Assembly: GCA_002869185.1 (NCBI GenBank)
Contig: PKTN01000001.1
Coordinates: forward strand, 62,001-126,000
Direction: 5' to 3'
Length of the DNA stretch: 64,000 nucleotides
From: Denitrovibrio sp.
GTDB lineage: Bacteria; Chrysiogenota; Deferribacteres; Deferribacterales; Geovibrionaceae
Positions 1 to 64,000 of this stretch are shown here, piece by piece. Position numbers and translations under genes: made by a program. The notes under the pieces are model-generated. The model searched no databases. It was not told where the DNA came from and was given only the letters and a program-made list of their open reading frames with translations. Each line of letters begins with the position of its first letter. The stretch's first letter is position 1.

Positions 1-1305
1 TTTCAGGCATATCATGACACTCTTACAGGTCTTCCAAATAGGGAACTGCTTGGTGATAGAATAGATGTTGCCCTTGCCTACAGCGCCAGACATGGAAAGA
101 AGCTGGCGGTTATGTTTGTAGACCTAGATAATTTCAAATATATTAACGATACTGCAGGTCATCATGTTGGAGATGTCTTCCTTAAGGAGATTGCCAGTAT
201 ACTTAAAGAATCATGTAGAGATGAGGATACTGTTGCCAGAATAGGTGGTGATGAGTTTGTTATACTGCTACCTGATATTGAAAATGAAACAAGTGCGGAA
301 AACGTAGCAGAAAGAATATTTGAGGCACTCTCTGAGACTATTGTTATAAATGGATACCGTTTAATGGCTGGAGCCAGTATGGGTATGGCTTTCTTTCCAA
401 AGGATGGCGAGTCTGTCACTGAATTACTTCGAAACGCAGATACGGCAATGTATCATGCGAAACAACACGGAAAGGGGCACTTTGAAAAGTATAACTCTAC
501 AATGGATGTTATAAGTGTCGATAGAACTGGAATAGAAGCTGACATTAGACGTGGGTTAAAGAAACGAGAGTTTATAGTATATTATCAACCTGTAACAAGC
601 TTGATTGATGGCTGTGTGAAAGGCTTCGAGGCTTTAGTTAGATGGCGTAGAGAGGACGTCTCAATAACGATGCCGGGCGATTTTATAGATGTTGCTGAGC
701 AATCACTTCTGATCAATGAGCTCGGGGATTACGTTCTAAGAGAGACATGTCAAGTGATGGAACGTATGGCAGAGAAAGGATATGGCTATCTAAGTTACTC
801 AGTAAACGTAAGTAGTAGACAGTTTCAGAACCCTGAGTTCCCTATTAAAGTGAAGAAGACCCTGGAAGAATTTAAGATTGCTCCTCATAAGCTCATCTTC
901 GAAATTACAGAGAATACAGTTGTTATGGATATTCAAGCAGCTATTAAAACGATGAAAATTATTAAAGGTTATGGGATCCGTATATCTTTGGATGATTTTG
1001 GTACTGGGTATTCATCACTTATGTATCTTCAAGAATTTCCTGTTAGCATCCTAAAGATAGATAGAACTTTTACGAGAGATATCTTTGAAAGCATTGAACA
1101 GCAACATATTGTGGATGCTATTGTGTCACTGGCTAAAAACTTCGAGATGCTAGTTATCGCAGAGGGAGTGGAGAACACAAGGCAGATCGCGCACCTTAAA
1201 AAGATTCACTGTGATTTTATCCAAGGATTTTACTTCGCAAAGCCAATGCCAGAGGAAGATATGGTTAAATTACTCGACAGTGGTAGAAAACTAGAGATTT
1301 CATAA
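1..1305 (+). CDS. GGDEF-EAL domain protein (5' truncated by window edge)
   Basis: Frame is open from base 1 (FQAYHDTLTGLPNRELLGDRI...) into the 112..1305 ORF; ARIGGDEF motif; EAL-domain motifs EITENTVV and DDFGTGYSSL. Confidence 0.93.
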   Translation, partial: FQAYHDTLTGLPNRELLGDRIDVALAYSARHGKKLAVMFVDLDNFKYINDTAGHHVGDVFLKEIASILKESCRDEDTVARIGGDEFVILLPDIENETSAENVAERIFEALSETIVINGYRLMAGASMGMAFFPKDGESVTELLRNADTAMYHAKQHGKGHFEKYNSTMDVISVDRTGIEADIRRGLKKREFIVYYQPVTSLIDGCVKGFEALVRWRREDVSITMPGDFIDVAEQSLLINELGDYVLRETCQVMERMAEKGYGYLSYSVNVSSRQFQNPEFPIKVKKTLEEFKIAPHKLIFEITENTVVMDIQAAIKTMKIIKGYGIRISLDDFGTGYSSLMYLQEFPVSILKIDRTFTRDIFESIEQQHIVDAIVSLAKNFEMLVIAEGVENTRQIAHLKKIHCDFIQGFYFAKPMPEEDMVKLLDSGRKLEIS

Positions 1306-1367
1306 AAATCAGATATCAGAATTATTTCTCTTTTCATTTATGCCACTCAGACTATATATTCAGATAA

Positions 1368-3806
1368 ATGATACGTCATAAACTCCAACAAAAAATACTT
1401 ACAGTTATTATTGTCCTTACGATTATCCCGCTAGTTATAATTACAGGTTACTCTATTAATAACCTTAATCAAGTGGAGAAATACCTTCGTGCAAATGCTT
1501 CCAATGCACTTGATAAGCAAGCTACTGACTCTTTAGTCCTTCGAACAAGAGGGGTCGCAGCAGAGGTGGCATCTTTTCTGAAAAACGTCGAAAGTGACCT
1601 TAAAACTCTTGCCATGTTGAAGCCTGATAAGGGTTACTATAAATCATTTTATCAAACACATAAGAAACAGATATGGTCTGTGAAAAACGGAACGGATTAT
1701 ATATACGATTTGCCTCTATATAAAGAGATTACCTTTGTGCTTCCTACTGGGCAGGAGTTTTTACGCATATTGGATGGTGAGTTTACTGGTGAGCTTAGAG
1801 ATGTTTCAGACCCAAAGAATACAACTTATAAGAATGAAGAATATTTCAATAAAGCTTTGGCGTTAAAGAAAGGCGAGGTGTATGTATCCAGAGTTACAGG
1901 TTTTCACGCACTCAAGAATGCCAAAGAGTTCAATGGTGTTATTAGGTTTAGTATGCCTGTGCATGCAGATGACGGATCACTTAGAGGGGTCTGTGTCCTT
2001 TCACTAGATCATAAGCACCTTATGGAGTTTATCTCACACATTACTTCAGCAGAAGAGAGCTTTGTCGCATTGCCAAGATACGCAGAGGGGAACTATGCTT
2101 TTATGTTTGATGATGAGGGTTGGATAATAGCTCACCCAAAACACTGGGACATCAGAGGGTATGATAAAGATGGTAAACTGGTTCCAGCATATACAGTTGA
2201 TTCGCAAGCAGAAGATATTGAGACAGGGCGGATACCTTATAACCTAAAAAAAGCTGGCTTTATCCATAAGAATTATCAGGTGGCTGCTGAGTCGGTTAGT
2301 GCCAAAGAGTATGGAGTCGTTGACGTTACTAACGTAGGTGGTTCGAAGAAGATTATGGCTTATGCGCCTATTATATATAATTCTGGCGAATATGAAGCGA
2401 CAGGTATTTTTGGTGGAGTTACTATAGGGGCACAGGTTAAACAGTTTCATAAGCCTGCTATAGCGATATCAGACGTTATAAAAAATGGTGTTAGTGGTTT
2501 TGTCCTTCGTTCTTTCTTTTTTGTACTACTGAGTGTGATTGCTGTTATTTATGTTGGCTACAGGCTCTCTAGAGGGATTACAAAGCCTCTTATTAGCCTT
2601 ACTGATGGAACAAAAGAGATGGCAAAAGGTAATTTCCAAGCATTGGTTAGTGTTGCCAGTGATGACGAGGTTGGTCAGCTTGCATCCTCTTTTAATAAGA
2701 TGGCTAAAGAACTTGAGCAACGAAGGGATAATCTTGAAAAAACAATAGATAAGTTAAATCAGTCTAAAGATGAGATAACTAAAGAGCGAAACTTTAAGAC
2801 TGTCCTTTTTGAGAATATAGAAACAGGGATATTGACACTAGATGCTGAAAATAGAGTAACGTCAATAAACGAACCTTTAAAAAAGATACTTGGTCTGGAT
2901 GGTGCTGACATGGGCATAGACATCCTTGATTTTTTTGCACTTTGTCCTGATGTCGTTAGCGCTGTAGCCCCTCATTTGAAAGATGATGTAAAGACCAAGT
3001 GGAATGATTATGTAAAGGTGATGAAGGATGGAAGAGAGCTTACATTTAGGCTGGCATTTTTGCCACTCGGAGAAGACCGCGCTGATGGTCGTATCCTCAC
3101 TATAGAAGATCTGACAGAGCGAGTTAATATGCGTGATCAGATGGAGCGTATGCGTAGACTTGCGTCTATGGGGCGTCTGTCTGCTGGGCTTGCACACGAG
3201 ATACGCAATCCATTGACAGGAATAAGCATAATGTTGGACGATCTCCACGATAGGCTTATAGAGAGCCCTGATGATCAGTCGCTGATTCAGCGTTCACTCC
3301 TTGAGATGGAGAGGCTTGAGAACCTGATAAACGAACTTCTTGATTTTGCTGTTGTGAAAGAGTCTAAGATGCAGTCAGTTAATATAGAAAAAGTGATTTC
3401 AGACATAATTATTTTGATGAACAAGCAGTGCGAGAGGGCTGGTATTAAGTTGGTTACAAACTTTACAAGTTTACCTAGTGTTCGTGCTGATGATTCGAAG
3501 CTTAAGCAGGCGTTTATAAACCTTATTGCCAATGCTATCGACTCTATGAAGGGGGGAGGTCGTCTTACTATCTCAATCACAGAGAATGAATCAAGTGTCG
3601 TTGTGACAGTTAGCGATACTGGAATGGGGATAGAACAAGATAAACTACCGTTGATATTTGAGCCTTTTTACACAATGAAGAAGGGTGGTGCAGGGCTAGG
3701 ACTATCTATAACTCACAACATTATTTCTGAGCATGAAGGGGCAATCACTGTTGATAGTGAGTTAGGTGTGGGGACTAGTTTTATTGTGACTCTGCCAAAA
3801 TCCTAA
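1368..3806 (+). CDS. Membrane sensor histidine kinase (extracytoplasmic sensor, HAMP, PAS, HisKA/HATPase)
   Basis: N-terminal TM, large periplasmic region, second TM followed by HAMP; H-box GLAHEIRNPLTGI; N/G boxes NLIANAIDSM, DTGMGIE, GGAGLGLSI. Confidence 0.92.
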   Translation: MIRHKLQQKILTVIIVLTIIPLVIITGYSINNLNQVEKYLRANASNALDKQATDSLVLRTRGVAAEVASFLKNVESDLKTLAMLKPDKGYYKSFYQTHKKQIWSVKNGTDYIYDLPLYKEITFVLPTGQEFLRILDGEFTGELRDVSDPKNTTYKNEEYFNKALALKKGEVYVSRVTGFHALKNAKEFNGVIRFSMPVHADDGSLRGVCVLSLDHKHLMEFISHITSAEESFVALPRYAEGNYAFMFDDEGWIIAHPKHWDIRGYDKDGKLVPAYTVDSQAEDIETGRIPYNLKKAGFIHKNYQVAAESVSAKEYGVVDVTNVGGSKKIMAYAPIIYNSGEYEATGIFGGVTIGAQVKQFHKPAIAISDVIKNGVSGFVLRSFFFVLLSVIAVIYVGYRLSRGITKPLISLTDGTKEMAKGNFQALVSVASDDEVGQLASSFNKMAKELEQRRDNLEKTIDKLNQSKDEITKERNFKTVLFENIETGILTLDAENRVTSINEPLKKILGLDGADMGIDILDFFALCPDVVSAVAPHLKDDVKTKWNDYVKVMKDGRELTFRLAFLPLGEDRADGRILTIEDLTERVNMRDQMERMRRLASMGRLSAGLAHEIRNPLTGISIMLDDLHDRLIESPDDQSLIQRSLLEMERLENLINELLDFAVVKESKMQSVNIEKVISDIIILMNKQCERAGIKLVTNFTSLPSVRADDSKLKQAFINLIANAIDSMKGGGRLTISITENESSVVVTVSDTGMGIEQDKLPLIFEPFYTMKKGGAGLGLSITHNIISEHEGAITVDSELGVGTSFIVTLPKS

Positions 3807-3816
3807 AATCCTCTAT

Positions 3817-3834
3817 GTGGTGAATTTTCGCCAC
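3817..3834. promoter_or_regulatory. UAS-like dyad GTGGTGAATTTTCGCCAC
   Basis: Near-palindrome upstream of the response regulator gene; same motif family as three sites between the regulator and the DASS transporter. Confidence 0.6.
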
Positions 3835-3916
3835 TTTGCTGTTGCTATTCTAATTACTCATAAGTATTATTGTATTTAATAATTACAACTCAATTCTAAA
3901 AACTAGGTTATTTATT

Positions 3917-5299
3917 ATGGAACGTATACTTATCGTCGATGATGAAGCATTTATTCGTGAAAATCTTGAAAGAGTTTTACAATCTGACGGATATCGAACT
4001 ATATCAGCCGAAAATGGAAACGAAGCACTCACAGCTATTAGCGAACAAGAGGTTGACCTTGTACTCCTTGATCTTAACCTTGGTGCCGAGAGTGGGCTTG
4101 AAGTTCTTAGTAGCCTAAGGGAGATTGAACCTAATCTTTTAGTAATTATAATAACAGGTTATGGTACTGTTGAAAGTGCTGTCGAAGCACTTAAACTTGG
4201 AGCATACGACTATATAAAGAAGCCATTTAAAGCTGATGCGATACACCTTATTGTACGTCTTGCTCTTGAAACTCAATCACTTAAAAGGGAGATGAGGCAG
4301 CTTAGGCGTGATGGTGCGACGCATCATTTTACTGAAGAGATGATAGGCTCAAGCCCGCAGATATTACAGGTTTTTGACCAGATAAGAGAGGTTTCCAAAC
4401 ATGGGACATCCACTGTGCTAATAACTGGTGAGAGTGGCACTGGTAAAGAACTTGCGGCAAGGGCTATACATAAATACTCTGAACGTTCTAATCAGCCATT
4501 TATAGAGATAAACTGTGGTTCACTTCCGTTAAACCTTTTGGAATCAGAGCTTTTTGGATATGAGAAGGGTGCATTCACCGATGCTAAGATCCGAAAAAAG
4601 GGGCTTATCGAAGAGGCTGACGGTGGGACTCTGTTTCTGGATGAGATAGGCGAGATGGATATTTCTCTTCAGGTTAAACTACTTAGAGTGTTAGAAGAGC
4701 GTAATATTAGACGGATTGGTGGCTCTAGAAATATAGAGATAGACACAAGGGTCATTGCTGCGACTAATAGAGATTTAAAATTAGCTGTTGAAGATAAAGA
4801 ATTTAGGGAAGATTTATATTATAGATTAAACGTTGTTCCAATATTCTTGCCCCCTCTTAGAGAGAGAAAAGAGGATATTACGCAACTTTTGAATTTTTTT
4901 ATTAAAAGGTTTAGTAAACAGTTTAATAAACAGGTGAAAGATGTATCTAGACAGGCTTTGGATATGATTCTTAATTATAGGTGGCCTGGTAATGCTAGGG
5001 AGTTGAGGAATGTTGTTGAGAGGATATGTATTATGAGCAGTAGTGTTCATATTACCCCTGACACACTTCCGAAAGAGATAACTGGTGAACCTGTAAATAC
5101 CTCTGTTAAAGAGTGTTTCAGCCTGAATGAAACGGGACTTAATCTTGAAGAAGAGATCGCGTCTATAGAGAAAGAATACATAAGAAAAGCTCTTCAGATG
5201 ACAGGGGCTAATGTTGCTAAAACTTCAAGACTTTTGCAGATTCCTAGGGGGACTCTGAGGTATAAGATAGAGAAATATGAGCTAACTGATACTGACTAA
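3917..5299 (+). CDS. NtrC/DctD-family sigma-54-dependent response regulator
   Basis: Receiver domain ([13 protein letters not shown]), AAA+ with GESGTGKE and GAFTDA motifs, C-terminal Fis-type HTH ([21 protein letters not shown]). Confidence 0.95.
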
Positions 5300-5307
5300 T
5301 TGTAAAT

Positions 5308-5325
5308 CTGGTTGAAATTAGCCAC
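5308..5325. promoter_or_regulatory. UAS-like element CTGGTTGAAATTAGCCAC
   Basis: Matches the motif GTGGCTGAAATTCGCCAC. Confidence 0.55.
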
Positions 5326-5335
5326 AGTAGATAAT

Positions 5336-5353
5336 GTGGCTGAAATCCGCCTG
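5336..5353. promoter_or_regulatory. UAS-like element GTGGCTGAAATCCGCCTG
   Basis: Matches the motif GTGGCTGAAATTCGCCAC. Confidence 0.6.
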
Positions 5354-5417
5354 ATATGAATATGTTATTAAGTATAAACGTGTTAGCTTTATTTGTTGGT
5401 GTTTTTTTTTGTATTTG

Positions 5418-5435
5418 GTGGCTGAAATTCGCCAT
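5418..5435. promoter_or_regulatory. UAS-like element GTGGCTGAAATTCGCCAT
   Basis: Best match to the repeated motif; about 130 bp upstream of a sigma-54 promoter. Confidence 0.62.
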
Positions 5436-5567
5436 GTTTTTTACTTTTAATCTATTTCAAATTTATAACAACTTTATACATCGGCAACTAGATGAAGTCA
5501 TATGTGACCTTTACCCTCAATAACTTATATAAATACCCTAAGTTACTCTTTTTAAAATAATATCTAC

Positions 5568-5582
5568 TGGCACGCCTATTGC
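5568..5582 (+). promoter_or_regulatory. Sigma-54 -24/-12 promoter TGGCACGCCTATTGC
   Basis: Matches TGGCAC-N5-TTGC; upstream of the DASS gene starting at 5631. Confidence 0.85.
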
Positions 5583-5630
5583 TTTTATCAGCGAGTCAAT
5601 TCAATAGTTTTATTTTTTAAGGAGAATTCT

Positions 5631-7370
5631 ATGGTCGCTAATATTTGGAATCGTTTGTGGGTTATGCACGACGAAACAAAAGCTCTAACACTTTTCAGCC
5701 CTAAGGCTATGCTCAAAAAATTCACTGGTAACTCATATTCAACTGATGTTAACCCTGAGCACGACGTTGATCTCGCTGATGAAATGGACGAAGCACCAGC
5801 AGAGCACAACAGACGTGTGACACCTAGTCCTGACGGTCTTGAAGAGGGTGAACCTCGTGAATATACTACAAGACAAAAGATAGGGCTTATACTCGGACCT
5901 GTACTGTTTATACTTATGCTTATAGTTCCAACCCCAGGTGGAATGGAACCAGTGGCTCAGAAGATGGCAGCAGTAGCATTCCTTATGGCTACATGGTGGA
6001 TGTGTGAATCTATCCCAATCCCTGCTACAAGTCTTTTGCCACTTGCTCTTTTCCCTCTGCTTGGGATTATGCATACAAAAAAGGCTGCTGCACCTTATGC
6101 TAGTCATCTAATCTTCCTTTTTATGGGTGGATTTATTATCGCTCTTTCAATGCAGCGTTGGAACCTTCATAAGCGTATTGCTATGAATATCGTTAAGGTA
6201 GTAGGTTTCTCACCTAGCCGTCTTATCTTCGGATTTATGGCTGCGACAGCTGTTTTGTCTGCTTTCGTTTCTAACACAGCTACAACAGTTATGATGATGC
6301 CTATTGGTCTTGCTATTGTTCATCACGTAGTAGAGGAAGGGACTAAAGAGGGGCTTGATAAGGATATTGATTTCTCACCTGAAAAGTTCGCATTTGGGCT
6401 TAACCTTATGCTTGGTATAGCTTACGCTGCCTCAATCGGTGGCATAGCAACGCTCATCGGAACACCTCCTAACACGGTCCTTGCTGGTTACCTTAACAAA
6501 ACATACGGTTATGAGATCACTTTTGCATCATGGCTTATGGTTGGTGTACCACTCGTGCTTGTATTCCTCCCTCTTTGCTGGTTATGGCTTACAAGAGTAG
6601 CTAACCCTATGAAACTTAAGAAAGTTCCTTGTGGTAAAGAGCTTATTGGTGCAGAGCTTAAAAAGATGGGAAGTATGGTTCCAGGAGAGAAGTGGACACT
6701 TGTTGTTTTCACTCTTACAGCTCTTGGTTGGATATTCCGTAAGAAGCTCGGATTTATGTTCGCAGACCCAAAACTTATAACGGATGCAACTATAGCTATG
6801 ACAGGAGCACTTCTTCTTTTCATGATCCCAATCAATATGAAAAAGAATCAATTCGTAATGGATTGGCACTGGGCTTCTAAACTACCTTGGGGAGTTCTTA
6901 TACTCTTTGGTGGTGGTCTTAGTATGGCGGCTGGTTTCAAGACATCTAAGCTTGCTGAATGGATCGGTTCTCAGGTTTCACTTCTGGAGCACGCACCAAT
7001 AATCGTATTGATTTTTGCAGTTGCAACACTCATAATCTTCCTCACAGAGCTTACGTCAAACACAGCTACATCTGCTATGGTTATGCCTATCCTGTCAGCT
7101 GTCGCTATAGGGCTTGGTCAAAATCCACTTCTGCTTGTTGTACCTGCTGCAATAGCTGCTTCATGTGCATTCATGCTCCCTGTTGCTACACCGCCTAACG
7201 CCATTGTATTTGGCTCAGGCTATGTTACGATACCGCAGATGGTTAAGAGTGGAATTGGTCTCAATATAATTGGTATCATTCTTACAGTTGCTATTACTTA
7301 TCTCATAGTATTCCCAGTTTTTGGAATAGAGATTAATGTCCTTCCTGTATGGGCAACAATGCTTAAATAA
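5631..7370 (+). CDS. DASS/SLC13-family anion (dicarboxylate-type) symporter
   Basis: Multi-TM protein with SNTATTVMMMPI and TSNTATSAMVMPI motifs typical of DASS; GGAG RBS upstream. Confidence 0.9.
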   Translation: MVANIWNRLWVMHDETKALTLFSPKAMLKKFTGNSYSTDVNPEHDVDLADEMDEAPAEHNRRVTPSPDGLEEGEPREYTTRQKIGLILGPVLFILMLIVPTPGGMEPVAQKMAAVAFLMATWWMCESIPIPATSLLPLALFPLLGIMHTKKAAAPYASHLIFLFMGGFIIALSMQRWNLHKRIAMNIVKVVGFSPSRLIFGFMAATAVLSAFVSNTATTVMMMPIGLAIVHHVVEEGTKEGLDKDIDFSPEKFAFGLNLMLGIAYAASIGGIATLIGTPPNTVLAGYLNKTYGYEITFASWLMVGVPLVLVFLPLCWLWLTRVANPMKLKKVPCGKELIGAELKKMGSMVPGEKWTLVVFTLTALGWIFRKKLGFMFADPKLITDATIAMTGALLLFMIPINMKKNQFVMDWHWASKLPWGVLILFGGGLSMAAGFKTSKLAEWIGSQVSLLEHAPIIVLIFAVATLIIFLTELTSNTATSAMVMPILSAVAIGLGQNPLLLVVPAAIAASCAFMLPVATPPNAIVFGSGYVTIPQMVKSGIGLNIIGIILTVAITYLIVFPVFGIEINVLPVWATMLK

Positions 7371-7414
7371 TCAAATAGAAAACCATATAGGCATTATGTC
7401 TATAAAATATTATC

Positions 7415-7449
7415 AACGCTCAGGTAAATTACTATCTGAGCGTTTTTTT
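7415..7449 (+). terminator. Intrinsic terminator
   Basis: AACGCTCAG...CTGAGCGTT stem followed by a T run. Confidence 0.85.
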
Positions 7450-7868
7450 ATATGTAGTGTAAAAAGGCTGAAATATTATAACAGTGTTCTTATGGTTAAA
7501 GTTTTTAAATAAATAATAAAACAATTTAGTTGAATAATTTTAGATCTTTGCTGCTTTTTTTTGTCTATGATTTGAAATATGCAAATAATTATATGTTTCC
7601 AAGAATCGCACTGTAACAAAAGTTAGAACTGTTTTATTATTAAAAAATTTAATGCGAGCGTTTTATATTTCTAATCATATGTTCTTATTATAAAAATATA
7701 ATAAATCGGAACTTTGTTTTAAAAATAGCACACGTTTGTTTAGTATTGAATTTTGTAATGATATATTTAATTGATAATACAGGATATTTTATTTTTGATG
7801 ATCGTCTTTTTATTTTGTTGATAAATGCTTTATCAAAATGAACATTTAAAAAAATTTGAGGTTTAAGT

Positions 7869-8972
7869 ATGTCAGACAATTCTTTTTTTAGTGGTGGGAT
7901 CAATAGACGTGAGTTTTTACGTCTCTCCGCAGGTCTAACCGCAATGATGGGTTTACCATATTCTATGCACACAAAAGTTGCTGAAGCGGCAGTAGCTGAC
8001 GACCGTCCACCTGTTATATGGCTTCACTTTCAAGAGTGTACAGGTTGTTCTGAGTCGCTTATTCGTTCTGGTCATCCAGATACTGCTTCACTAATACTAG
8101 ATCTTATCTCACTCGATTACCACGAGACACTTATGATAGGTTCAGGACATCAGGCAGAAGAATCTCTGCACAAGAGTATGAAGAACAACTGGGGCAAGTA
8201 TATCCTTGTTGTCGAGGGTGCGGTTCCTATGGCAGAGAACGGTATCTACTGTAAGGTTGCAGGTAAAACAGCAGCAGACTCTCTTAAAGAGGTCTCAGAG
8301 GGTGCAGCAGCAGTTATCTGTATCGGTACTTGCTCATCTTTCGGAGGAGTACAGGCGGCTGCTCCAAACCCAACGGGGGCTGTTTCTGCGGCTAGTCTAA
8401 TAACGGATAAACCAGTTATTAATATTCCTGGCTGTCCTCCTAGTCCTTATAACCTCCTCGCAACTATACTCTACTACTTAACATTAAAAAAACTTCCAAA
8501 GCTCGACAAACTCAACAGACCAGAGTTTGCATACGGCAGAAGAATACATGAGCATTGCGAAAGAAGACCACATTTTGATGCTGGTCGTTTTGCAGAGCAG
8601 TTTGGTGATGAAGGTCACTCACAAGGTTATTGCCTATATAAACTTGGTTGTAAAGGACCTGTAACACACGCTAACTGTAGCGTTCAGAGGTTTAACGATG
8701 TCGGTGTATGGCCTGTCTCAATGGGGCACCCTTGTATTGGCTGTACAGAGCCTGATGTTATGTTTCATACTTCTATTTACGATAAGGTACAGATACACGA
8801 AGTTACTCCTCCTGATTTCTATCCAAATGCTAAACCATCAAAACGAGGTAAGGGTGCTGATCCACTGACAACAGCGGTTGTTGGTATGTTTGCAGGTGCT
8901 GGAATTGGTGCTAGTGCTATGATGGCGAAAAAGCTTCCGCAGGAGGGCGAAGATGAAGAAGACAAGACGTGA
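7869..8972 (+). CDS. hybO: [NiFe] hydrogenase small subunit (Tat signal, C-terminal anchor)
   Basis: Tat-like motif RREFLRLSAG; ECTGCSES, GTCSSFGG, GCPPSP, CIGCTEP Fe-S ligand motifs. Confidence 0.93.
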   Translation: MSDNSFFSGGINRREFLRLSAGLTAMMGLPYSMHTKVAEAAVADDRPPVIWLHFQECTGCSESLIRSGHPDTASLILDLISLDYHETLMIGSGHQAEESLHKSMKNNWGKYILVVEGAVPMAENGIYCKVAGKTAADSLKEVSEGAAAVICIGTCSSFGGVQAAAPNPTGAVSAASLITDKPVINIPGCPPSPYNLLATILYYLTLKKLPKLDKLNRPEFAYGRRIHEHCERRPHFDAGRFAEQFGDEGHSQGYCLYKLGCKGPVTHANCSVQRFNDVGVWPVSMGHPCIGCTEPDVMFHTSIYDKVQIHEVTPPDFYPNAKPSKRGKGADPLTTAVVGMFAGAGIGASAMMAKKLPQEGEDEEDKT

Positions 8973-9891
8973 TTTTCTTAAATCAGCTGCAGTCGGAAGC
9001 GCATTCTTAGCCACTCCTTTTAGTCTCCATGCGCAAGATTTGAAAGCTAATGACGAAGCTGTAGGTATGCTTTACGACTCGACGCTTTGTGTCGGTTGCA
9101 AAGCTTGCGTTACTAGATGTAAACAGGTGAATGATATGGCAGCTGTTGATGCACCAAATGATGGAGACAGAATTTGGGATTCACCAGTTGATCTTGACTA
9201 CCGCACCAGAAATATAATTAAACTCTACAAAGAGGACGAAAAGTATTTTGCTTATGTGAAGCATCAGTGTATGCACTGCATAAAGCCAGCTTGTGTCTCT
9301 GCTTGTCCTGTTAGTGCTATGCAGAAAGAGGACGAGAGGGGGATAGTCTTTTATGATAAGAATAAATGCATCGGTTGTAGGTATTGTCAGGTAGCTTGTG
9401 CGTTTAATATACCAAAATTTGAATGGCCAGAATCATATCCAAAGATAGTTAAATGTGATCTTTGTAAATTTACTAACCTTAAGCTTAAAAATGAGCCAGC
9501 ATGTTGCGAAACCTGTCCGACAGGTGCGGTTATCTATGGTAAGCGTAAAGACTTGCTCGCTGAAGCTAAGAACAGGCTTGTCGCTTCACCAGCTAAATAT
9601 ACTGGTGAGATTTATGGCGAGCATGAGGTTGGCGGTACTAACGTACTCTATCTTGCTGGGACAAGTTTCCAAAATCTAGGCTTTGCAGAGCTTGAGCACG
9701 AGTCTGCGGCTATGATGTCAGAGCATATCCAACACACACTATATAAAGGTTTCATCGCTCCTGTTGCTTTATACGGCTTTCTTGCACTCGTTGCATTGAA
9801 AAATAGAAAGTCTGCACATCAGGTTGAGGAACAGAAGAAAGTGGCAACAGAGATAGTTGAAAAGGTAGAAAAAGATGGGGAGGAATCATAA
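8953..9891 (+). CDS. hybA: HybA-like 4Fe-4S ferredoxin hydrogenase subunit
   Basis: Tat-like RRDFLKSAA; several ferredoxin Cys clusters (CVGCKACVTRC, CMHCIKPACVSACP, CIGCRYCQVAC); overlaps the small subunit gene. Confidence 0.9.
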   Translation: MKKTRRDFLKSAAVGSAFLATPFSLHAQDLKANDEAVGMLYDSTLCVGCKACVTRCKQVNDMAAVDAPNDGDRIWDSPVDLDYRTRNIIKLYKEDEKYFAYVKHQCMHCIKPACVSACPVSAMQKEDERGIVFYDKNKCIGCRYCQVACAFNIPKFEWPESYPKIVKCDLCKFTNLKLKNEPACCETCPTGAVIYGKRKDLLAEAKNRLVASPAKYTGEIYGEHEVGGTNVLYLAGTSFQNLGFAELEHESAAMMSEHIQHTLYKGFIAPVALYGFLALVALKNRKSAHQVEEQKKVATEIVEKVEKDGEES

Positions 9892-11078
9892 TGGCACATG
9901 CAGATGAATATCACGTACATAGAGCGAAGATTCTAACTCCGTCATTCTATGTACTTCTGTTTTTTGCACTGCTCGGGTTCTTCTTTATAGGAATTCGTTT
10001 TGTAAAGGGTATCGGTGCAGTGACAAACCTTTCAGACGGTTACCCTTGGGGTATATGGATCGTTTATGATGTTGCAACTAGTACAGCTCTAGCCTGTGGT
10101 GGTTACGCTATGGCTATCATTATCTACATAATGAACCGTATGACATACCATCCACTTATACGTTCTGCGCTGGTTACAAGTTTGTTTGGATACATGCTTG
10201 CTGGTCTGTCAGTTATGGTGGATATTGGTCGTTACTTTAATGCATATAGCTTTTTCATCCCTTCTAGATGGCAACCGAACTCTGTTATGTTCGAAGTTGC
10301 AGTTTGTGTTATGGCATATAACGTAGTCCTTATGCTGGAGCTACTTCCTGCTATTCTGGAGAGATTTATTAGCTCTACAAACCCAAAGCTAAAAACATTT
10401 AAAAAGATCGCAGTTAAGATATATCCTGTCCTTGATAAGGCTCTTATTTTCATCATCGTACTTGGTATAACACTCCCTACGATGCATCAGTCTTCACTTG
10501 GGTCTATGCTTATTATCGCTAAATCAAAAGTGAACCCTATATGGCATACAGAATTTCTTCCTTTACTGTTTGTTATTAACGCCCTTTATATCGGTTATGC
10601 CGTTGTTATATTCGAGTCTTTCAGCTCGTCTATGGCTTTTAACAGACCTTTCGAATCAGAGGTTCAGCGACTTTCAAGGGTTATCCCATACATCACACTT
10701 GTTTGGCTGTGCATAAGGTTTTATGACCTTTTTAGCAGAGACCAGCTAGGTGCTGCATTCGCTGGTGACTATCCTTCTATGATGTTCCTTGCTGAGATGA
10801 TGCTCATCTCTGGTGGTTCGTTCATACTTACATGGAAACAGTTCAGGTCGTCACCTAGGATGTTGTTTATATCAGCCGTGCTACTTGTTATTGGTGGTGC
10901 TTGGTATAGGTTTAATGTTTACCTCATTGGCTTTACGCCACACGGAAACTGGAGCTATTTCCCATCATTGCCAGAGTTTTTTATTACTCTTGGTTTGGTG
11001 GCATTTGAGATACTAGGGTATATGGTTTTGGTTAAACTGTTCCCTATTATGCCAAAACTACACACTAAAAAAGCTTAA
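9891..11078 (+). CDS. hybB: HybB/NrfD-like integral membrane hydrogenase subunit
   Basis: About 10 TM protein, directly coupled to hybA-like gene. Confidence 0.9.
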   Translation: MAHADEYHVHRAKILTPSFYVLLFFALLGFFFIGIRFVKGIGAVTNLSDGYPWGIWIVYDVATSTALACGGYAMAIIIYIMNRMTYHPLIRSALVTSLFGYMLAGLSVMVDIGRYFNAYSFFIPSRWQPNSVMFEVAVCVMAYNVVLMLELLPAILERFISSTNPKLKTFKKIAVKIYPVLDKALIFIIVLGITLPTMHQSSLGSMLIIAKSKVNPIWHTEFLPLLFVINALYIGYAVVIFESFSSSMAFNRPFESEVQRLSRVIPYITLVWLCIRFYDLFSRDQLGAAFAGDYPSMMFLAEMMLISGGSFILTWKQFRSSPRMLFISAVLLVIGGAWYRFNVYLIGFTPHGNWSYFPSLPEFFITLGLVAFEILGYMVLVKLFPIMPKLHTKKA

Positions 11079-11098
11079 TTTTTCAGGAGAATAGATAA

Positions 11099-12781
11099 AT
11101 GTCAAAGAGAATAACAATTGACCCTATTACAAGAATAGAGGGTCACCTTCGTATAGATTTCGAAGTAGATAAAGGGAAAGTTTCAAAAGCTTGGTCATCT
11201 GCACAGATGTGGAGAGGCATTGAAAAGATACTTATCGGTAGAGACCCTAGAGACGCTTGGGTTTTTGCTCAGAGATTTTGTGGTGTCTGTACAACAGTAC
11301 ACGCCATAAGCTCCATTCGTTCACTTGAGGATGCTTATAACGTAGAAGTACCTCTGAACGCTCAGCTTGTTAGAAATATTATGATAGCGCAACACTCAGT
11401 TCAGGATCATATTGTACACTTTTATCACCTGTCAGCACTCGACTGGGTTGATATTGTTTCTGCTCTCTCTGCTGATCCTAAAAAGACAGCACAGCTAGCT
11501 CAGTCTTTATCCGACTGGCCTGGCAACTCTGTAACTGAATTTGCTGCTGTTAAAGAGAGACTGACTGCATTCGTTCAGACAGGTCGCTTAGGAATATTTG
11601 ACTCAGGATATTGGGGGCACCCAGCGATGAAACTTAGCCCGGAGGCTAACCTTATGGCTGCGGCTCACTACCTCAAGGCTCTTGATTACCAGAAGAAAGC
11701 AGCACAAGCGGTCGCTATCCTCGGTGGTAAAAACCCACACATTCAGAACCTTTGCATGGGTGGTGTTGCTACTGCTATCAATATGGATAACGAAGCGACA
11801 CTCAATATGGAGAGGATCGCTCTTATGCGTTCGCTCATGACAGAGACTAGGGACTTCGTTAAGAAGGTACTTTTTAACGACGTTATAGCTATTGCTAGCT
11901 TTTATAAAGAGTGGTTCAAGTATGGAAGAGGGGTAGATAACTACCTTGCTGTACCAGAATTCCCGCTCGATGCTAAAATGGAAAAATTCGACATGCGTGG
12001 TGGTATCATTCATGGTGGAAACCTGAATAACTTCAGGCGCATTGACAATCATAAAGACGCTGCTCTTATAGAAGGTATTACAGAATCAACTAAGCATGCT
12101 TGGTACGAGGATGGAAAACCGAAGAATCCTTTTGAGGGCGAGACAGAACCTGAATATACTGACTTTGACCCAGATGGAAAATACTCATGGTGCAAGGCTC
12201 CAAGGCTGGATGGTAGACCTATTCAGGTTGGACCTGTTGCTCAGATTCTCGCTTCATATGTTGCTGGTGACGAGCATGTTATCTCTATCGTTAACTCTGT
12301 TACAAGTAAGCTTGGCATAACAATAGATGATCTTCAGTCGACTATGGGACGTCACGTTACAAGAGCTATCCGCTCTGTCATTATGGCTGAAAAAGCACTC
12401 GTTTACCTTGATATGCTTATTGATAACATTGCAAAGGGTGACAAAGTTTATGCTAACCACCAAGAACTCCCTATGGGTGAATATCAGGGTGTTGGTTTCC
12501 ACGAAGCGCCTAGAGGTACACTCTCCCACTGGATGGTTGTTAATAATGGTAAACTTACAAACTATCAGGCTGTTGTACCATCAACATGGAACGCAAGTCC
12601 ACGGGACGAATCAGGGATAGCTGGACCTTACGAAGAGAGTATTCTGGGTAACCCAGTGGAAGATCTAGAGAAGCCGCTTGAGGTTATCAGAACCGTACAC
12701 TCTTTTGACCCATGTATAGCTTGTGCTGTCCACTCTATCGATCCAAAAGGTAAAGAGATCACCAAGGTTACGGTCAGATAA
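11099..12781 (+). CDS. hybC: [NiFe] hydrogenase large subunit
   Basis: RIEGHLRI and RFCGVCTTVH N-terminal motifs and C-terminal DPCIACAVH. Confidence 0.95.
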   Translation: MSKRITIDPITRIEGHLRIDFEVDKGKVSKAWSSAQMWRGIEKILIGRDPRDAWVFAQRFCGVCTTVHAISSIRSLEDAYNVEVPLNAQLVRNIMIAQHSVQDHIVHFYHLSALDWVDIVSALSADPKKTAQLAQSLSDWPGNSVTEFAAVKERLTAFVQTGRLGIFDSGYWGHPAMKLSPEANLMAAAHYLKALDYQKKAAQAVAILGGKNPHIQNLCMGGVATAINMDNEATLNMERIALMRSLMTETRDFVKKVLFNDVIAIASFYKEWFKYGRGVDNYLAVPEFPLDAKMEKFDMRGGIIHGGNLNNFRRIDNHKDAALIEGITESTKHAWYEDGKPKNPFEGETEPEYTDFDPDGKYSWCKAPRLDGRPIQVGPVAQILASYVAGDEHVISIVNSVTSKLGITIDDLQSTMGRHVTRAIRSVIMAEKALVYLDMLIDNIAKGDKVYANHQELPMGEYQGVGFHEAPRGTLSHWMVVNNGKLTNYQAVVPSTWNASPRDESGIAGPYEESILGNPVEDLEKPLEVIRTVHSFDPCIACAVHSIDPKGKEITKVTVR

Positions 12782-12782
12782 T

Positions 12783-13262
12783 ATGGAAGTTGTAGTTTTT
12801 GGAGCTGGAAATCTGCTTCTAAGTGACGAAGGTCTTGGTGTGCATCTTGTTAAGCAGATGAACGATAAATATGCCCTGACGGACGAAGTGGAGTTCTATG
12901 ACGGTGGAACAATGGGTATCCTTGCAACACATAAGCTTGAAGAGTCTAGTCATGTTATCATAGTGGATAGTCTTGAGGCTGAAGGTGAGGCTGGGGAACT
13001 TAGATTATATAAAAAAGAAGACATTATGCTGGATAAGATTCCTGCGAAGATGTCTCCTCATCAGATAGGTTTGCAAGAGGTTCTAACTATTAGCGAACTT
13101 CGTGGGAAAGCACCTGATACTATCACGTTTTATGGTGTGATACCTGAAAGTCTGGAGAGCTCAGTTGAACTTAGTAAGCCTGTTCAGGCACGTTTGGTAG
13201 AGATTGAGGATATGATCGTTGCTGAGCTGAAAGAGCTGGGAGTCGATCTAGTATATAACTAA
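12783..13262 (+). CDS. hybD: Hydrogenase maturation endopeptidase
   Basis: MEVVVFGAGNLLLSDEGLGVHLV, in-operon; ORF track start (12723) is too early and overlaps hybC. Confidence 0.9.
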   Translation: MEVVVFGAGNLLLSDEGLGVHLVKQMNDKYALTDEVEFYDGGTMGILATHKLEESSHVIIVDSLEAEGEAGELRLYKKEDIMLDKIPAKMSPHQIGLQEVLTISELRGKAPDTITFYGVIPESLESSVELSKPVQARLVEIEDMIVAELKELGVDLVYN

Positions 13263-13290
13263 TAAAGAATAATTATTCTGTAATGACAAT

Positions 13291-13322
13291 GCCCTGTTGC
13301 TTTCGCAATGGGGCTTTTTTTT
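13291..13322 (+). terminator. Intrinsic terminator
   Basis: GCCCTGTTGC-TTTC-GCAATGGGGC hairpin followed by T run, end of hydrogenase operon. Confidence 0.8.
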
Positions 13323-13373
13323 GGCTGTAATTTAACGTTACATCTAGCCTTAGAATATGACTGAATGATTATT

Positions 13374-13399
13374 AGAGTGCCGAGGGGGGGGATTTGAAC
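13374..13399. repeat. Distal direct repeat of the tRNA-Leu 3' end (att-like)
   Basis: AGAGTGCCGAGGGGGGGGATTTGAAC; same as 15566-15590 except for one extra G. Confidence 0.8.
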
Positions 13400-13552
13400 T
13401 GAAAAACGTATAGGAAACAGCGGGAAATAAAAGGAACAAAAGTGAATAACAACAGTCACTTTACTCTAAGTCTTATTTCCCGCAATTTCCCGCATATTCC
13501 CTTTAATTCCATCAATCTGTCAGATTTCTGTCAGAATGGATTTTGGCATATT

Positions 13553-13767
13553 TATCCTTCCAAGGAAGGATAAAATTTGATTAGGGAAAGTTATATTTTT
13601 AATGATTTCCCTTTATGAAGGGGAAAAGTGGTGTGTTAGCTATTTTTGTTTTTTTGCTCATCGTAACACTTATATTTTCCCCTTATAAAGGTAGAAATGC
13701 TTGCTTAATACCCTTGTGAAGGGTATTATAAATCATAAATAGGATATATTCCCTTTATGGAGGGTAT
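13553..13767. promoter_or_regulatory. Array of five operator-like dyads upstream of hipB
   Basis: TATCCTTCCAAGGAAGGATA (13553-13572), TTTCCCTTTATGAAGGGGAAA (13606-13626), TTCCCCTTATAAAGGTAGAA (about 13677-13696), AATACCCTTGTGAAGGGTATT (13707-13727), TATTCCCTTTATGGAGGGTAT (13747-13767). Confidence 0.75.
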
Positions 13768-13772
13768 TTGTA

Positions 13773-13982
13773 ATGGAACTTGCAGAGATTATAAGAGATG
13801 CTAGAAAGGCAGCAGGGCTTACGCAGAAAGAACTAGCAGATCACGCTGGTGTTGCGAAAAACCTAGTATACGATATTGAGAAAGGAAAGATGACTGTAAG
13901 GTATGAAAATGTTCTGAAAGTTTTGGATGTTCTGAACATCAGGATAGAATACATCTCTCCATTAGGTAATAGAAATGCGTAA
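13773..13982 (+). CDS. hipB: HipB-like XRE-family antitoxin
   Basis: Helix-turn-helix (GLTQKELADHAGVAKNLVYDIEKGK); first gene of a three-gene overlapping cluster. Confidence 0.85.
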   Translation: MELAEIIRDARKAAGLTQKELADHAGVAKNLVYDIEKGKMTVRYENVLKVLDVLNIRIEYISPLGNRNA

Positions 13983-14283
13983 AGCTCTAATTTGTCAGCA
14001 AGGAATACCTGCTGGATATCTTACTGAAACTGAGCGTGGATATGAGTTTCAGTATTTGGCTGATTATGTCGGTTCTGCAATATCTTTGACAATGCCCGTA
14101 ACTGCTGAACATTATATATTTGATGACTTCCCACCTTTCTTTGATGGGCTTCTGCCAGAAGGTTATCAGTTAGAGTCTTTACTAAGAAGGCTTAAGATTG
14201 ATCGCACGGATTCATTTTCTCAATTAATAGCTGTAGGGGCTGATCTTGTCGGCTCTGTTACCGTAGAAGAGGTGGCGGAATGA
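13975..14283 (+). CDS. hipS: HipS-like protein (stand-alone HipA N-terminal domain)
   Basis: FFDGLLPEGYQLESLLRRLKI...AVGADLVGSVTV is HipA N-terminal domain-like; overlaps hipB by 8 bp and the next gene by 4 bp. Confidence 0.82.
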   Translation: MRKALICQQGIPAGYLTETERGYEFQYLADYVGSAISLTMPVTAEHYIFDDFPPFFDGLLPEGYQLESLLRRLKIDRTDSFSQLIAVGADLVGSVTVEEVAE

Positions 14284-15206
14284 AATGTCCGATAACCTAT
14301 AAAGAAGCTGACAGCAAATACAGCCTTGAGGGTTTGAAAGCAATCAACCGTAACCTGAAGGAACTGCATGATTTGCCTTATACGAAAGGCGAGTTGCGTT
14401 TTGAAGCAGCAGCAAGGTCTGAGAAAATGTCTATTCAAGGTGTTCAGCCGAAATTGTCTGCTAAGCTGAATGTGAAAAATGGTATATTTGAGCTTTGTGA
14501 CAGAGGAGGGCAGTATATCTTAAAACCTCAGTCTGTTGATTATCCTGAACTGCCTGAAAACGAAGATTTGACTATGCGGCTGGCTAAAACTTTCGGGTTG
14601 GAAGTTCCACTTCATTTTATAATTTATGGGAAAGACGGCTCTTTGACTTATGTTATAAAAAGATTTGATCGTAAAGGAAAGAATAAGAAATTGTCTGTGG
14701 AAGATTTTGCTCAGTTATCAGGCGCGACGAGAGATACTAAATATCGTTCCAGCATGGAACAGGTTGCAAAGATAATAGAGAAGTACTGCACCTTCCCACA
14801 AATAGAAAAGGAAAAGCTTTTCAGGCTGACATTATTTTCTTTTATTACAGGCAATGAGGATATGCACCTTAAAAACTTTTCGCTGTTATACGAAGGAGGA
14901 AAAGTGCAGCTTTCCCCAGTATATGATCTTTTGAACACGACAATAGCCATTCCTAACCCCATAGAAGAGCTTGCATTGCCGCTGAGAGCTAAGAAAAATA
15001 AAATAACCAAGGCAGACATCATAGATTATTTTGCAGTTGAAAGACTTGGTTTAAATGACAAGGTAATTACTAAAGCCATTGATCAGCTACAATCTGCTTC
15101 ATCAGAGTGGGGAACTATAATTGAGGCAAGCTTTTTATCTGAGAGTATGCAGGATAAATACTTGAAACTACTTATTGAACGTCAGCAAAAATTATTTTCA
15201 ATATAA
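14280..15206 (+). CDS. hipT: HipT-like serine/threonine kinase toxin (HipA C-terminal domain)
   Basis: MSIQGVQPKLSAKL loop, YVIKRFDR, catalytic GNEDMHLKNFSLLY, and SPVYDLLNT motif. Confidence 0.85.
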   Translation: MKCPITYKEADSKYSLEGLKAINRNLKELHDLPYTKGELRFEAAARSEKMSIQGVQPKLSAKLNVKNGIFELCDRGGQYILKPQSVDYPELPENEDLTMRLAKTFGLEVPLHFIIYGKDGSLTYVIKRFDRKGKNKKLSVEDFAQLSGATRDTKYRSSMEQVAKIIEKYCTFPQIEKEKLFRLTLFSFITGNEDMHLKNFSLLYEGGKVQLSPVYDLLNTTIAIPNPIEELALPLRAKKNKITKADIIDYFAVERLGLNDKVITKAIDQLQSASSEWGTIIEASFLSESMQDKYLKLLIERQQKLFSI

Positions 15207-15424
15207 AAGTAGATTTTAACATCCTCTGCCAGTTTATGTCCCTTTTACTTCATATACTCCTTTAAATACTAAAGGAGGAGATCAATGTTAATCAGAATTT
15301 GTTTAGAACTTCCAATCCATATGAGTTATATGTGTCTCTCATATAATCTTACAAAATGGCTCAAAATTGAAATCGAAGTGTCCGGTATAGATGATTTCTT
15401 TTGTTGAGACTTAAGCAAATTATT

Positions 15425-15461
15425 AATCTGTCAGAATATAGTCAGAAGATTCTGACAGATT
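15425..15461. repeat. 13-bp perfect inverted repeat AATCTGTCAGAAT-N11-ATTCTGACAGATT
   Basis: Read directly; related CTGTCAGA repeats also at 13514-13537 near the other end of the islet. Confidence 0.8.
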
Positions 15462-15565
15462 GAATTTTAAGTTACTGTGATTAAAAGATTAATTTTAAGC
15501 CAAGTGGGGGAGTGAAAATTTTGTAAAATATGCTCTTGTAAGTGATTGATATTTAAGAAGTAAAA

Positions 15566-15590
15566 AGAGTGCCGAGGGGGGGATTTGAAC
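15566..15590. repeat. Proximal direct repeat within tRNA-Leu 3' end (att-like)
   Basis: AGAGTGCCGAGGGGGGGATTTGAAC, pairs with 13374-13399. Confidence 0.8.
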
Positions 15591-15654
15591 CCCCACGAGC
15601 TTATTGCTCACATGATTCTGAGTCATGCGTGTCTACCAATTCCACCACCACGGC
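15570..15654 (-). tRNA. tRNA-Leu (anticodon CAG)
   Basis: Minus-strand GCCGTGG...TGGTAGACACGCATGACTCAGAATCATG...GGGGGTTCAAATCCCCC...; anticodon stem CATGA/TCATG with loop CTCAGAA; long variable arm. Confidence 0.92.
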
Positions 15655-15731
15655 AATATCATTATGTAGTAAACGGGTTTATACCGTCTAAACCTAAATA
15701 TGTCAAGAAGGATGTTCTGACCCTAAAATAC

Positions 15732-16625
15732 TTAAAATTTTAGAGTTATTAGTTCAAAAAGCTCTCGCCAGTTGAATTTAATTTTATGAAAACCATCGAC
15801 CCTACATTTTGATAAATGAGCTTTTAAAAGTCTATTTTTCTTCTTATTAGCTAGTATGTTTATTATTTTATTTCTGATATCAGTAGGCATATCTTTACGC
15901 ATCAGTACAAATATGCCAGGTATGCTTTCAGTCTTGTGTATTACCTTTAGATTATCTTTTATAAAGTGTGGAATATTGCTATTATGATCCCACTCATAAG
16001 AGCATACGGCACCTGCATCAGCTTTTTTAATGTAAACTGAATTCGCAGTAGTCTCTTTATCATTTGTTAAAAAGTAGCCAACAGTGTCTTTTGGTAATTT
16101 TTGTTTAATATCAGTTAATTCAGCAGTTTTTAGACCAATATCTTTTATCTCTTTCATCGGAAGAAAATAGTACGGAGTAGATACTCTGTTTTTCAGTGCT
16201 AATACATTTCCACCAAGGTCTTTGATAGATTTGATAGCTGAATCTTTTCTCACGACTATATAAGAGTTGAGATAAAGAGAGTTTTTTTTGTCTATAAGCA
16301 ACACAGGCTCAAGCTGAGTTAATTTTGTATATAAAGAAGCAGAGTAAAGCTCTTCAATAACAATGTCTATTTTCTCTTCGTTAACGAGCTTGATAAACTT
16401 CGAATTATTAGCTTCTCTGTCACTAAAAACCTTATAAGAGGTATACACTTCTCCGCCAAGTTCAGACACAATGTAATCGCCAAGTTCTACTAGGTTTTTA
16501 AGTCCTTCATCGTTGTGCCCTACTGACCGTCCAAGTTTCAGAACATCAGCATTAGCGAAACAAGTTATAAGTGATACGAGAATTACAAAAATTAATTTTG
16601 TCACTCTTGGTCTCTTATTAGCCAT
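15732..16625 (-). CDS. PhnD-like periplasmic substrate-binding protein
   Basis: Signal peptide, LKLGRSVG...DIVIEELYSASLYTKL and ISIKDLGGNVLAL-type PhnD-family layout. Confidence 0.65.
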   Translation of the reverse strand: MANKRPRVTKLIFVILVSLITCFANADVLKLGRSVGHNDEGLKNLVELGDYIVSELGGEVYTSYKVFSDREANNSKFIKLVNEEKIDIVIEELYSASLYTKLTQLEPVLLIDKKNSLYLNSYIVVRKDSAIKSIKDLGGNVLALKNRVSTPYYFLPMKEIKDIGLKTAELTDIKQKLPKDTVGYFLTNDKETTANSVYIKKADAGAVCSYEWDHNSNIPHFIKDNLKVIHKTESIPGIFVLMRKDMPTDIRNKIINILANKKKNRLLKAHLSKCRVDGFHKIKFNWRELFELITLKF

Positions 16626-17034
16626 CCAGTCCTAATCTTTTATATTCTTTAAGAATACATTTATCTTCTATATAAGCAACGTCAGAAATGTTTGCCATTT
16701 GGGCAGATTCTTTCGACACAACAGTTTCTTGAAGCCAAACTAGCTTAGCGTTTTTTCCTATAGCTTCTCTGACTATTTCTGGTGCGAAGGCTGATTGTCT
16801 GAAGACATCAACGATATCAGGCTCAAAAGGGAGCTCGTCAACTGAGTCATAAGTTTTCTTGCCTAAAACTTCTTTTTCAATAGGTGTTACAGGAGTAACG
16901 TCGTAACCTTGTTCCATAAGAAACTTCATAATGTGGTTGCTTGCTCTCTCTGGTTTATTGGAAGCTCCGACCACAGCTATGGTCTTAGAGTCCTTAAATA
17001 GTTTTATTAATTGTTCATCTGATAAGTTTTGCAT
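16618..17034 (-). CDS. CoA-binding (YccU-type) protein
   Basis: KTIAVVGASNKPERASNHIMKFLMEQGYDVTPVTP; CoA-binding Rossmann domain; start taken at MQNLSDEQ. Confidence 0.85.
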   Translation of the reverse strand: MQNLSDEQLIKLFKDSKTIAVVGASNKPERASNHIMKFLMEQGYDVTPVTPIEKEVLGKKTYDSVDELPFEPDIVDVFRQSAFAPEIVREAIGKNAKLVWLQETVVSKESAQMANISDVAYIEDKCILKEYKRLGLDG

Positions 17035-17080
17035 TGAATTCCTCCTTAGAATGTTCATATATTATAGCAGGAGATTATAA

Positions 17081-17710
17081 ATGCTTCAAAGTATATATAC
17101 GGGTGCTGAGGCAATCAGTACATATAAAAACTCGTTAATAACCACTGCTCATAACGTTGCCAATATAAACACACCTTATTATAAAAGCAACAGTTTACAC
17201 CTTGTTGACCTAAAACAAGGTGGAGTAAATATCTCGTCTGTAAGGCAGAACGATCAGTTGTCATATACTATTGAATCAGGTAGAACCCTTGACTTTGTTA
17301 TCGCTGGCGAAGGTCAATTCAAGCTGGATGACAACGGAAGTGATTACTACACTAGAAGTGGTGTTTTTTATCAGGATGTTGCAGGCAATGTTGTTGATAG
17401 TGAAGGGCGTTTACTCCTAGAAGATGTTGTACAGCCAAATGAAAATATCTCAGAATTTGATATAGATAAAGATGGCACCTTTAGTATCAACGGTGATGTT
17501 CGTGGCAAGGTAGATATCTATGATAATTTTGGTAATAAGCAGCCAGATGATCTGATAGAGATTAAGACTGGAGAGCTTGAGGCATCTGATGTGGATATAG
17601 CACGTGAGATAGTTAATATGATGACCACAAGCAGTGCTATGACAGCTAACTACGCAAATATCAAAACAGCGGATGAGATGCTAGGGCTTATTGTTGATAT
17701 GGTGGCTTGA
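17081..17710 (+). CDS. Short FlgG/FlgF-family flagellar basal-body rod-like protein
   Basis: N-terminal LITTAHNVANINTPYYKS and C-terminal ELEASDVDIAREIVNMMTTSSAMTANYANIKTADEML motifs. Confidence 0.8.
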   Translation: MLQSIYTGAEAISTYKNSLITTAHNVANINTPYYKSNSLHLVDLKQGGVNISSVRQNDQLSYTIESGRTLDFVIAGEGQFKLDDNGSDYYTRSGVFYQDVAGNVVDSEGRLLLEDVVQPNENISEFDIDKDGTFSINGDVRGKVDIYDNFGNKQPDDLIEIKTGELEASDVDIAREIVNMMTTSSAMTANYANIKTADEMLGLIVDMVA

Positions 17711-18791
17711 TTGGTAGCATTATCTGAAATGTAGTCCCCTCGTCTTTCGATGTGGTAAATGAAATTTTTCCTTTCAAGTATTTTTCAGTGAGTAATCTCA
17801 TGCTATAAGTACCTATACCGTGACCTGTCCCTTTTGTAGAAAATGATCTTTTAAAGATCGAGCTACTTACTTCTTCGTTCATAAAGCTCTCATTATGCAC
17901 GTATATTCTGACATGATCGCCTAGGGATTCAAAACCAATATTTACGACTTGCTCTGAATCTGAAGCTTCGCAAGCGTTCTTTACAGTATTCACAAGGACT
18001 CTATTAAGTAAAGTTGGGTCTGAATAAAGAACACAATCGTTAGTTTCAGCGTCATTAATGATTTTAACCTCTGTGGTTAGGCTATGAGAGTTAAAGAAAT
18101 TGCAAACATTTGCTATTAGTTCATGTAGTTGAATTTTATCCATAGTGGTTGTTAATTCATCCTTTTCAGCCATAGATAAGATATATTGTGCATCTATCTC
18201 ATTACGCAGAGTTTGCAATGCAGAGTTCATTAGGTCGATTTTATCACTTAATTCTAGCAGGTTGTTTTGTTCATGATCGGTCTTAACATTATCTAAGATT
18301 AGTGTCATGATATTCACAACATTATTAACGTCGTGGAAGAATATTCTTTCAAGCATCTGTTTCCTAGATATAGCACTTTTATCTAAAAGACTATAGAAAG
18401 TATAAGCCTCACCTTGAATTTCGATAGGGCTGGCGTGTATACTTATGTCAAAAGCATTTCCTTCTAATGATGCTATGCGGCATGGATTTTCTGTTTTTTT
18501 TCCATTTTGACTAACTTTGATTGATTGGTTTCCGCCACAATATTTGCAAAAATTGGAATCACCGCATTCAGTATCAGGTAAGACAAAATTAACACAATTA
18601 AAAGCTTCTCCAGGTGAAATACCAAGCTCTGTCTTGAGATTGTGTTCTTTTGCAAATGTTCCAAAACTCGTATTATAGAATACAATCTTGCGGTTAGAAT
18701 CTAGAATAAGAATAAGTTCTTGAACAGAATCCAGAACCTCTCTAAGGTTCTCTTGTCCTTTGAAAATGGTGGATAAACTATCTTTTGACAT
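17688..18791 (-). CDS. PAS-type histidine kinase
   Basis: PAS-like N-terminus, FHDVNNVVNIMTLILDN H-box-like, NTVKNACEAS N box, GTGHGIGTYSMRLL G box. Confidence 0.82.
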   Translation of the reverse strand: MSKDSLSTIFKGQENLREVLDSVQELILILDSNRKIVFYNTSFGTFAKEHNLKTELGISPGEAFNCVNFVLPDTECGDSNFCKYCGGNQSIKVSQNGKKTENPCRIASLEGNAFDISIHASPIEIQGEAYTFYSLLDKSAISRKQMLERIFFHDVNNVVNIMTLILDNVKTDHEQNNLLELSDKIDLMNSALQTLRNEIDAQYILSMAEKDELTTTMDKIQLHELIANVCNFFNSHSLTTEVKIINDAETNDCVLYSDPTLLNRVLVNTVKNACEASDSEQVVNIGFESLGDHVRIYVHNESFMNEEVSSSIFKRSFSTKGTGHGIGTYSMRLLTEKYLKGKISFTTSKDEGTTFQIMLPIKPPYQQ

Positions 18792-18931
18792 TTTTTCCTC
18801 CAGATAATAAATAATATAAGATGATATAAATTTTAGACGATTATACACCAATAATCAATCTTATGTATATAAATTTAAAACGTATAGTTGAATAAACGGG
18901 TGGAAGCTGATAATATTCCATGCCATAATAT

Positions 18932-20596
18932 ATGCGGAGGCTTAACTTGAAGCAAATTCTTCAGTCCCTTCTGGACAAAGCAATTGATGATATGATTAAA
19001 AACGACGGGCTGGAAGGTTCCGTCCCTGAATATACTATAGAAGTTCCAAATAACTCAGATCATGGTGATTTCGCATCTAACATTGCGATGAAATCAGCAA
19101 AGATTTTCCGTACTAAACCTATGGATATTGCTAATAGAATAGTAGAAACTTTAAAGCACCCTATGATTAAAAAATCTGAAGCTGTTATGCCGGGCTTTAT
19201 TAACTTTTTTATCGATAGTGGCTTTTATCACGACATAGTCAAACAAGCGGCAACTGATGATGCTTTCTTTAAATCAGATTATGGTCAAAAAAGGAAGGTC
19301 ATGGTGGAGTTTGTGAGTGCAAACCCTACTGGTCCACTTCATGTTGGTCATGGACGTAATGCAGCCTATGGGGATTCACTATCTAAGATTCTCGCTGCTG
19401 CTGGATTTGATGTAACCACAGAGTATTATGTTAATGATGCTGGAAACCAGATGAATAATCTAGGTAAGAGTATTTATATTAGATATATGGAGCTTTCTGG
19501 AAAGGATGTAACATTCCCAGAGGATGGCTATCATGGTGAATATATTATAGATATCGCCAAAGAGCTTAAAGAAGAGTATGGCGACAAAATAGCTGAGATG
19601 CCTGAGGCGGAAGGTACAGATATCTGCTTTAAAAAGGGTCTTAAGGATATTACAGATAATATAGCGAATACTCTTAAGAATTTCAAAGTTGATATGGAAA
19701 CATATTTTAGCGAGCAGTCCTTATATGATAATGGGGATGTTCCAGCTAGTTTAGAATATTTAAAAGAGAAGGGCTTCGTTTTTGAAAATGAAGGCGCTCT
19801 CTGGTTCAAATCTACAGAATTTGGTGACGACAAAGACAGAGTGGTTAAGAGGAGCAATGGGGATTATACTTATTTTGCTTCTGATATAGCCTATCATAAG
19901 AATAAATTTGACCGTGGTTTTATGACAACCATAGACGTATGGGGTGCAGATCACCATGGATATGTTAAGAGGCTTAGCTCTGCTATAGACGCTATAGGTT
20001 ACGAGGATAGAGAGTTCGCAGTGTCACTCATTCAGATGGTTAACCTTGTGAATGCAGGCGAAAGGGTGTCTATGTCGACTAGAGCTGGTTCATTTATTGA
20101 ACTCGACTGGTTGATTAATGAAGTTGGTCACGATGCTGCTAGATACTTCTACTCTATGAGAGATTACGAAGCTCAGTTTGACTTTGATATCTCTCTGGCT
20201 AAAAAACGTGAATCAGACAACCCTGTTTTCTATATCCAGTACGGGCACGCCAGAGTGCAGTCTGTACTTAAAAAAGCTCAAGATGATAGTGTCCCTTTCG
20301 AGCTATGTACAGGGTTAGAAAAATTAAATTCAAAAGAAGAGCTTGAGATAATCAAGAAAGTTTACGATTATATAAATGTATTAGAGCAAGCAGCTAGAAA
20401 TAGACAGCCGCACCGTATAGGTTATTATCTTCAGGAACTGGCTTCGATGTTTCATAGCTACTACTTTAATAACAAAATGCTTAACGAACAGGATAAAGAA
20501 CTTACCTCTGCAAGATTGACTTTGGCTGTAGCTGTTGGTAATGCCATCAGAAACGGACTCTCTCTCCTTGGGGTTAGTGCTCCTGATAGGATGTGA
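18932..20596 (+). CDS. argS: Arginyl-tRNA synthetase
   Basis: EFVSANPTGPLHVGHGRNAAYGDSL signature. Confidence 0.97.
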   Translation: MRRLNLKQILQSLLDKAIDDMIKNDGLEGSVPEYTIEVPNNSDHGDFASNIAMKSAKIFRTKPMDIANRIVETLKHPMIKKSEAVMPGFINFFIDSGFYHDIVKQAATDDAFFKSDYGQKRKVMVEFVSANPTGPLHVGHGRNAAYGDSLSKILAAAGFDVTTEYYVNDAGNQMNNLGKSIYIRYMELSGKDVTFPEDGYHGEYIIDIAKELKEEYGDKIAEMPEAEGTDICFKKGLKDITDNIANTLKNFKVDMETYFSEQSLYDNGDVPASLEYLKEKGFVFENEGALWFKSTEFGDDKDRVVKRSNGDYTYFASDIAYHKNKFDRGFMTTIDVWGADHHGYVKRLSSAIDAIGYEDREFAVSLIQMVNLVNAGERVSMSTRAGSFIELDWLINEVGHDAARYFYSMRDYEAQFDFDISLAKKRESDNPVFYIQYGHARVQSVLKKAQDDSVPFELCTGLEKLNSKEELEIIKKVYDYINVLEQAARNRQPHRIGYYLQELASMFHSYYFNNKMLNEQDKELTSARLTLAVAVGNAIRNGLSLLGVSAPDRM

Positions 20597-21393
20597 AAGT
20601 GTTTGGAAAAAAGAAAAAAGGCGAACAAACGGAAGATGCTCCAGTAGAGCAGAAGAGTAAAAAGGTTAAAGCAGGAAAACCAAAAGTTAATAAGGGTTTT
20701 GGCAATACTATTATACTCTTTATTGTGTTTTTCATTGTTTTCACTGTGATTGTCACAGGTGTTGCCTTTTTTGCGGATAAAATCGATTTTTCAGGTAACC
20801 AAAATAAAGATTTAGCTGAACTCACAGAGTCTAAGGAGAAGATGACTGATCCTAAAGAGGCTGAGAGCACAGAATATACAATGGACGAGAAGGGGAATAT
20901 AGATAAAAAGGCTATGGTCGAAGAGGGGCAGAAGATGATGGAGAAAGCTCCAGCACCTGCGCCAAAACCAGCTCCAATACCTATGGCTAAAAAGACAAGT
21001 ATCCCTGCTGCTAAAAAAACTCCAGCTCCTCTTCCTCCTGTGAATATAAAGCCAGTAATAAAGAAACCTGTGCCGAAGCCAGCACCTAAGAAGAAGGTAG
21101 TTAAAGCAGCTCCAAAACCTACGTCTAGATTGGCTACACTCTCCAAAAAAATGACAAGTGGTGATTTTGTAGTTCAGTTGGCATCATTCAAAACGAAGAA
21201 ATATGCAGACGCTGAGCAGCGCAAACTAAAGAGGCTTATCCCTGACGTATTTGTTGTTAGGGCTGACCTTGGAGATAAGGGTATTTGGTATAGGCTTCGT
21301 TGCTTCAAGGGAGTAAACCATGATGAGGCTAAAGCGAAGGCTGTCGAGATAGCTAGAAAAACTAATTTCAAGCCTTACCCTATGAAGAAGTAA
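20593..21393 (+). CDS. SPOR-domain protein with single TM and Ala/Pro/Lys-rich linker
   Basis: TM near residue 35-60; C-terminal FVVQLASFKTKKYADAEQRKLK SPOR-like domain; GTG start overlaps argS stop. Confidence 0.82.
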   Translation: MKVFGKKKKGEQTEDAPVEQKSKKVKAGKPKVNKGFGNTIILFIVFFIVFTVIVTGVAFFADKIDFSGNQNKDLAELTESKEKMTDPKEAESTEYTMDEKGNIDKKAMVEEGQKMMEKAPAPAPKPAPIPMAKKTSIPAAKKTPAPLPPVNIKPVIKKPVPKPAPKKKVVKAAPKPTSRLATLSKKMTSGDFVVQLASFKTKKYADAEQRKLKRLIPDVFVVRADLGDKGIWYRLRCFKGVNHDEAKAKAVEIARKTNFKPYPMKK

Positions 21394-22548
21394 ATGTTTA
21401 AATCTTTTTTAATGATAATAGTGACCCTGCTTATCTTAGTGGGGTCTTCTTTTGCAAACCAATATCCAACTCTCAACGGTGTCCAAGTTTTTGTCTTAGA
21501 TAAAAAATACGATGGGAATATTGATACACTTTTTGACGGACTTCAAGCCCAAGGTATAGATACCGTCTTCCTTAGAGTCTTTCATAACAGTGTAGATAGA
21601 TATCACTACCTTGATGCGAACCCAGAGTGCAAGACTGGAGTTTATTTCAAGACTGATTCAGCTTGTGTTGTTCGTGATGTACTTGCAGAAGCTGTCAAGT
21701 CAGCTAGAAAGCACGATATGAAGATATTTGCATGGATGGCTACCCGTACTTTATCATTCCTTAAAACACCTGAATATATGGAGAAATCTTTTCGTGAAAA
21801 TGGCGTGAAGGACGGATATGGTATGTATATTTTTCAACCAGAGGCATCAGAGAAAGTACGTCAGCTTTTTAGAGATTTAGCAACCTACGACATAGACGGA
21901 ATTTTGTTTCAGGATGATTTTATCCTTAGATATCGAGAGGGAGCTTCGGCTCATGCTCTAACTGCATATGAAGCAGAGACGGGTGTCAAACTGACTAGAA
22001 ATAAGTTGTTCGGCTGCACCGGTGGTATGGGTGAGACAAAAGTTCCTGGTGGTTGCCCTGATACGTTCCTCCCTTGGCGTGCATGGAAAAATAAAAATAT
22101 GATGGAATTCTATCAGTCACTTAAGATAGAAAGCCTAAAGATAAATCCAGACCTAGTATTTGCAGGTAACGTATACTACGAAACCCCACTTGAGAAAGAG
22201 AAGGGGCTTAGTTGGTATGCTCAGAGTATTGATTCTATGCTCGATTTTGGTTTTGATTACCTGGCTGTTATGGGGTATTCCGACCAGATAGCAGAGGAGC
22301 TTAGACTTCACCCTGATGATGCTCTTAAAATGGTAGAGAAGATTGCTGATAACCTAAAGGCGAAGGTCACTCCAACATCTAGGATACTGATGAAAGTTCA
22401 GCGTATATCATTCTCTAAAAAGAGAAAAATGAATAAACAGCAGATAGGATCTATCTGTGACATGCTCGCTAAATACATTTGCGTAAGCCGTGTTGTCGTA
22501 CCTGTAAATAAGCTTGAAGACCTTGAAGGTACTTGCTTCGCTAAATAA
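21394..22548 (+). CDS. Secreted glycoside hydrolase-like (GHL/PgaB C-terminal-like) protein
   Basis: Signal peptide; MKIFAWMATRTLSFL, YDIDGILFQDDFILRYREGAS TIM-barrel motifs. Confidence 0.7.
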   Translation: MFKSFLMIIVTLLILVGSSFANQYPTLNGVQVFVLDKKYDGNIDTLFDGLQAQGIDTVFLRVFHNSVDRYHYLDANPECKTGVYFKTDSACVVRDVLAEAVKSARKHDMKIFAWMATRTLSFLKTPEYMEKSFRENGVKDGYGMYIFQPEASEKVRQLFRDLATYDIDGILFQDDFILRYREGASAHALTAYEAETGVKLTRNKLFGCTGGMGETKVPGGCPDTFLPWRAWKNKNMMEFYQSLKIESLKINPDLVFAGNVYYETPLEKEKGLSWYAQSIDSMLDFGFDYLAVMGYSDQIAEELRLHPDDALKMVEKIADNLKAKVTPTSRILMKVQRISFSKKRKMNKQQIGSICDMLAKYICVSRVVVPVNKLEDLEGTCFAK

Positions 22549-22659
22549 GTCGTAAATCGAATTGCCCGTCCCTCTTTCAACTGATAAAATCTAAGTAGAG
22601 ACTATGTCAAAAACTGCACGATGTATGTTTTTGCAAAATTATTATTCGGAGGGTTTATT

Positions 22660-23322
22660 ATGGCTAAAGTTGGTGTTGTATTAAGTGGTTGTGGAGTATA
22701 TGACGGCGCAGAGATACATGAAACTGTTTTGACACTTTATTTCCTTCAGAAAGAGGGCGCAGAGCTTGTGATATTAGCTCCTAATGCAGATCAGATGCAC
22801 GTTGTAAATCACCTAACTGGTGAGGTTGTTGAGGGTGAGAGTAGGAATGTTCTCGTCGAATCAGCACGTATCGCACGTGGTGATATTAAAGATATATTAG
22901 ATGTTACGGTTGCTGATTTTGATGCACTTATCTTTCCTGGTGGCTTTGGAGCTGCTAAAAATCTGACTACATTCGCTACCGAGGGTGCAGACTGTGAGAT
23001 CAATCCAGAGGTTATGCGTCTTGTTCAGAATACAATAAAGGCTAAAAAACCAATTGCTGCTATATGCATTGCGCCTGTGTTAATTGCCAGAGCTCTTGAA
23101 GATATAGATATCGAATCTACTATTACAATAGGTAACGATGAAGGTGCCGCTGGAGCCATAGAAACTATGGGAGCTGTGCATGTTGAGTGCCCTGTGAAAG
23201 AGTTTGTGGTGGACAAAGAGAATAAGATTATTACGTCACCTGCGTATATGCTCGGTCAGAATATTGTTGAGGTGGCAGAGGGTATAGAAAAAACCTGTAA
23301 GAAATTACTCTCAATGATTTAA
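22660..23322 (+). CDS. elbB: ElbB-like isoprenoid biosynthesis glyoxalase (DJ-1/PfpI family)
   Basis: KVGVVLSGCGVYDGAEIHETVLTLYFL; GGAGG RBS before 22660. Confidence 0.88.
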   Translation: MAKVGVVLSGCGVYDGAEIHETVLTLYFLQKEGAELVILAPNADQMHVVNHLTGEVVEGESRNVLVESARIARGDIKDILDVTVADFDALIFPGGFGAAKNLTTFATEGADCEINPEVMRLVQNTIKAKKPIAAICIAPVLIARALEDIDIESTITIGNDEGAAGAIETMGAVHVECPVKEFVVDKENKIITSPAYMLGQNIVEVAEGIEKTCKKLLSMI

Positions 23323-23516
23323 AAGGTTTAGCTACCATGCTTTAACTCTGTTTTTTAAGTAGAGGAAGAGGGAGTGGTATTGCTCAAAAAGCATTTAAGA
23401 CGAATGAAATGAGTCTATAACCGTGTCACTTGTTTGACTTATTTTTAACAAGCCTCAAACTGCTAAGTTTGTTGATATATGAGGTGAATTAGAGTATGTT
23501 GTCTTGAGGCTGAATT

Positions 23517-24284
23517 ATGAAAATTTTACTCGCAAATGATGACGGAATTTATTCCGAAGGTATATACGCTTTATACGAAAAATTGAGCGAAATTGGTGAT
23601 GTCACAGTTGTAGCACCTATCTCCGAGCAGTCGGCTGTTGGGCACGCTATCACTATAGCTGAACCTCTCAGGTTTACTGAATTTTATAAGTTTGGAAAGT
23701 TGTTTGGTTACGGCATCAAAGGTACACCGGCTGATTGTGTTAAAATAGCGATTAGTGACATTATGGACGATCGTCCTGATTTAGTCGTATCAGGCATTAA
23801 CCACGGTGCCAACTTAGCTACAAACGTTATCTATTCAGGGACAGTCTCAGCGGCAACAGAAGGGGCTATGATGGGTGTTCGTTCACTAGCTGTTAGCCTT
23901 TGTACCAAAGAGAAATTTGACTTTATGCCATCTGCTGAGATTGGCGCTTATTTTGCAGATTATCTTTATAAATCCGAGCTACCTAAAAACACAGTGTTGA
24001 ACGTTAACGTTCCTGCTTTGTCTAAGGATAAGATAAAGGGATGGCGTTTTGCGAAGCAAGGGAATTCCCGATATCTAGACACCTTTGCCAAACGTAAAGA
24101 CCCTCGTGGCGGTAGCTATTACTGGCTCGTAGGGGAAAAGATTGAGATTGATAAAACACCAGATTGTGACGAGTCAATGATAGAGAATGGCTTTGTCAGC
24201 GTGACACCACTGATGTTTGATATGACGAATTATGATATGTATAATCAATTAAAAGATACGGAGGGTAACGGTGAGTTTAATTAG
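23517..24284 (+). CDS. surE: 5'/3'-nucleotidase SurE
   Basis: MKILLANDDGIYSEGI, VVSGINHGANLATNVIYSGTVSAATEG. Confidence 0.96.
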   Translation: MKILLANDDGIYSEGIYALYEKLSEIGDVTVVAPISEQSAVGHAITIAEPLRFTEFYKFGKLFGYGIKGTPADCVKIAISDIMDDRPDLVVSGINHGANLATNVIYSGTVSAATEGAMMGVRSLAVSLCTKEKFDFMPSAEIGAYFADYLYKSELPKNTVLNVNVPALSKDKIKGWRFAKQGNSRYLDTFAKRKDPRGGSYYWLVGEKIEIDKTPDCDESMIENGFVSVTPLMFDMTNYDMYNQLKDTEGNGEFN

Positions 24285-24393
24285 AAAATTCATTATTGCT
24301 GTTCTTGTTGTTTCAGCTTTCAGCGGAATCGTTGGATGCGAAGGTGGTTGTTCAGACAGCCCAACAACACCAGAACAGACACAGCAGAGCTAA
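24271..24393 (+). CDS. Small predicted lipoprotein (40 aa, below ORF-track cutoff)
   Basis: GTG start, MSLIRKFIIAVLVVSAFSGIVGCEGGCSDSPTTPEQTQQS with lipobox IVGC; RBS-like GGAGGG just upstream. Confidence 0.6.
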   Translation: MSLIRKFIIAVLVVSAFSGIVGCEGGCSDSPTTPEQTQQS

Positions 24394-24400
24394 ATAGTTT

Positions 24401-27055
24401 ATGAAAAAAGTTATATTTTTGTTTGTTACAATTTTATTTGTCTCTTTTGCATATGCAGGGGTTGAAGTTCCTGGCTATGCATTTACTTGTAAAGAAATAT
24501 CTGATTTCAGTATCAGACCATCTTTTAAGAATGTGTCTGTATCTTTCAGCGTACAATCAAATTTTGACACTTATCTGAAACAGGAAAGCTTTCGTCTAGA
24601 CGCTGGCGAGGCAAAGGGTTATAAGAGTGAAGATCCGGGCGGGATTTATTCTGGCGGATTCGGAACATCTGTTTCATCAGTTTTTGTCGGCAATATCGCC
24701 TACCGAAACAACATTGTAAAAGCATTTCTTGATAACAAGTATCTAGACGTTATCGAAGCCTATAATAAATATTTGGAAAAGATTAATGGGGCAAGCTTCG
24801 AGGAAGAGGTTAGGCTAGTATATTCGTTTGCTCTTATGCAGACGGGCTCTATATCTAAATCTTTAGAAATACTTAGAGATACCGCATACAATGGGAAAAG
24901 TTTTCAGGTGGTTGCCGCTGACAGGTATGCTGAGCATCTTTTGAACTTAAAGGCCTTTGAAGAGTTGGATGTATTCATTGGTGGTCTTCCTAGGCAGACT
25001 CCATTCACCTTATATGCGTGGCTGTATTCTCTCCTGAACTTAGAACGTCTCGATAGGCTGATAAAAGTATTCGATGAACACTCGGAGATAACAGCAGAAG
25101 ACAGTCGTTTTTATGATTTTTATATTACCGCTCGATACTCTCAGGGTGGTTTCGAAGATATTATCAACGTTGCAGATAAGAGTACACCTAATACCGTTGG
25201 ACTTGTGGCTGATGCATATCTTGCTAAAGGTGATCGGTCTATGGCTAACAAACATATAGAGTCTATGCCTGATAATTCAGTAAAAACAGTCTTAATAGCT
25301 AAGTCAGCAGTGCTTTCTGGTGATCTTGTGCGAGCTGGTGAGCTACTAAGTGAGCTTAAAGGGGATGAGGATAAGCTTAGCCTTTTTTATTATTATATTG
25401 GAAGATCTTTTCCAAAGCTGAACCTAGACTTCTTATCTCAGTTTAAATTTGATAGCAGAATAAATGCTGACTATTTGAAATTCTATACAGGAATTTACTA
25501 TCTATCATCTGGTGACAGCAAAAAATCTATTAAGTTCTTAGACGCTGTGATCTTTAATAATGATCTTACAGAATCCGCATACTACTATCGTGGGCTTGCA
25601 TACTCACAGATAGATAGGAAGCGTTCTGAGAGGTACTTCTTAAAGTTTATAGAGACAAGTGAAGATGAGAATAAAGTGACTGTGAGCCGTTTTATGCTAG
25701 CTCAAATGGCGTATATTGCAGGTTCAAGTGACGATGCTCTTATGTTGACTACATCATGTGATAAGGACTTTTGCAAACTTCTTAAGGCGAAAATATTCTT
25801 AGATAAATCAGACTACGAACTTGCATGGATAAATGCAGATAAAGTTCCTGGTGATGATGCTGCCCTTATACGTGCGACCGTACTCTTTCATAAGAAACAT
25901 TATGATGCCGCACTCACTCAGATATCCCTTATGGGAACAAAAGGGCGTGATGCTGATTTTCTTTCTATGCTATGTCTGTTGAAGCAGGACAAGCTGTATG
26001 AGGCTGAAGCAGTTTTTACAAAATATAAACATGATCATGAGTTAGTAACTAAGTATCTCGACCATCTTTTCCTAAGTGGTAAGTATACTGAAGTTCTGAC
26101 TCTCACTGATAATAATAAAGGGAAGTTTGATATAGTAAGGGCTAAGTCTTTATTCTCTCTTGGAAAATTTAAGCACGCAGCTCAACTTTACGAGACGATT
26201 ATAAAGAGTGGTAAGCACAGTTTTGAGGCTTGGAATGGTCTTATGACTACATATGTCGCGATGGATGATAACAATAAATTTGAAGAGACATCTACACGTC
26301 TTACAAAAGTTAAAGCTCAGTTTGATAAGAAGGATTTTCTTGTTTATCAGACGGCCGTAAAAGCACTAGATTTAAAAAAGACTAAACTTGCTACTGTACT
26401 GCTGAATTACTTTTTTGATACTTTTATGACATCAGCGTATAAGAATGATGCATACCTTCTACGTGGAAAGCTTTTCCGTGATACAGGTCGTGTGGCTCAG
26501 TGTCTTAATGACGCAGAGATAATGTTGAATGACGGTCGCAGTGAAGACGCACTCTTTCTGAAGGGTGAGTGTTTACAAGCTAAGAGACCAAAAGAAGCAC
26601 TTAAGATTTTTGAAGATATGACACAGAACTCTGGTAGGTTCAGAGACCTAGGATATAGCAAGCTCATTGAGCTGTACTCTAAACCGAAAGATATCCTAAA
26701 AGCTGTAAATTACTTTAAAAAGAAAGATACAGCTAGATACTACTCAGGTCTTGATAGATACCTGTCTAAGCTTGGTAAAAAGGGACTAGCCGCTAATAGA
26801 GTTTTACTCGATCAAATGATAGCTGACAGGAATCCTTCAGGTCTTGCTGCGGCATATTTTTACATAGGGTTGATAAATTATAACGAAAAGAAGTACGAAA
26901 CAGCCTCTATCATGTTTATGAAGAGTCATTATCTGTTTCCTACGTCTATATATAGCGCCAAGAGTTTAAGGGTCACCATAAAGGCTTATGAAAAGCTTGG
27001 TAGAAATAAAGAAATAAAAGTATTGCAAAGAAAACTTAAAGCAATGAAGAGATAG
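24401..27055 (+). CDS. Large periplasmic TPR-repeat protein
   Basis: Signal peptide and repeated TPR-like helices; immediately upstream of TolQ/ExbB-like gene. Confidence 0.75.
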   Translation: MKKVIFLFVTILFVSFAYAGVEVPGYAFTCKEISDFSIRPSFKNVSVSFSVQSNFDTYLKQESFRLDAGEAKGYKSEDPGGIYSGGFGTSVSSVFVGNIAYRNNIVKAFLDNKYLDVIEAYNKYLEKINGASFEEEVRLVYSFALMQTGSISKSLEILRDTAYNGKSFQVVAADRYAEHLLNLKAFEELDVFIGGLPRQTPFTLYAWLYSLLNLERLDRLIKVFDEHSEITAEDSRFYDFYITARYSQGGFEDIINVADKSTPNTVGLVADAYLAKGDRSMANKHIESMPDNSVKTVLIAKSAVLSGDLVRAGELLSELKGDEDKLSLFYYYIGRSFPKLNLDFLSQFKFDSRINADYLKFYTGIYYLSSGDSKKSIKFLDAVIFNNDLTESAYYYRGLAYSQIDRKRSERYFLKFIETSEDENKVTVSRFMLAQMAYIAGSSDDALMLTTSCDKDFCKLLKAKIFLDKSDYELAWINADKVPGDDAALIRATVLFHKKHYDAALTQISLMGTKGRDADFLSMLCLLKQDKLYEAEAVFTKYKHDHELVTKYLDHLFLSGKYTEVLTLTDNNKGKFDIVRAKSLFSLGKFKHAAQLYETIIKSGKHSFEAWNGLMTTYVAMDDNNKFEETSTRLTKVKAQFDKKDFLVYQTAVKALDLKKTKLATVLLNYFFDTFMTSAYKNDAYLLRGKLFRDTGRVAQCLNDAEIMLNDGRSEDALFLKGECLQAKRPKEALKIFEDMTQNSGRFRDLGYSKLIELYSKPKDILKAVNYFKKKDTARYYSGLDRYLSKLGKKGLAANRVLLDQMIADRNPSGLAAAYFYIGLINYNEKKYETASIMFMKSHYLFPTSIYSAKSLRVTIKAYEKLGRNKEIKVLQRKLKAMKR

Positions 27056-27069
27056 AAAGGAGGATCTTT

Positions 27070-27687
27070 ATGCTTGATCTTAATATGGATTTGATTGAAA
27101 AAGGTGGGATACTTATGTATCCAATTCTTTTTCTTTCAATACTGTCACTAGCGATATTTCTGGAGAGAATGGTAACGCTACGCTCTGCCAGATATGTTCC
27201 CACAGCTTTTAAAGAGAAGCTAAAACAGGCTCTCAATGCCAAGGATGTCGATGAGGCTATTGCTATGTGTGGGAGAGATAACTCTGCACTCGCAAACGTC
27301 TGTAAAGATATTCTTTCAAACCTTGACCTGCCACTCCAGAGACTTATGGAGACAGCAGAGGAGTCTGGTAGATATCAGGCAACAAGGCTTACAAGGTTTT
27401 TGTCGTCACTTCAGGCGATAGCTAGTATCGCTCCACTTCTTGGTCTGCTTGGTACAGTACTTGGTATGATCAAAACATTTATCGTTATTGGTGATCAGGG
27501 TGTTGGAAATGCTCAGGCACTAGCAGGCGGTATTTCAGAGGCTCTTATAACAACAGCGGCGGGACTTTCTGTTGCTATACCTACAGTTGTATTTTACTAC
27601 CTGATACGTTATCGCTCTAACAGAGTGACTATCGAGCTCGAAAGGGCTACAAGTGACGTTATCAATCAGGTCTTCAAAGAGGCATAG
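27070..27687 (+). CDS. TolQ/ExbB/MotA-family proton channel protein
   Basis: LLGLLGTVLGMIKTF...ISEALITTAAGLSVAIPTVVFYY. Confidence 0.93.
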   Translation: MLDLNMDLIEKGGILMYPILFLSILSLAIFLERMVTLRSARYVPTAFKEKLKQALNAKDVDEAIAMCGRDNSALANVCKDILSNLDLPLQRLMETAEESGRYQATRLTRFLSSLQAIASIAPLLGLLGTVLGMIKTFIVIGDQGVGNAQALAGGISEALITTAAGLSVAIPTVVFYYLIRYRSNRVTIELERATSDVINQVFKEA

Positions 27688-28086
27688 ATGAGATTTTCTA
27701 AAAAGGAAACTGATAATATAGAGGTGAACCTAACGCCTCTTATCGACGTTGTCTTTTTGCTTTTGATCTTTTTCATGGTTTCTACGACGTTCATCTATTC
27801 GAACTCCATAGATGTTAATCTCCCAGCCGCAAAAGGTGACGAGACAAGCATCAGCGAGAGTATTCGTGTTGTCCTGACTCAGGCTGGCGCGATAAATATA
27901 GACGGAACGTCTTACGAAGAGAAGGTTGTTTTAGACCAGCTCACTGAGATGAAAAAGGCAAAACCAGAGAGCACTGTCATCATAGAAGCTGATAAGAATG
28001 TCTCCCATGGGCGAGTTGTTTTTATCATGGATGCTAGCCGAAAAGCTGGTTTCGCAAAATTTGCAATAGCGGTAGAAGAGGAATAA
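27688..28086 (+). CDS. TolR/ExbD-family protein
   Basis: NLTPLIDVVFLLLIFFMVSTTF. Confidence 0.93.
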   Translation: MRFSKKETDNIEVNLTPLIDVVFLLLIFFMVSTTFIYSNSIDVNLPAAKGDETSISESIRVVLTQAGAINIDGTSYEEKVVLDQLTEMKKAKPESTVIIEADKNVSHGRVVFIMDASRKAGFAKFAIAVEEE

Positions 28087-28803
28087 ATGTATTTTAGACT
28101 TCTGTTTACAATCGTCATATCTGTTGCTGTCCATTATGTTGCACTTGGTACTGTGCCTGGGTTTGATATCCAGCTGAAACCACGCAAGAGGACAGTGGAT
28201 ATTGAGCTTGTAGCGCCTTCTGTAAGGGAGCTTCCTCCTGCTCCTGTGACTAAGGCTGGCTCAAGTGCTGTTAACAGAAACTCTGAGATGAATGAAGCGA
28301 CAGCTCCTGCTTTTACTATTCCCGATATTGATATCCCTGACGTAAAAGGGACAGATCAGCTCGACGTTAAGATACCTGAGCTGAACGTGACAAAGCTTGA
28401 AAACACTAGCAGGTTAAAGCCAGATAAGGAACTTCTGAAAGAACTGAAATCATCTTCTGACGAATTCCAGAAGGCTAATAAACCGGGCGAAGGTATAGAG
28501 TCTGACGTGACTGGTAAGAATTCTAACAATAAAGATTTCTTTGTCATTAAAAACTTGAACCGCAACAGAAAGCTAACTAACAGTCCAGAAAAACCAGTAT
28601 TCTCACTCACCACTGATACTATTGTTCGTGTGGGTTTTAAGGTGGATAGGGAAGGGAATACATTCTCCATAACTCTGTTGAATAATACAGATTCGAAAAT
28701 TGAACGCCTAGCCATTGACTTTGTAAAGAAATTAAAGTTTAATGCCGTGCTTGCTGAGGAATCTGAATCAGCAGAAATAATATTAAATTTTAGAGTGAGA
28801 TAG
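28087..28803 (+). CDS. TonB/TolA-like energy transducer
   Basis: N-terminal TM, Pro-rich linker, C-terminal TonB-like domain; coupled to TolQ/R-like genes. Confidence 0.72.
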   Translation: MYFRLLFTIVISVAVHYVALGTVPGFDIQLKPRKRTVDIELVAPSVRELPPAPVTKAGSSAVNRNSEMNEATAPAFTIPDIDIPDVKGTDQLDVKIPELNVTKLENTSRLKPDKELLKELKSSSDEFQKANKPGEGIESDVTGKNSNNKDFFVIKNLNRNRKLTNSPEKPVFSLTTDTIVRVGFKVDREGNTFSITLLNNTDSKIERLAIDFVKKLKFNAVLAEESESAEIILNFRVR

Positions 28804-29933
28804 TGGAAAATAGTCTTAAAAATTATGTAGAAAACTTAGTTCGTGAAAAGGGACAGATAACCTTCGCGGAATTTATGGATATAGCCCTTTATAAAGAGGG
28901 TATGGGATATTATCAGAAACAGAACCCATTCGGTCAGCAGGGTAGTTTTTATACCTCTGTTAATGCATCTGAGTCGTTCGGTCGCACACTCGCCAGATCG
29001 TTCGTATATATGGTTGATCTTCTTGGGCTTGAAAGCCAATTTTGTGAGATGGGCGCTGGTAGCGGTATGCTCGCAAACGATGTACTGAACTATATCAAAG
29101 AGAACAATAAAGATTTCTACACAAACCTGAACTACCTCATCATAGAAAAGAGTGAATACCTGATCAACATGCAAAAGGAGCTCATAGAGAAGGAGCACCC
29201 AGGCAAGGCGAAATGGATCACTTTTGAAGAGCTTAATAATTTCAACGGCGTATTCTACTCTAACGAGCTGGTCGATGCTTTCCCTGTTCACAGGGTTATC
29301 CGCATGAATGACGAGCTGAAAGAGCTTTATGTAAAAGAGATAGAGGGTGCACTCAGGTTTAATCCTGATGAGCTTTCTACTCCTGAACTGAAAGCGTTTT
29401 TAGACAAGATTAGCCTGAACGTTACAGAGACTCAGATAGTCGACATCAACCTCGACCTAAAACGCTGGATAGAGGCTATGGCAGACAAGATAAACAAGGG
29501 CGTGATGGTCACTATCGACTACGGCTTCGAAGCTCCTATGCTATACCAGTCGTACCGTAGAGACGGAACTGTCACCTGCTACTATCAACACAGACAAAAC
29601 AACGACTTCTTTGAAAATATAGGCGAGCAGGATCTTACTGCTTTTGTTGATTTCACATCATTGTCATTATACGGTTCTGAAAAAGGGTTACAGCCTATGG
29701 CTTTCATGCCACAGTGGCTATACCTTGTCCAGTCGGGCATCCTTGACGAGATAGATGCTGCACCAACAGACCTTGCAAAAGCTTCTATTAAATCGCTAAT
29801 TATGCCAGAGGGTGGTTTTGGAACTAACTTTCACGCATTCATTCAGGGTAAGGGTGTAGATGTCCCATCAGACTTCCTATATACCAAATCCGCAAAAGAA
29901 GCGCTCGAGTCCATGGCACAAAAACTTTCTTAA
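28803..29933 (+). CDS. SAM-dependent methyltransferase, MidA/NDUFAF7 family
   Basis: ITFAEFMDIALYKEGMGYY, EMGAGSGMLANDVL, VMVTIDYGFEAPMLYQ. Confidence 0.88.
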   Translation: MENSLKNYVENLVREKGQITFAEFMDIALYKEGMGYYQKQNPFGQQGSFYTSVNASESFGRTLARSFVYMVDLLGLESQFCEMGAGSGMLANDVLNYIKENNKDFYTNLNYLIIEKSEYLINMQKELIEKEHPGKAKWITFEELNNFNGVFYSNELVDAFPVHRVIRMNDELKELYVKEIEGALRFNPDELSTPELKAFLDKISLNVTETQIVDINLDLKRWIEAMADKINKGVMVTIDYGFEAPMLYQSYRRDGTVTCYYQHRQNNDFFENIGEQDLTAFVDFTSLSLYGSEKGLQPMAFMPQWLYLVQSGILDEIDAAPTDLAKASIKSLIMPEGGFGTNFHAFIQGKGVDVPSDFLYTKSAKEALESMAQKLS

Positions 29934-30038
29934 TAACCATTGCTGTCATCATATGGAGAAGCTTGCTTCGACGTAATGATCTCTGGCTGTATACTCCTAC
30001 GCATGCAAAGCATGTTCATGGTGACTTAAGCATCCACT

Positions 30039-30053
30039 TGGCACTGTTTATGC
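30039..30053 (+). promoter_or_regulatory. Sigma-54-like promoter TGGCACTGTTTATGC
   Basis: TGGCAC-N5-ATGC upstream of small-repeat-protein gene 30088. Confidence 0.65.
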
Positions 30054-30087
30054 TTTATACCTCTTATGCGTGCATTAGGAGGAAAAA

Positions 30088-30447
30088 ATGGACATTAACA
30101 GTCAATATCTATCACTCATGAACCAGCAGAACAATGGAACATCATCCACAAAATCCCTAGCAGATTACTTAAACGATAGTAGATCAAAGTCAACTTCATC
30201 TGGGGCGTCATACTTTTCTGATTCAGTTTCTTTATCGCCAGAGGCTTATGCGGCTATCAAGGAATATAATCCTGAAATGTTGATATCTCTTGGCTATGAA
30301 AGGGAAGATTCTGACTCTATGACGGAAAATTCTTCTAGTTCTTTACTGGACAACATCCAGTTTTCTGATGAAACATACGCAGCCCTTAAGAAATCAAATC
30401 CTGAATTACTACAGTCACTTGGCTATAAAATTGACGAGAATGAATAA
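30088..30447 (+). CDS. Small hypothetical protein with two copies of a 'SxEAYAALKxxNPExLxSLGY' motif
   Basis: SPEAYAAIKEYNPEMLISLGYE and SDETYAALKKSNPELLQSLGYK; AGGAGG RBS. Confidence 0.75.
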   Translation: MDINSQYLSLMNQQNNGTSSTKSLADYLNDSRSKSTSSGASYFSDSVSLSPEAYAAIKEYNPEMLISLGYEREDSDSMTENSSSSLLDNIQFSDETYAALKKSNPELLQSLGYKIDENE

Positions 30448-30473
30448 CGGTTGAAAATATTTCCACCTTATTC

Positions 30474-30488
30474 TGGCACGCTAAATGC
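30474..30488 (+). promoter_or_regulatory. Sigma-54-like promoter TGGCACGCTAAATGC
   Basis: TGGCAC-N5-ATGC upstream of paralog gene 30525. Confidence 0.7.
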
Positions 30489-30524
30489 TTTGTAGATAAT
30501 GAATCCTGAACATGGGGGCAAAAA

Positions 30525-30998
30525 ATGATAGTAAGTGGAAGCTTTTACCAATCAGTAGCAAATGAAAATTATAAATCGACAGAGAGCAACTCAGTTGAGT
30601 CTCTTGCAACACATATGAATAAAACTGCACCTGTCGCAACAACTGTGACAGATCAGGTTGAACTCTCAGCAGAAGCTATGGCAGCACTCAGAGAGTACGC
30701 ACCAGAAGCATTGTCTGCTCTCGGAGTAGATGACGATAACCCAATACTAGATGAAGTTAAAGAGATTGCTAAAGAGAAATATTTTCACTTTGGTTCTGAG
30801 TATCTGAGATTACCTGAAATGAAAGATCAGGATGAAATCATCAGCGCACTCGATGTGGCAAGCAGATACATGGACGTTTTGAACTCTATAGAGCCTGACG
30901 ATTTATTCGCAGAGTTAGAGAGTGCAAATATGCAAAGCTCTGGCGATTTCATAGAAAGAGCTAACGAATACGGTGCTCAGGTGCTTTTAAACGGGTAA
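30525..30998 (+). CDS. Small hypothetical protein, paralog of 30088..30447
   Basis: QVELSAEAMAALREYAPEALSALGVD shares the same motif. Confidence 0.75.
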   Translation: MIVSGSFYQSVANENYKSTESNSVESLATHMNKTAPVATTVTDQVELSAEAMAALREYAPEALSALGVDDDNPILDEVKEIAKEKYFHFGSEYLRLPEMKDQDEIISALDVASRYMDVLNSIEPDDLFAELESANMQSSGDFIERANEYGAQVLLNG

Positions 30999-31610
30999 TT
31001 ACCAGTTGACATTTATATATTCTAATTCCTTGCTAAAAACGAACTTGGCAGAGTGAGCTGTCAGTTCGTTTAGCATGGATATGTTAAACCTATCAAACTT
31101 CGACGCTAGGAAATGATTATTCATAGCAAAACCAGCAAATTTCAAATTGTTAGACTCTAGGAATGACTTATTCAGTAGTGAATGGTTAATGCATCCTAGT
31201 CTATTCGGTACAACCACTAAGCATTCCAGATCACACGCCTTTACAAGATCGTAGTTCATATAGTCACTATCTAGGGGAACCATAATCCCGCCTGCACCTT
31301 CGACAATAAGCCAATCATAGCCAGTTATGGAGTTTATAGTTTCGACTGTTTCGTCAAAAGGGAATTCATCAAATACTATATATGGTGCAACAGGTGCCTC
31401 TGCCGTATGCAAAACTTTACAATCATCTTCACTCAATACAGACATCTCTCTTACAGTTTTGGAATCATCATCCGCAGGGAATCCCGTCTGTACTGGCTTT
31501 ATGTAGCAAACTTTACCACCCTGTTCTTTGAGGTGCTTGCAGAGTAAGCCGCTGAAATATGTTTTACCTATGTCGGTGTCTGTCCCTGTGATATATATCT
31601 TTCGCATCAA
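30999..31610 (-). CDS. bioD: Dethiobiotin synthase
   Basis: IYITGTDTDIGKTYFSGLLCKHL; KPVQTG; adjacent bioA. Confidence 0.94.
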   Translation of the reverse strand: MMRKIYITGTDTDIGKTYFSGLLCKHLKEQGGKVCYIKPVQTGFPADDDSKTVREMSVLSEDDCKVLHTAEAPVAPYIVFDEFPFDETVETINSITGYDWLIVEGAGGIMVPLDSDYMNYDLVKACDLECLVVVPNRLGCINHSLLNKSFLESNNLKFAGFAMNNHFLASKFDRFNISMLNELTAHSAKFVFSKELEYINVNW

Positions 31611-32932
31611 AGTACCTCATAGATAGATTCGTGTGCTATATCAACAAGCTTAACCATCTCATCTTCAGTGATGACATATGGAGTCATAAAATATATTACA
31701 TCACCTAGATTTCTGAGGTATGCACCTTTGGTGATAGATTTTCTAAAAATCTGAAAGCCTGTCCTATCTTTCCAATCGAAAGCCTCTTTGGTCTTAACGT
31801 CTTTGGCTAGTTGAATGGCTGATACACAACCAAGATGTCTTATCTCCCCAACGTGTGGTTGGTTTGCAAACTTCTTGTTAATATATTCGTGCATAATAGG
31901 AAATTTTTGCCTATTGGTTTCAATGACGTTATCCTCTTTAAAGATTTTCATCGTTTCGTTGGCTACAGCACAAGCGAGCGGATTCCCTGTAAAACTGTGG
32001 CTGTGAAGGAACGCTTTTAGGCTGGTGTAGTCGTCGTAGAAAGCTGAATAGATTTCATCTGTTGTTACAACCCCAGCGAGAGGTAGATAGCCTGATGTTA
32101 GCCCTTTGGATATGCAAATAAAGTCTGGTTCAACCCTAGCTTGCTCAAGTGCGAACATGGTACCTGTACGCCCAAATCCAGATGCAATCTCGTCGAATAT
32201 CGTATGTATGTCGTATGTCTTAGCCGCTTCACATAATTTTTTGAGATAAATGGGTGGGTACATCTTCATACCGCTTGCACATTGCAGAAGTGGCTCAACA
32301 ATAACTGCTGTGGTCTCGTTTGCATGGAGTTCCATAGCACGTTCCATATGCTCAAAGCATTCAGCGTTGCAATCTTCTCGAGTCTTATTGTATGGGCATT
32401 TATAGCAGTCAGGACCTTGCACACGGACATTGTCCATCATAATATCACCGTAAAGCTCAGTGTATAGCTGTTCGCCACAGACTGATAAAGCACCGAGTGT
32501 TTCGCCGTGATAGCCGTGGTCAAGATATATGAAGCGTTTTTTAGATGATATTCCGTTGTTTTTGCGGTAACCAAAACTGAGCTTCATAGCTGATTCTACA
32601 GCGGCTGAACCTATGTCAGCGTAGAATACTTTAGTTATGTTTTTAGGAGTTATCTCTAGGATAGAGTCTGTCAGTTCAAGTGCAGGATCGTGTGTTAACC
32701 CAGCAAAGATTACATGCTCAAGCTTGTCTAGTTGGTTCTTTATAGCGTCTTTCAGTCGTGGGTTATTATGCCCGAAGAGGTTTACCCACCATGAGGAGAC
32801 AGCGTCAATGTATTCTGTCCCTTTGTCGTCATACAGGTATATCCCTTTTCCGTGATCAATCTTTATTATTGGATATTTTTCGTGATCTTTCATCTGCGTG
32901 CATGGATGCCATATATTTGTAACTGGTTTCAT
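31607..32932 (-). CDS. bioA: Adenosylmethionine-8-amino-7-oxononanoate aminotransferase
   Basis: IWHPCTQMKDHE, FIYLDHGYHGETLGALSVCG; overlaps bioD. Confidence 0.96.
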   Translation of the reverse strand: MKPVTNIWHPCTQMKDHEKYPIIKIDHGKGIYLYDDKGTEYIDAVSSWWVNLFGHNNPRLKDAIKNQLDKLEHVIFAGLTHDPALELTDSILEITPKNITKVFYADIGSAAVESAMKLSFGYRKNNGISSKKRFIYLDHGYHGETLGALSVCGEQLYTELYGDIMMDNVRVQGPDCYKCPYNKTREDCNAECFEHMERAMELHANETTAVIVEPLLQCASGMKMYPPIYLKKLCEAAKTYDIHTIFDEIASGFGRTGTMFALEQARVEPDFICISKGLTSGYLPLAGVVTTDEIYSAFYDDYTSLKAFLHSHSFTGNPLACAVANETMKIFKEDNVIETNRQKFPIMHEYINKKFANQPHVGEIRHLGCVSAIQLAKDVKTKEAFDWKDRTGFQIFRKSITKGAYLRNLGDVIYFMTPYVITEDEMVKLVDIAHESIYEVL

Positions 32933-33038
32933 TTTTAAGCCTCGTTAGTTGCTATTCTGGATGACTGAACTCTTAGTTTATATATAGTTATAGCAGTTGA
33001 TTGTTGACACTTACAACCCCTCTGATATTATTTTCTTT

Positions 33039-34196
33039 ATGAAAGATAAAATATTAAGAAATCTTGAAAAACTAAAAGAAGAGAATTTGTACCGTGAGAT
33101 GCCAGAAATGGCAGAAGGTGCTGGCAAATATATCAAACTTAACGACAAAGAGTATCTTAACCTGTCATCTAATAATTATCTTGGGCTGTCTGAGCTGGAA
33201 TCTGTACGTGAAGAGGCTAAGAAGGCAGTTGATGATTTCGGCACTACAAGTGGTGCATCAAGGATAGTTACGGGAAATTTCTCTATTTATGATCAGTTAG
33301 AAAGTAGAATGGCTAATTATAAAAATAAACAAAAATCACTCGTCTTTAACTCTGGGTATGCGGCAAATTTAGCTGTTTATAGCACTCTCGCATCTAGGGA
33401 TACACTTGTCTTTTCGGATAAACTAAATAACGCAAGCATCATAGATGGCATAAAGCTGAGTGGTGCAAAGCAGATCAGATATAAGCATAACGACACGGCA
33501 GACCTCGAAGCTCTGCTTGAGAAACATTCAAACTGCACTGAAAAAATAATCGCAACTGATTCGATATTCAGTATGGATGGTGATACATGCTTTTTATACA
33601 AGATAACAGCTCTCGCTGAGAAGTATGGCGCTCTCACCATAATAGACGAAGCACATGCGACTGGCGTTTTAGGTCGTGGTAGAGGTTTCGCACACGAGAT
33701 AGGTTTGGCTGACAAGGTAGACGTCCATATGGGAACTTTCAGCAAGGCTCTTGGCTCATTCGGTGGCTATGTTGCTGCTGACGAATACATCATAGACTGG
33801 ATGCGTAACAAAGCGAGATCGTTCATATTTTCGACATCACTCCCTCCTGCTGTTATAGGTGCTACTATAGGCTCGCTGAAACATCTGGCGAAATACCCGG
33901 AAATAGGCGGTCGCTTACTTGATGCGGCAGAGGATCTACGTTTTTACCTGCAAGGGCTCGGCTTTGATACAGGCGGTAGCTCGACTCAGATAATCCCTAT
34001 TATCCTAGGTGATAATAAGCGTGCACTCATGGCGAAAGAGTTTTTGATGGCAAAGGGGCTTTATGTCGCTGCTATAAGACCACCAACCGTCCCTGTGAAT
34101 AGCGCAAGGCTTAGGCTTTCTTTGAGGCTTGATATTCTTGGTGAGATGGATAAGATCAAATCAGCTTTTAAAGCATTGAAAGAGGCTGGCATATGA
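33039..34196 (+). CDS. bioF: 8-amino-7-oxononanoate synthase
   Basis: NLSSNNYLGLS, IIDEAHATGVLGRGRG, GTFSKALGSFGGYVAA. Confidence 0.94.
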   Translation: MKDKILRNLEKLKEENLYREMPEMAEGAGKYIKLNDKEYLNLSSNNYLGLSELESVREEAKKAVDDFGTTSGASRIVTGNFSIYDQLESRMANYKNKQKSLVFNSGYAANLAVYSTLASRDTLVFSDKLNNASIIDGIKLSGAKQIRYKHNDTADLEALLEKHSNCTEKIIATDSIFSMDGDTCFLYKITALAEKYGALTIIDEAHATGVLGRGRGFAHEIGLADKVDVHMGTFSKALGSFGGYVAADEYIIDWMRNKARSFIFSTSLPPAVIGATIGSLKHLAKYPEIGGRLLDAAEDLRFYLQGLGFDTGGSSTQIIPIILGDNKRALMAKEFLMAKGLYVAAIRPPTVPVNSARLRLSLRLDILGEMDKIKSAFKALKEAGI

Positions 34197-34780
34197 AAGA
34201 CGTTTTTATATCTGGATGGTGTGGTTACCCTGAGCTTTTTGGCGAATTTGCTGACGAGTTTGAGTTTGTAGTACCGTTTATTACTCACTCACTTCAAGAT
34301 ATCTCATACCTACTAGAGGAGGGTGGGAACAACCTATTCGCTTGGTCAACAGGGGCATACATAGTCCTTGAGGCTGAGACTCGACCAGCGTTCAATAATA
34401 TAGTTCTGTCGTCACCATTTCAGAAATTCACTCGCTTCACTCCTGAGCGTGTTTTAGAGCTTATGATGAAGAAATTCACTGATTTCCCTAACAAGGTAGT
34501 GGCTGATTTCTTCAAGCGTTGCGGGTCTCCTGTTACTCCTGAAATGGATGAGAGGCATTTTCATATACTTCTGCACGGGCTAAAATACCTTATAAGGACA
34601 AACATCGAAAAGATTGAGTGGGACATGAATGGTGTAACACTTCTGCACGGTATAGATGATAAGATAGTGAATGTCGAAGCATCTAGAGATATCGTATGGG
34701 ATACTGATTGCAGACTTTTTGAGATTCCAAATACAGGGCATTATATTCCGTCAGAGATTTTGAGCAAATATAGAATATGA
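34193..34780 (+). CDS. Alpha/beta-hydrolase, candidate pimeloyl-ACP methyl ester esterase (BioH-role)
   Basis: Between bioF and bioC; FAWSTGAYI nucleophile elbow, HGIDDKIV acid, NTGHYIP histidine. Confidence 0.72.
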   Translation: MKDVFISGWCGYPELFGEFADEFEFVVPFITHSLQDISYLLEEGGNNLFAWSTGAYIVLEAETRPAFNNIVLSSPFQKFTRFTPERVLELMMKKFTDFPNKVVADFFKRCGSPVTPEMDERHFHILLHGLKYLIRTNIEKIEWDMNGVTLLHGIDDKIVNVEASRDIVWDTDCRLFEIPNTGHYIPSEILSKYRI

Positions 34781-35517
34781 AAGTACACATCAAAAGGTCT
34801 TTCGACTCTTCTTGCAGTACATATGACGAATCATGTGATATCCAAAGGATGGTTGCATCGCACCTCGCTGGGCAGATTACTGGCAAACATACAGATATAT
34901 TAGAGATAGGTACTGGGACAGGCATTTTTACTAGTGAACTTGCGTCTAAGTATGTTGACGCTAGCGTTACTTGTGTGGATGTTGCTCACTCACTTTTGGC
35001 TGAGGCTAGGGTTAAACACCCAAAGAATAGATATGTCTGTGCCGATGCTGAAAGGCTACCTATGGCAGGTCAATCCTTTGATCTGATAGCGAGTTCGTCA
35101 ACTCTGCAATGGTTCGGTAAGCCTGAAAAGAGTATCCCGAATATGCTCTCTAATCTTATATCTGGTGGTCAGTTTGCGTTCTCAGTCTTTGTGGATGGTA
35201 CTTTCCAAGAGATGTCTATACTGAACGGTATGACAGGCTTTGGCTCGGTTTATAATCTGAGACCCGACAGCGACTATATGGAAATTCTAAAAGGGTATGA
35301 TGTTCAGTTTGAGACAAAAGAGTATGTTCTGTATTTTGACACTGTCAAAGATTTCCTTAAGAAGCAGAAGGGGACAGGGGCGACATTTACAGGGATGAGC
35401 AAGTTTTCATCTAAATCGTCTTATCAAAAATTTCTGGAGCTTTATCCAGAGCTTTTTGGTGAGGATGGTAAAATACCTGTTACCTATAATATATTCTATG
35501 CGGTGGGGAAGGTATAA
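34777..35517 (+). CDS. bioC: Malonyl-ACP O-methyltransferase
   Basis: SAM-MTase motif ILEIGTGTGIFTSEL; LIASSSTLQWF; position in bio locus. Confidence 0.9.
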   Translation: MKVHIKRSFDSSCSTYDESCDIQRMVASHLAGQITGKHTDILEIGTGTGIFTSELASKYVDASVTCVDVAHSLLAEARVKHPKNRYVCADAERLPMAGQSFDLIASSSTLQWFGKPEKSIPNMLSNLISGGQFAFSVFVDGTFQEMSILNGMTGFGSVYNLRPDSDYMEILKGYDVQFETKEYVLYFDTVKDFLKKQKGTGATFTGMSKFSSKSSYQKFLELYPELFGEDGKIPVTYNIFYAVGKV

Positions 35518-35518
35518 G

Positions 35519-36346
35519 ATGTTAGCACCTGACAAACCTATCTATACTAGATATTCAACTCATCTGGGTGATATCGACGTGATGCAGGCTAGGTACGTGA
35601 AACAGAATTTCGCAAAACATTACCATGAGGGCTACGGTCTTGGCGTGATAACTTCTGGTGCTATGGAGTTCAATTATCGTGGGGAAAAATTGATAGCCTC
35701 AGAGGGGCTTGTTAATAGTGTTAACCCTGATGAGGCACATGATGGACACTCATTTGACTCTGAAGGTTGGTGTTATAGTATGTTGTATTTCGAAGAGTCA
35801 GTCTTTCGTAATCTCTATGGTGATATATGTGAAAAGTATGAGACACCATTCATCACAGAGGGCGTTTTTAAGGATAAGCACTTAGCGACTAATCTTTCTT
35901 TTCTTGTCGCTCAGCTACTTTCTAAAAACAGTGATAGACTCCTTAATGAATCACAGATAATAGGCATCCTTAGTAGTACTATTCTGAAACATTCAGATAA
36001 AAGACCTGATGTAAGAAAGATATATAAGCTTGGTAATAAATTAACTAAGGTTAAAGAACATATAAAAAACAACATTAACCAAAAGATATCTATTAAGCAA
36101 CTAGCAGATATTGCTGGGGTGAGCCTATATCATTTTATCAGGTCGTTCACTGCTGATGTTGGTGTTGCTCCATACGAATATGTGTCTATGCAGAGGGCTA
36201 GACGTGCTAAAGAGCTTATATTGGCTGGGAAGAAGGCTGTAGATGTAGCCATAGAGTGTGGATATACTGACCAGAGTCATATGAACCGCTGGCTTAAGAA
36301 GATATACGGTATCACGCCTAGAGCTTTGAGCAACATCGTCCTATAA
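35519..36346 (+). CDS. AraC-family transcriptional regulator
   Basis: Cupin-like N-terminus (HYHEGYGLGVI) and double HTH C-terminus (ISIKQLADIAGVSLYHFIRSFTADVGVAPYEYV...VDVAIECGYTDQSHMNRWLKKIYGITP). Confidence 0.9.
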   Translation: MLAPDKPIYTRYSTHLGDIDVMQARYVKQNFAKHYHEGYGLGVITSGAMEFNYRGEKLIASEGLVNSVNPDEAHDGHSFDSEGWCYSMLYFEESVFRNLYGDICEKYETPFITEGVFKDKHLATNLSFLVAQLLSKNSDRLLNESQIIGILSSTILKHSDKRPDVRKIYKLGNKLTKVKEHIKNNINQKISIKQLADIAGVSLYHFIRSFTADVGVAPYEYVSMQRARRAKELILAGKKAVDVAIECGYTDQSHMNRWLKKIYGITPRALSNIVL

Positions 36347-36385
36347 TTTCGTTCAGAAATATCTATCCTCAATCAAGAGGGTGTT

Positions 36386-37252
36386 ATGAAAAATCATTTG
36401 TATTTAATCTTTGCAATGGTGATAGTCGGTAGCTCTGTCCCAGTAGGGAAGCTAGTAATATTAGACTTGCCTGTTTATCTTACATTGTCTATTCGCTTTA
36501 TTGTTGGCTCAGTTTTTCTATATATTTTCATCAAGTATAAGGGGATTAAGTTCGAAGGTATTAGCATTAGTAATCTTGTTCTGATAGGTGTGCAGGCTCT
36601 TTTGGGAGCTGTGTTATTCAATTATTTTCTGTTAGAAGGTTTGAAATCAATATCCGCTGTCAGCTCAGGGATTTTGATTGGGACATTACCCGTTGTGCTG
36701 CTTGTTTTGTCGGTTATCATCCTCAAGGAGAGGTTTACTCTATCAAAGGGGCTTGCGGTTATAGTTGCAACTATTGGGGTAGTCTTGATTAATCTCTCTG
36801 GTGTTGAAGGGGATGTCAGCGCAACTATTAAAGGGAGTCTGCTGGTTCTCTTGGCAGTCATATGCGAAGCACTCTTTTTACTCATCAGAAAGAAATTACC
36901 TATGCAGATATCATCACTTGTTCTGTCATTGATCATCTCTGTGTATGGTTTTTTGTTTTTTGTGCCATTTGGGATATTTGAGGTTTTTCATGGTGGGTTA
37001 AGAAGAATAGATACGACGGGCTATCTTTTAATAGCATACTATGGAGTATTCATCACCGCTATAGCCTATATTTTATGGTTTAAAGGGATAAAGAGTGTTG
37101 ATGGTGCATATGCGTCAGTTTATACAGCTTTCATGCCTCTAAGCGCAGTTTTGCTAAGTAGTGTGATTTTAAAGGAGAGTATGACAATTATGCATATTGC
37201 CGGCTTTACCTTGGTAATGTCTGCTATGTTGGTGTTATCTATTAAAAGATGA
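36386..37252 (+). CDS. EamA/DMT-family transporter
   Basis: About 10 TM helices, duplicated EamA pattern. Confidence 0.85.
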   Translation: MKNHLYLIFAMVIVGSSVPVGKLVILDLPVYLTLSIRFIVGSVFLYIFIKYKGIKFEGISISNLVLIGVQALLGAVLFNYFLLEGLKSISAVSSGILIGTLPVVLLVLSVIILKERFTLSKGLAVIVATIGVVLINLSGVEGDVSATIKGSLLVLLAVICEALFLLIRKKLPMQISSLVLSLIISVYGFLFFVPFGIFEVFHGGLRRIDTTGYLLIAYYGVFITAIAYILWFKGIKSVDGAYASVYTAFMPLSAVLLSSVILKESMTIMHIAGFTLVMSAMLVLSIKR

Positions 37253-38174
37253 TCAGATGAAGGATGCCACGTAAGGTTATACCTAATATAGCACCTATGA
37301 TAGCAGGTTTTGCTATGGATGCGGTTTTAGCACCGACTGTCATAAGGACTGCTATACCAACAAGATCGAACGGGTTGATTATGAAGCCTGCAATGCGATT
37401 AAACTCCTCTACAGACATTATCCCATCTTTTAGCATATCGAAGGTTACGCCCATCATGGCTGTGCCACCTGCTAAGAACTTTGTCAGTATAGGAAGAACA
37501 CTAATCCCAGATATACCAAAAACGCCAAGAGCTGGGGATAAAATAGTCTCTAGCATCGATATTGCATTTATGTGTTTGAGAAAATTGACTAAACATATTG
37601 CGAGGATAAGCAGAGGAATGGATTTTAGAACTATATTTACAGCCTCTTGACCACCCTTTACTACAGTATTAAAAGCATTGTCAGAATGATCAGCAGTTAC
37701 AGTGAAAGTGTCTATCCCACCATCATTTGAAAGGTTTTTAGCGAATATGTAATAGGTGAGGGCAGCTGCGAAGAGCCCGCCTATGATTGATGTAGTAAAT
37801 AGTACTGGAAGGTTAAGCCCGACTGTAGCCATAGGGAAGGTTACGTTAGCTTGAGACATAGTGAGCACCATCGCAAAGACTGTTGCGACCCTGCGCCTGT
37901 CTGTCCCGTCTGTCTCCATAATTGCGAGTGACGCCATAGGAGCTGCAAAGCTGACCAGAAGTATCTGTAATGCTGCAAAAATACCTATGCCGGGGATACC
38001 GAATATCCGCACCACTGGGGAGAGTATCTTCGCTACAAATGCCAGAACACCTTTTGCCTCCATAAGCTTCATAAAGCCCATCATTACAACCATCACAGGG
38101 AGAAGTGTGTAAAGGGCGATATCTATGCCTGTTTTACCTGAGGTCAGGATTATGTTTATCAGTGCTTCCATATA
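37242..38174 (-). CDS. Nucleoside recognition (Gate) domain / spore maturation-like membrane protein
   Basis: MEALINIILTSGKTGIDIALYTLLPVMVVMMGFMKL...; approximate start at the internal Met of the 38264 ORF. Confidence 0.7.
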   Translation of the reverse strand, partial: YMEALINIILTSGKTGIDIALYTLLPVMVVMMGFMKLMEAKGVLAFVAKILSPVVRIFGIPGIGIFAALQILLVSFAAPMASLAIMETDGTDRRRVATVFAMVLTMSQANVTFPMATVGLNLPVLFTTSIIGGLFAAALTYYIFAKNLSNDGGIDTFTVTADHSDNAFNTVVKGGQEAVNIVLKSIPLLILAICLVNFLKHINAISMLETILSPALGVFGISGISVLPILTKFLAGGTAMMGVTFDMLKDGIMSVEEFNRIAGFIINPFDLVGIAVLMTVGAKTASIAKPAIIGAILGITLRGILHLIIF

Positions 38175-38287
38175 AATATTGTCGCATAAATACAATAGAT
38201 ACGCAATATAGAGAGGTTCGAACTTGAAGAGGAAGAGAGAAACAATATTCTGACGGTTCCTCATGATGATTAAGAAAAGTAAGCAAT

Positions 38288-38317
38288 AAAAAAGGGGCGC
38301 ATAAGCACCCCCATTTT
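38288..38317 (-). terminator. Intrinsic terminator (minus strand)
   Basis: GGGGTGCTTATGCGCCCC followed by T run on the minus strand. Confidence 0.75.
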
Positions 38318-38341
38318 ATATTTATGGATTAGTCAAAAATC

Positions 38342-39898
38342 TTAATGATCTGAAGCTTCGTCGACTCCAACACCAAGATATGTACGAATCTTTTGCTTCT
38401 CGAATTTCTCTTGAGCTTCGAGGTCTGGAACCATTACAGAACCTAACCATGAGCCGAAGAAAGCGAGTGGCAGTGAGATAATTGTAGGGAACTTGTAAGG
38501 GAATATAGCTGCTTCGTTACCGAGCAGTGTTACCCATACTGTTGGGCTGAGGATGATAAGAACCATCGCAGATATACCACCGAAGAGGATACCCATAACA
38601 GCACCAGTTGTACTAAGTCTTTTCCAAACGATAGAGAGGAAAAGAGCTGGGAAGTTAGAACTTGCAGCAATAGAGAATGCAAGAGCAACAAGGAAAGCAA
38701 CGTTTTGTCCCTGGAAGAGGATACCAAGACCAACAGCAACAACACCGTAGATCATAGTAGCTACTCTTGCAGCTTTGAGCTTTTCGTTTTCATCAGCCTG
38801 TCCTTTACGGAATGTACTGATGTAAAGGTCGTTAGCTATAGCAGCAGAAGCAGCGAGTGCAAGACCAGCAACAACAGCCAAGATTGTAGCGAAAGCAACC
38901 GCAGAAATGAATCCGAGGAATGGTGTTCCACCTACAAGCTGAGCAAGCATAGGAGCAGCCATGTTTCCACCAGAACCAACAGCTGTGATAGCGTTCTTGC
39001 CCATGAGAGCAACAGCAGCGAATCCAACTATAGGGATGATAAGGTAGAAGTAGCCGATGAATGATGTTGCGTATACAACTGATTTTCTAGCTTCTTTAGC
39101 ATCTGGCACTGTGAAAAAGCGCATAAGGATGTGTGGAAGACCTAGAAGACCAAGCATGAGTGCAAGACCGAGTGAAAGTGCTTCGATAGGTCCTTTGATA
39201 AGTCCACCTGGGTTAAGCATTTCAACACCGAACTGAGTTTCAACAGCACCGTAAAGTGTCATAGGGTTGAAACCGAATTTAGCAAGAGCAAGAATCGTAA
39301 GAACTGTTACACCGAAAAGGAGTAGGCATGCCTTGATGATCTGTACCCATGTAGTAGCGAGCATACCACCGAAGATAACGTACATAAGCATAACTGTACC
39401 AACGATGATCTCTGCCATTGTATAAGGGATACCAAACATAAGTTCGATAAGTTTACCAGAACCAACCATCTGAGCAACTGTGTATGATATAACTACCATA
39501 AGACCAGTTACGGCAGATGCTGTTCTAATAGGACCTTCTTTAAGACGGGAAGCAACAACGTCAGCAAAAGAGTATTTACCGAGGTTTCTAAGTGGCTCTG
39601 CGATAAGAAACATAAGTGCAGGCCAACCAACAAGCCAACCCACAGCGTAGATCATGCCATCGTAACCTTTGAGGGCTACCATACAAGAAATACCGAGGAA
39701 TGATGCAGCAGACATATAGTCACCTGCAAGAGCTAGTCCGTTCTGAAATCCTGTAATACCACCACCACCAGTGTAGTAGCTTCCAGCAGATTGCTGTTGT
39801 TTTCTAGATACAAAAAATGTTACTGCAAAAGTAAGTAAAACTACGAGTGCGAAACAGCCGATTGCGACTGCGTTTGGTTCTCCAAATTTATAAGCCAT
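38342..39898 (-). CDS. actP: Cation/acetate symporter-like SSS-family transporter
   Basis: GGGITGFQNGLALAGDYMSAASFLGISCMVALKGYDGMIYAVGWLVGWP; paired with DUF485 gene. Confidence 0.92.
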   Translation of the reverse strand: MAYKFGEPNAVAIGCFALVVLLTFAVTFFVSRKQQQSAGSYYTGGGGITGFQNGLALAGDYMSAASFLGISCMVALKGYDGMIYAVGWLVGWPALMFLIAEPLRNLGKYSFADVVASRLKEGPIRTASAVTGLMVVISYTVAQMVGSGKLIELMFGIPYTMAEIIVGTVMLMYVIFGGMLATTWVQIIKACLLLFGVTVLTILALAKFGFNPMTLYGAVETQFGVEMLNPGGLIKGPIEALSLGLALMLGLLGLPHILMRFFTVPDAKEARKSVVYATSFIGYFYLIIPIVGFAAVALMGKNAITAVGSGGNMAAPMLAQLVGGTPFLGFISAVAFATILAVVAGLALAASAAIANDLYISTFRKGQADENEKLKAARVATMIYGVVAVGLGILFQGQNVAFLVALAFSIAASSNFPALFLSIVWKRLSTTGAVMGILFGGISAMVLIILSPTVWVTLLGNEAAIFPYKFPTIISLPLAFFGSWLGSVMVPDLEAQEKFEKQKIRTYLGVGVDEASDH

Positions 39899-39911
39899 TA
39901 ATCATTCCCCC

Positions 39912-40196
39912 TTATAGCATCTTCTTGATTTCTTCTACTTCTTTGTCATAGACCTTGTTAGCCCATACGACATAGATAATAGTGAGAAGCCAAGCTGAAA
40001 AAATAACGCCAAGGAACATTACGATTCCTACTGTTGCGTGGGAACCGACCCTTTGAGCTACAAATTCTTTGTTCAACGAGATTGTAAAAACATAGCCATA
40101 ATAGACAAAAAACAAGACTGCTAGCATTGAGTAGCTGAATCTCCAACGTCTCTTGATAAGATTCTTAAATCTTTCAGAGTTTAATACTTCTTCCAT
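39912..40196 (-). CDS. DUF485 family (YjcH-like) membrane protein
   Basis: Two TM small protein upstream of actP; FKNLIKRRWRFSYSMLAVLFFVYYGYVF. Confidence 0.88.
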   Translation of the reverse strand: MEEVLNSERFKNLIKRRWRFSYSMLAVLFFVYYGYVFTISLNKEFVAQRVGSHATVGIVMFLGVIFSAWLLTIIYVVWANKVYDKEVEEIKKML

Positions 40197-40240
40197 CCTT
40201 TCCTCCTATACGAATAGTTAAAAACATAAGAAAAAAACAT

Positions 40241-40282
40241 ATTGTCAACTAACTATGAACTCTGCGGGTTAAATTAGTTGAC
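40241..40282. promoter_or_regulatory. Inverted repeat GTCAACTAA-N21-TTAGTTGAC upstream of DUF485-actP
   Basis: 9-bp perfect arms read directly (40244-40252 and 40274-40282). Confidence 0.6.
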
Positions 40283-40675
40283 GATATTTTTAAAACATCT
40301 TTCTCTTTTCAGGCACTATTAATTACATTATAATAATTGAGTGTCAAGAATTATTTTCTTATTTCATGGTTTATTAGTGCTTTAAGCTGATTATAGGCTT
40401 ATTTGAATATTTATCATTTATGAACAAAAAGGTAGTTAACTATATGGTCAATTTAAAGTTTTTTTTTAGTGCAGATTAAATAAATAGTGCTGAATAAGCA
40501 GTTAAAGAATAAGAATAAATTTACAAATATAAAAAAAATAGTTATTTTAATACAAGTGATGTTTTTTTGTATATATTTATAAAAATGTACTGATAATTAC
40601 AAAAAATACGTTATATTATAACAATATTATATTTTAAATATATCGTGCAATTTTATTGATTAGAGGTTAAAAATA

Positions 40676-42565
40676 ATGATGAAATTTAGAGATGTTACTG
40701 AATTCTCCAAAATTATCGGACAGTTACAGTCGTTTTATTTATTTAATCACGTTTCTGAAGAACGACTGAATACTATGCTGGAAAAGGCTCAGATGCTAAC
40801 TCTTGATGGGGATGAGTTTCTATTCAAGAGGGGGGAGTCTTACCATCGTGGCGTCTATGTGATACTTGACGGTCAGGTCGACCTATATACCGAGAATGGT
40901 GATAGTGCAGAGATGGTATATGGAGATATCGTTGGCTTAACCACATTTTTGGGTAAGTCTAATTACTCAGTGACAGCTAAAGCTGAAGGTACTAGTGAAC
41001 TGGTTTTTCTACCAGAGCTATGCATCTATAAGCTTATGGAAGAGTTTGAGGACTTCAGAACAAAATATAATAAGCTGACATTCGATCGGCTTTTAAAGAT
41101 ATCTGGTGACAATCCTACTAATATAACAGAAAACACCTATAAGTCTGTGGGTGGAAGTATGACTACGCCTGTTTTGACTATAACAGGTAATAAATCTATT
41201 TTTGAAGCATCTTCTATAATGTCTGAGCATAGGGTCGGTTCTCTTGTTGTTACCAACGATGACGGCTCACTCGCAGGTCTACTTACGTCAAAACATATAG
41301 TCCATAAGTATATGGCAAACCCAGGTAGAGCGACCTTACCTATTGCTGTTTCTTACTTTATGAATAAAAAGCCTGTTGCTATGCCACCAGAGTTTCCTAT
41401 TGTTGAGGCTATTGCAGAGCTACAAACTCAGGGTGAGGACTATGCTATAGTTGTGAAATCTGGAATCCCTGTTGGGTTGATGTCTAATAAGGATCTTATG
41501 CAGATAGTCTTTCAGAATAGTAATATCTATAACTCACATATCAATGGAATGAGTACTCTCGACCAGCTTAGAGATGCACATCGCAACTTGTATGCAATTG
41601 CTAAGACTCTTGTTGCTAACTCTAGATTGACTAGTAGTATTTTACCAATCTTGTCATCTGTACACATAAATATTCAGAAGAAGGTTTATCAACTCACACT
41701 AGGCAGTATAGCACCAGAAATAGCTGATGTGATGCAACGTGTTACTAACTCAATGATAATTATGGGGAGTGGTGGTCGCAAAGAGATGATGCTAGACCCT
41801 GACCAAGACCACGCTTTTGTACTTGAGAACAATGCCACAGATGATGACAAGGCATTATTTATAAAATTTGGAGAAGTCTTTGCGGATAATCTTGCCTATG
41901 TAGGTTATGAGAAGTGCAAAGGGAACATTATGGCGTCTAACCCAGAGATGGTGAAGACTGTTAAGGAGTGGAAGAAGACTATAGCTGGTTGGTTAAACAA
42001 TCCAGGTAGTGAAGGACTCTTGTGGTCTGCTGTCTTTTTTGATATGGATAGATTTGAGGGTGACGAGACTCTCGTATGGGATATTAAAGAGTTTATCTCT
42101 ACTAATGTGCCGGAACGTCCTGTCTTCCTTATTCAGATGCTAGAGAAGGATGCGAATACAAAGCAACCTACAAATATATTCGGAAAGATTAACCTAGAGA
42201 AGGATGGCGAACATAAAGGGACTATCAACTTGAAAACAGCTGCTTTGACCTTCTTGGTTGATGTTACACGTGCTTTTACCCTTAGTGCTGGGCTGAACGA
42301 CCTGAACACTCTTGAGCGTGGGAAACACCTTGAGAGGAAAAAGGTACTCGCTTCAGAGACGGTCTCTGATCTTACAGGTTCATATGAGACTATAGTTGAT
42401 ATACTCCTTAAAGAGCAGATAGCTAAGGTTGAAGGTGGTGAGCTTCCTAATAAGAATATTAACCCTTCTGAGCTATCACTATATAACCGTGAACGCCTGA
42501 AAACTTCATTACAATTCATTACCAAGTACTTAAGTCGAGGCTTAAAGTCTCTTAAGATGAATTAA
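40676..42565 (+). CDS. cNMP-binding/CBS/DUF294 nucleotidyltransferase signalling protein
   Basis: cNMP-like N-terminus (DEFLFKRGESYHRGVYVILDGQVDLYT), CBS pair, GSGGRKEMMLDPDQDHAFVLEN nucleotidyltransferase motif. Confidence 0.9.
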   Translation: MMKFRDVTEFSKIIGQLQSFYLFNHVSEERLNTMLEKAQMLTLDGDEFLFKRGESYHRGVYVILDGQVDLYTENGDSAEMVYGDIVGLTTFLGKSNYSVTAKAEGTSELVFLPELCIYKLMEEFEDFRTKYNKLTFDRLLKISGDNPTNITENTYKSVGGSMTTPVLTITGNKSIFEASSIMSEHRVGSLVVTNDDGSLAGLLTSKHIVHKYMANPGRATLPIAVSYFMNKKPVAMPPEFPIVEAIAELQTQGEDYAIVVKSGIPVGLMSNKDLMQIVFQNSNIYNSHINGMSTLDQLRDAHRNLYAIAKTLVANSRLTSSILPILSSVHINIQKKVYQLTLGSIAPEIADVMQRVTNSMIIMGSGGRKEMMLDPDQDHAFVLENNATDDDKALFIKFGEVFADNLAYVGYEKCKGNIMASNPEMVKTVKEWKKTIAGWLNNPGSEGLLWSAVFFDMDRFEGDETLVWDIKEFISTNVPERPVFLIQMLEKDANTKQPTNIFGKINLEKDGEHKGTINLKTAALTFLVDVTRAFTLSAGLNDLNTLERGKHLERKKVLASETVSDLTGSYETIVDILLKEQIAKVEGGELPNKNINPSELSLYNRERLKTSLQFITKYLSRGLKSLKMN

Positions 42566-42685
42566 ACGTTGTAATTATTCATAAGATATGATTATTTAAA
42601 CACAAAACGTAGATATCGTTAACATAGTCTTTGGGGATATATTCTTCTTCGAAGTCATTACTAAATCTTTAAATGGAGAAAACAA

Positions 42686-43078
42686 ATGAAGAAAATGACT
42701 GTATTAGTTTCAGTTGAAAACGGATGTGCAGCGGATAAAGTTATGAAGCTGGCAAAAGAAAAACTGGGACTGAAGAAGGGTGCACGTGTTCTTAGCAATG
42801 AGGGTTTTAAAGTCCTCTTTGTATCTGGCATCATCCAGAAGACAGTTGAAAATGTCGAAGAGCTTAAGAAACACGAAGACTATGATATGGTTATCATCCC
42901 TTCTTTTTGGGAAGGAGTTCAAGCGTCACCACGAATCTATGATGTTAAGGTTTATATGAATAACACTCTTGGGTTTAGTGTATTTGTTTGTGCTGTGCCT
43001 AATAAGCCAACAGAATCGCAGGTAGAAGACGCGGCTGAAAATCTTTGTGATATTATTTCGGCTAATATTGGACTCTAA
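42686..43078 (+). CDS. Hypothetical protein
   Basis: 130 aa ORF with clear RBS (GGAGAAAACAAATG). Confidence 0.6.
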   Translation: MKKMTVLVSVENGCAADKVMKLAKEKLGLKKGARVLSNEGFKVLFVSGIIQKTVENVEELKKHEDYDMVIIPSFWEGVQASPRIYDVKVYMNNTLGFSVFVCAVPNKPTESQVEDAAENLCDIISANIGL

Positions 43079-43153
43079 TCTTATTCTTAACAGCTGAATA
43101 GAGTTCGTCGGATTGCCTTTGTTGGTAATCATGGCCGTACTCAAACTTTTAAG

Positions 43154-44452
43154 TTGGTTGCCGACCAATTAGAAGCGTCTGGGCTCAAGGTTTTCTGGAT
43201 AACCACCGGGTCACGTCAGATGCGTAATATTCTTGCGTACAGTTCTATATTTAATATTCTCGACCTTTCAACAATGAAAATATATTTATGTGACAATGGT
43301 CTGAAAGAGCTTGAACAGTATTCTACTGTTTCAGTGAATGGAATAATTGCTTCCGACAGGATATTGTCAAAGATGAAAAAAATCGAAGCTTTCTCTTATT
43401 TATGTTGTCTATTTAAATACATTAATGACTATCTGGTGAATAATGAGGTTGAAATGGTATTTGGCGAGGCTACATGGGCTCATGAGATGGTTACTGCCGC
43501 CGTTTGCAAAAAACTTGAAATACCTTACCTTGCCCCTGTAAATGTACGCTATCCATCGAGTAGGTTTGCCTTCTTTGAAGGTGTAACACAGAGCCACATA
43601 TACACTAATACATCGAAGATAGACTTAGTCAGTGGGGTAAAGTTACATGACAATTTCCTCATGAGCAACCCAAGTCCATTTTATATGACAAAACGATCTA
43701 AAGGTATAGTTAAACCTCTGATAAAGCATTTGCGTAGACATCTGACTAGAGACACAAGAGATAAGACAGTTCCTTCTATATATAGGCTGATCAGTAATGA
43801 AATATCAAAAAAATTTCCGAAGAACCAACAGAACCCGAAGCCTAGTGGTGATTATTACTATTTGCCTTTACAATGCCAACCTGAGTCATCAATTGATATC
43901 CTAGCTGGGTATTATAGAAATCAAAGAGAATTCGTGAGTAATGTTTCTAGAAGTTTACCCTATGGGGCAAAGCTAGTTGTGAAAGAGCACCCTCTCTCTG
44001 CAAAAGGGGAGAATTATGATTATATACCATCTGTTTTAACTGTCGCATCTACTGAGGATGGTTTTGAGCTGATACGCAACTCTAAGTGTGTAATAACCAT
44101 ATCTGGAACAGTGGCATATGAGGCTGGGCTTTTAGGTGTACCTGCGGTGATTTTTACTGACCTTTTCTTTAATGAATTACCTACAATTAAGCGTTGTTCA
44201 TCTATGGAGAAGCTCTCGGAGACAATAGAAGATATTATGAATACGAAAGCAGATAAGGCTTCTGTTATTGCTTTTCTTGCGAAGCTCTTTTCAATGAGCT
44301 ATGAAGGTTATTGTGAGTCTGTGGATGTATATCCTGATGCCCTCGATGAAGAGAACATCAGGATGGTGACTTATGCGTTTATGGATGTGATCGATTCTTA
44401 TTCTTCAACGAAGTCAGCAACAGCTGCTTCTATGTGTTCTAAGTTGATCTGA
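43154..44452 (+). CDS. Capsule/surface-polysaccharide glycosyltransferase-like protein (start uncertain, probably further upstream)
   Basis: C-terminal LIRNSKCVITISGTVAYEAGLLGVPAVIFTD; frame open upstream to about 43091 with RIAFVGNHGRTQTFKLVADQL. Confidence 0.65.
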   Translation: MVADQLEASGLKVFWITTGSRQMRNILAYSSIFNILDLSTMKIYLCDNGLKELEQYSTVSVNGIIASDRILSKMKKIEAFSYLCCLFKYINDYLVNNEVEMVFGEATWAHEMVTAAVCKKLEIPYLAPVNVRYPSSRFAFFEGVTQSHIYTNTSKIDLVSGVKLHDNFLMSNPSPFYMTKRSKGIVKPLIKHLRRHLTRDTRDKTVPSIYRLISNEISKKFPKNQQNPKPSGDYYYLPLQCQPESSIDILAGYYRNQREFVSNVSRSLPYGAKLVVKEHPLSAKGENYDYIPSVLTVASTEDGFELIRNSKCVITISGTVAYEAGLLGVPAVIFTDLFFNELPTIKRCSSMEKLSETIEDIMNTKADKASVIAFLAKLFSMSYEGYCESVDVYPDALDEENIRMVTYAFMDVIDSYSSTKSATAASMCSKLI

Positions 44453-45285
44453 TAAGCTTCAAAGAGTGAGCTTCTAGCCTCTTCAGGGGTTACATGGAAA
44501 CCTGCGACAACAATCTCAGTCTTGTGCTTAAGCTTCGCACTGTATAGATCATGCTCTTCAGTTGATTGTTAGTCAAAGTTCTTACCAGATACTTTTAATT
44601 TTCCTGCAAAATTTTCCTCAAGCACTTTTTTAACGAACTGTCTTACGAGGTCTTTATCTAGAGAGCCTTTGCCGTGTCCCATGGATACTGCTAGGTCGAT
44701 TTTAAGACCTTTAAGGGTATTTAACATCTCAAAGTTATTTCCGTATTGACTGTCTAAAACAGAATCTACGAAATCAGCTGCTGGAGCCTCTATGCTTATG
44801 TTTAGCTTACGATAAACTTCCCATTGGGTTACTTGGTCGTATGCATTATTTATGAATACAGGGCTGATTCCTGCTGATTGGTCATCAGTGAGCCATCTTG
44901 CAAAGTCAGCGAAACCTGCTGCCCCAGGACCAAAACCGCCAGAGAACATTATCACTGACTGTTTCATTGGGTCGATAAGACCATAACTGATGTCCCCGAG
45001 CATTCCACCTTCTAGTGGAGCTTCTTGTATGTCACCTTCGCGGTTGAACCATACAGGTAAAAATTGCTTCTCTTTAACGAGGGAGACGAAATGTAGTTTA
45101 CGGTCGCCGAGCTCTATTGGCTCAAAAATCTTAAACATTAGCTCACGTGAGCGCCCGTCGAAGAAACCATAGTCCATCCCGCCTTCTGCGAGTGTAGTGA
45201 GTCTATCGTCGAGATCGTGATAAAAGACCTCTTCTGCTGCTTCCAGCTTATAGTAGTTAATAGTTACGCTTTTTCTTTCTGACAT
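44398..45285 (-). pseudogene. Uncharacterised protein gene interrupted by an in-frame TAA
   Basis: ORF 44569..45285 ends ...KVSGKNFD* and the same frame continues QSTEEHDLYSAKLKHKTEIVVAGFHVTPEEARSSLFEAYQINLEHIEAAVADFVEE* to 44398. Confidence 0.6.
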
Positions 45286-45366
45286 AATTATATCTTCCCT
45301 TGAGTTTGTAGAAAGCCATCTTATACTATCAAATACATAATTAAAATGATTTTGTTGAGGTGAAAA

Positions 45367-45660
45367 ATGAGTGCAATGGCATATGTTTCTATAACTCCAC
45401 TTGGTGAGAGCGAATCTGTTTCGGAGTACGTCTCAAGGGCTGTTAGAGTTATTAAAGAGAGTGGACTTGAGTGGCAGCTTACACCTATGGGTACTGTACT
45501 TGAGGGAGAAACGCTAGCTGATGTCCTTACTGTTATAGATAGGGCAGCGGAAGAGCTTTCTGAATGTAACAGAGTCTCTATCTCTATAAAAGTTGACTAT
45601 AGAAGGGACAGATCTGGCGGTCTTGATAAAAAAGTTAAGAGAGTTATGGAGCAATTATAA
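45367..45660 (+). CDS. MTH1187/YqgV (thiamine-binding, DUF77) family protein
   Basis: MAYVSITPLGESESVSEYVSRAVRVIKESGLEWQLTPMGTVLEGE. Confidence 0.85.
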   Translation: MSAMAYVSITPLGESESVSEYVSRAVRVIKESGLEWQLTPMGTVLEGETLADVLTVIDRAAEELSECNRVSISIKVDYRRDRSGGLDKKVKRVMEQL

Positions 45661-45726
45661 TTATTTACACTAATGATTTGTAATGCTCATCCGATCTATT
45701 AAGTAGCAATAGATTAGGGTGGTATT

Positions 45727-45915
45727 ATGTCTCCAGATGATATCCTACACGGTGGACAGGAAGAGTTGGTGGAACGTATTAAACAACTCAGAAATGTAAT
45801 AGAAAAATCTGAAAAGTATGGTGTTGATTTTGGTGAAAATATAGATCGACTTCATGATATTGTGCTTGGAATGGAAGACATCCTTAGTCAGTATGACTCA
45901 GTGACTGGGGCTTAA
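45727..45915 (+). CDS. Small hypothetical protein
   Basis: 62 aa ORF, plausible RBS; weak evidence. Confidence 0.45.
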   Translation: MSPDDILHGGQEELVERIKQLRNVIEKSEKYGVDFGENIDRLHDIVLGMEDILSQYDSVTGA

Positions 45916-46015
45916 TTATATATGTAATGTGGTAAAACTTTCCCTGCCCGTCTGGTGACAATAAACTAGATGGGCTTTTTAGTGCCTATAATCGGCAATA
46001 TTTTCCCTAAAAAAC

Positions 46016-46030
46016 TGGCACGTCACTTGT
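46016..46030 (+). promoter_or_regulatory. Sigma-54-like promoter TGGCACGTCACTTGT
   Basis: TGGCAC-N5-TTGT, 36 bp upstream of ATG 46066. Confidence 0.68.
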
Positions 46031-46065
46031 TATATATAAGCCGAGAGGGAACACAGGAGATAAAC

Positions 46066-46470
46066 ATGGCATCAACAGCAATAAACGAACAACATGCTAT
46101 GATGAGACACAGGGTAGGCGACAATGTCGTTTTTGCTTCACCTAGTGAGCAGATACTCGATAGGGTCTATGACTTTCCTGAAGCTCTCCCCGAAAAAGCT
46201 ATGGACCTATTGGTAGATATGGCTTGTGATGACGAAGTTACAAACAAAGAGATGGATTATATCTATTTCGCAATCGTAACTTTACCGCTGATGGCAACAT
46301 CTGGAATGTTTAAAGACCAGAAGACTTGGTTTCTAAAAGAGAATAGATGCAGTTTTAAAGACTACATTAGATATAGACTTAATAAGCTGAACCACATGGC
46401 ATCCGAAGGCTATGACAGCAAATTTTGTGAGCGTATCAGACAGCTTCTATGGAGATTCACTGTCGTTTGA
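46066..46470 (+). CDS. Hypothetical protein
   Basis: AGGAG RBS before ATG 46066; sigma-54-like promoter lies inside the longer ORF-track call (45970). Confidence 0.65.
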   Translation: MASTAINEQHAMMRHRVGDNVVFASPSEQILDRVYDFPEALPEKAMDLLVDMACDDEVTNKEMDYIYFAIVTLPLMATSGMFKDQKTWFLKENRCSFKDYIRYRLNKLNHMASEGYDSKFCERIRQLLWRFTVV

Positions 46471-46541
46471 CCTCACGCACTGGGGAAACCCAGCCTAAAA
46501 TCGGCGTCGAAAGCGTGATTAATTCACGTTATACTGTCCTG

Positions 46542-46569
46542 GGGGTGCATCATTGTGCCCCCTATTTTT
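46542..46569. terminator. Terminator hairpin GGGGGTGCATCATTGTGCCCCC + T run
   Basis: Strong stem between convergent genes. Confidence 0.75.
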
Positions 46570-47512
46570 TTATAAACTCCAGAACACTCTTAACACTTAT
46601 ACTATCAACACATTCATTATTGCAGTCTGACCTGAACTTACCATTTTTTTCACATGGGGAGCAGGGTAGCGTAGATGTTATTGGGATAACGTCTGCAATG
46701 TTGCCTAAAATTCTATTTGGGTCTGTTGAGGTAAATATGCCTACCTTCTTAGTCTTTGTACAGCAAGCGAGGTGTAGAAGCCCGCTGTCGTTGCCTACGA
46801 ATAACTCCGCCGCATCTATTAAGTGGTAAGCGTCCGATAGAGTTGTCATACCGCATAGATTGGTGATTCGCTTGTGCTTAATGTCGATATTGTCTTCATC
46901 TAATCCGAGTAGGACAATATTGAAATCTGTTTTGTCAATTATTTCATTAATGAGTTTTGTGTATCCAGTCCATCTTTTGCATGCACTATCGTTCTGGCTA
47001 TTTCTTCCCCCGCCTGTTGCTAATGCGATGTATGGTTGCTCTGGGATGGTGATTTTGATTTTGTTAGGGTGAAATTCGTATCGTTTATTGTGTTTGGTAG
47101 CGCTAGGCAAACATTCAAGCATACCATCAATAAGAGAGCAATTTTTTATAAGGGTCAGCTTGATTATATCTTGGACACCAGCAAAGACAGGAAGAATTTG
47201 CCACCTCTTGTCTATATGCATTACATAGCACTTATCAAATTTACGTAATTTAAATATTAGCTTAATTGTTTCGGATATTTTTGATAAATAACTACCATTG
47301 TATATGATGTTATCATTAAATGTTATTATATCGTCAATATATGGGGAGTGCTTGATTGCTTCTAGACTACTTATTCCACAGGCAAGTGTTATGTGTTTCT
47401 TTGGAAAAATAGATTTATGAGCACGCATAAAAGGGACTAGCTGTAGTAGGTCACCTAGTGCTCCTGATCGTATTATTACTATTCGACTATCTATTGGCAT
47501 ATATTTATCCAC
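46562..47512 (-). CDS. Glycosyltransferase family 9 (heptosyltransferase-like)
   Basis: RIVIIRSGALGDLLQLVPFMRAHK; AAELFVGNDSGLLHLACCTKTKKVGIFTSTDP. Confidence 0.9.
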   Translation of the reverse strand: MDKYMPIDSRIVIIRSGALGDLLQLVPFMRAHKSIFPKKHITLACGISSLEAIKHSPYIDDIITFNDNIIYNGSYLSKISETIKLIFKLRKFDKCYVMHIDKRWQILPVFAGVQDIIKLTLIKNCSLIDGMLECLPSATKHNKRYEFHPNKIKITIPEQPYIALATGGGRNSQNDSACKRWTGYTKLINEIIDKTDFNIVLLGLDEDNIDIKHKRITNLCGMTTLSDAYHLIDAAELFVGNDSGLLHLACCTKTKKVGIFTSTDPNRILGNIADVIPITSTLPCSPCEKNGKFRSDCNNECVDSISVKSVLEFIKK

Positions 47513-47582
47513 TATGTAGATGCAAGATATGAATGCCGAGAACCGGATTAGATGAAATTATCCAAGAAAAGTAAACATAATA

Positions 47583-47607
47583 AAACCAGAGCCCTAGAGC
47601 TCTGGCT
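47583..47607 (-). terminator. Intrinsic terminator (rpsT)
   Basis: CCAGAGC-CCTAGA-GCTCTGG hairpin followed by T-rich tract on minus strand. Confidence 0.7.
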
Positions 47608-47630
47608 TATAATTATATTTTATCAGAAAG

Positions 47631-47897
47631 TTAGGCTGAGATAGCGTTAAGTCTAACAGTAAGTCTAGAAACTCTTCTAGAAGTTTGATTCGCGTGAATC
47701 ACTCCTTTCTGACCTACTTTAGATATGATCTTTACAGCGTCATTGTATGCTGCTGTAGCGACCTCTACATCATTAGCATCTGCTGCAGCGTAGAATTTTT
47801 TAACAATTGTTCTCATTCTTGACTTATAAGCCTTGTTTCTGAGTTTCTTTTTTTCACTTTGACGGATTCTCTTGTTCGCAGAGAGTGTATGAGCCAC
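47631..47897 (-). CDS. rpsT: 30S ribosomal protein S20
   Basis: MAHTLSANKRIRQSEKKKLRNKAYKSRMRT...KGVIHANQTSRRVSRLTVRLNAI. Confidence 0.95.
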   Translation of the reverse strand: MAHTLSANKRIRQSEKKKLRNKAYKSRMRTIVKKFYAAADANDVEVATAAYNDAVKIISKVGQKGVIHANQTSRRVSRLTVRLNAISA

Positions 47898-48051
47898 TTC
47901 GTCACCTCTAGTTTTTTTTATGAGCTGTAGACACTATCAGAAAGGGGTATAGATGTCAATAGTCGAGTGTAAATAATTACATATAATATCCACTTGCTAT
48001 AGAGCTTCTGTAGTGTTAAATTTCATAAAAATATATACCAAGGTGTGGCAA

Positions 48052-48381
48052 ATGAAAAGACCTTTTATTATGTTAGCAATAACCGCTCTACTATTCTCAT
48101 GTGGTGCAGCTCAGAACGCCTCTGTAACGCCTCCTGATGTAGCAGCGTATAAAGCAGTAGAGATCACTTCAAAGAGTAATTCTGGAAGGATTATAAGGCT
48201 TGAGAAGGAGCTTGATACAGCTAAGGCTGATATTGAAAGCTTACGTACTCAAAACAGACAACTTGCAGATAGTTATGACGGGCTTGTTGAGCTTTTCAAA
48301 GAGCACAGAGGTCTCACAATGATGCTTATTAATAAAATGAACGTTTTAGCTGGACCAGAGACTCCTGCTGAAAACAAGTAG
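48052..48381 (+). CDS. Predicted lipoprotein with coiled-coil
   Basis: MKRPFIMLAITALLFSCGAAQ; lipobox LFSC. Confidence 0.65.
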   Translation: MKRPFIMLAITALLFSCGAAQNASVTPPDVAAYKAVEITSKSNSGRIIRLEKELDTAKADIESLRTQNRQLADSYDGLVELFKEHRGLTMMLINKMNVLAGPETPAENK

Positions 48382-48406
48382 ACTTATTAAAATAATATCT
48401 GATTCA

Positions 48407-48431
48407 GGGGCATAGTATCTTTCTGTGCCCC
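48407..48431 (+). terminator. Hairpin GGGGCA...TGCCCC
   Basis: Stem-loop downstream of the lipoprotein gene. Confidence 0.55.
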
Positions 48432-48565
48432 CATATCTTTATATTCTCTTATAAACGTAGCACCTATCGTATCTAATACTAGAGATGAATGAGTAATTGT
48501 TGTTGATTAGGTTAATGTTTTTAGAGGGATGGTCTAAATAGAAAACTATTTTGAATTTAAGATAA

Positions 48566-48595
48566 AAAAAAAGGCGTATGCAATGCACACGCCTT
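48566..48595 (-). terminator. Intrinsic terminator (minus strand)
   Basis: GGCGTGTGCATTGCATACGCC followed by T8 on the minus strand. Confidence 0.75.
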
Positions 48596-48625
48596 TGTTG
48601 TTTTAGATCAAAATGCAGTTAAATA

Positions 48626-48961
48626 TTAACCACAAGTCTCTGGTTGGTCAGAGTCAGCAGCGTGATCAAAGAGGTATCTGAATGCATTTTCGAAATCAGC
48701 TTTAGTCTTGATTCCACTCCATTTTCCACCACAAGGAAGCTTTGCAGGGTTCTGGAAAGCGTCTTTCCACTGAGCCTGTGTACGTGTAGCAGCGCCAGCT
48801 TTAGCGCTAAGTTTTGTACCATCAGCACATTTTGTGTGATATCTTTTCCAAACTCTTTTACCTTTTCTACCGTCTCCAGCGTTAAAATCCATATCCATAG
48901 CGAAAACGCTAGTAGCCATGAATGCAACAGCGATAACAACGAGCATAGCTTTTTTAAACAT
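48626..48961 (-). CDS. Small secreted cytochrome-like protein lacking a CXXCH motif
   Basis: Signal peptide; GKRVWKRYHTKCADG resembles GRQVWKKNCRVACHDG of 60617..60973; no CxxCH. Confidence 0.65.
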   Translation of the reverse strand: MFKKAMLVVIAVAFMATSVFAMDMDFNAGDGRKGKRVWKRYHTKCADGTKLSAKAGAATRTQAQWKDAFQNPAKLPCGGKWSGIKTKADFENAFRYLFDHAADSDQPETCG

Positions 48962-49048
48962 TAGAACTCTCCTTACTAATTACCAAATAAATTGGTGTTT
49001 GTTTGACGGTAATGTAGCACCTGAAAATTATAATTTCAAGAGATTTTT

Positions 49049-49061
49049 GTATATTGTATAC
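49049..49061. promoter_or_regulatory. Palindromic box GTATATTGTATAC (copy 1)
   Basis: Identical 13-mer to 51249-51261 (reverse) and 61327-61339. Confidence 0.55.
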
Positions 49062-49141
49062 CGTTTTGTTGTAATTAATAAACAACCTAATATTGGGTTA
49101 AATTGTATAATTTTTATGTACTCATATATGTATATTTGTAT

Positions 49142-49157
49142 ATTGTCAATATTGACA
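49142..49157. promoter_or_regulatory. Perfect 16-bp palindrome TTGTCAATATTGACAA
   Basis: Upstream of the diheme cytochrome gene. Confidence 0.55.
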
Positions 49158-49276
49158 ATGATGTAAAAAAAGAGTAAAAAGGTATTATGTGTATTAGGAT
49201 TCCTTTGGCGATGCACAAATGTTCACAGTATCTTTAATTTAGATATGTTATTATTTATGAGAAAGTGGAGGTAAAC

Positions 49277-49864
49277 ATGATTAATGGAAAGTTACTTTTT
49301 TTTATGGCGATTGTAGCGGCTGTCTTATATGTGCCAGCTACAAGCTTTGCTGAGGCTAGCGTCTCCGAAGGTAAAAGACTTGGTAAGACATGTGCTGGTT
49401 GTCATGGTACTGCCGGTAATACTCCTGGTGAGTATATTGGTAAGATTGGTGGTCAAAATCCGACTTACATGACAAAGGCTCTTACAGAATTTGCAGATGG
49501 TAAGCGGGCTAAGAGTGTAGAGATGTCTATTGTCTCTAAAGGCTATACCCAAGAACAACTCAAATCTATTGCCATGTATTACTCAACACAAAAATGGGTC
49601 AATTCTACCAATAACATAAATATGGCAAAGGCAGAAGCTGGTAAGGCTATAGCTATGGATAATGGGTGTATGGATTGCCACGGTGCAAATGGTGAAGGTA
49701 TGGATGAGTACCCTCGTATAGGTGGTCAAAACAAAGGCTACTTATATGAAGTAATGAAGCGTTATAAGTCTGGAGATATAAAGTCTGACGAGATGGAACT
49801 TATTACAGAACTTAACGATGCACAATTGGATAAACTGGCAAATTACTTGTCAGGTATTAGATAA
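49277..49864 (+). CDS. Diheme cytochrome c (flavocytochrome c cytochrome-subunit-like)
   Basis: Signal peptide; CAGCH and CMDCH motifs; RBS GGAGG before ATG 49277; next to FccB-like gene. Confidence 0.9.
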   Translation: MINGKLLFFMAIVAAVLYVPATSFAEASVSEGKRLGKTCAGCHGTAGNTPGEYIGKIGGQNPTYMTKALTEFADGKRAKSVEMSIVSKGYTQEQLKSIAMYYSTQKWVNSTNNINMAKAEAGKAIAMDNGCMDCHGANGEGMDEYPRIGGQNKGYLYEVMKRYKSGDIKSDEMELITELNDAQLDKLANYLSGIR

Positions 49865-49877
49865 TAGGGGGCTGATC

Positions 49878-51179
49878 ATGAGTATATCAAGACGTGATTT
49901 TATCAAATATACATCCGTTGCTGCACTTGGGACAGGAGTTCTGGGTTGTCATCACGAGATGAATGTTAGCAAGAGTGCTGGTATTATGATGCCAAAATCT
50001 GGCAAACGTATAGTTGTTCTTGGCGGAGGCTGGGGTGGTGCAACTGCTGCTAAATATATCAAACAGGAAGACCCTTCAATAGATGTTGTTATAGTAGAGA
50101 GAGAAGATAATTTTATCTCGTGCCATGTTAGTAACTGGGTCATTGGTGGTTTTAAGACAATGAAAGATATCACCATTAGCTATGACGCACTTATTAAAAA
50201 CTATGGAATAAAAGTTGTTCATGCGGAGGCGAAAGAGCTGGATGCAGAGAAGAAACAACTTAAAACAGATAAAGGTATACTTGAATATGACCTAATTCTT
50301 GTGTCACCTGGTATCTCATATAGGTATGAGACAATAGCTGGTCTTAACAGTGCAGAGGCTATCAAAAGATTCCCTGCTGCAATGAAGGCTGGACCTGAGA
50401 CTGTAATGATAGCAGAAAGATTGGCTGCTATGAAGTCTGGTGGAAGCGTGCTTGTTGCCGTTCCGCCTACACCTTATAGATGTCCTCCTGGACCTTATGA
50501 AAGAGTATCGCTTATAGCTAATTATCTTAAAAAGAATAAACCAGGTTCTAAACTTTTTGTATTTGACTCTAATGATGATGTCGTTTCAAAAGGTAAGCTG
50601 TTTAAGGCTGCTTGGAAGGATTACTATAGCGATATTATAGAATATGTACCTGATAACTATATTAAATCTGTGGATGTTGGTACAGGTAAGGTTGTTTCTG
50701 AGAAGGGTGAGATAACTCCTGATGTCGCAAATATTATACCAGCGATGAAAGCAAATCAGACTGCGTTTGACCTTGGTCTAATGTCTAAAGAGAAGGATTT
50801 ATGGGTTAGAGCAGAACCTTATACATTTGAGTCATATAAATATAAAGATGTATATGTTGTAGGTGACGCAACTCACAATGGAGCTGTTGGTGGAGTACCA
50901 AAGTCTGGCTATGTAGCCAATTCTATGGCTAAGGTGGCAGCATCAGCAATGGCTAGGAAACTGAATGGTCAAGAACCACTCGTTCCTACATATGTTAATA
51001 CATGCTACTCACTCGTTAATGAGGATGAGGGCATTTTTGTCTCTGCTGTATATAAATATGATGAGGCATCAAAGCGTATTAAGAAAATATCTGGTGGAGT
51101 TTCTCCAACAATGAACGCTCTATTTGGTAGGCATGCGCAAGATTGGGCAACTAGCATTTGGAGTGATATGTTGCTATAG
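49878..51179 (+). CDS. fccB: Sulfide dehydrogenase flavoprotein (FccB-like), Tat-exported
   Basis: SRRDFIKYTSVAALG Tat motif; RIVVLGGGWGGATAAKYI FAD-binding; VSNWVIGGF; VYVVGDAT. Confidence 0.88.
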   Translation: MSISRRDFIKYTSVAALGTGVLGCHHEMNVSKSAGIMMPKSGKRIVVLGGGWGGATAAKYIKQEDPSIDVVIVEREDNFISCHVSNWVIGGFKTMKDITISYDALIKNYGIKVVHAEAKELDAEKKQLKTDKGILEYDLILVSPGISYRYETIAGLNSAEAIKRFPAAMKAGPETVMIAERLAAMKSGGSVLVAVPPTPYRCPPGPYERVSLIANYLKKNKPGSKLFVFDSNDDVVSKGKLFKAAWKDYYSDIIEYVPDNYIKSVDVGTGKVVSEKGEITPDVANIIPAMKANQTAFDLGLMSKEKDLWVRAEPYTFESYKYKDVYVVGDATHNGAVGGVPKSGYVANSMAKVAASAMARKLNGQEPLVPTYVNTCYSLVNEDEGIFVSAVYKYDEASKRIKKISGGVSPTMNALFGRHAQDWATSIWSDMLL

Positions 51180-51210
51180 AGCAATAAGATGCAACGATAA
51201 AATAGTGATA

Positions 51211-51245
51211 GGCGGGGAGTTTAAGACACTTCCCGTCTTTTTTAA
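51211..51245 (+). terminator. Intrinsic terminator
   Basis: GGCGGGGAGT...ACTTCCCGTC followed by T6. Confidence 0.65.
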
Positions 51246-51248
51246 TCT

Positions 51249-51261
51249 GTATACAATATAC
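51249..51261. promoter_or_regulatory. Palindromic box GTATACAATATAC (copy 2, reverse orientation)
   Basis: Reverse complement of GTATATTGTATAC; upstream of TorD-like gene. Confidence 0.55.
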
Positions 51262-51330
51262 ATTTTTTCTGCAAAATCCCTTTACAAATCTATTAAAAAA
51301 AAATATATTACTTCAAGATAAGAGACTAAT

Positions 51331-52041
51331 ATGGATAGGTTTATTGTAATGTTTATATATAGTGATTTTAAAATAAAGATAGTTGAAGGCGACTTTGAGG
51401 CTGCGAAAAAGATGCTTGCCGATATAGAAGTCGATGCTGAAACTTTTAATGCTCTCTCAAATGCCTCAATGTTCCTTTCTCTAGCTTTCAGATACCCAAG
51501 TGAGGATGTTTACGACACTCTCAAAGATAACTGGGAAGCTTTCGAAGATTTTATAACTGATTATTCTGACTCCAAGATCGAGCTTTATGGTGAGACTGAA
51601 ATGGAGAGCGACTATATCAAGCTTTTTGAGCAAGATATGGAAGGGAATAAGATAGTTCCTTATATATCTTACTTCACAGAAGAGAATAAGATGCTTTATG
51701 GTCAGTCTACTTTCAACATAAGAGAGTGGATGGCTGAAGAGGGCTTTGTTCTTGAAGATGATATTACTGATCTCGAAGACCACGTATATATAGTGCTTGA
51801 GTTTATGTCAGCAATATTTAAAAAGCTTGCTGATCCAGAGAATATTGAAGACTGGTATAAGTCTCTCAAAAATCTCTATAAAGTACTCGATAACTATGGA
51901 CCAGTACTCACTGATCAGTTTGGTGCTCTTGTAGCTAAACGTGATGATATGCCGTATTACAGAGACTTTGCGAGTATTCTTGTAGAGTTTGTGAAAGATA
52001 TAGATCCTATTATGGAGGATATCCTCTCTGGAGAGGAGTAA
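51331..52041 (+). CDS. TorD/DmsD-family molybdoenzyme chaperone
   Basis: All-helical TorD-like (LSLAFRYPSEDVYDTL; ESDYIKLFEQD...VPYISYFTEEN). Start may be the Met at 51349. Confidence 0.8.
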   Translation: MDRFIVMFIYSDFKIKIVEGDFEAAKKMLADIEVDAETFNALSNASMFLSLAFRYPSEDVYDTLKDNWEAFEDFITDYSDSKIELYGETEMESDYIKLFEQDMEGNKIVPYISYFTEENKMLYGQSTFNIREWMAEEGFVLEDDITDLEDHVYIVLEFMSAIFKKLADPENIEDWYKSLKNLYKVLDNYGPVLTDQFGALVAKRDDMPYYRDFASILVEFVKDIDPIMEDILSGEE

Positions 52042-52224
52042 ACAATAGTTTAGTCATTTTGGCTTTTTTAAAAAGTCTTATGACATATAAAAAATTCTGT
52101 TACAGAATTTTTACCTTTTTTATTCGGATATAAGAGAGCAAATCTTAATATGTTCTCTAGGGTTTACAACGCTGATCATACAGTCGGCGGGTAAACGCAT
52201 ATATATACTTATAGGGAGTATTGT

Positions 52225-54291
52225 ATGAAGAAAGTTTTATCGTTGATTCTTCTCGTGCTGCTTGCTGCTCCATGCGCTTTTGCAGCAGACGTTACACTGG
52301 AGGAACTGAAATCTCAGATCACAGATCTTCAAGGTGAGATCACAAAAATGTCAAGACGCGTTGACAAAAATGAAGTTCACCGTATTAAGGACAAAGTGGT
52401 TCTTGGTATGGAACTCCGTACAAAGGTAGAGAGCATTGGTTATAAAGATGCTCTAGCTCTTCCACAGTATGCTAACGATATGTTAGGTCTTTGGATGAGA
52501 GGCTACATGACAACTTTCGACGCTGGGTCAAACCTTGACACTGCTGTTGATGCTATGGGTCTTACTAACGGTTTTAACGATGCATATATGAATGATGCAC
52601 AAGCTGCTGATGGACTTACTCATGGTGCTGATTTTGCTAGCCTTATGATGGGACTTAATACAGGAACTAACACTTACTCAGCTGAGTTTCTTAGTAACTA
52701 TATGGCACTCATCTCTGACCAGAACTACTTTAATGATGTTCTAGATGCCAACGCTGCATTCTATACAGCTCAAGGTGGCATGGGTACTGGTATTGGTGCT
52801 GCACTTGTTTCAGGTACAGACGCAATGACTCTTATGGGTAACCTCTCTACTATGTTCCAAGGTATGGGACAAGACGCTACTACTGCTATGCAGAATGCAC
52901 AGCAGTTCGTACAGTACGCTGTACTCCGTTACATGTTTAATGATACAAACCTTACTGCAAAAGAACTTGCTACATTCAAGTCAATGTTCAAAGGTATTGC
53001 ACCACGTAAATACAAGCAAAACAACGATTCTATCTTTACTAACAAGTTTAGACTTCGTCTTAACAGCTCTGTAAACGAGAACCTCTCTTTTACAGGTCGT
53101 CTTGCTATGTACAAAGTATGGGGCGATGCAACTGACGCTCGTTGGATGGATGGAACATATAAATCAATGTACATGGATGGAAACGCTGCTGCTGTTCCAA
53201 CTGATGACAAAATTCACCTCGAAAGAGCTTACTTCGTATACAAGAACGCAATCGGCGACGTAGACTACCACTTTTCATTCGGTAGAAGACCAGCTGCTTA
53301 CGGTCCTGGTAAAGAAAATGCTGAATACGCTCACCTTGGTGGTTCACCACTCGCTTCTATCATCCAGTGGAACTTCGATGGTATATCTCTTCAGTTTAAC
53401 TTTGAAGAAGTTATCGAATTCCTTCCTGGCTCATTCTTTAAAATCTGCTACGGTAGAGGATATGAGTCTGGCTGGGGATCAAGCAACGCTATGGGATCAA
53501 ACAACGGTCTTATCGCTACACCTTCAGTTGATGACGTAGACCTTCTTGGTTTCATCGTTAAATTCTACGATGATGAGCAATACAAACTATGGTACAACTA
53601 TGCTAGAGGCTTCGGTATGACTGATGGCTTTACTGGTACTACTGTTATGCCATTCGCAGTAACAGGTCAAAACACAGACCTTAGCGCAGATGGTTCATAC
53701 GATATATTTGAAATCGAGCCTAACTACTTCGGCGCTGCTTCTAGAACAGAAGCTACTGCTAAAGTCGGTGACATAGAGTGGCACTCACTCATGGCTCAGG
53801 GCGAAACATTCGGATTCAGCTACTTCGGTGCTGTTTCTATGTCTAAGTCTCACCCAGATGGTAGATCACTCGCTGCTATGTATCAGTTCATGGATCAAGA
53901 TACCATGCTTGGAACAGATAAGAGCAAAACTGGTAACAGTATCTGGGTTGGTATCACAACTCCTGCACTTCCATTTACTGGCGGTAAATTTGGTGTTGAA
54001 TACAACCAAGGTTCTAAGTACTGGGTTTCTATGACTGGCGCAGAGGATGACCTCGTAGGTTCTAAACTTGCTGTTCGCGGTAAAGTTTACGAAATGTACT
54101 ACCACCAGCCAATCGTAGGTAACAGACTTTTCGCAACTATCGGTTACCAACACTTCGATTACGATTACACTAACTCAGGTAGCTACCTCGGTGCTCCTGT
54201 GAAGATCGAAGATGCTAACGGTCTCAATACTATGATGGCTGTAGCTGACAAAGTTGATAAAGTTTACGCTTCATTCACATACAGATACTAA
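52225..54291 (+). CDS. Outer-membrane porin-like protein (DUF3373-type)
   Basis: Signal peptide, N-terminal coiled-coil, beta-rich C-terminus ending in YASFTYRY. Confidence 0.8.
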   Translation: MKKVLSLILLVLLAAPCAFAADVTLEELKSQITDLQGEITKMSRRVDKNEVHRIKDKVVLGMELRTKVESIGYKDALALPQYANDMLGLWMRGYMTTFDAGSNLDTAVDAMGLTNGFNDAYMNDAQAADGLTHGADFASLMMGLNTGTNTYSAEFLSNYMALISDQNYFNDVLDANAAFYTAQGGMGTGIGAALVSGTDAMTLMGNLSTMFQGMGQDATTAMQNAQQFVQYAVLRYMFNDTNLTAKELATFKSMFKGIAPRKYKQNNDSIFTNKFRLRLNSSVNENLSFTGRLAMYKVWGDATDARWMDGTYKSMYMDGNAAAVPTDDKIHLERAYFVYKNAIGDVDYHFSFGRRPAAYGPGKENAEYAHLGGSPLASIIQWNFDGISLQFNFEEVIEFLPGSFFKICYGRGYESGWGSSNAMGSNNGLIATPSVDDVDLLGFIVKFYDDEQYKLWYNYARGFGMTDGFTGTTVMPFAVTGQNTDLSADGSYDIFEIEPNYFGAASRTEATAKVGDIEWHSLMAQGETFGFSYFGAVSMSKSHPDGRSLAAMYQFMDQDTMLGTDKSKTGNSIWVGITTPALPFTGGKFGVEYNQGSKYWVSMTGAEDDLVGSKLAVRGKVYEMYYHQPIVGNRLFATIGYQHFDYDYTNSGSYLGAPVKIEDANGLNTMMAVADKVDKVYASFTYRY

Positions 54292-54320
54292 TCTGCTGAA
54301 TAAAGCTTAAGTTATAACTT

Positions 54321-54351
54321 AAAGGCAGCTCAATTATGGGCTGCCTTTTTT
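54321..54351 (+). terminator. Intrinsic terminator
   Basis: AAAGGCAGC...GCTGCCTTTTTT. Confidence 0.85.
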
Positions 54352-54477
54352 AGTTTTATAGAGGTGCATTGAATACACAATCTAATGCGCACAAGAGACT
54401 AAATTAGTACTATTGAATTTATTGATATTTCATGAAAAAAACAGAGTTTTACAATAATAATAATTATTATTTAGGTG

Positions 54478-54506
54478 TTTATGGGCATAAATAGGCATAT
54501 GCTCTA
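54478..54506. promoter_or_regulatory. Two GGGCATA/GGCATATGC-type elements upstream of DUF134 gene
   Basis: TTTATGGGCATAAA and TAGGCATATGCTCTA. Confidence 0.5.
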
Positions 54507-54656
54507 TATAATACAAAGATATTTTTTTTGGAATATTTAATAATTATGAGCATACACCCAAAACTAAACGATGTTTTATTTTGTGTTGACGAATGCCCTA
54601 AATGAGATATAATTTCTAATATAGTCAAAATTTTTATTTATTAAGTAGGTGGTGAT

Positions 54657-55121
54657 ATGGCTCGCCCTCCAAAAAAAAGATATGTCAAACACAGACTCTC
54701 TTACAAAGAGTTCGGTCCTCTAGATATAGAGGTCGATATTGAAGATGAGTCTAAGGTAGTGTCTCTTACTGCGGATCAGCTTGAAGCTATGAGGTTAGCA
54801 GACCTTGAAGGTATGTCTCATAACGATGCAGCTGAGTTCATGAAGGTTTCCCGTCAGACATTTGGTCGCATCATAGAACAGGCTAGACAGTCTGTTACTC
54901 TAGCACTTATTAATGGCAAAGTACTGAAGGTAGAGTGTGATTCTAATATTGAATTCATCGACCGTGAGGTAAAATGTATCGAGTGTGGCTGTGAGTGGAT
55001 GCTAGCAGGTGACAAGTCAGAAAAGAAGGTAGTATGTACCTCTTGTGGGTCTGGTGAGGTTATCAAGCGTGCAAGATGTGGTAAGCACTGCGAATGTCCT
55101 TTAAGGATTAATAAAGACTAA
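54657..55121 (+). CDS. DUF134/UPF0251 DNA-binding protein
   Basis: MARPPKKRYV start, sigma-like HTH (MSHNDAAEFMKVSRQTFGRIIEQAR), Cys-rich C-terminus (CIECGCEW...CTSCGSG...CGKHCECP). Confidence 0.88.
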   Translation: MARPPKKRYVKHRLSYKEFGPLDIEVDIEDESKVVSLTADQLEAMRLADLEGMSHNDAAEFMKVSRQTFGRIIEQARQSVTLALINGKVLKVECDSNIEFIDREVKCIECGCEWMLAGDKSEKKVVCTSCGSGEVIKRARCGKHCECPLRINKD

Positions 55122-55240
55122 TTGTCTTTATTAATCGTCTTCTTCTTGTATTTCCGTTTTTTCAAAATTCTAACAATATTTTTATGAGCAAAAGACAATT
55201 ATAACCTTGTTATAATACTATTATAGTCTGAAAAAGGTAA

Positions 55241-55259
55241 TTATGGGCATATGCCATAA
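55241..55259. promoter_or_regulatory. Palindrome TTATGGGCATATGCCATAA
   Basis: Near-perfect dyad upstream of the first PsrA-like gene. Confidence 0.6.
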
Positions 55260-55364
55260 AGTACTGATATTAAAGAATATTTATGGTTGACAGTTATTGT
55301 CAATGGTTTTATTATTCGGATATACAATTTTAGCGAATTTAACGATCCTGTTTCGGAGGCGTAT

Positions 55365-57689
55365 ATGTTTATTAAGAACCCAAAGTTGTCAAGGCGTCGG
55401 TTCCTTGCTGCAGGTGGTGCGGCTGCCACAGTTATAGCTGTTGGCTCCAACATGTCTGTTATGAAGGCTGTAGCATCATCTGAACCTAAAAAAACCGGTA
55501 AAGGTGGCACCAAACACATTAAGAGTTGCTGTTCTGTCTGCGTTAATAAGTGCGGATTTATAGCAGAAGTTAATAATGGTGTTATCAGAAAACTCAACCC
55601 AAACCCAAAGTTTTTCAAATCAAGAGGAATGCTCTGTGCTAGAGGAAATGCTGGTGCAAAAATTCCTTAGGATCCAGATCGTCTCAAGTACCCACTTATG
55701 AGAGTAGGTGAAAGAGGAGAAGGAAAGTGGAAAAAAGTCTCTTGGGATGAAGCATTCGACTATATCACTGATAAAGTTGTAAAGCTCGTCAGAGAAGAGA
55801 AAAACAGATCTACTATTGCTTTTGCATCAACGGAAGGTATGCAAGAGGAATTCTTTGTAGATCTAGCAAACATTGTAGGGTCACAAAACACAGTTAGACA
55901 CCCTACACTTTGTCTAGCGTCAAACATCCAAGGTTATGCATCAGTTTATGGTACATTTCCAGATGCTGACCTCGTAAACGCCAAATTTGTTATTATGGCA
56001 GGAGCTAATAGAGCGGAAGCTATCATTACTCCTGATACTATAGACATGGCGAAGAACAAGCGCAATCAGACACTAGTATGTATTGATCCTAGGGCTACTA
56101 AAACTACTGCTATGGCAGACAAATGGTATCCTATTAAACCTGGTACTGACCTTGCACTCGTTCTAACAATCATCAACTACATTATATCTAACAACCTTTA
56201 CGATGCAGAATTCGTAAAAGAGTGGACTGTAGGATTTGACGAACTCAAAGAGAGCGTTAAACACTACTCTGTAGATTGGTGTGCAAAAGAGACTGAAATT
56301 GAAGCTAAAGAGATCGTATGGATGGCTGAGGAGTTCGCTAAGAACGCTCCAGAGTCTGTATGGTATCCTGGTAGAAGAAGTTCTTTCTTCGTAAACGACG
56401 TTTACCTTAGAAGAGCTGCTGCTATCCTTAACGCTATTGTAGGCGCATGGGATAAGAAGGGTGGACTTGTTCCTAAGTCAGCTGTAAAGCTTGCTAAGCA
56501 CGAAGTCCTCTTCCCTTACTTCGATTGGTCTGAACCAAGAATTGATGTAGGTAAATTTTGTTTTATCGATGGTCTTGTTCCTGATCACGAAAAAACAGAT
56601 GCTGGTCTTCCATCAGACTCGTGTGCATATCTTTCAGAGAAGGATGGTTCATGGCCGGTATTTAGAGAGGCTATCCTTAATAAAGAGCCTTACCCTGTTA
56701 GAGGTATGTTTGTTTACAAGCAGAACCCTGTTGAATCAGTTCCTAACAGAGCTAAAACATTAGAAATGCTTAAAGGGCTCGACTTTATCTGTACGATAGA
56801 TGTAGCAATGAGTGACACAGCTTTCTACTCAGATATCGTTCTTCCTGAATCAACATATCTTGAGCGTTGGGATCCAGCCCATAACCTTAGCGGACTTCAG
56901 CCTATCGTTGTTTTCCGTCAGCCGGTTATCGAGCCTCTTCACGACACTAAGCCTATGTTTGATATAATGTGTAAGCTTGCACACAAACTTATGGATAGGA
57001 AAGAATTCTGGGAAGATACATCAGAAGAAGATCTTGAGCTTTTTAGAGAGGGATGTCTTGAGAGACTTACTTCTAACCCTGTAAAATCATTTATTCATCA
57101 TCAAATGTCTAAATATCCTGGCGGATACGAGAAACTTATGGAAGACGGATGTTTCGCAATCCATGATGAACCTGTATTCGGACAGACCTATAAAAAGGGT
57201 AGACTAAAGACTAGAACTGGTAAAATTGAGATTTTCTCTCAGAGATACCTTGATAAAGGTCTTAACCCTCTGCCTGCATACTCTAAACACGAAGAGCCAA
57301 AGTCTGGCGAGTTTAGGTTTGTTGTAGGAAGACATGGTCAATTCACACACGCAAACACTCAAAACAACATGTGGCTTCTTGAAGCTTACGGTGAAACTGA
57401 GAACTCTATCTGGATAAACGCTAAGGTTGCAAGAGAAAGAGGTCTTAGAACTGGCGATTACGTGAAAGTTAAGAGTGAAGTTGGCGAGCAGACTATTAAA
57501 GTTCTGGCAACAGAGTTTATTAGAGAAGACGTTGTCTATTATCTTCACGGATTTGGCAGATTGTCTCAAGGGCTCACTAACATCTATAAAAAGGGTGCGT
57601 CAGACGCAGCTATTATCAAAGATTATGTTGATACAATCTCTGGTAACGCAGCACTACACGAAACCTTTGTAACAGTAGAAAAAGTGTGA
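55365..57689 (+). pseudogene. Molybdopterin oxidoreductase, PsrA/PhsA-like catalytic subunit, interrupted by in-frame TAG at 55668-55670
   Basis: ORFs 55287..55670 and 55698..57689 are in the same frame; junction [33 protein letters not shown] aligns with paralog [34 protein letters not shown]. Tat motif SRRRFLAAGG; GGAGG RBS before ATG 55365. Confidence 0.88.
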
Positions 57690-57702
57690 GGGATAAAGAG
57701 AT

Positions 57703-58260
57703 ATGAGTAACAAAAAATACGCAATAATACTAGATGATACACTCTGTATAGACTGTAAGGCGTGTACAGTAGCATGTAAATGCGAAAATCACGTTCCTGC
57801 GGGCTTTTATGAGTATCGTAACTGGGTTGGCGAAGTAGAGAACAAGAAAGCTGTTTTCCCAAATATCAGCAGAAAGTTCCGTCCTAGCCAATGCCAACAG
57901 TGTGATAACCCTCCATGTGTGCATGTTTGCCCTACAAGAGCATCCTACCAGACAGAAGATGGTGTTGTCCTCGTTGATTATCACAAATGTATACTTTGTA
58001 AATACTGTATGACAGCATGCCCATACGATGCTCGTTATGAGAATACAGATATACATGCGATTGATAAATGTACTTTCTGCTACCACAGGCTGGCTGAAGG
58101 TAGAGAACCTGCATGTGTTGAAACTTGTCCTCCTAAGGTTAGAAAATTTGTTGACCTTATGGATGCAGACGGTGAGGGGAATAAAATTCTCCAGACAACA
58201 CAAACAGAGGTTCAAAAACCTGAAAAGGGTACTAACCCTAAACTCTTCTACATTAAGTAA
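57703..58260 (+). CDS. PsrB-like 4Fe-4S ferredoxin subunit
   Basis: CIDCKACTVACKCEN, CQQCDNPPCVHVCP, CILCKYCMTACPYDAR motifs. Confidence 0.93.
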   Translation: MSNKKYAIILDDTLCIDCKACTVACKCENHVPAGFYEYRNWVGEVENKKAVFPNISRKFRPSQCQQCDNPPCVHVCPTRASYQTEDGVVLVDYHKCILCKYCMTACPYDARYENTDIHAIDKCTFCYHRLAEGREPACVETCPPKVRKFVDLMDADGEGNKILQTTQTEVQKPEKGTNPKLFYIK

Positions 58261-58274
58261 TTTTGGAGGAAAGA

Positions 58275-59462
58275 ATGTCCAGCACAGAAGCAGCAAAAAG
58301 CCATTCAGACATGTTCAATGGCAATAAAAATATACCAATGCCACTCATTGGGTTGCTCATAGCAATCAGTTTGATGGGGCTCTATGGTGTATTTAACATC
58401 ATGACTAAGGGTCATGCAGCGTCTCTTGGAACGACAAAGACTGTTCCTTGGGGACTTTTGATTTCAACTTATGTATTTTTCGTAGTGTCAAGTACAGGTC
58501 TATGTTTGATCTCGTCAATGGGGCACGTATTTAAAATAGAGAAATATGAAGTAATAGGAAAAAGAGCAATCGTTCTAGCTATTCTTACGATCCTTTGTGG
58601 ATTTGGTGTAATAGCAACAGAGATTGGTCACCCTATAAGAATGGCGATATATAACGTTATATCTCCAAACCTTTTCTCCGCTATCTGGTGGATGGGTACA
58701 CTTTATGGTATCTACCTCATGTGTATCATTGCAGAGTTCTACTTCCTTATGACACACAACCATAAGGGTGGTTACTATGCAGGTCTTGCAGGTTTTATAG
58801 CAGGTATTTCTGCTCACTCAAACCTTGGTGCAGTTTTTGGTTTCCTCGAAGCGAGACCATTCTGGCACGGACCATATCTACCGATATACTTTATCCTTTC
58901 AGCGCTTATCTCTGGTTGTGCTCTCGTTATAATTATCTTTAACGTTGCATATAAAGGGGAAGCTAATATGCCTGCTAAGGCTAAAGAAGCACTCCTGGGG
59001 ATCGCTAAGATATTTGGACTCCTTCTTGGTATCATCATATTCTTTGATATCTGGAAAGTTCTTACATCTGTATACGGTGCTCCACCTGAAAAGTATCAGA
59101 CTGTTATGGCTATGATCTCAGGACCATTGTCAGTTAATTTCTGGTTCTTTGAGATTCTGCTTGGAATGCTTATTCCATTCTGTATCATCCTTGCTACTAA
59201 AGGTAGAAGTATTAAAGCAGCTCTTGTCGCTTCTTGCTCAGCCGTTGTTGGTATCTTCTTTATGAGATACGACCTTGTAGTTGCTGGTCAGCTCTTTCCT
59301 ATGAGAGAAGCTACAGCAGGCTCAAGAGTTCAAGGTGTTGTAGAAGGATTAGCTGTATATACTCCAAGTGCGTCCGAGATTACAATAGTAGCTGGCGCGA
59401 TAGTTCTTTGTGCAGGTCTTTATCTTGCAGCAGAGAGGTTCCTCAACCTTACTGAGGATTAA
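58275..59462 (+). CDS. PsrC/NrfD-like quinol-interacting membrane subunit
   Basis: NrfD-type multi-TM protein; GGAGG RBS before ATG 58275. Confidence 0.9.
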   Translation: MSSTEAAKSHSDMFNGNKNIPMPLIGLLIAISLMGLYGVFNIMTKGHAASLGTTKTVPWGLLISTYVFFVVSSTGLCLISSMGHVFKIEKYEVIGKRAIVLAILTILCGFGVIATEIGHPIRMAIYNVISPNLFSAIWWMGTLYGIYLMCIIAEFYFLMTHNHKGGYYAGLAGFIAGISAHSNLGAVFGFLEARPFWHGPYLPIYFILSALISGCALVIIIFNVAYKGEANMPAKAKEALLGIAKIFGLLLGIIIFFDIWKVLTSVYGAPPEKYQTVMAMISGPLSVNFWFFEILLGMLIPFCIILATKGRSIKAALVASCSAVVGIFFMRYDLVVAGQLFPMREATAGSRVQGVVEGLAVYTPSASEITIVAGAIVLCAGLYLAAERFLNLTED

Positions 59463-59473
59463 TATTTGTAAAA

Positions 59474-59509
59474 AAGCAGAGGTCGCGAAAGCGGCTTCTG
59501 CTATTTTTT
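59474..59509 (+). terminator. Intrinsic terminator
   Basis: AGCAGAGGTCGC-GAAA-GCGGCTTCTGCT + T run. Confidence 0.82.
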
Positions 59510-59649
59510 TAAACATTTAAGTTTTTGTCATTGGCTAAAAACCTATATATGACAACAACTTAACAGGGCGGTTATGAGCTTTTGCGTAATACAAAAACGC
59601 AAAATAGAGACATAGGGAAACCCATTTATTTAACCGAGAGGTGTTTATT

Positions 59650-60606
59650 ATGAGACGTTTAGCAATTTTTCTAGTAACAGTGCTTGTTATGGTTATGAGC
59701 ACGGGACTCGCGTATTCAGAGACAGTACTTAAGGTAACACTACCTAAAAGCTATGAAGCTGTGTTCACAGAGCTTGCCCAAAACTTCCTAAAGGATGAGG
59801 GGATCAAAATCAGAATGACAAGTACTTGCAGTGGTAAGGCAGCAAAGGAGGTTAAGGACTACGGTATGTATATCGACCTTGTAATCAGTGCTGACTACAC
59901 CATTATTGATGAGGAACTTATTGGAAATAAGTTTGCTGATTGGAATATGCTATTTGCTAAAAACGAGATGGTTCTCGGTTACACAAATAAGAGTAAGCAC
60001 GGTAAATCAATCACTGCTTCTAACTGGGCGAAAACAGTTTCTAAGAAAGGTGTAAAATTTGCGCTTTCTGCTGCTGGTGATGAGCCTTGTGGTTACAGAG
60101 CTATGTTAGTTCTTCAGCTTGCTGAAAAGTATTACAACATGCCAGGATTTGCAAAAGGTATAGTTGATAAAGCTCTCTATGAAAAGAAGAGTGATATTGA
60201 TGTGGTTAAAGATCTAACCTCAAATAAAGTAGATTATATAGTTACATATAAATCATATGCTATAGAGCATGGATTAAAGTATCTTGAGCTCCCTAAAGAG
60301 ATAAACCTCTTTTCAGCTAGATATGCAGATATAAGAAAGGATGTTGCTGTTGATTTTAAAATGAAAGGTATGGATAAAGCTAAGTTTGATGCGTCTTGCA
60401 TATACTATAGTATGACAATACCTTCAACTGTTCAGCACAGACCAGAAGCTGTAAAGCTTGTGAAGTACCTTAAGTCTGATGCGGCTGCGAAAGTGATGGA
60501 GAAGCATGGTTTTTTTATTATCTGTTCGCCAATGGTGACTGGAAGTGTCGATAAGCTTGATAAGCCTCTAAGGGCTGGAACTGTTCACGCAACAAGATTA
60601 AATTAA
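59650..60606 (+). CDS. ModA/WtpA-like extracellular substrate-binding protein
   Basis: Signal peptide; KVTLPKSYEAVFTELAQNFLKDEGIKIRMTSTCSGKAAKEV; SAAGDEPCGYRAMLVLQLAE. Ligand unknown. Confidence 0.7.
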   Translation: MRRLAIFLVTVLVMVMSTGLAYSETVLKVTLPKSYEAVFTELAQNFLKDEGIKIRMTSTCSGKAAKEVKDYGMYIDLVISADYTIIDEELIGNKFADWNMLFAKNEMVLGYTNKSKHGKSITASNWAKTVSKKGVKFALSAAGDEPCGYRAMLVLQLAEKYYNMPGFAKGIVDKALYEKKSDIDVVKDLTSNKVDYIVTYKSYAIEHGLKYLELPKEINLFSARYADIRKDVAVDFKMKGMDKAKFDASCIYYSMTIPSTVQHRPEAVKLVKYLKSDAAAKVMEKHGFFIICSPMVTGSVDKLDKPLRAGTVHATRLN

Positions 60607-60616
60607 GGGGGCAATC

Positions 60617-60973
60617 ATGAAAAAGATAACAACATTAATAATGATATTAGCTATTTCACTAATTTCTGTAGTAGCATTTGCCTCGACGCATGATGGTGGT
60701 CGTCAGGTATGGAAGAAAAACTGTCGTGTGGCTTGCCATGATGGCAAAACACCTGGTAGCCCTGTACTTTCGCCAGACTCTAAGACGCAGTACCAGTGGA
60801 AGAACAGTTTTGCAAATAATAGAAACTACATCCTGAAATTTCATACTAAAGGTGAAGTGGACAAGATTAATTCAAAACAATGGGAAGCTATTTATGATTT
60901 CGTGTCACATCATGCACATGATTCAAACAATCCCGAAGATTGCATGGGAGCTACAGGTGCGTTAGTTAACTAA
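60617..60973 (+). CDS. Small secreted cytochrome-like protein with CRVACH (CX3CH)
   Basis: Signal peptide; GGRQVWKKNCRVACHDGKTPGSPVLSP. Confidence 0.7.
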   Translation: MKKITTLIMILAISLISVVAFASTHDGGRQVWKKNCRVACHDGKTPGSPVLSPDSKTQYQWKNSFANNRNYILKFHTKGEVDKINSKQWEAIYDFVSHHAHDSNNPEDCMGATGALVN

Positions 60974-60996
60974 CCTGTTTGTGAAATAATATTTAA

Positions 60997-61025
60997 GCCA
61001 GGGCATTTGCTCTGGCTTTTTTTTT
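60997..61025 (+). terminator. Intrinsic terminator
   Basis: AGCCAG...CTGGCT + T run. Confidence 0.82.
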
Positions 61026-61157
61026 GGTCAAATCGCAGCTTTTTAAAAAAAAATAACAAATTTCTCTATATACATATAATTAATTATTTGAATATCTGGA
61101 CAAAATTAGTGTTATTATAAGGTGGTGTGAACAATGAAAAATCAGAAATCAAACTCG

Positions 61158-61170
61158 TTATGGGCATAAG
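61158..61170. promoter_or_regulatory. Element TTATGGGCATAAG
   Basis: Shares TTATGGGCATA with 55241-55259. Confidence 0.4.
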
Positions 61171-61326
61171 ATATCATAGTGAATTAGTAGAAATAAGCTC
61201 ATAATGACAAAATACCTAAAAAGCTTTAATTATTAGCAATGTAGCTAAGTGTTGGATTCGCGAAAACATAGTTTTAAAATATGGTCAAAGGCTCAAAAAA
61301 ATGCTTGCGTTACGACCTTATGCTAT

Positions 61327-61348
61327 GTATATTGTATACCGTATACAA
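61327..61348. promoter_or_regulatory. GTATATTGTATAC box (copy 3) merged with palindrome TTGTATACCGTATACAA
   Basis: Read directly; 17-bp perfect dyad (61332-61348). Confidence 0.62.
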
Positions 61349-61412
61349 AACATAAAAGGCATAAAGTTTATAAATAACTGATAATGTTATTGAAATACTA
61401 GGAGGTCCCTAT

Positions 61413-63746
61413 ATGAAGCTTTCCGGTATGAATCTGAGTCGTAGGAAATTTCTTGCGACATCAGGTGGTGCTGTTGCTGCTGGTTTGTTCGCTGCTAACT
61501 TAACTACTTTTAAGGCAGTTGCAAGCGGTGGTCACGATGCACAGACACCTACTGGTGAAAAAGGCGAAAAACACATCGCATCTAGTTGTGAGATGTGTGT
61601 TAACAAATGTGGTTTCTTTGCTCACGTTGTAGACGGTAGAATTAAGAAACTTAATCCTAACCCAAAGTTTTTCAAAAGTCGTGCAATGCTTTGCGCACGT
61701 GGTAATGCTGGTGCTGAAGAGCCTTACAACCCAGAAAGACTTACAACTCCACTACTTAGAGTTGGTAAAAGAGGTGAGGGAAAATGGAAGAAGATATCTT
61801 ACGATGAAGCTTTCAAAATCCTCGCTCAAAAACTTGCTGAGCAGAAAGTTAAGCATGAAAACAGATCTTCTGTTGCTTTCTTCTCTTCTGAAGGTTTTCA
61901 GGAAGAGTGCTTTCACTATCTCGTACAGTCTTACGGTTCTACGAACACAGTAAGGCACCCGACCCTTTGTCTCTCATCTGTTATTCAGGGCTGGTCATCA
62001 GTTTTTGGTGCTTTCCCAGATGCAGATATGAAAAATGCAATGTTCGCTGTTATGTTTGGTTCTAACAGAGCAGAAGCTATTGTTACTCCAGACACAATAG
62101 ACATTCAAAAAGACAGACCAAAAGGTCAGCAGCTTGTTTATCTTGATCCAAGATTTACAGCTACTGCAGCGAAAGCTGACAAGTGGTACCCAGTTAAACC
62201 TGGTACAGACCTTGCTTTTGTTCTTGCTCTTATAAATGTAGTTGTTACTGAGAAACTTTATGACGATAAATTCGTTAAAGAGTATACTCACGGATTCGAC
62301 GAGCTCGTTGAACACGTTAAACAATACACACCTGAATGGGCAGAAAACGAATGTGAAATTCCAGCTAAAGAGATCTACTGGACAGCTAGAGAATTCGCAA
62401 GATATGCTCCTCGTTCTTTAGCATACCCTGGTCGTAGAACTAGTTGGTACGTGAACGACGTATATTTCCGTCGTGCCTGTGCTATCCTTACTGCTATATG
62501 CGGTTGCTGGGATAAAGAGGGTGGAATCGTTCCTAAAACACCTTTTAAACTTAAAAAACCAGATGTTCTCTACCCTTACTTCGAGCAAGCTGAAGGTAGA
62601 CTTGATGTTGGTTCTTTTGGTGAATTTGATAACACTTTTCCAGAAGATGGAAGAAAAGATCAAGGTTTACCAAACGACTCAGTCGCTTTCCTTGGTGAGA
62701 AAGATGGTTCATGGTTACGCTTCAGAGACGCAGTTCTCGCGGGTAAACCATACACAGTAGATGCACTTGTAATCTACAAACAAAACTTCATTGAAGCTGT
62801 TCCTAACAGACAAAAAACAATGAAGATGATAGAGAAGATGAACTTCATATGCTCTATCGATATTCAGATGACAGAGGTTGCTCACTATGCAGACCTCGTT
62901 ATACCTGAGTCAACTTATCTTGAGCGTTGGGACTCTGCACACTCATTGACAGGTCTGTGGCCACTCGCTACTTTCCGTCAGCCAGTTGTTGAGCCAGTAT
63001 TTAAAACTCAGTCTATGTTTGATATCGCTAAAGGCGTTGTTAACGAGATGGTTAAAATACCTGAGCTTTGGGATGACGTTGATGAAATGGACTTCGAAGA
63101 CTTTAAAACTGATATCGTTGACGGTATCCTTAATAAGCCTATGGAAGACTATATCAAATTCCAGCTTTCCGCTTACCCTGGTGGATATGAGACAATGATG
63201 AAAGAAGGTATGCTCGCTATTAAAGACACACCTACTTACGGAAAAACTCTCAAGCCTGGTTTCAGATTTAAAACTAGAACAGGAAAGATTGAACTTTTAA
63301 ACTCTAAGTATGGAGCTAAAGGTCTTGATCCACTACCTGTATATCAGGCACCACGTCAGCCTGAACCTGGTAAATTCCGCTTTATCCTCGGTCGCCACGC
63401 TTGGAACACACACACTGGTACTCAAAATAACGGTTTCCTCTGGGAAATCCAAAAAGAGAACACAGTATGGATCAACTCTGCAGCAGCTAAGAAGCTTAAC
63501 ATTGTTGACGGCGATTTAGTTAAAGTAACTAGTAAAGTAGGCGAGCAAGAGATCAGAGCATTCGTTACAGAAAAGATACGCCCTGACTGCGTATTTTATG
63601 CTCACGGTTTTGGTCGTCTTTCACCACAGCTTAGTCTTGTTTACAAGAAAGGTGCTTCACAGGCAGAAATTCTCGAAGATTATATCGAGCCGATTTCTGG
63701 TAACGCTGCTCTGCACGAAACATTTGTAACAATTACTAAGGCTTAA
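61413..63746 (+). CDS. Molybdopterin oxidoreductase, PsrA/PhsA-like catalytic subunit (intact paralog)
   Basis: Tat motif SRRKFLATSG; CEMCVNKCGFFAHV...MLCARGNAG; HPTLCLSSVIQGWSS; C-terminal molydopterin dinucleotide-binding region. Confidence 0.95.
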   Translation: MKLSGMNLSRRKFLATSGGAVAAGLFAANLTTFKAVASGGHDAQTPTGEKGEKHIASSCEMCVNKCGFFAHVVDGRIKKLNPNPKFFKSRAMLCARGNAGAEEPYNPERLTTPLLRVGKRGEGKWKKISYDEAFKILAQKLAEQKVKHENRSSVAFFSSEGFQEECFHYLVQSYGSTNTVRHPTLCLSSVIQGWSSVFGAFPDADMKNAMFAVMFGSNRAEAIVTPDTIDIQKDRPKGQQLVYLDPRFTATAAKADKWYPVKPGTDLAFVLALINVVVTEKLYDDKFVKEYTHGFDELVEHVKQYTPEWAENECEIPAKEIYWTAREFARYAPRSLAYPGRRTSWYVNDVYFRRACAILTAICGCWDKEGGIVPKTPFKLKKPDVLYPYFEQAEGRLDVGSFGEFDNTFPEDGRKDQGLPNDSVAFLGEKDGSWLRFRDAVLAGKPYTVDALVIYKQNFIEAVPNRQKTMKMIEKMNFICSIDIQMTEVAHYADLVIPESTYLERWDSAHSLTGLWPLATFRQPVVEPVFKTQSMFDIAKGVVNEMVKIPELWDDVDEMDFEDFKTDIVDGILNKPMEDYIKFQLSAYPGGYETMMKEGMLAIKDTPTYGKTLKPGFRFKTRTGKIELLNSKYGAKGLDPLPVYQAPRQPEPGKFRFILGRHAWNTHTGTQNNGFLWEIQKENTVWINSAAAKKLNIVDGDLVKVTSKVGEQEIRAFVTEKIRPDCVFYAHGFGRLSPQLSLVYKKGASQAEILEDYIEPISGNAALHETFVTITKA

Positions 63747-63759
63747 CGGAGGCAACACA

Positions 63760-64000
63760 ATGAGCGAAAAGAAATTCGGAATTGTACTTGATGCAAGAAA
63801 ATGCCTGAACTGTAAAGCATGTACTGTTGCCTGTAAATTCGAAAACGTTATTCACACTGGTGACGATAACTATAGAATATGGGTTTCAGAGCTTCCTGTT
63901 CAGGGAACATATCCTAACCTTAGCATGGAATTTGAACCATCTCAGTGTCAGCACTGTGAGAATACACCTTGTGCTACAGTATGTCCTACTTCTGCTACTT
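63760..64000 (+). CDS. PsrB-like 4Fe-4S subunit (3' truncated by window edge)
   Basis: MSEKKFGIVLDARKCLNCKACTVACKFENVIHTGDDN...CQHCENTPCATVCPTSAT; GGAGG RBS. Confidence 0.93.
   Translation, partial: MSEKKFGIVLDARKCLNCKACTVACKFENVIHTGDDNYRIWVSELPVQGTYPNLSMEFEPSQCQHCENTPCATVCPTSAT

Follow-up and report, generated by a model that had tools for sequence, protein, structure and literature searches.

What might two adjacent small genes encode if their products share a repeated motif and belong to no recognised family, and if each gene follows a promoter-like sequence of the sigma-54 type? The genes, here called p1 and p2, lie in a window of 64,000 nucleotides (G000:C5:62001-126000) from the genome of a Denitrovibrio-like bacterium, 2.78 Mb in 13 contigs. 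An earlier note on this DNA had described them as a duplicated, co-regulated family and had suggested a possibly flagellar or surface-related function, largely because sigma-54 often controls flagella.

Two paralogous genes and their relatives

Both open reading frames were found intact where the earlier note had placed them (Table 1), with good ribosome-binding sites 5–6 bases upstream of the ATG; at the site of p1 the sequence AGGAGGAAAAAATG is invariant in 3 genomes. By sequence recognition, we take the upstream neighbour to be a SAM-dependent methyltransferase gene of the MidA type (midA), and the convergent downstream neighbour to be a bioD-like dethiobiotin synthetase gene (bioD). In the window, p2 and bioD abut directly (30998/30999). 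The genes p1 and p2 are true paralogues, as had been proposed. Their products align over residues 1–71 with a profile-profile probability of 97.5% (E 8e-12), and because the alignment spans the first 71 residues it reflects a duplication and more than a common motif.

Table 1. Position of p1, p2, their sequence elements and their neighbours in the window.
Feature	Coordinates	Strand	Description	Basis
Upstream neighbour	28803..29933	+		ORF; same neighbour in genera g1, g4
Sigma-54 element of p1, TGGCACTGTTTATGC	30039..30053	+	-24/-12 element	Exact spacing; equivalents in both congeners
Ribosome-binding site of p1	30077..30082	+	AGGAGG	Direct reading
p1	30088..30447	+	119 aa, two motif copies	Intact ORF; orthologues with 49–52% identity in two congeners
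p1 repeat 1, FSDSVSLSPEAYAAIKEYNPEMLISLGYE	30214..30300	+		Profile search
p1 repeat 2, LLDNIQFSDETYAALKKSNPELLQSLGYK	30343..30429	+		Profile search
Sigma-54 element of p2, TGGCACGCTAAATGC	30474..30488	+	-24/-12 element	Exact spacing; conserved in homologues
Ribosome-binding site of p2	30514..30518	+	GGGGG	Direct reading; GGGG invariant in 8 genomes
p2	30525..30998	+	157 aa, one motif copy, C-terminal half helical	Intact ORF
p2 motif copy, VTDQVELSAEAMAALREYAPEALSALGVD	30645..30731	+		Profile search
Downstream convergent neighbour	30999..31610	-		ORF; same neighbour in g1, g3, g4

The order midA, p1, p2 and convergent bioD is kept in two congeners, while a single p2-type gene occupies the same position in five g4 genomes. 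A profile search of 51 genomes of the phylum also revealed more distant p2-type genes in three g3 genomes, where they are again convergent with bioD; tail-to-tail overlaps of 34 bases between the two genes were seen in g3 (L168:1800-1833, L169:1806-1839). In total, 10 further genomes carry a p2-type gene; they belong to three genera of the host's family, and bioD is the convergent neighbour in each. The same search of 51 genomes gave no convincing p2-type gene outside the host's family, and found none in genome G003 (g2), though FlgM is present there. One weak match, in genome G046 (E 0.004), crosses two stop codons.

Sequence searches of Pfam, NCBIfam, PHROGs and the PDB yielded no significant match for p1 or p2, in keeping with the earlier failure to recognise a family. 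Weak matches to Ddi2_HDD, ANT_9, EF-1 alpha and HNH nuclease chains were at chance level, and Rfam had no family match in the region. Both proteins lack cysteine, and Ser, Thr, Asn and Gln together make up 23/44 (p1) and 19/44 (p2) of the first 44 residues. The AlphaFold models (pLDDT 47 and 62) were too poor for fold searches. In the model of p2 the N-terminal half has no confident structure; the model of p1 presents, with modest confidence, a Ser-capped helix at the motif and another short helix after it.

Sigma-54 elements before p1 and p2

The promoter-like sequences reported before both genes have the form TGGCAC-N6-TGC, with the correct sigma-54 geometry and exact GG-to-GC spacing. Since the -12 GC ends 35 bases (p1) and 37 bases (p2) before the ATG, the leader would measure roughly 25 bases. 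The pattern TGGCAYN6TGCWW occurs three times in the window against 0.38 (sd 0.53) expected, a count that 0 of 100 shuffles reached, and two of the three matches are the elements of p1 and p2. Sigma-70 promoters were at chance level (3 found vs 3.5 expected). Genome-wide, there are 17 sigma-54 sites of a stricter form, against 0 for a reversed-pattern control.

The elements of p1 and p2 are conserved. Each of the 14 genes that we read, spread over three genera, is preceded by a sigma-54 element. These elements include TGGCATCTAATATGC and TGGCACTGTTCCTGC before p1 in the congeners and TGGCATGCGGACTGCT (equivalent TGGCATGCGGACTGC) as the p2-type element of the three g3 genomes; TGGCA and ATGCT of the p2 element are invariant in 8 genomes. 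Identity between the p2 protein of the window and the g3 proteins drops to 18–20%, while four residues of the motif are still invariant. That promoter and motif both outlast the rest of the sequence is our strongest result. Conservation of the elements across three genera lends strong support to sigma-54-dependent transcription of p1 and p2, and hence to the co-regulation that had been predicted. The presence of an rpoN gene is implied by the 13 strong matches to the sigma-54 activator domain PF00158 in this genome, together with the target sites.

By sequence recognition, the genes behind the sigma-54 sites of the genome (strict and related pattern) presumably include glnB-glnA, a second PII gene, amtB-type transporters and nifB, all of them classic sigma-54 targets. 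An alanine dehydrogenase gene, an MCP and others also follow such sites. Because the sites precede glnB-glnA, nifB and other genes as well, sigma-54 alone is a weak pointer to the flagellum.

Some further sites deserve mention in their own right. Window 4340-4843 matches PF00158 as part of a two-component sigma-54 activator, with a sigma-54 site downstream at 5568-5585; a large anion-transporter-like gene starting near 5631 is the probable target of this activator (window 4340-5650). A strict site lies close before an lpxC-like gene of lipid A synthesis (L042, G000:C3:87557), which would be an unusual target if real. In each of two paralogous operons of a response regulator and a membrane protein (L041, G000:C2:71569; L052, G000:C5:799941), a sigma-54-like site overlaps the point where the first gene begins.

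A motif shared with FlgM

A profile search located two motif copies in p1 and one in p2, as described before. The motif is present as the earlier note had stated it, but the repeat unit is longer, at about 29 residues (xxDxVxLSxEAYAALKExNPExLxALGY), and only its first 9–13 residues (DxVxLSxxAxxxL) are kept family-wide. Run with the 29-residue unit, the profile search returned the three window copies at E 2e-18 to 2e-15, these copies being rows of the profile themselves; in relatives, the matches better than E 0.06 were orthologous copies only, which are also profile rows. Conservation within the family is highest at D-x-[VI]-x-[LI]-S-x-x-A-x-x-x-L. In p2, residues D43, S48, A51 and L55 of the motif are invariant in 11 genomes, as are A82 and N135.

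We scanned the whole genome for codons of the shorter pattern D-x-[VI]-x-[LF]-S-x-x-A; frames were then checked, and the remainder was read by eye. The 49 DNA matches came down to six real genes. Besides p1 (residue 45) and p2 (residue 43), the motif is found in FlgM (residue 38) and in a SprA-related protein (residue 39), and these four are the only proteins of the host genome with the motif at residues 38–45. The other two genes encode a PAS-domain sensor protein (residue 365) and an antiporter-looking membrane protein (residue 89). Counting p1 and p2 once, and assuming 2600 genes and 90% coding sequence, the probability that three of five motif proteins carry it at residues 38–45 is near 1e-4, for a range picked after seeing the data; with a wider range of 30–60 it is 0.008.

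The host FlgM is certain (Pfam 8e-18), and the true flgM gene is located on contig C11, followed by genes that we take to resemble flgN, flgK, flgL, fliW and csrA. In 11 genomes of the family (a twelfth, L105, did not pass the ORF filter), a TGGCA[CT]-N6-TGC site precedes the FlgM start by 134–156 bases, which places it within the 3' end of the preceding gene or just beyond it. Throughout the phylum the motif belongs to FlgM: it is strict or nearly so in 23 of the 26 FlgM proteins read, with near variants in the remaining three.

Nevertheless, p1 and p2 are not homologues of FlgM by these searches: they have no Pfam FlgM match, and profile comparison with hhalign covers only 15–19 columns, at the motif (P 0.02–0.03 each). 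The sigma-28-binding half of FlgM was absent from both in the Pfam and hhalign comparisons, and neither gene adjoins flgN or flgK. The 29-residue profile ranks FlgM only at E 1.6, and the link to FlgM comes from the shorter pattern scan, the position of the motif and the shared promoter type, rather than from this E-value. We conclude that p1 and p2 are a new lineage-restricted family and not members of FlgM.

The SprA-related gene is found near a short flagellin-like gene in genomes G000, G001 and G002, with a similar fragment nearby in G003. No sigma-54 site was found at the SprA-related gene of the host genome. As the motif is missing from SprA-related proteins of other families than the host's, it does not serve SprA-related proteins in general as an export signal, and we dropped it as a universal SprA-related signal. 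As a separate observation, a short flagellin-like gene near a SprA-related or truncated SprA-like gene was seen at L159 (G000:C5:144000-156000), L098, L100 and L180; in the host genome both genes are positioned away from the flgM-flgK-flgL cluster. Another small protein (L099:2267-2737, genome G002) has one EF-hand-like stretch and a DSVSLS element, and its start, MSISSIGMSYSQLQ, resembles that of p2. Possibly, it is another member of the p1/p2 N-terminal class.

Proposed flagellar export and its alternatives

Our preferred explanation, with a probability of about one half, is that p1 and p2 are lineage-specific small proteins, co-regulated with the flagellum, that have a FlgM-like N-terminus and for which the flagellar type III system is the probable route of export. 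Taken apart, p1 and p2 are probably made along with the flagellum and perhaps exported through it; their place in the flagellar regulon, their export and any extracellular role are what we infer from the sequences. Sigma-54 RNA polymerase would start each gene from its own -24/-12 element, and sigma-54 with a flagellar activator would switch on both together with the flgM operon. Our guess for this activator, from the general resemblance of the adjoining kinase, is the NtrC-type regulator after a histidine kinase at G000:C13:53378. Each protein would start with some 40 unstructured residues rich in Ser, Thr, Asn and Gln, followed by the helix-capping DxVxLSxEAxxxL, as in FlgM. This N-terminal module would most likely take p1 and p2 to the flagellar type III export apparatus, and the proteins might then be released or remain attached to the flagellum as it grows, in the manner of the non-structural proteins whose secretion by Campylobacter depends on the flagellum.

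Several results argue for flagellar export: the sigma-54 element before every p1- and p2-type gene read, the motif as the most constant part of the family, its confinement near the N-terminus to p1, p2, FlgM and the SprA-related protein, the conserved sigma-54 site on the flgM operon, and the SprA-related gene near a short flagellin-like gene. The cysteine-free composition, the polar start, the unstructured N-terminal half of p2 and the lack of a Pfam domain point the same way. In addition, FlgM and the SprA-related protein CJM1_0395 of C. jejuni appear in the medium in a flagellum-dependent manner (PMC5223770), and export of FlgM is established in Salmonella (PMC8527033). The earlier suggestion of a flagellar function is plausible and now has independent support in the motif common to FlgM and the SprA-related protein and in the sigma-54 promoter on the flgM operon; its original ground, the habit of sigma-54, carries little weight by itself.

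Against flagellar export stand the brevity of the FlgM similarity, the location of p1 and p2 between midA and bioD outside the flagellar cluster, the use of sigma-54 for nitrogen and other genes, the SprA-related proteins without the motif outside the host's family, and genome G003 with FlgM and without p2. An alternative explanation, which we consider possible but rather unlikely, might be that p1 and p2 serve a sigma-54-dependent programme other than the flagellar one, such as nitrogen, respiration or chemotaxis signalling. The FlgM likeness would then reflect a common design in which a disordered stretch precedes a Ser-capped amphipathic helix. Most recognisable sigma-54 sites in the genome precede non-flagellar genes, p1 and p2 adjoin biotin genes, and the match to FlgM is short. 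Such a common design sits uneasily, however, with a motif that is the invariant core of the family and that, in this genome, only FlgM, the SprA-related protein, p1 and p2 carry at residues 38–45.

It is less probable that p1 and p2 remain intracellular and act as regulators or decoys resembling FlgM. Their motif might bind a partner of FlgM, either FliA or an export chaperone; p1 with its two copies, together with p2, would thereby tune the release of FlgM and the onset of late flagellar genes. Motif and sigma-54 control are common to FlgM and p1/p2, two copies would suit a multivalent ligand, and the chaperone FliS of Salmonella binds FlgM, restraining its export (PMC8527033). Yet p1 and p2 lack the sigma-28-binding half of FlgM, and the family is missing from G003, which has FlgM. 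More speculative still, and doubtful, is a broader idea in which the flagellar export or regulatory machinery of this lineage recognises DxVxLSxxA near residue 40 as a portable element, found in FlgM, SprA-related proteins and p1/p2; with its two copies, p1 would then be a multivalent competitor of FlgM and adjust when late flagellar genes are expressed. That the two open reading frames are chance or decaying ones, as the absence of a database family might suggest, is already refuted by the conservation of frame, start, ribosome-binding site, motif and promoter over three genera.

If flagellar export is the correct explanation, the flagellar regulon would gain an undescribed family of small proteins, in a phylum whose flagella seem to have received little study, judging by the papers we found. 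The element DxVxLSxxA near residue 40 could then mark flagellar export substrates or FlgM partners, offering a simple and testable sign in genomes where homology is uninformative.

Among known systems, FlgM (PF04316) resembles p1 and p2 in its small size, its disordered N-terminus with DxVxLSxxA near residue 40, and an operon with a conserved sigma-54 promoter in this lineage. It differs in its sigma-28-binding C-terminal half, whereas p1 and p2 are encoded outside the flagellar operon and have no Pfam FlgM match. The SprA-related proteins (PF12118) of the host's family likewise carry the motif element, at residues 39–44, but differ in their C-terminal domain, which includes an HExxH-like motif and is missing from p1 and p2. 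The flagellar co-expressed determinants (Feds) of Campylobacter are non-structural, under flagellar sigma-factor control, and exit via the flagellar export system (PMC5223770). Their likeness to p1 and p2 would lie in this proposed mode only, non-structural and leaving through the flagellar export system; Feds depend on sigma-28, whereas p1 and p2 have a sigma-54 element.
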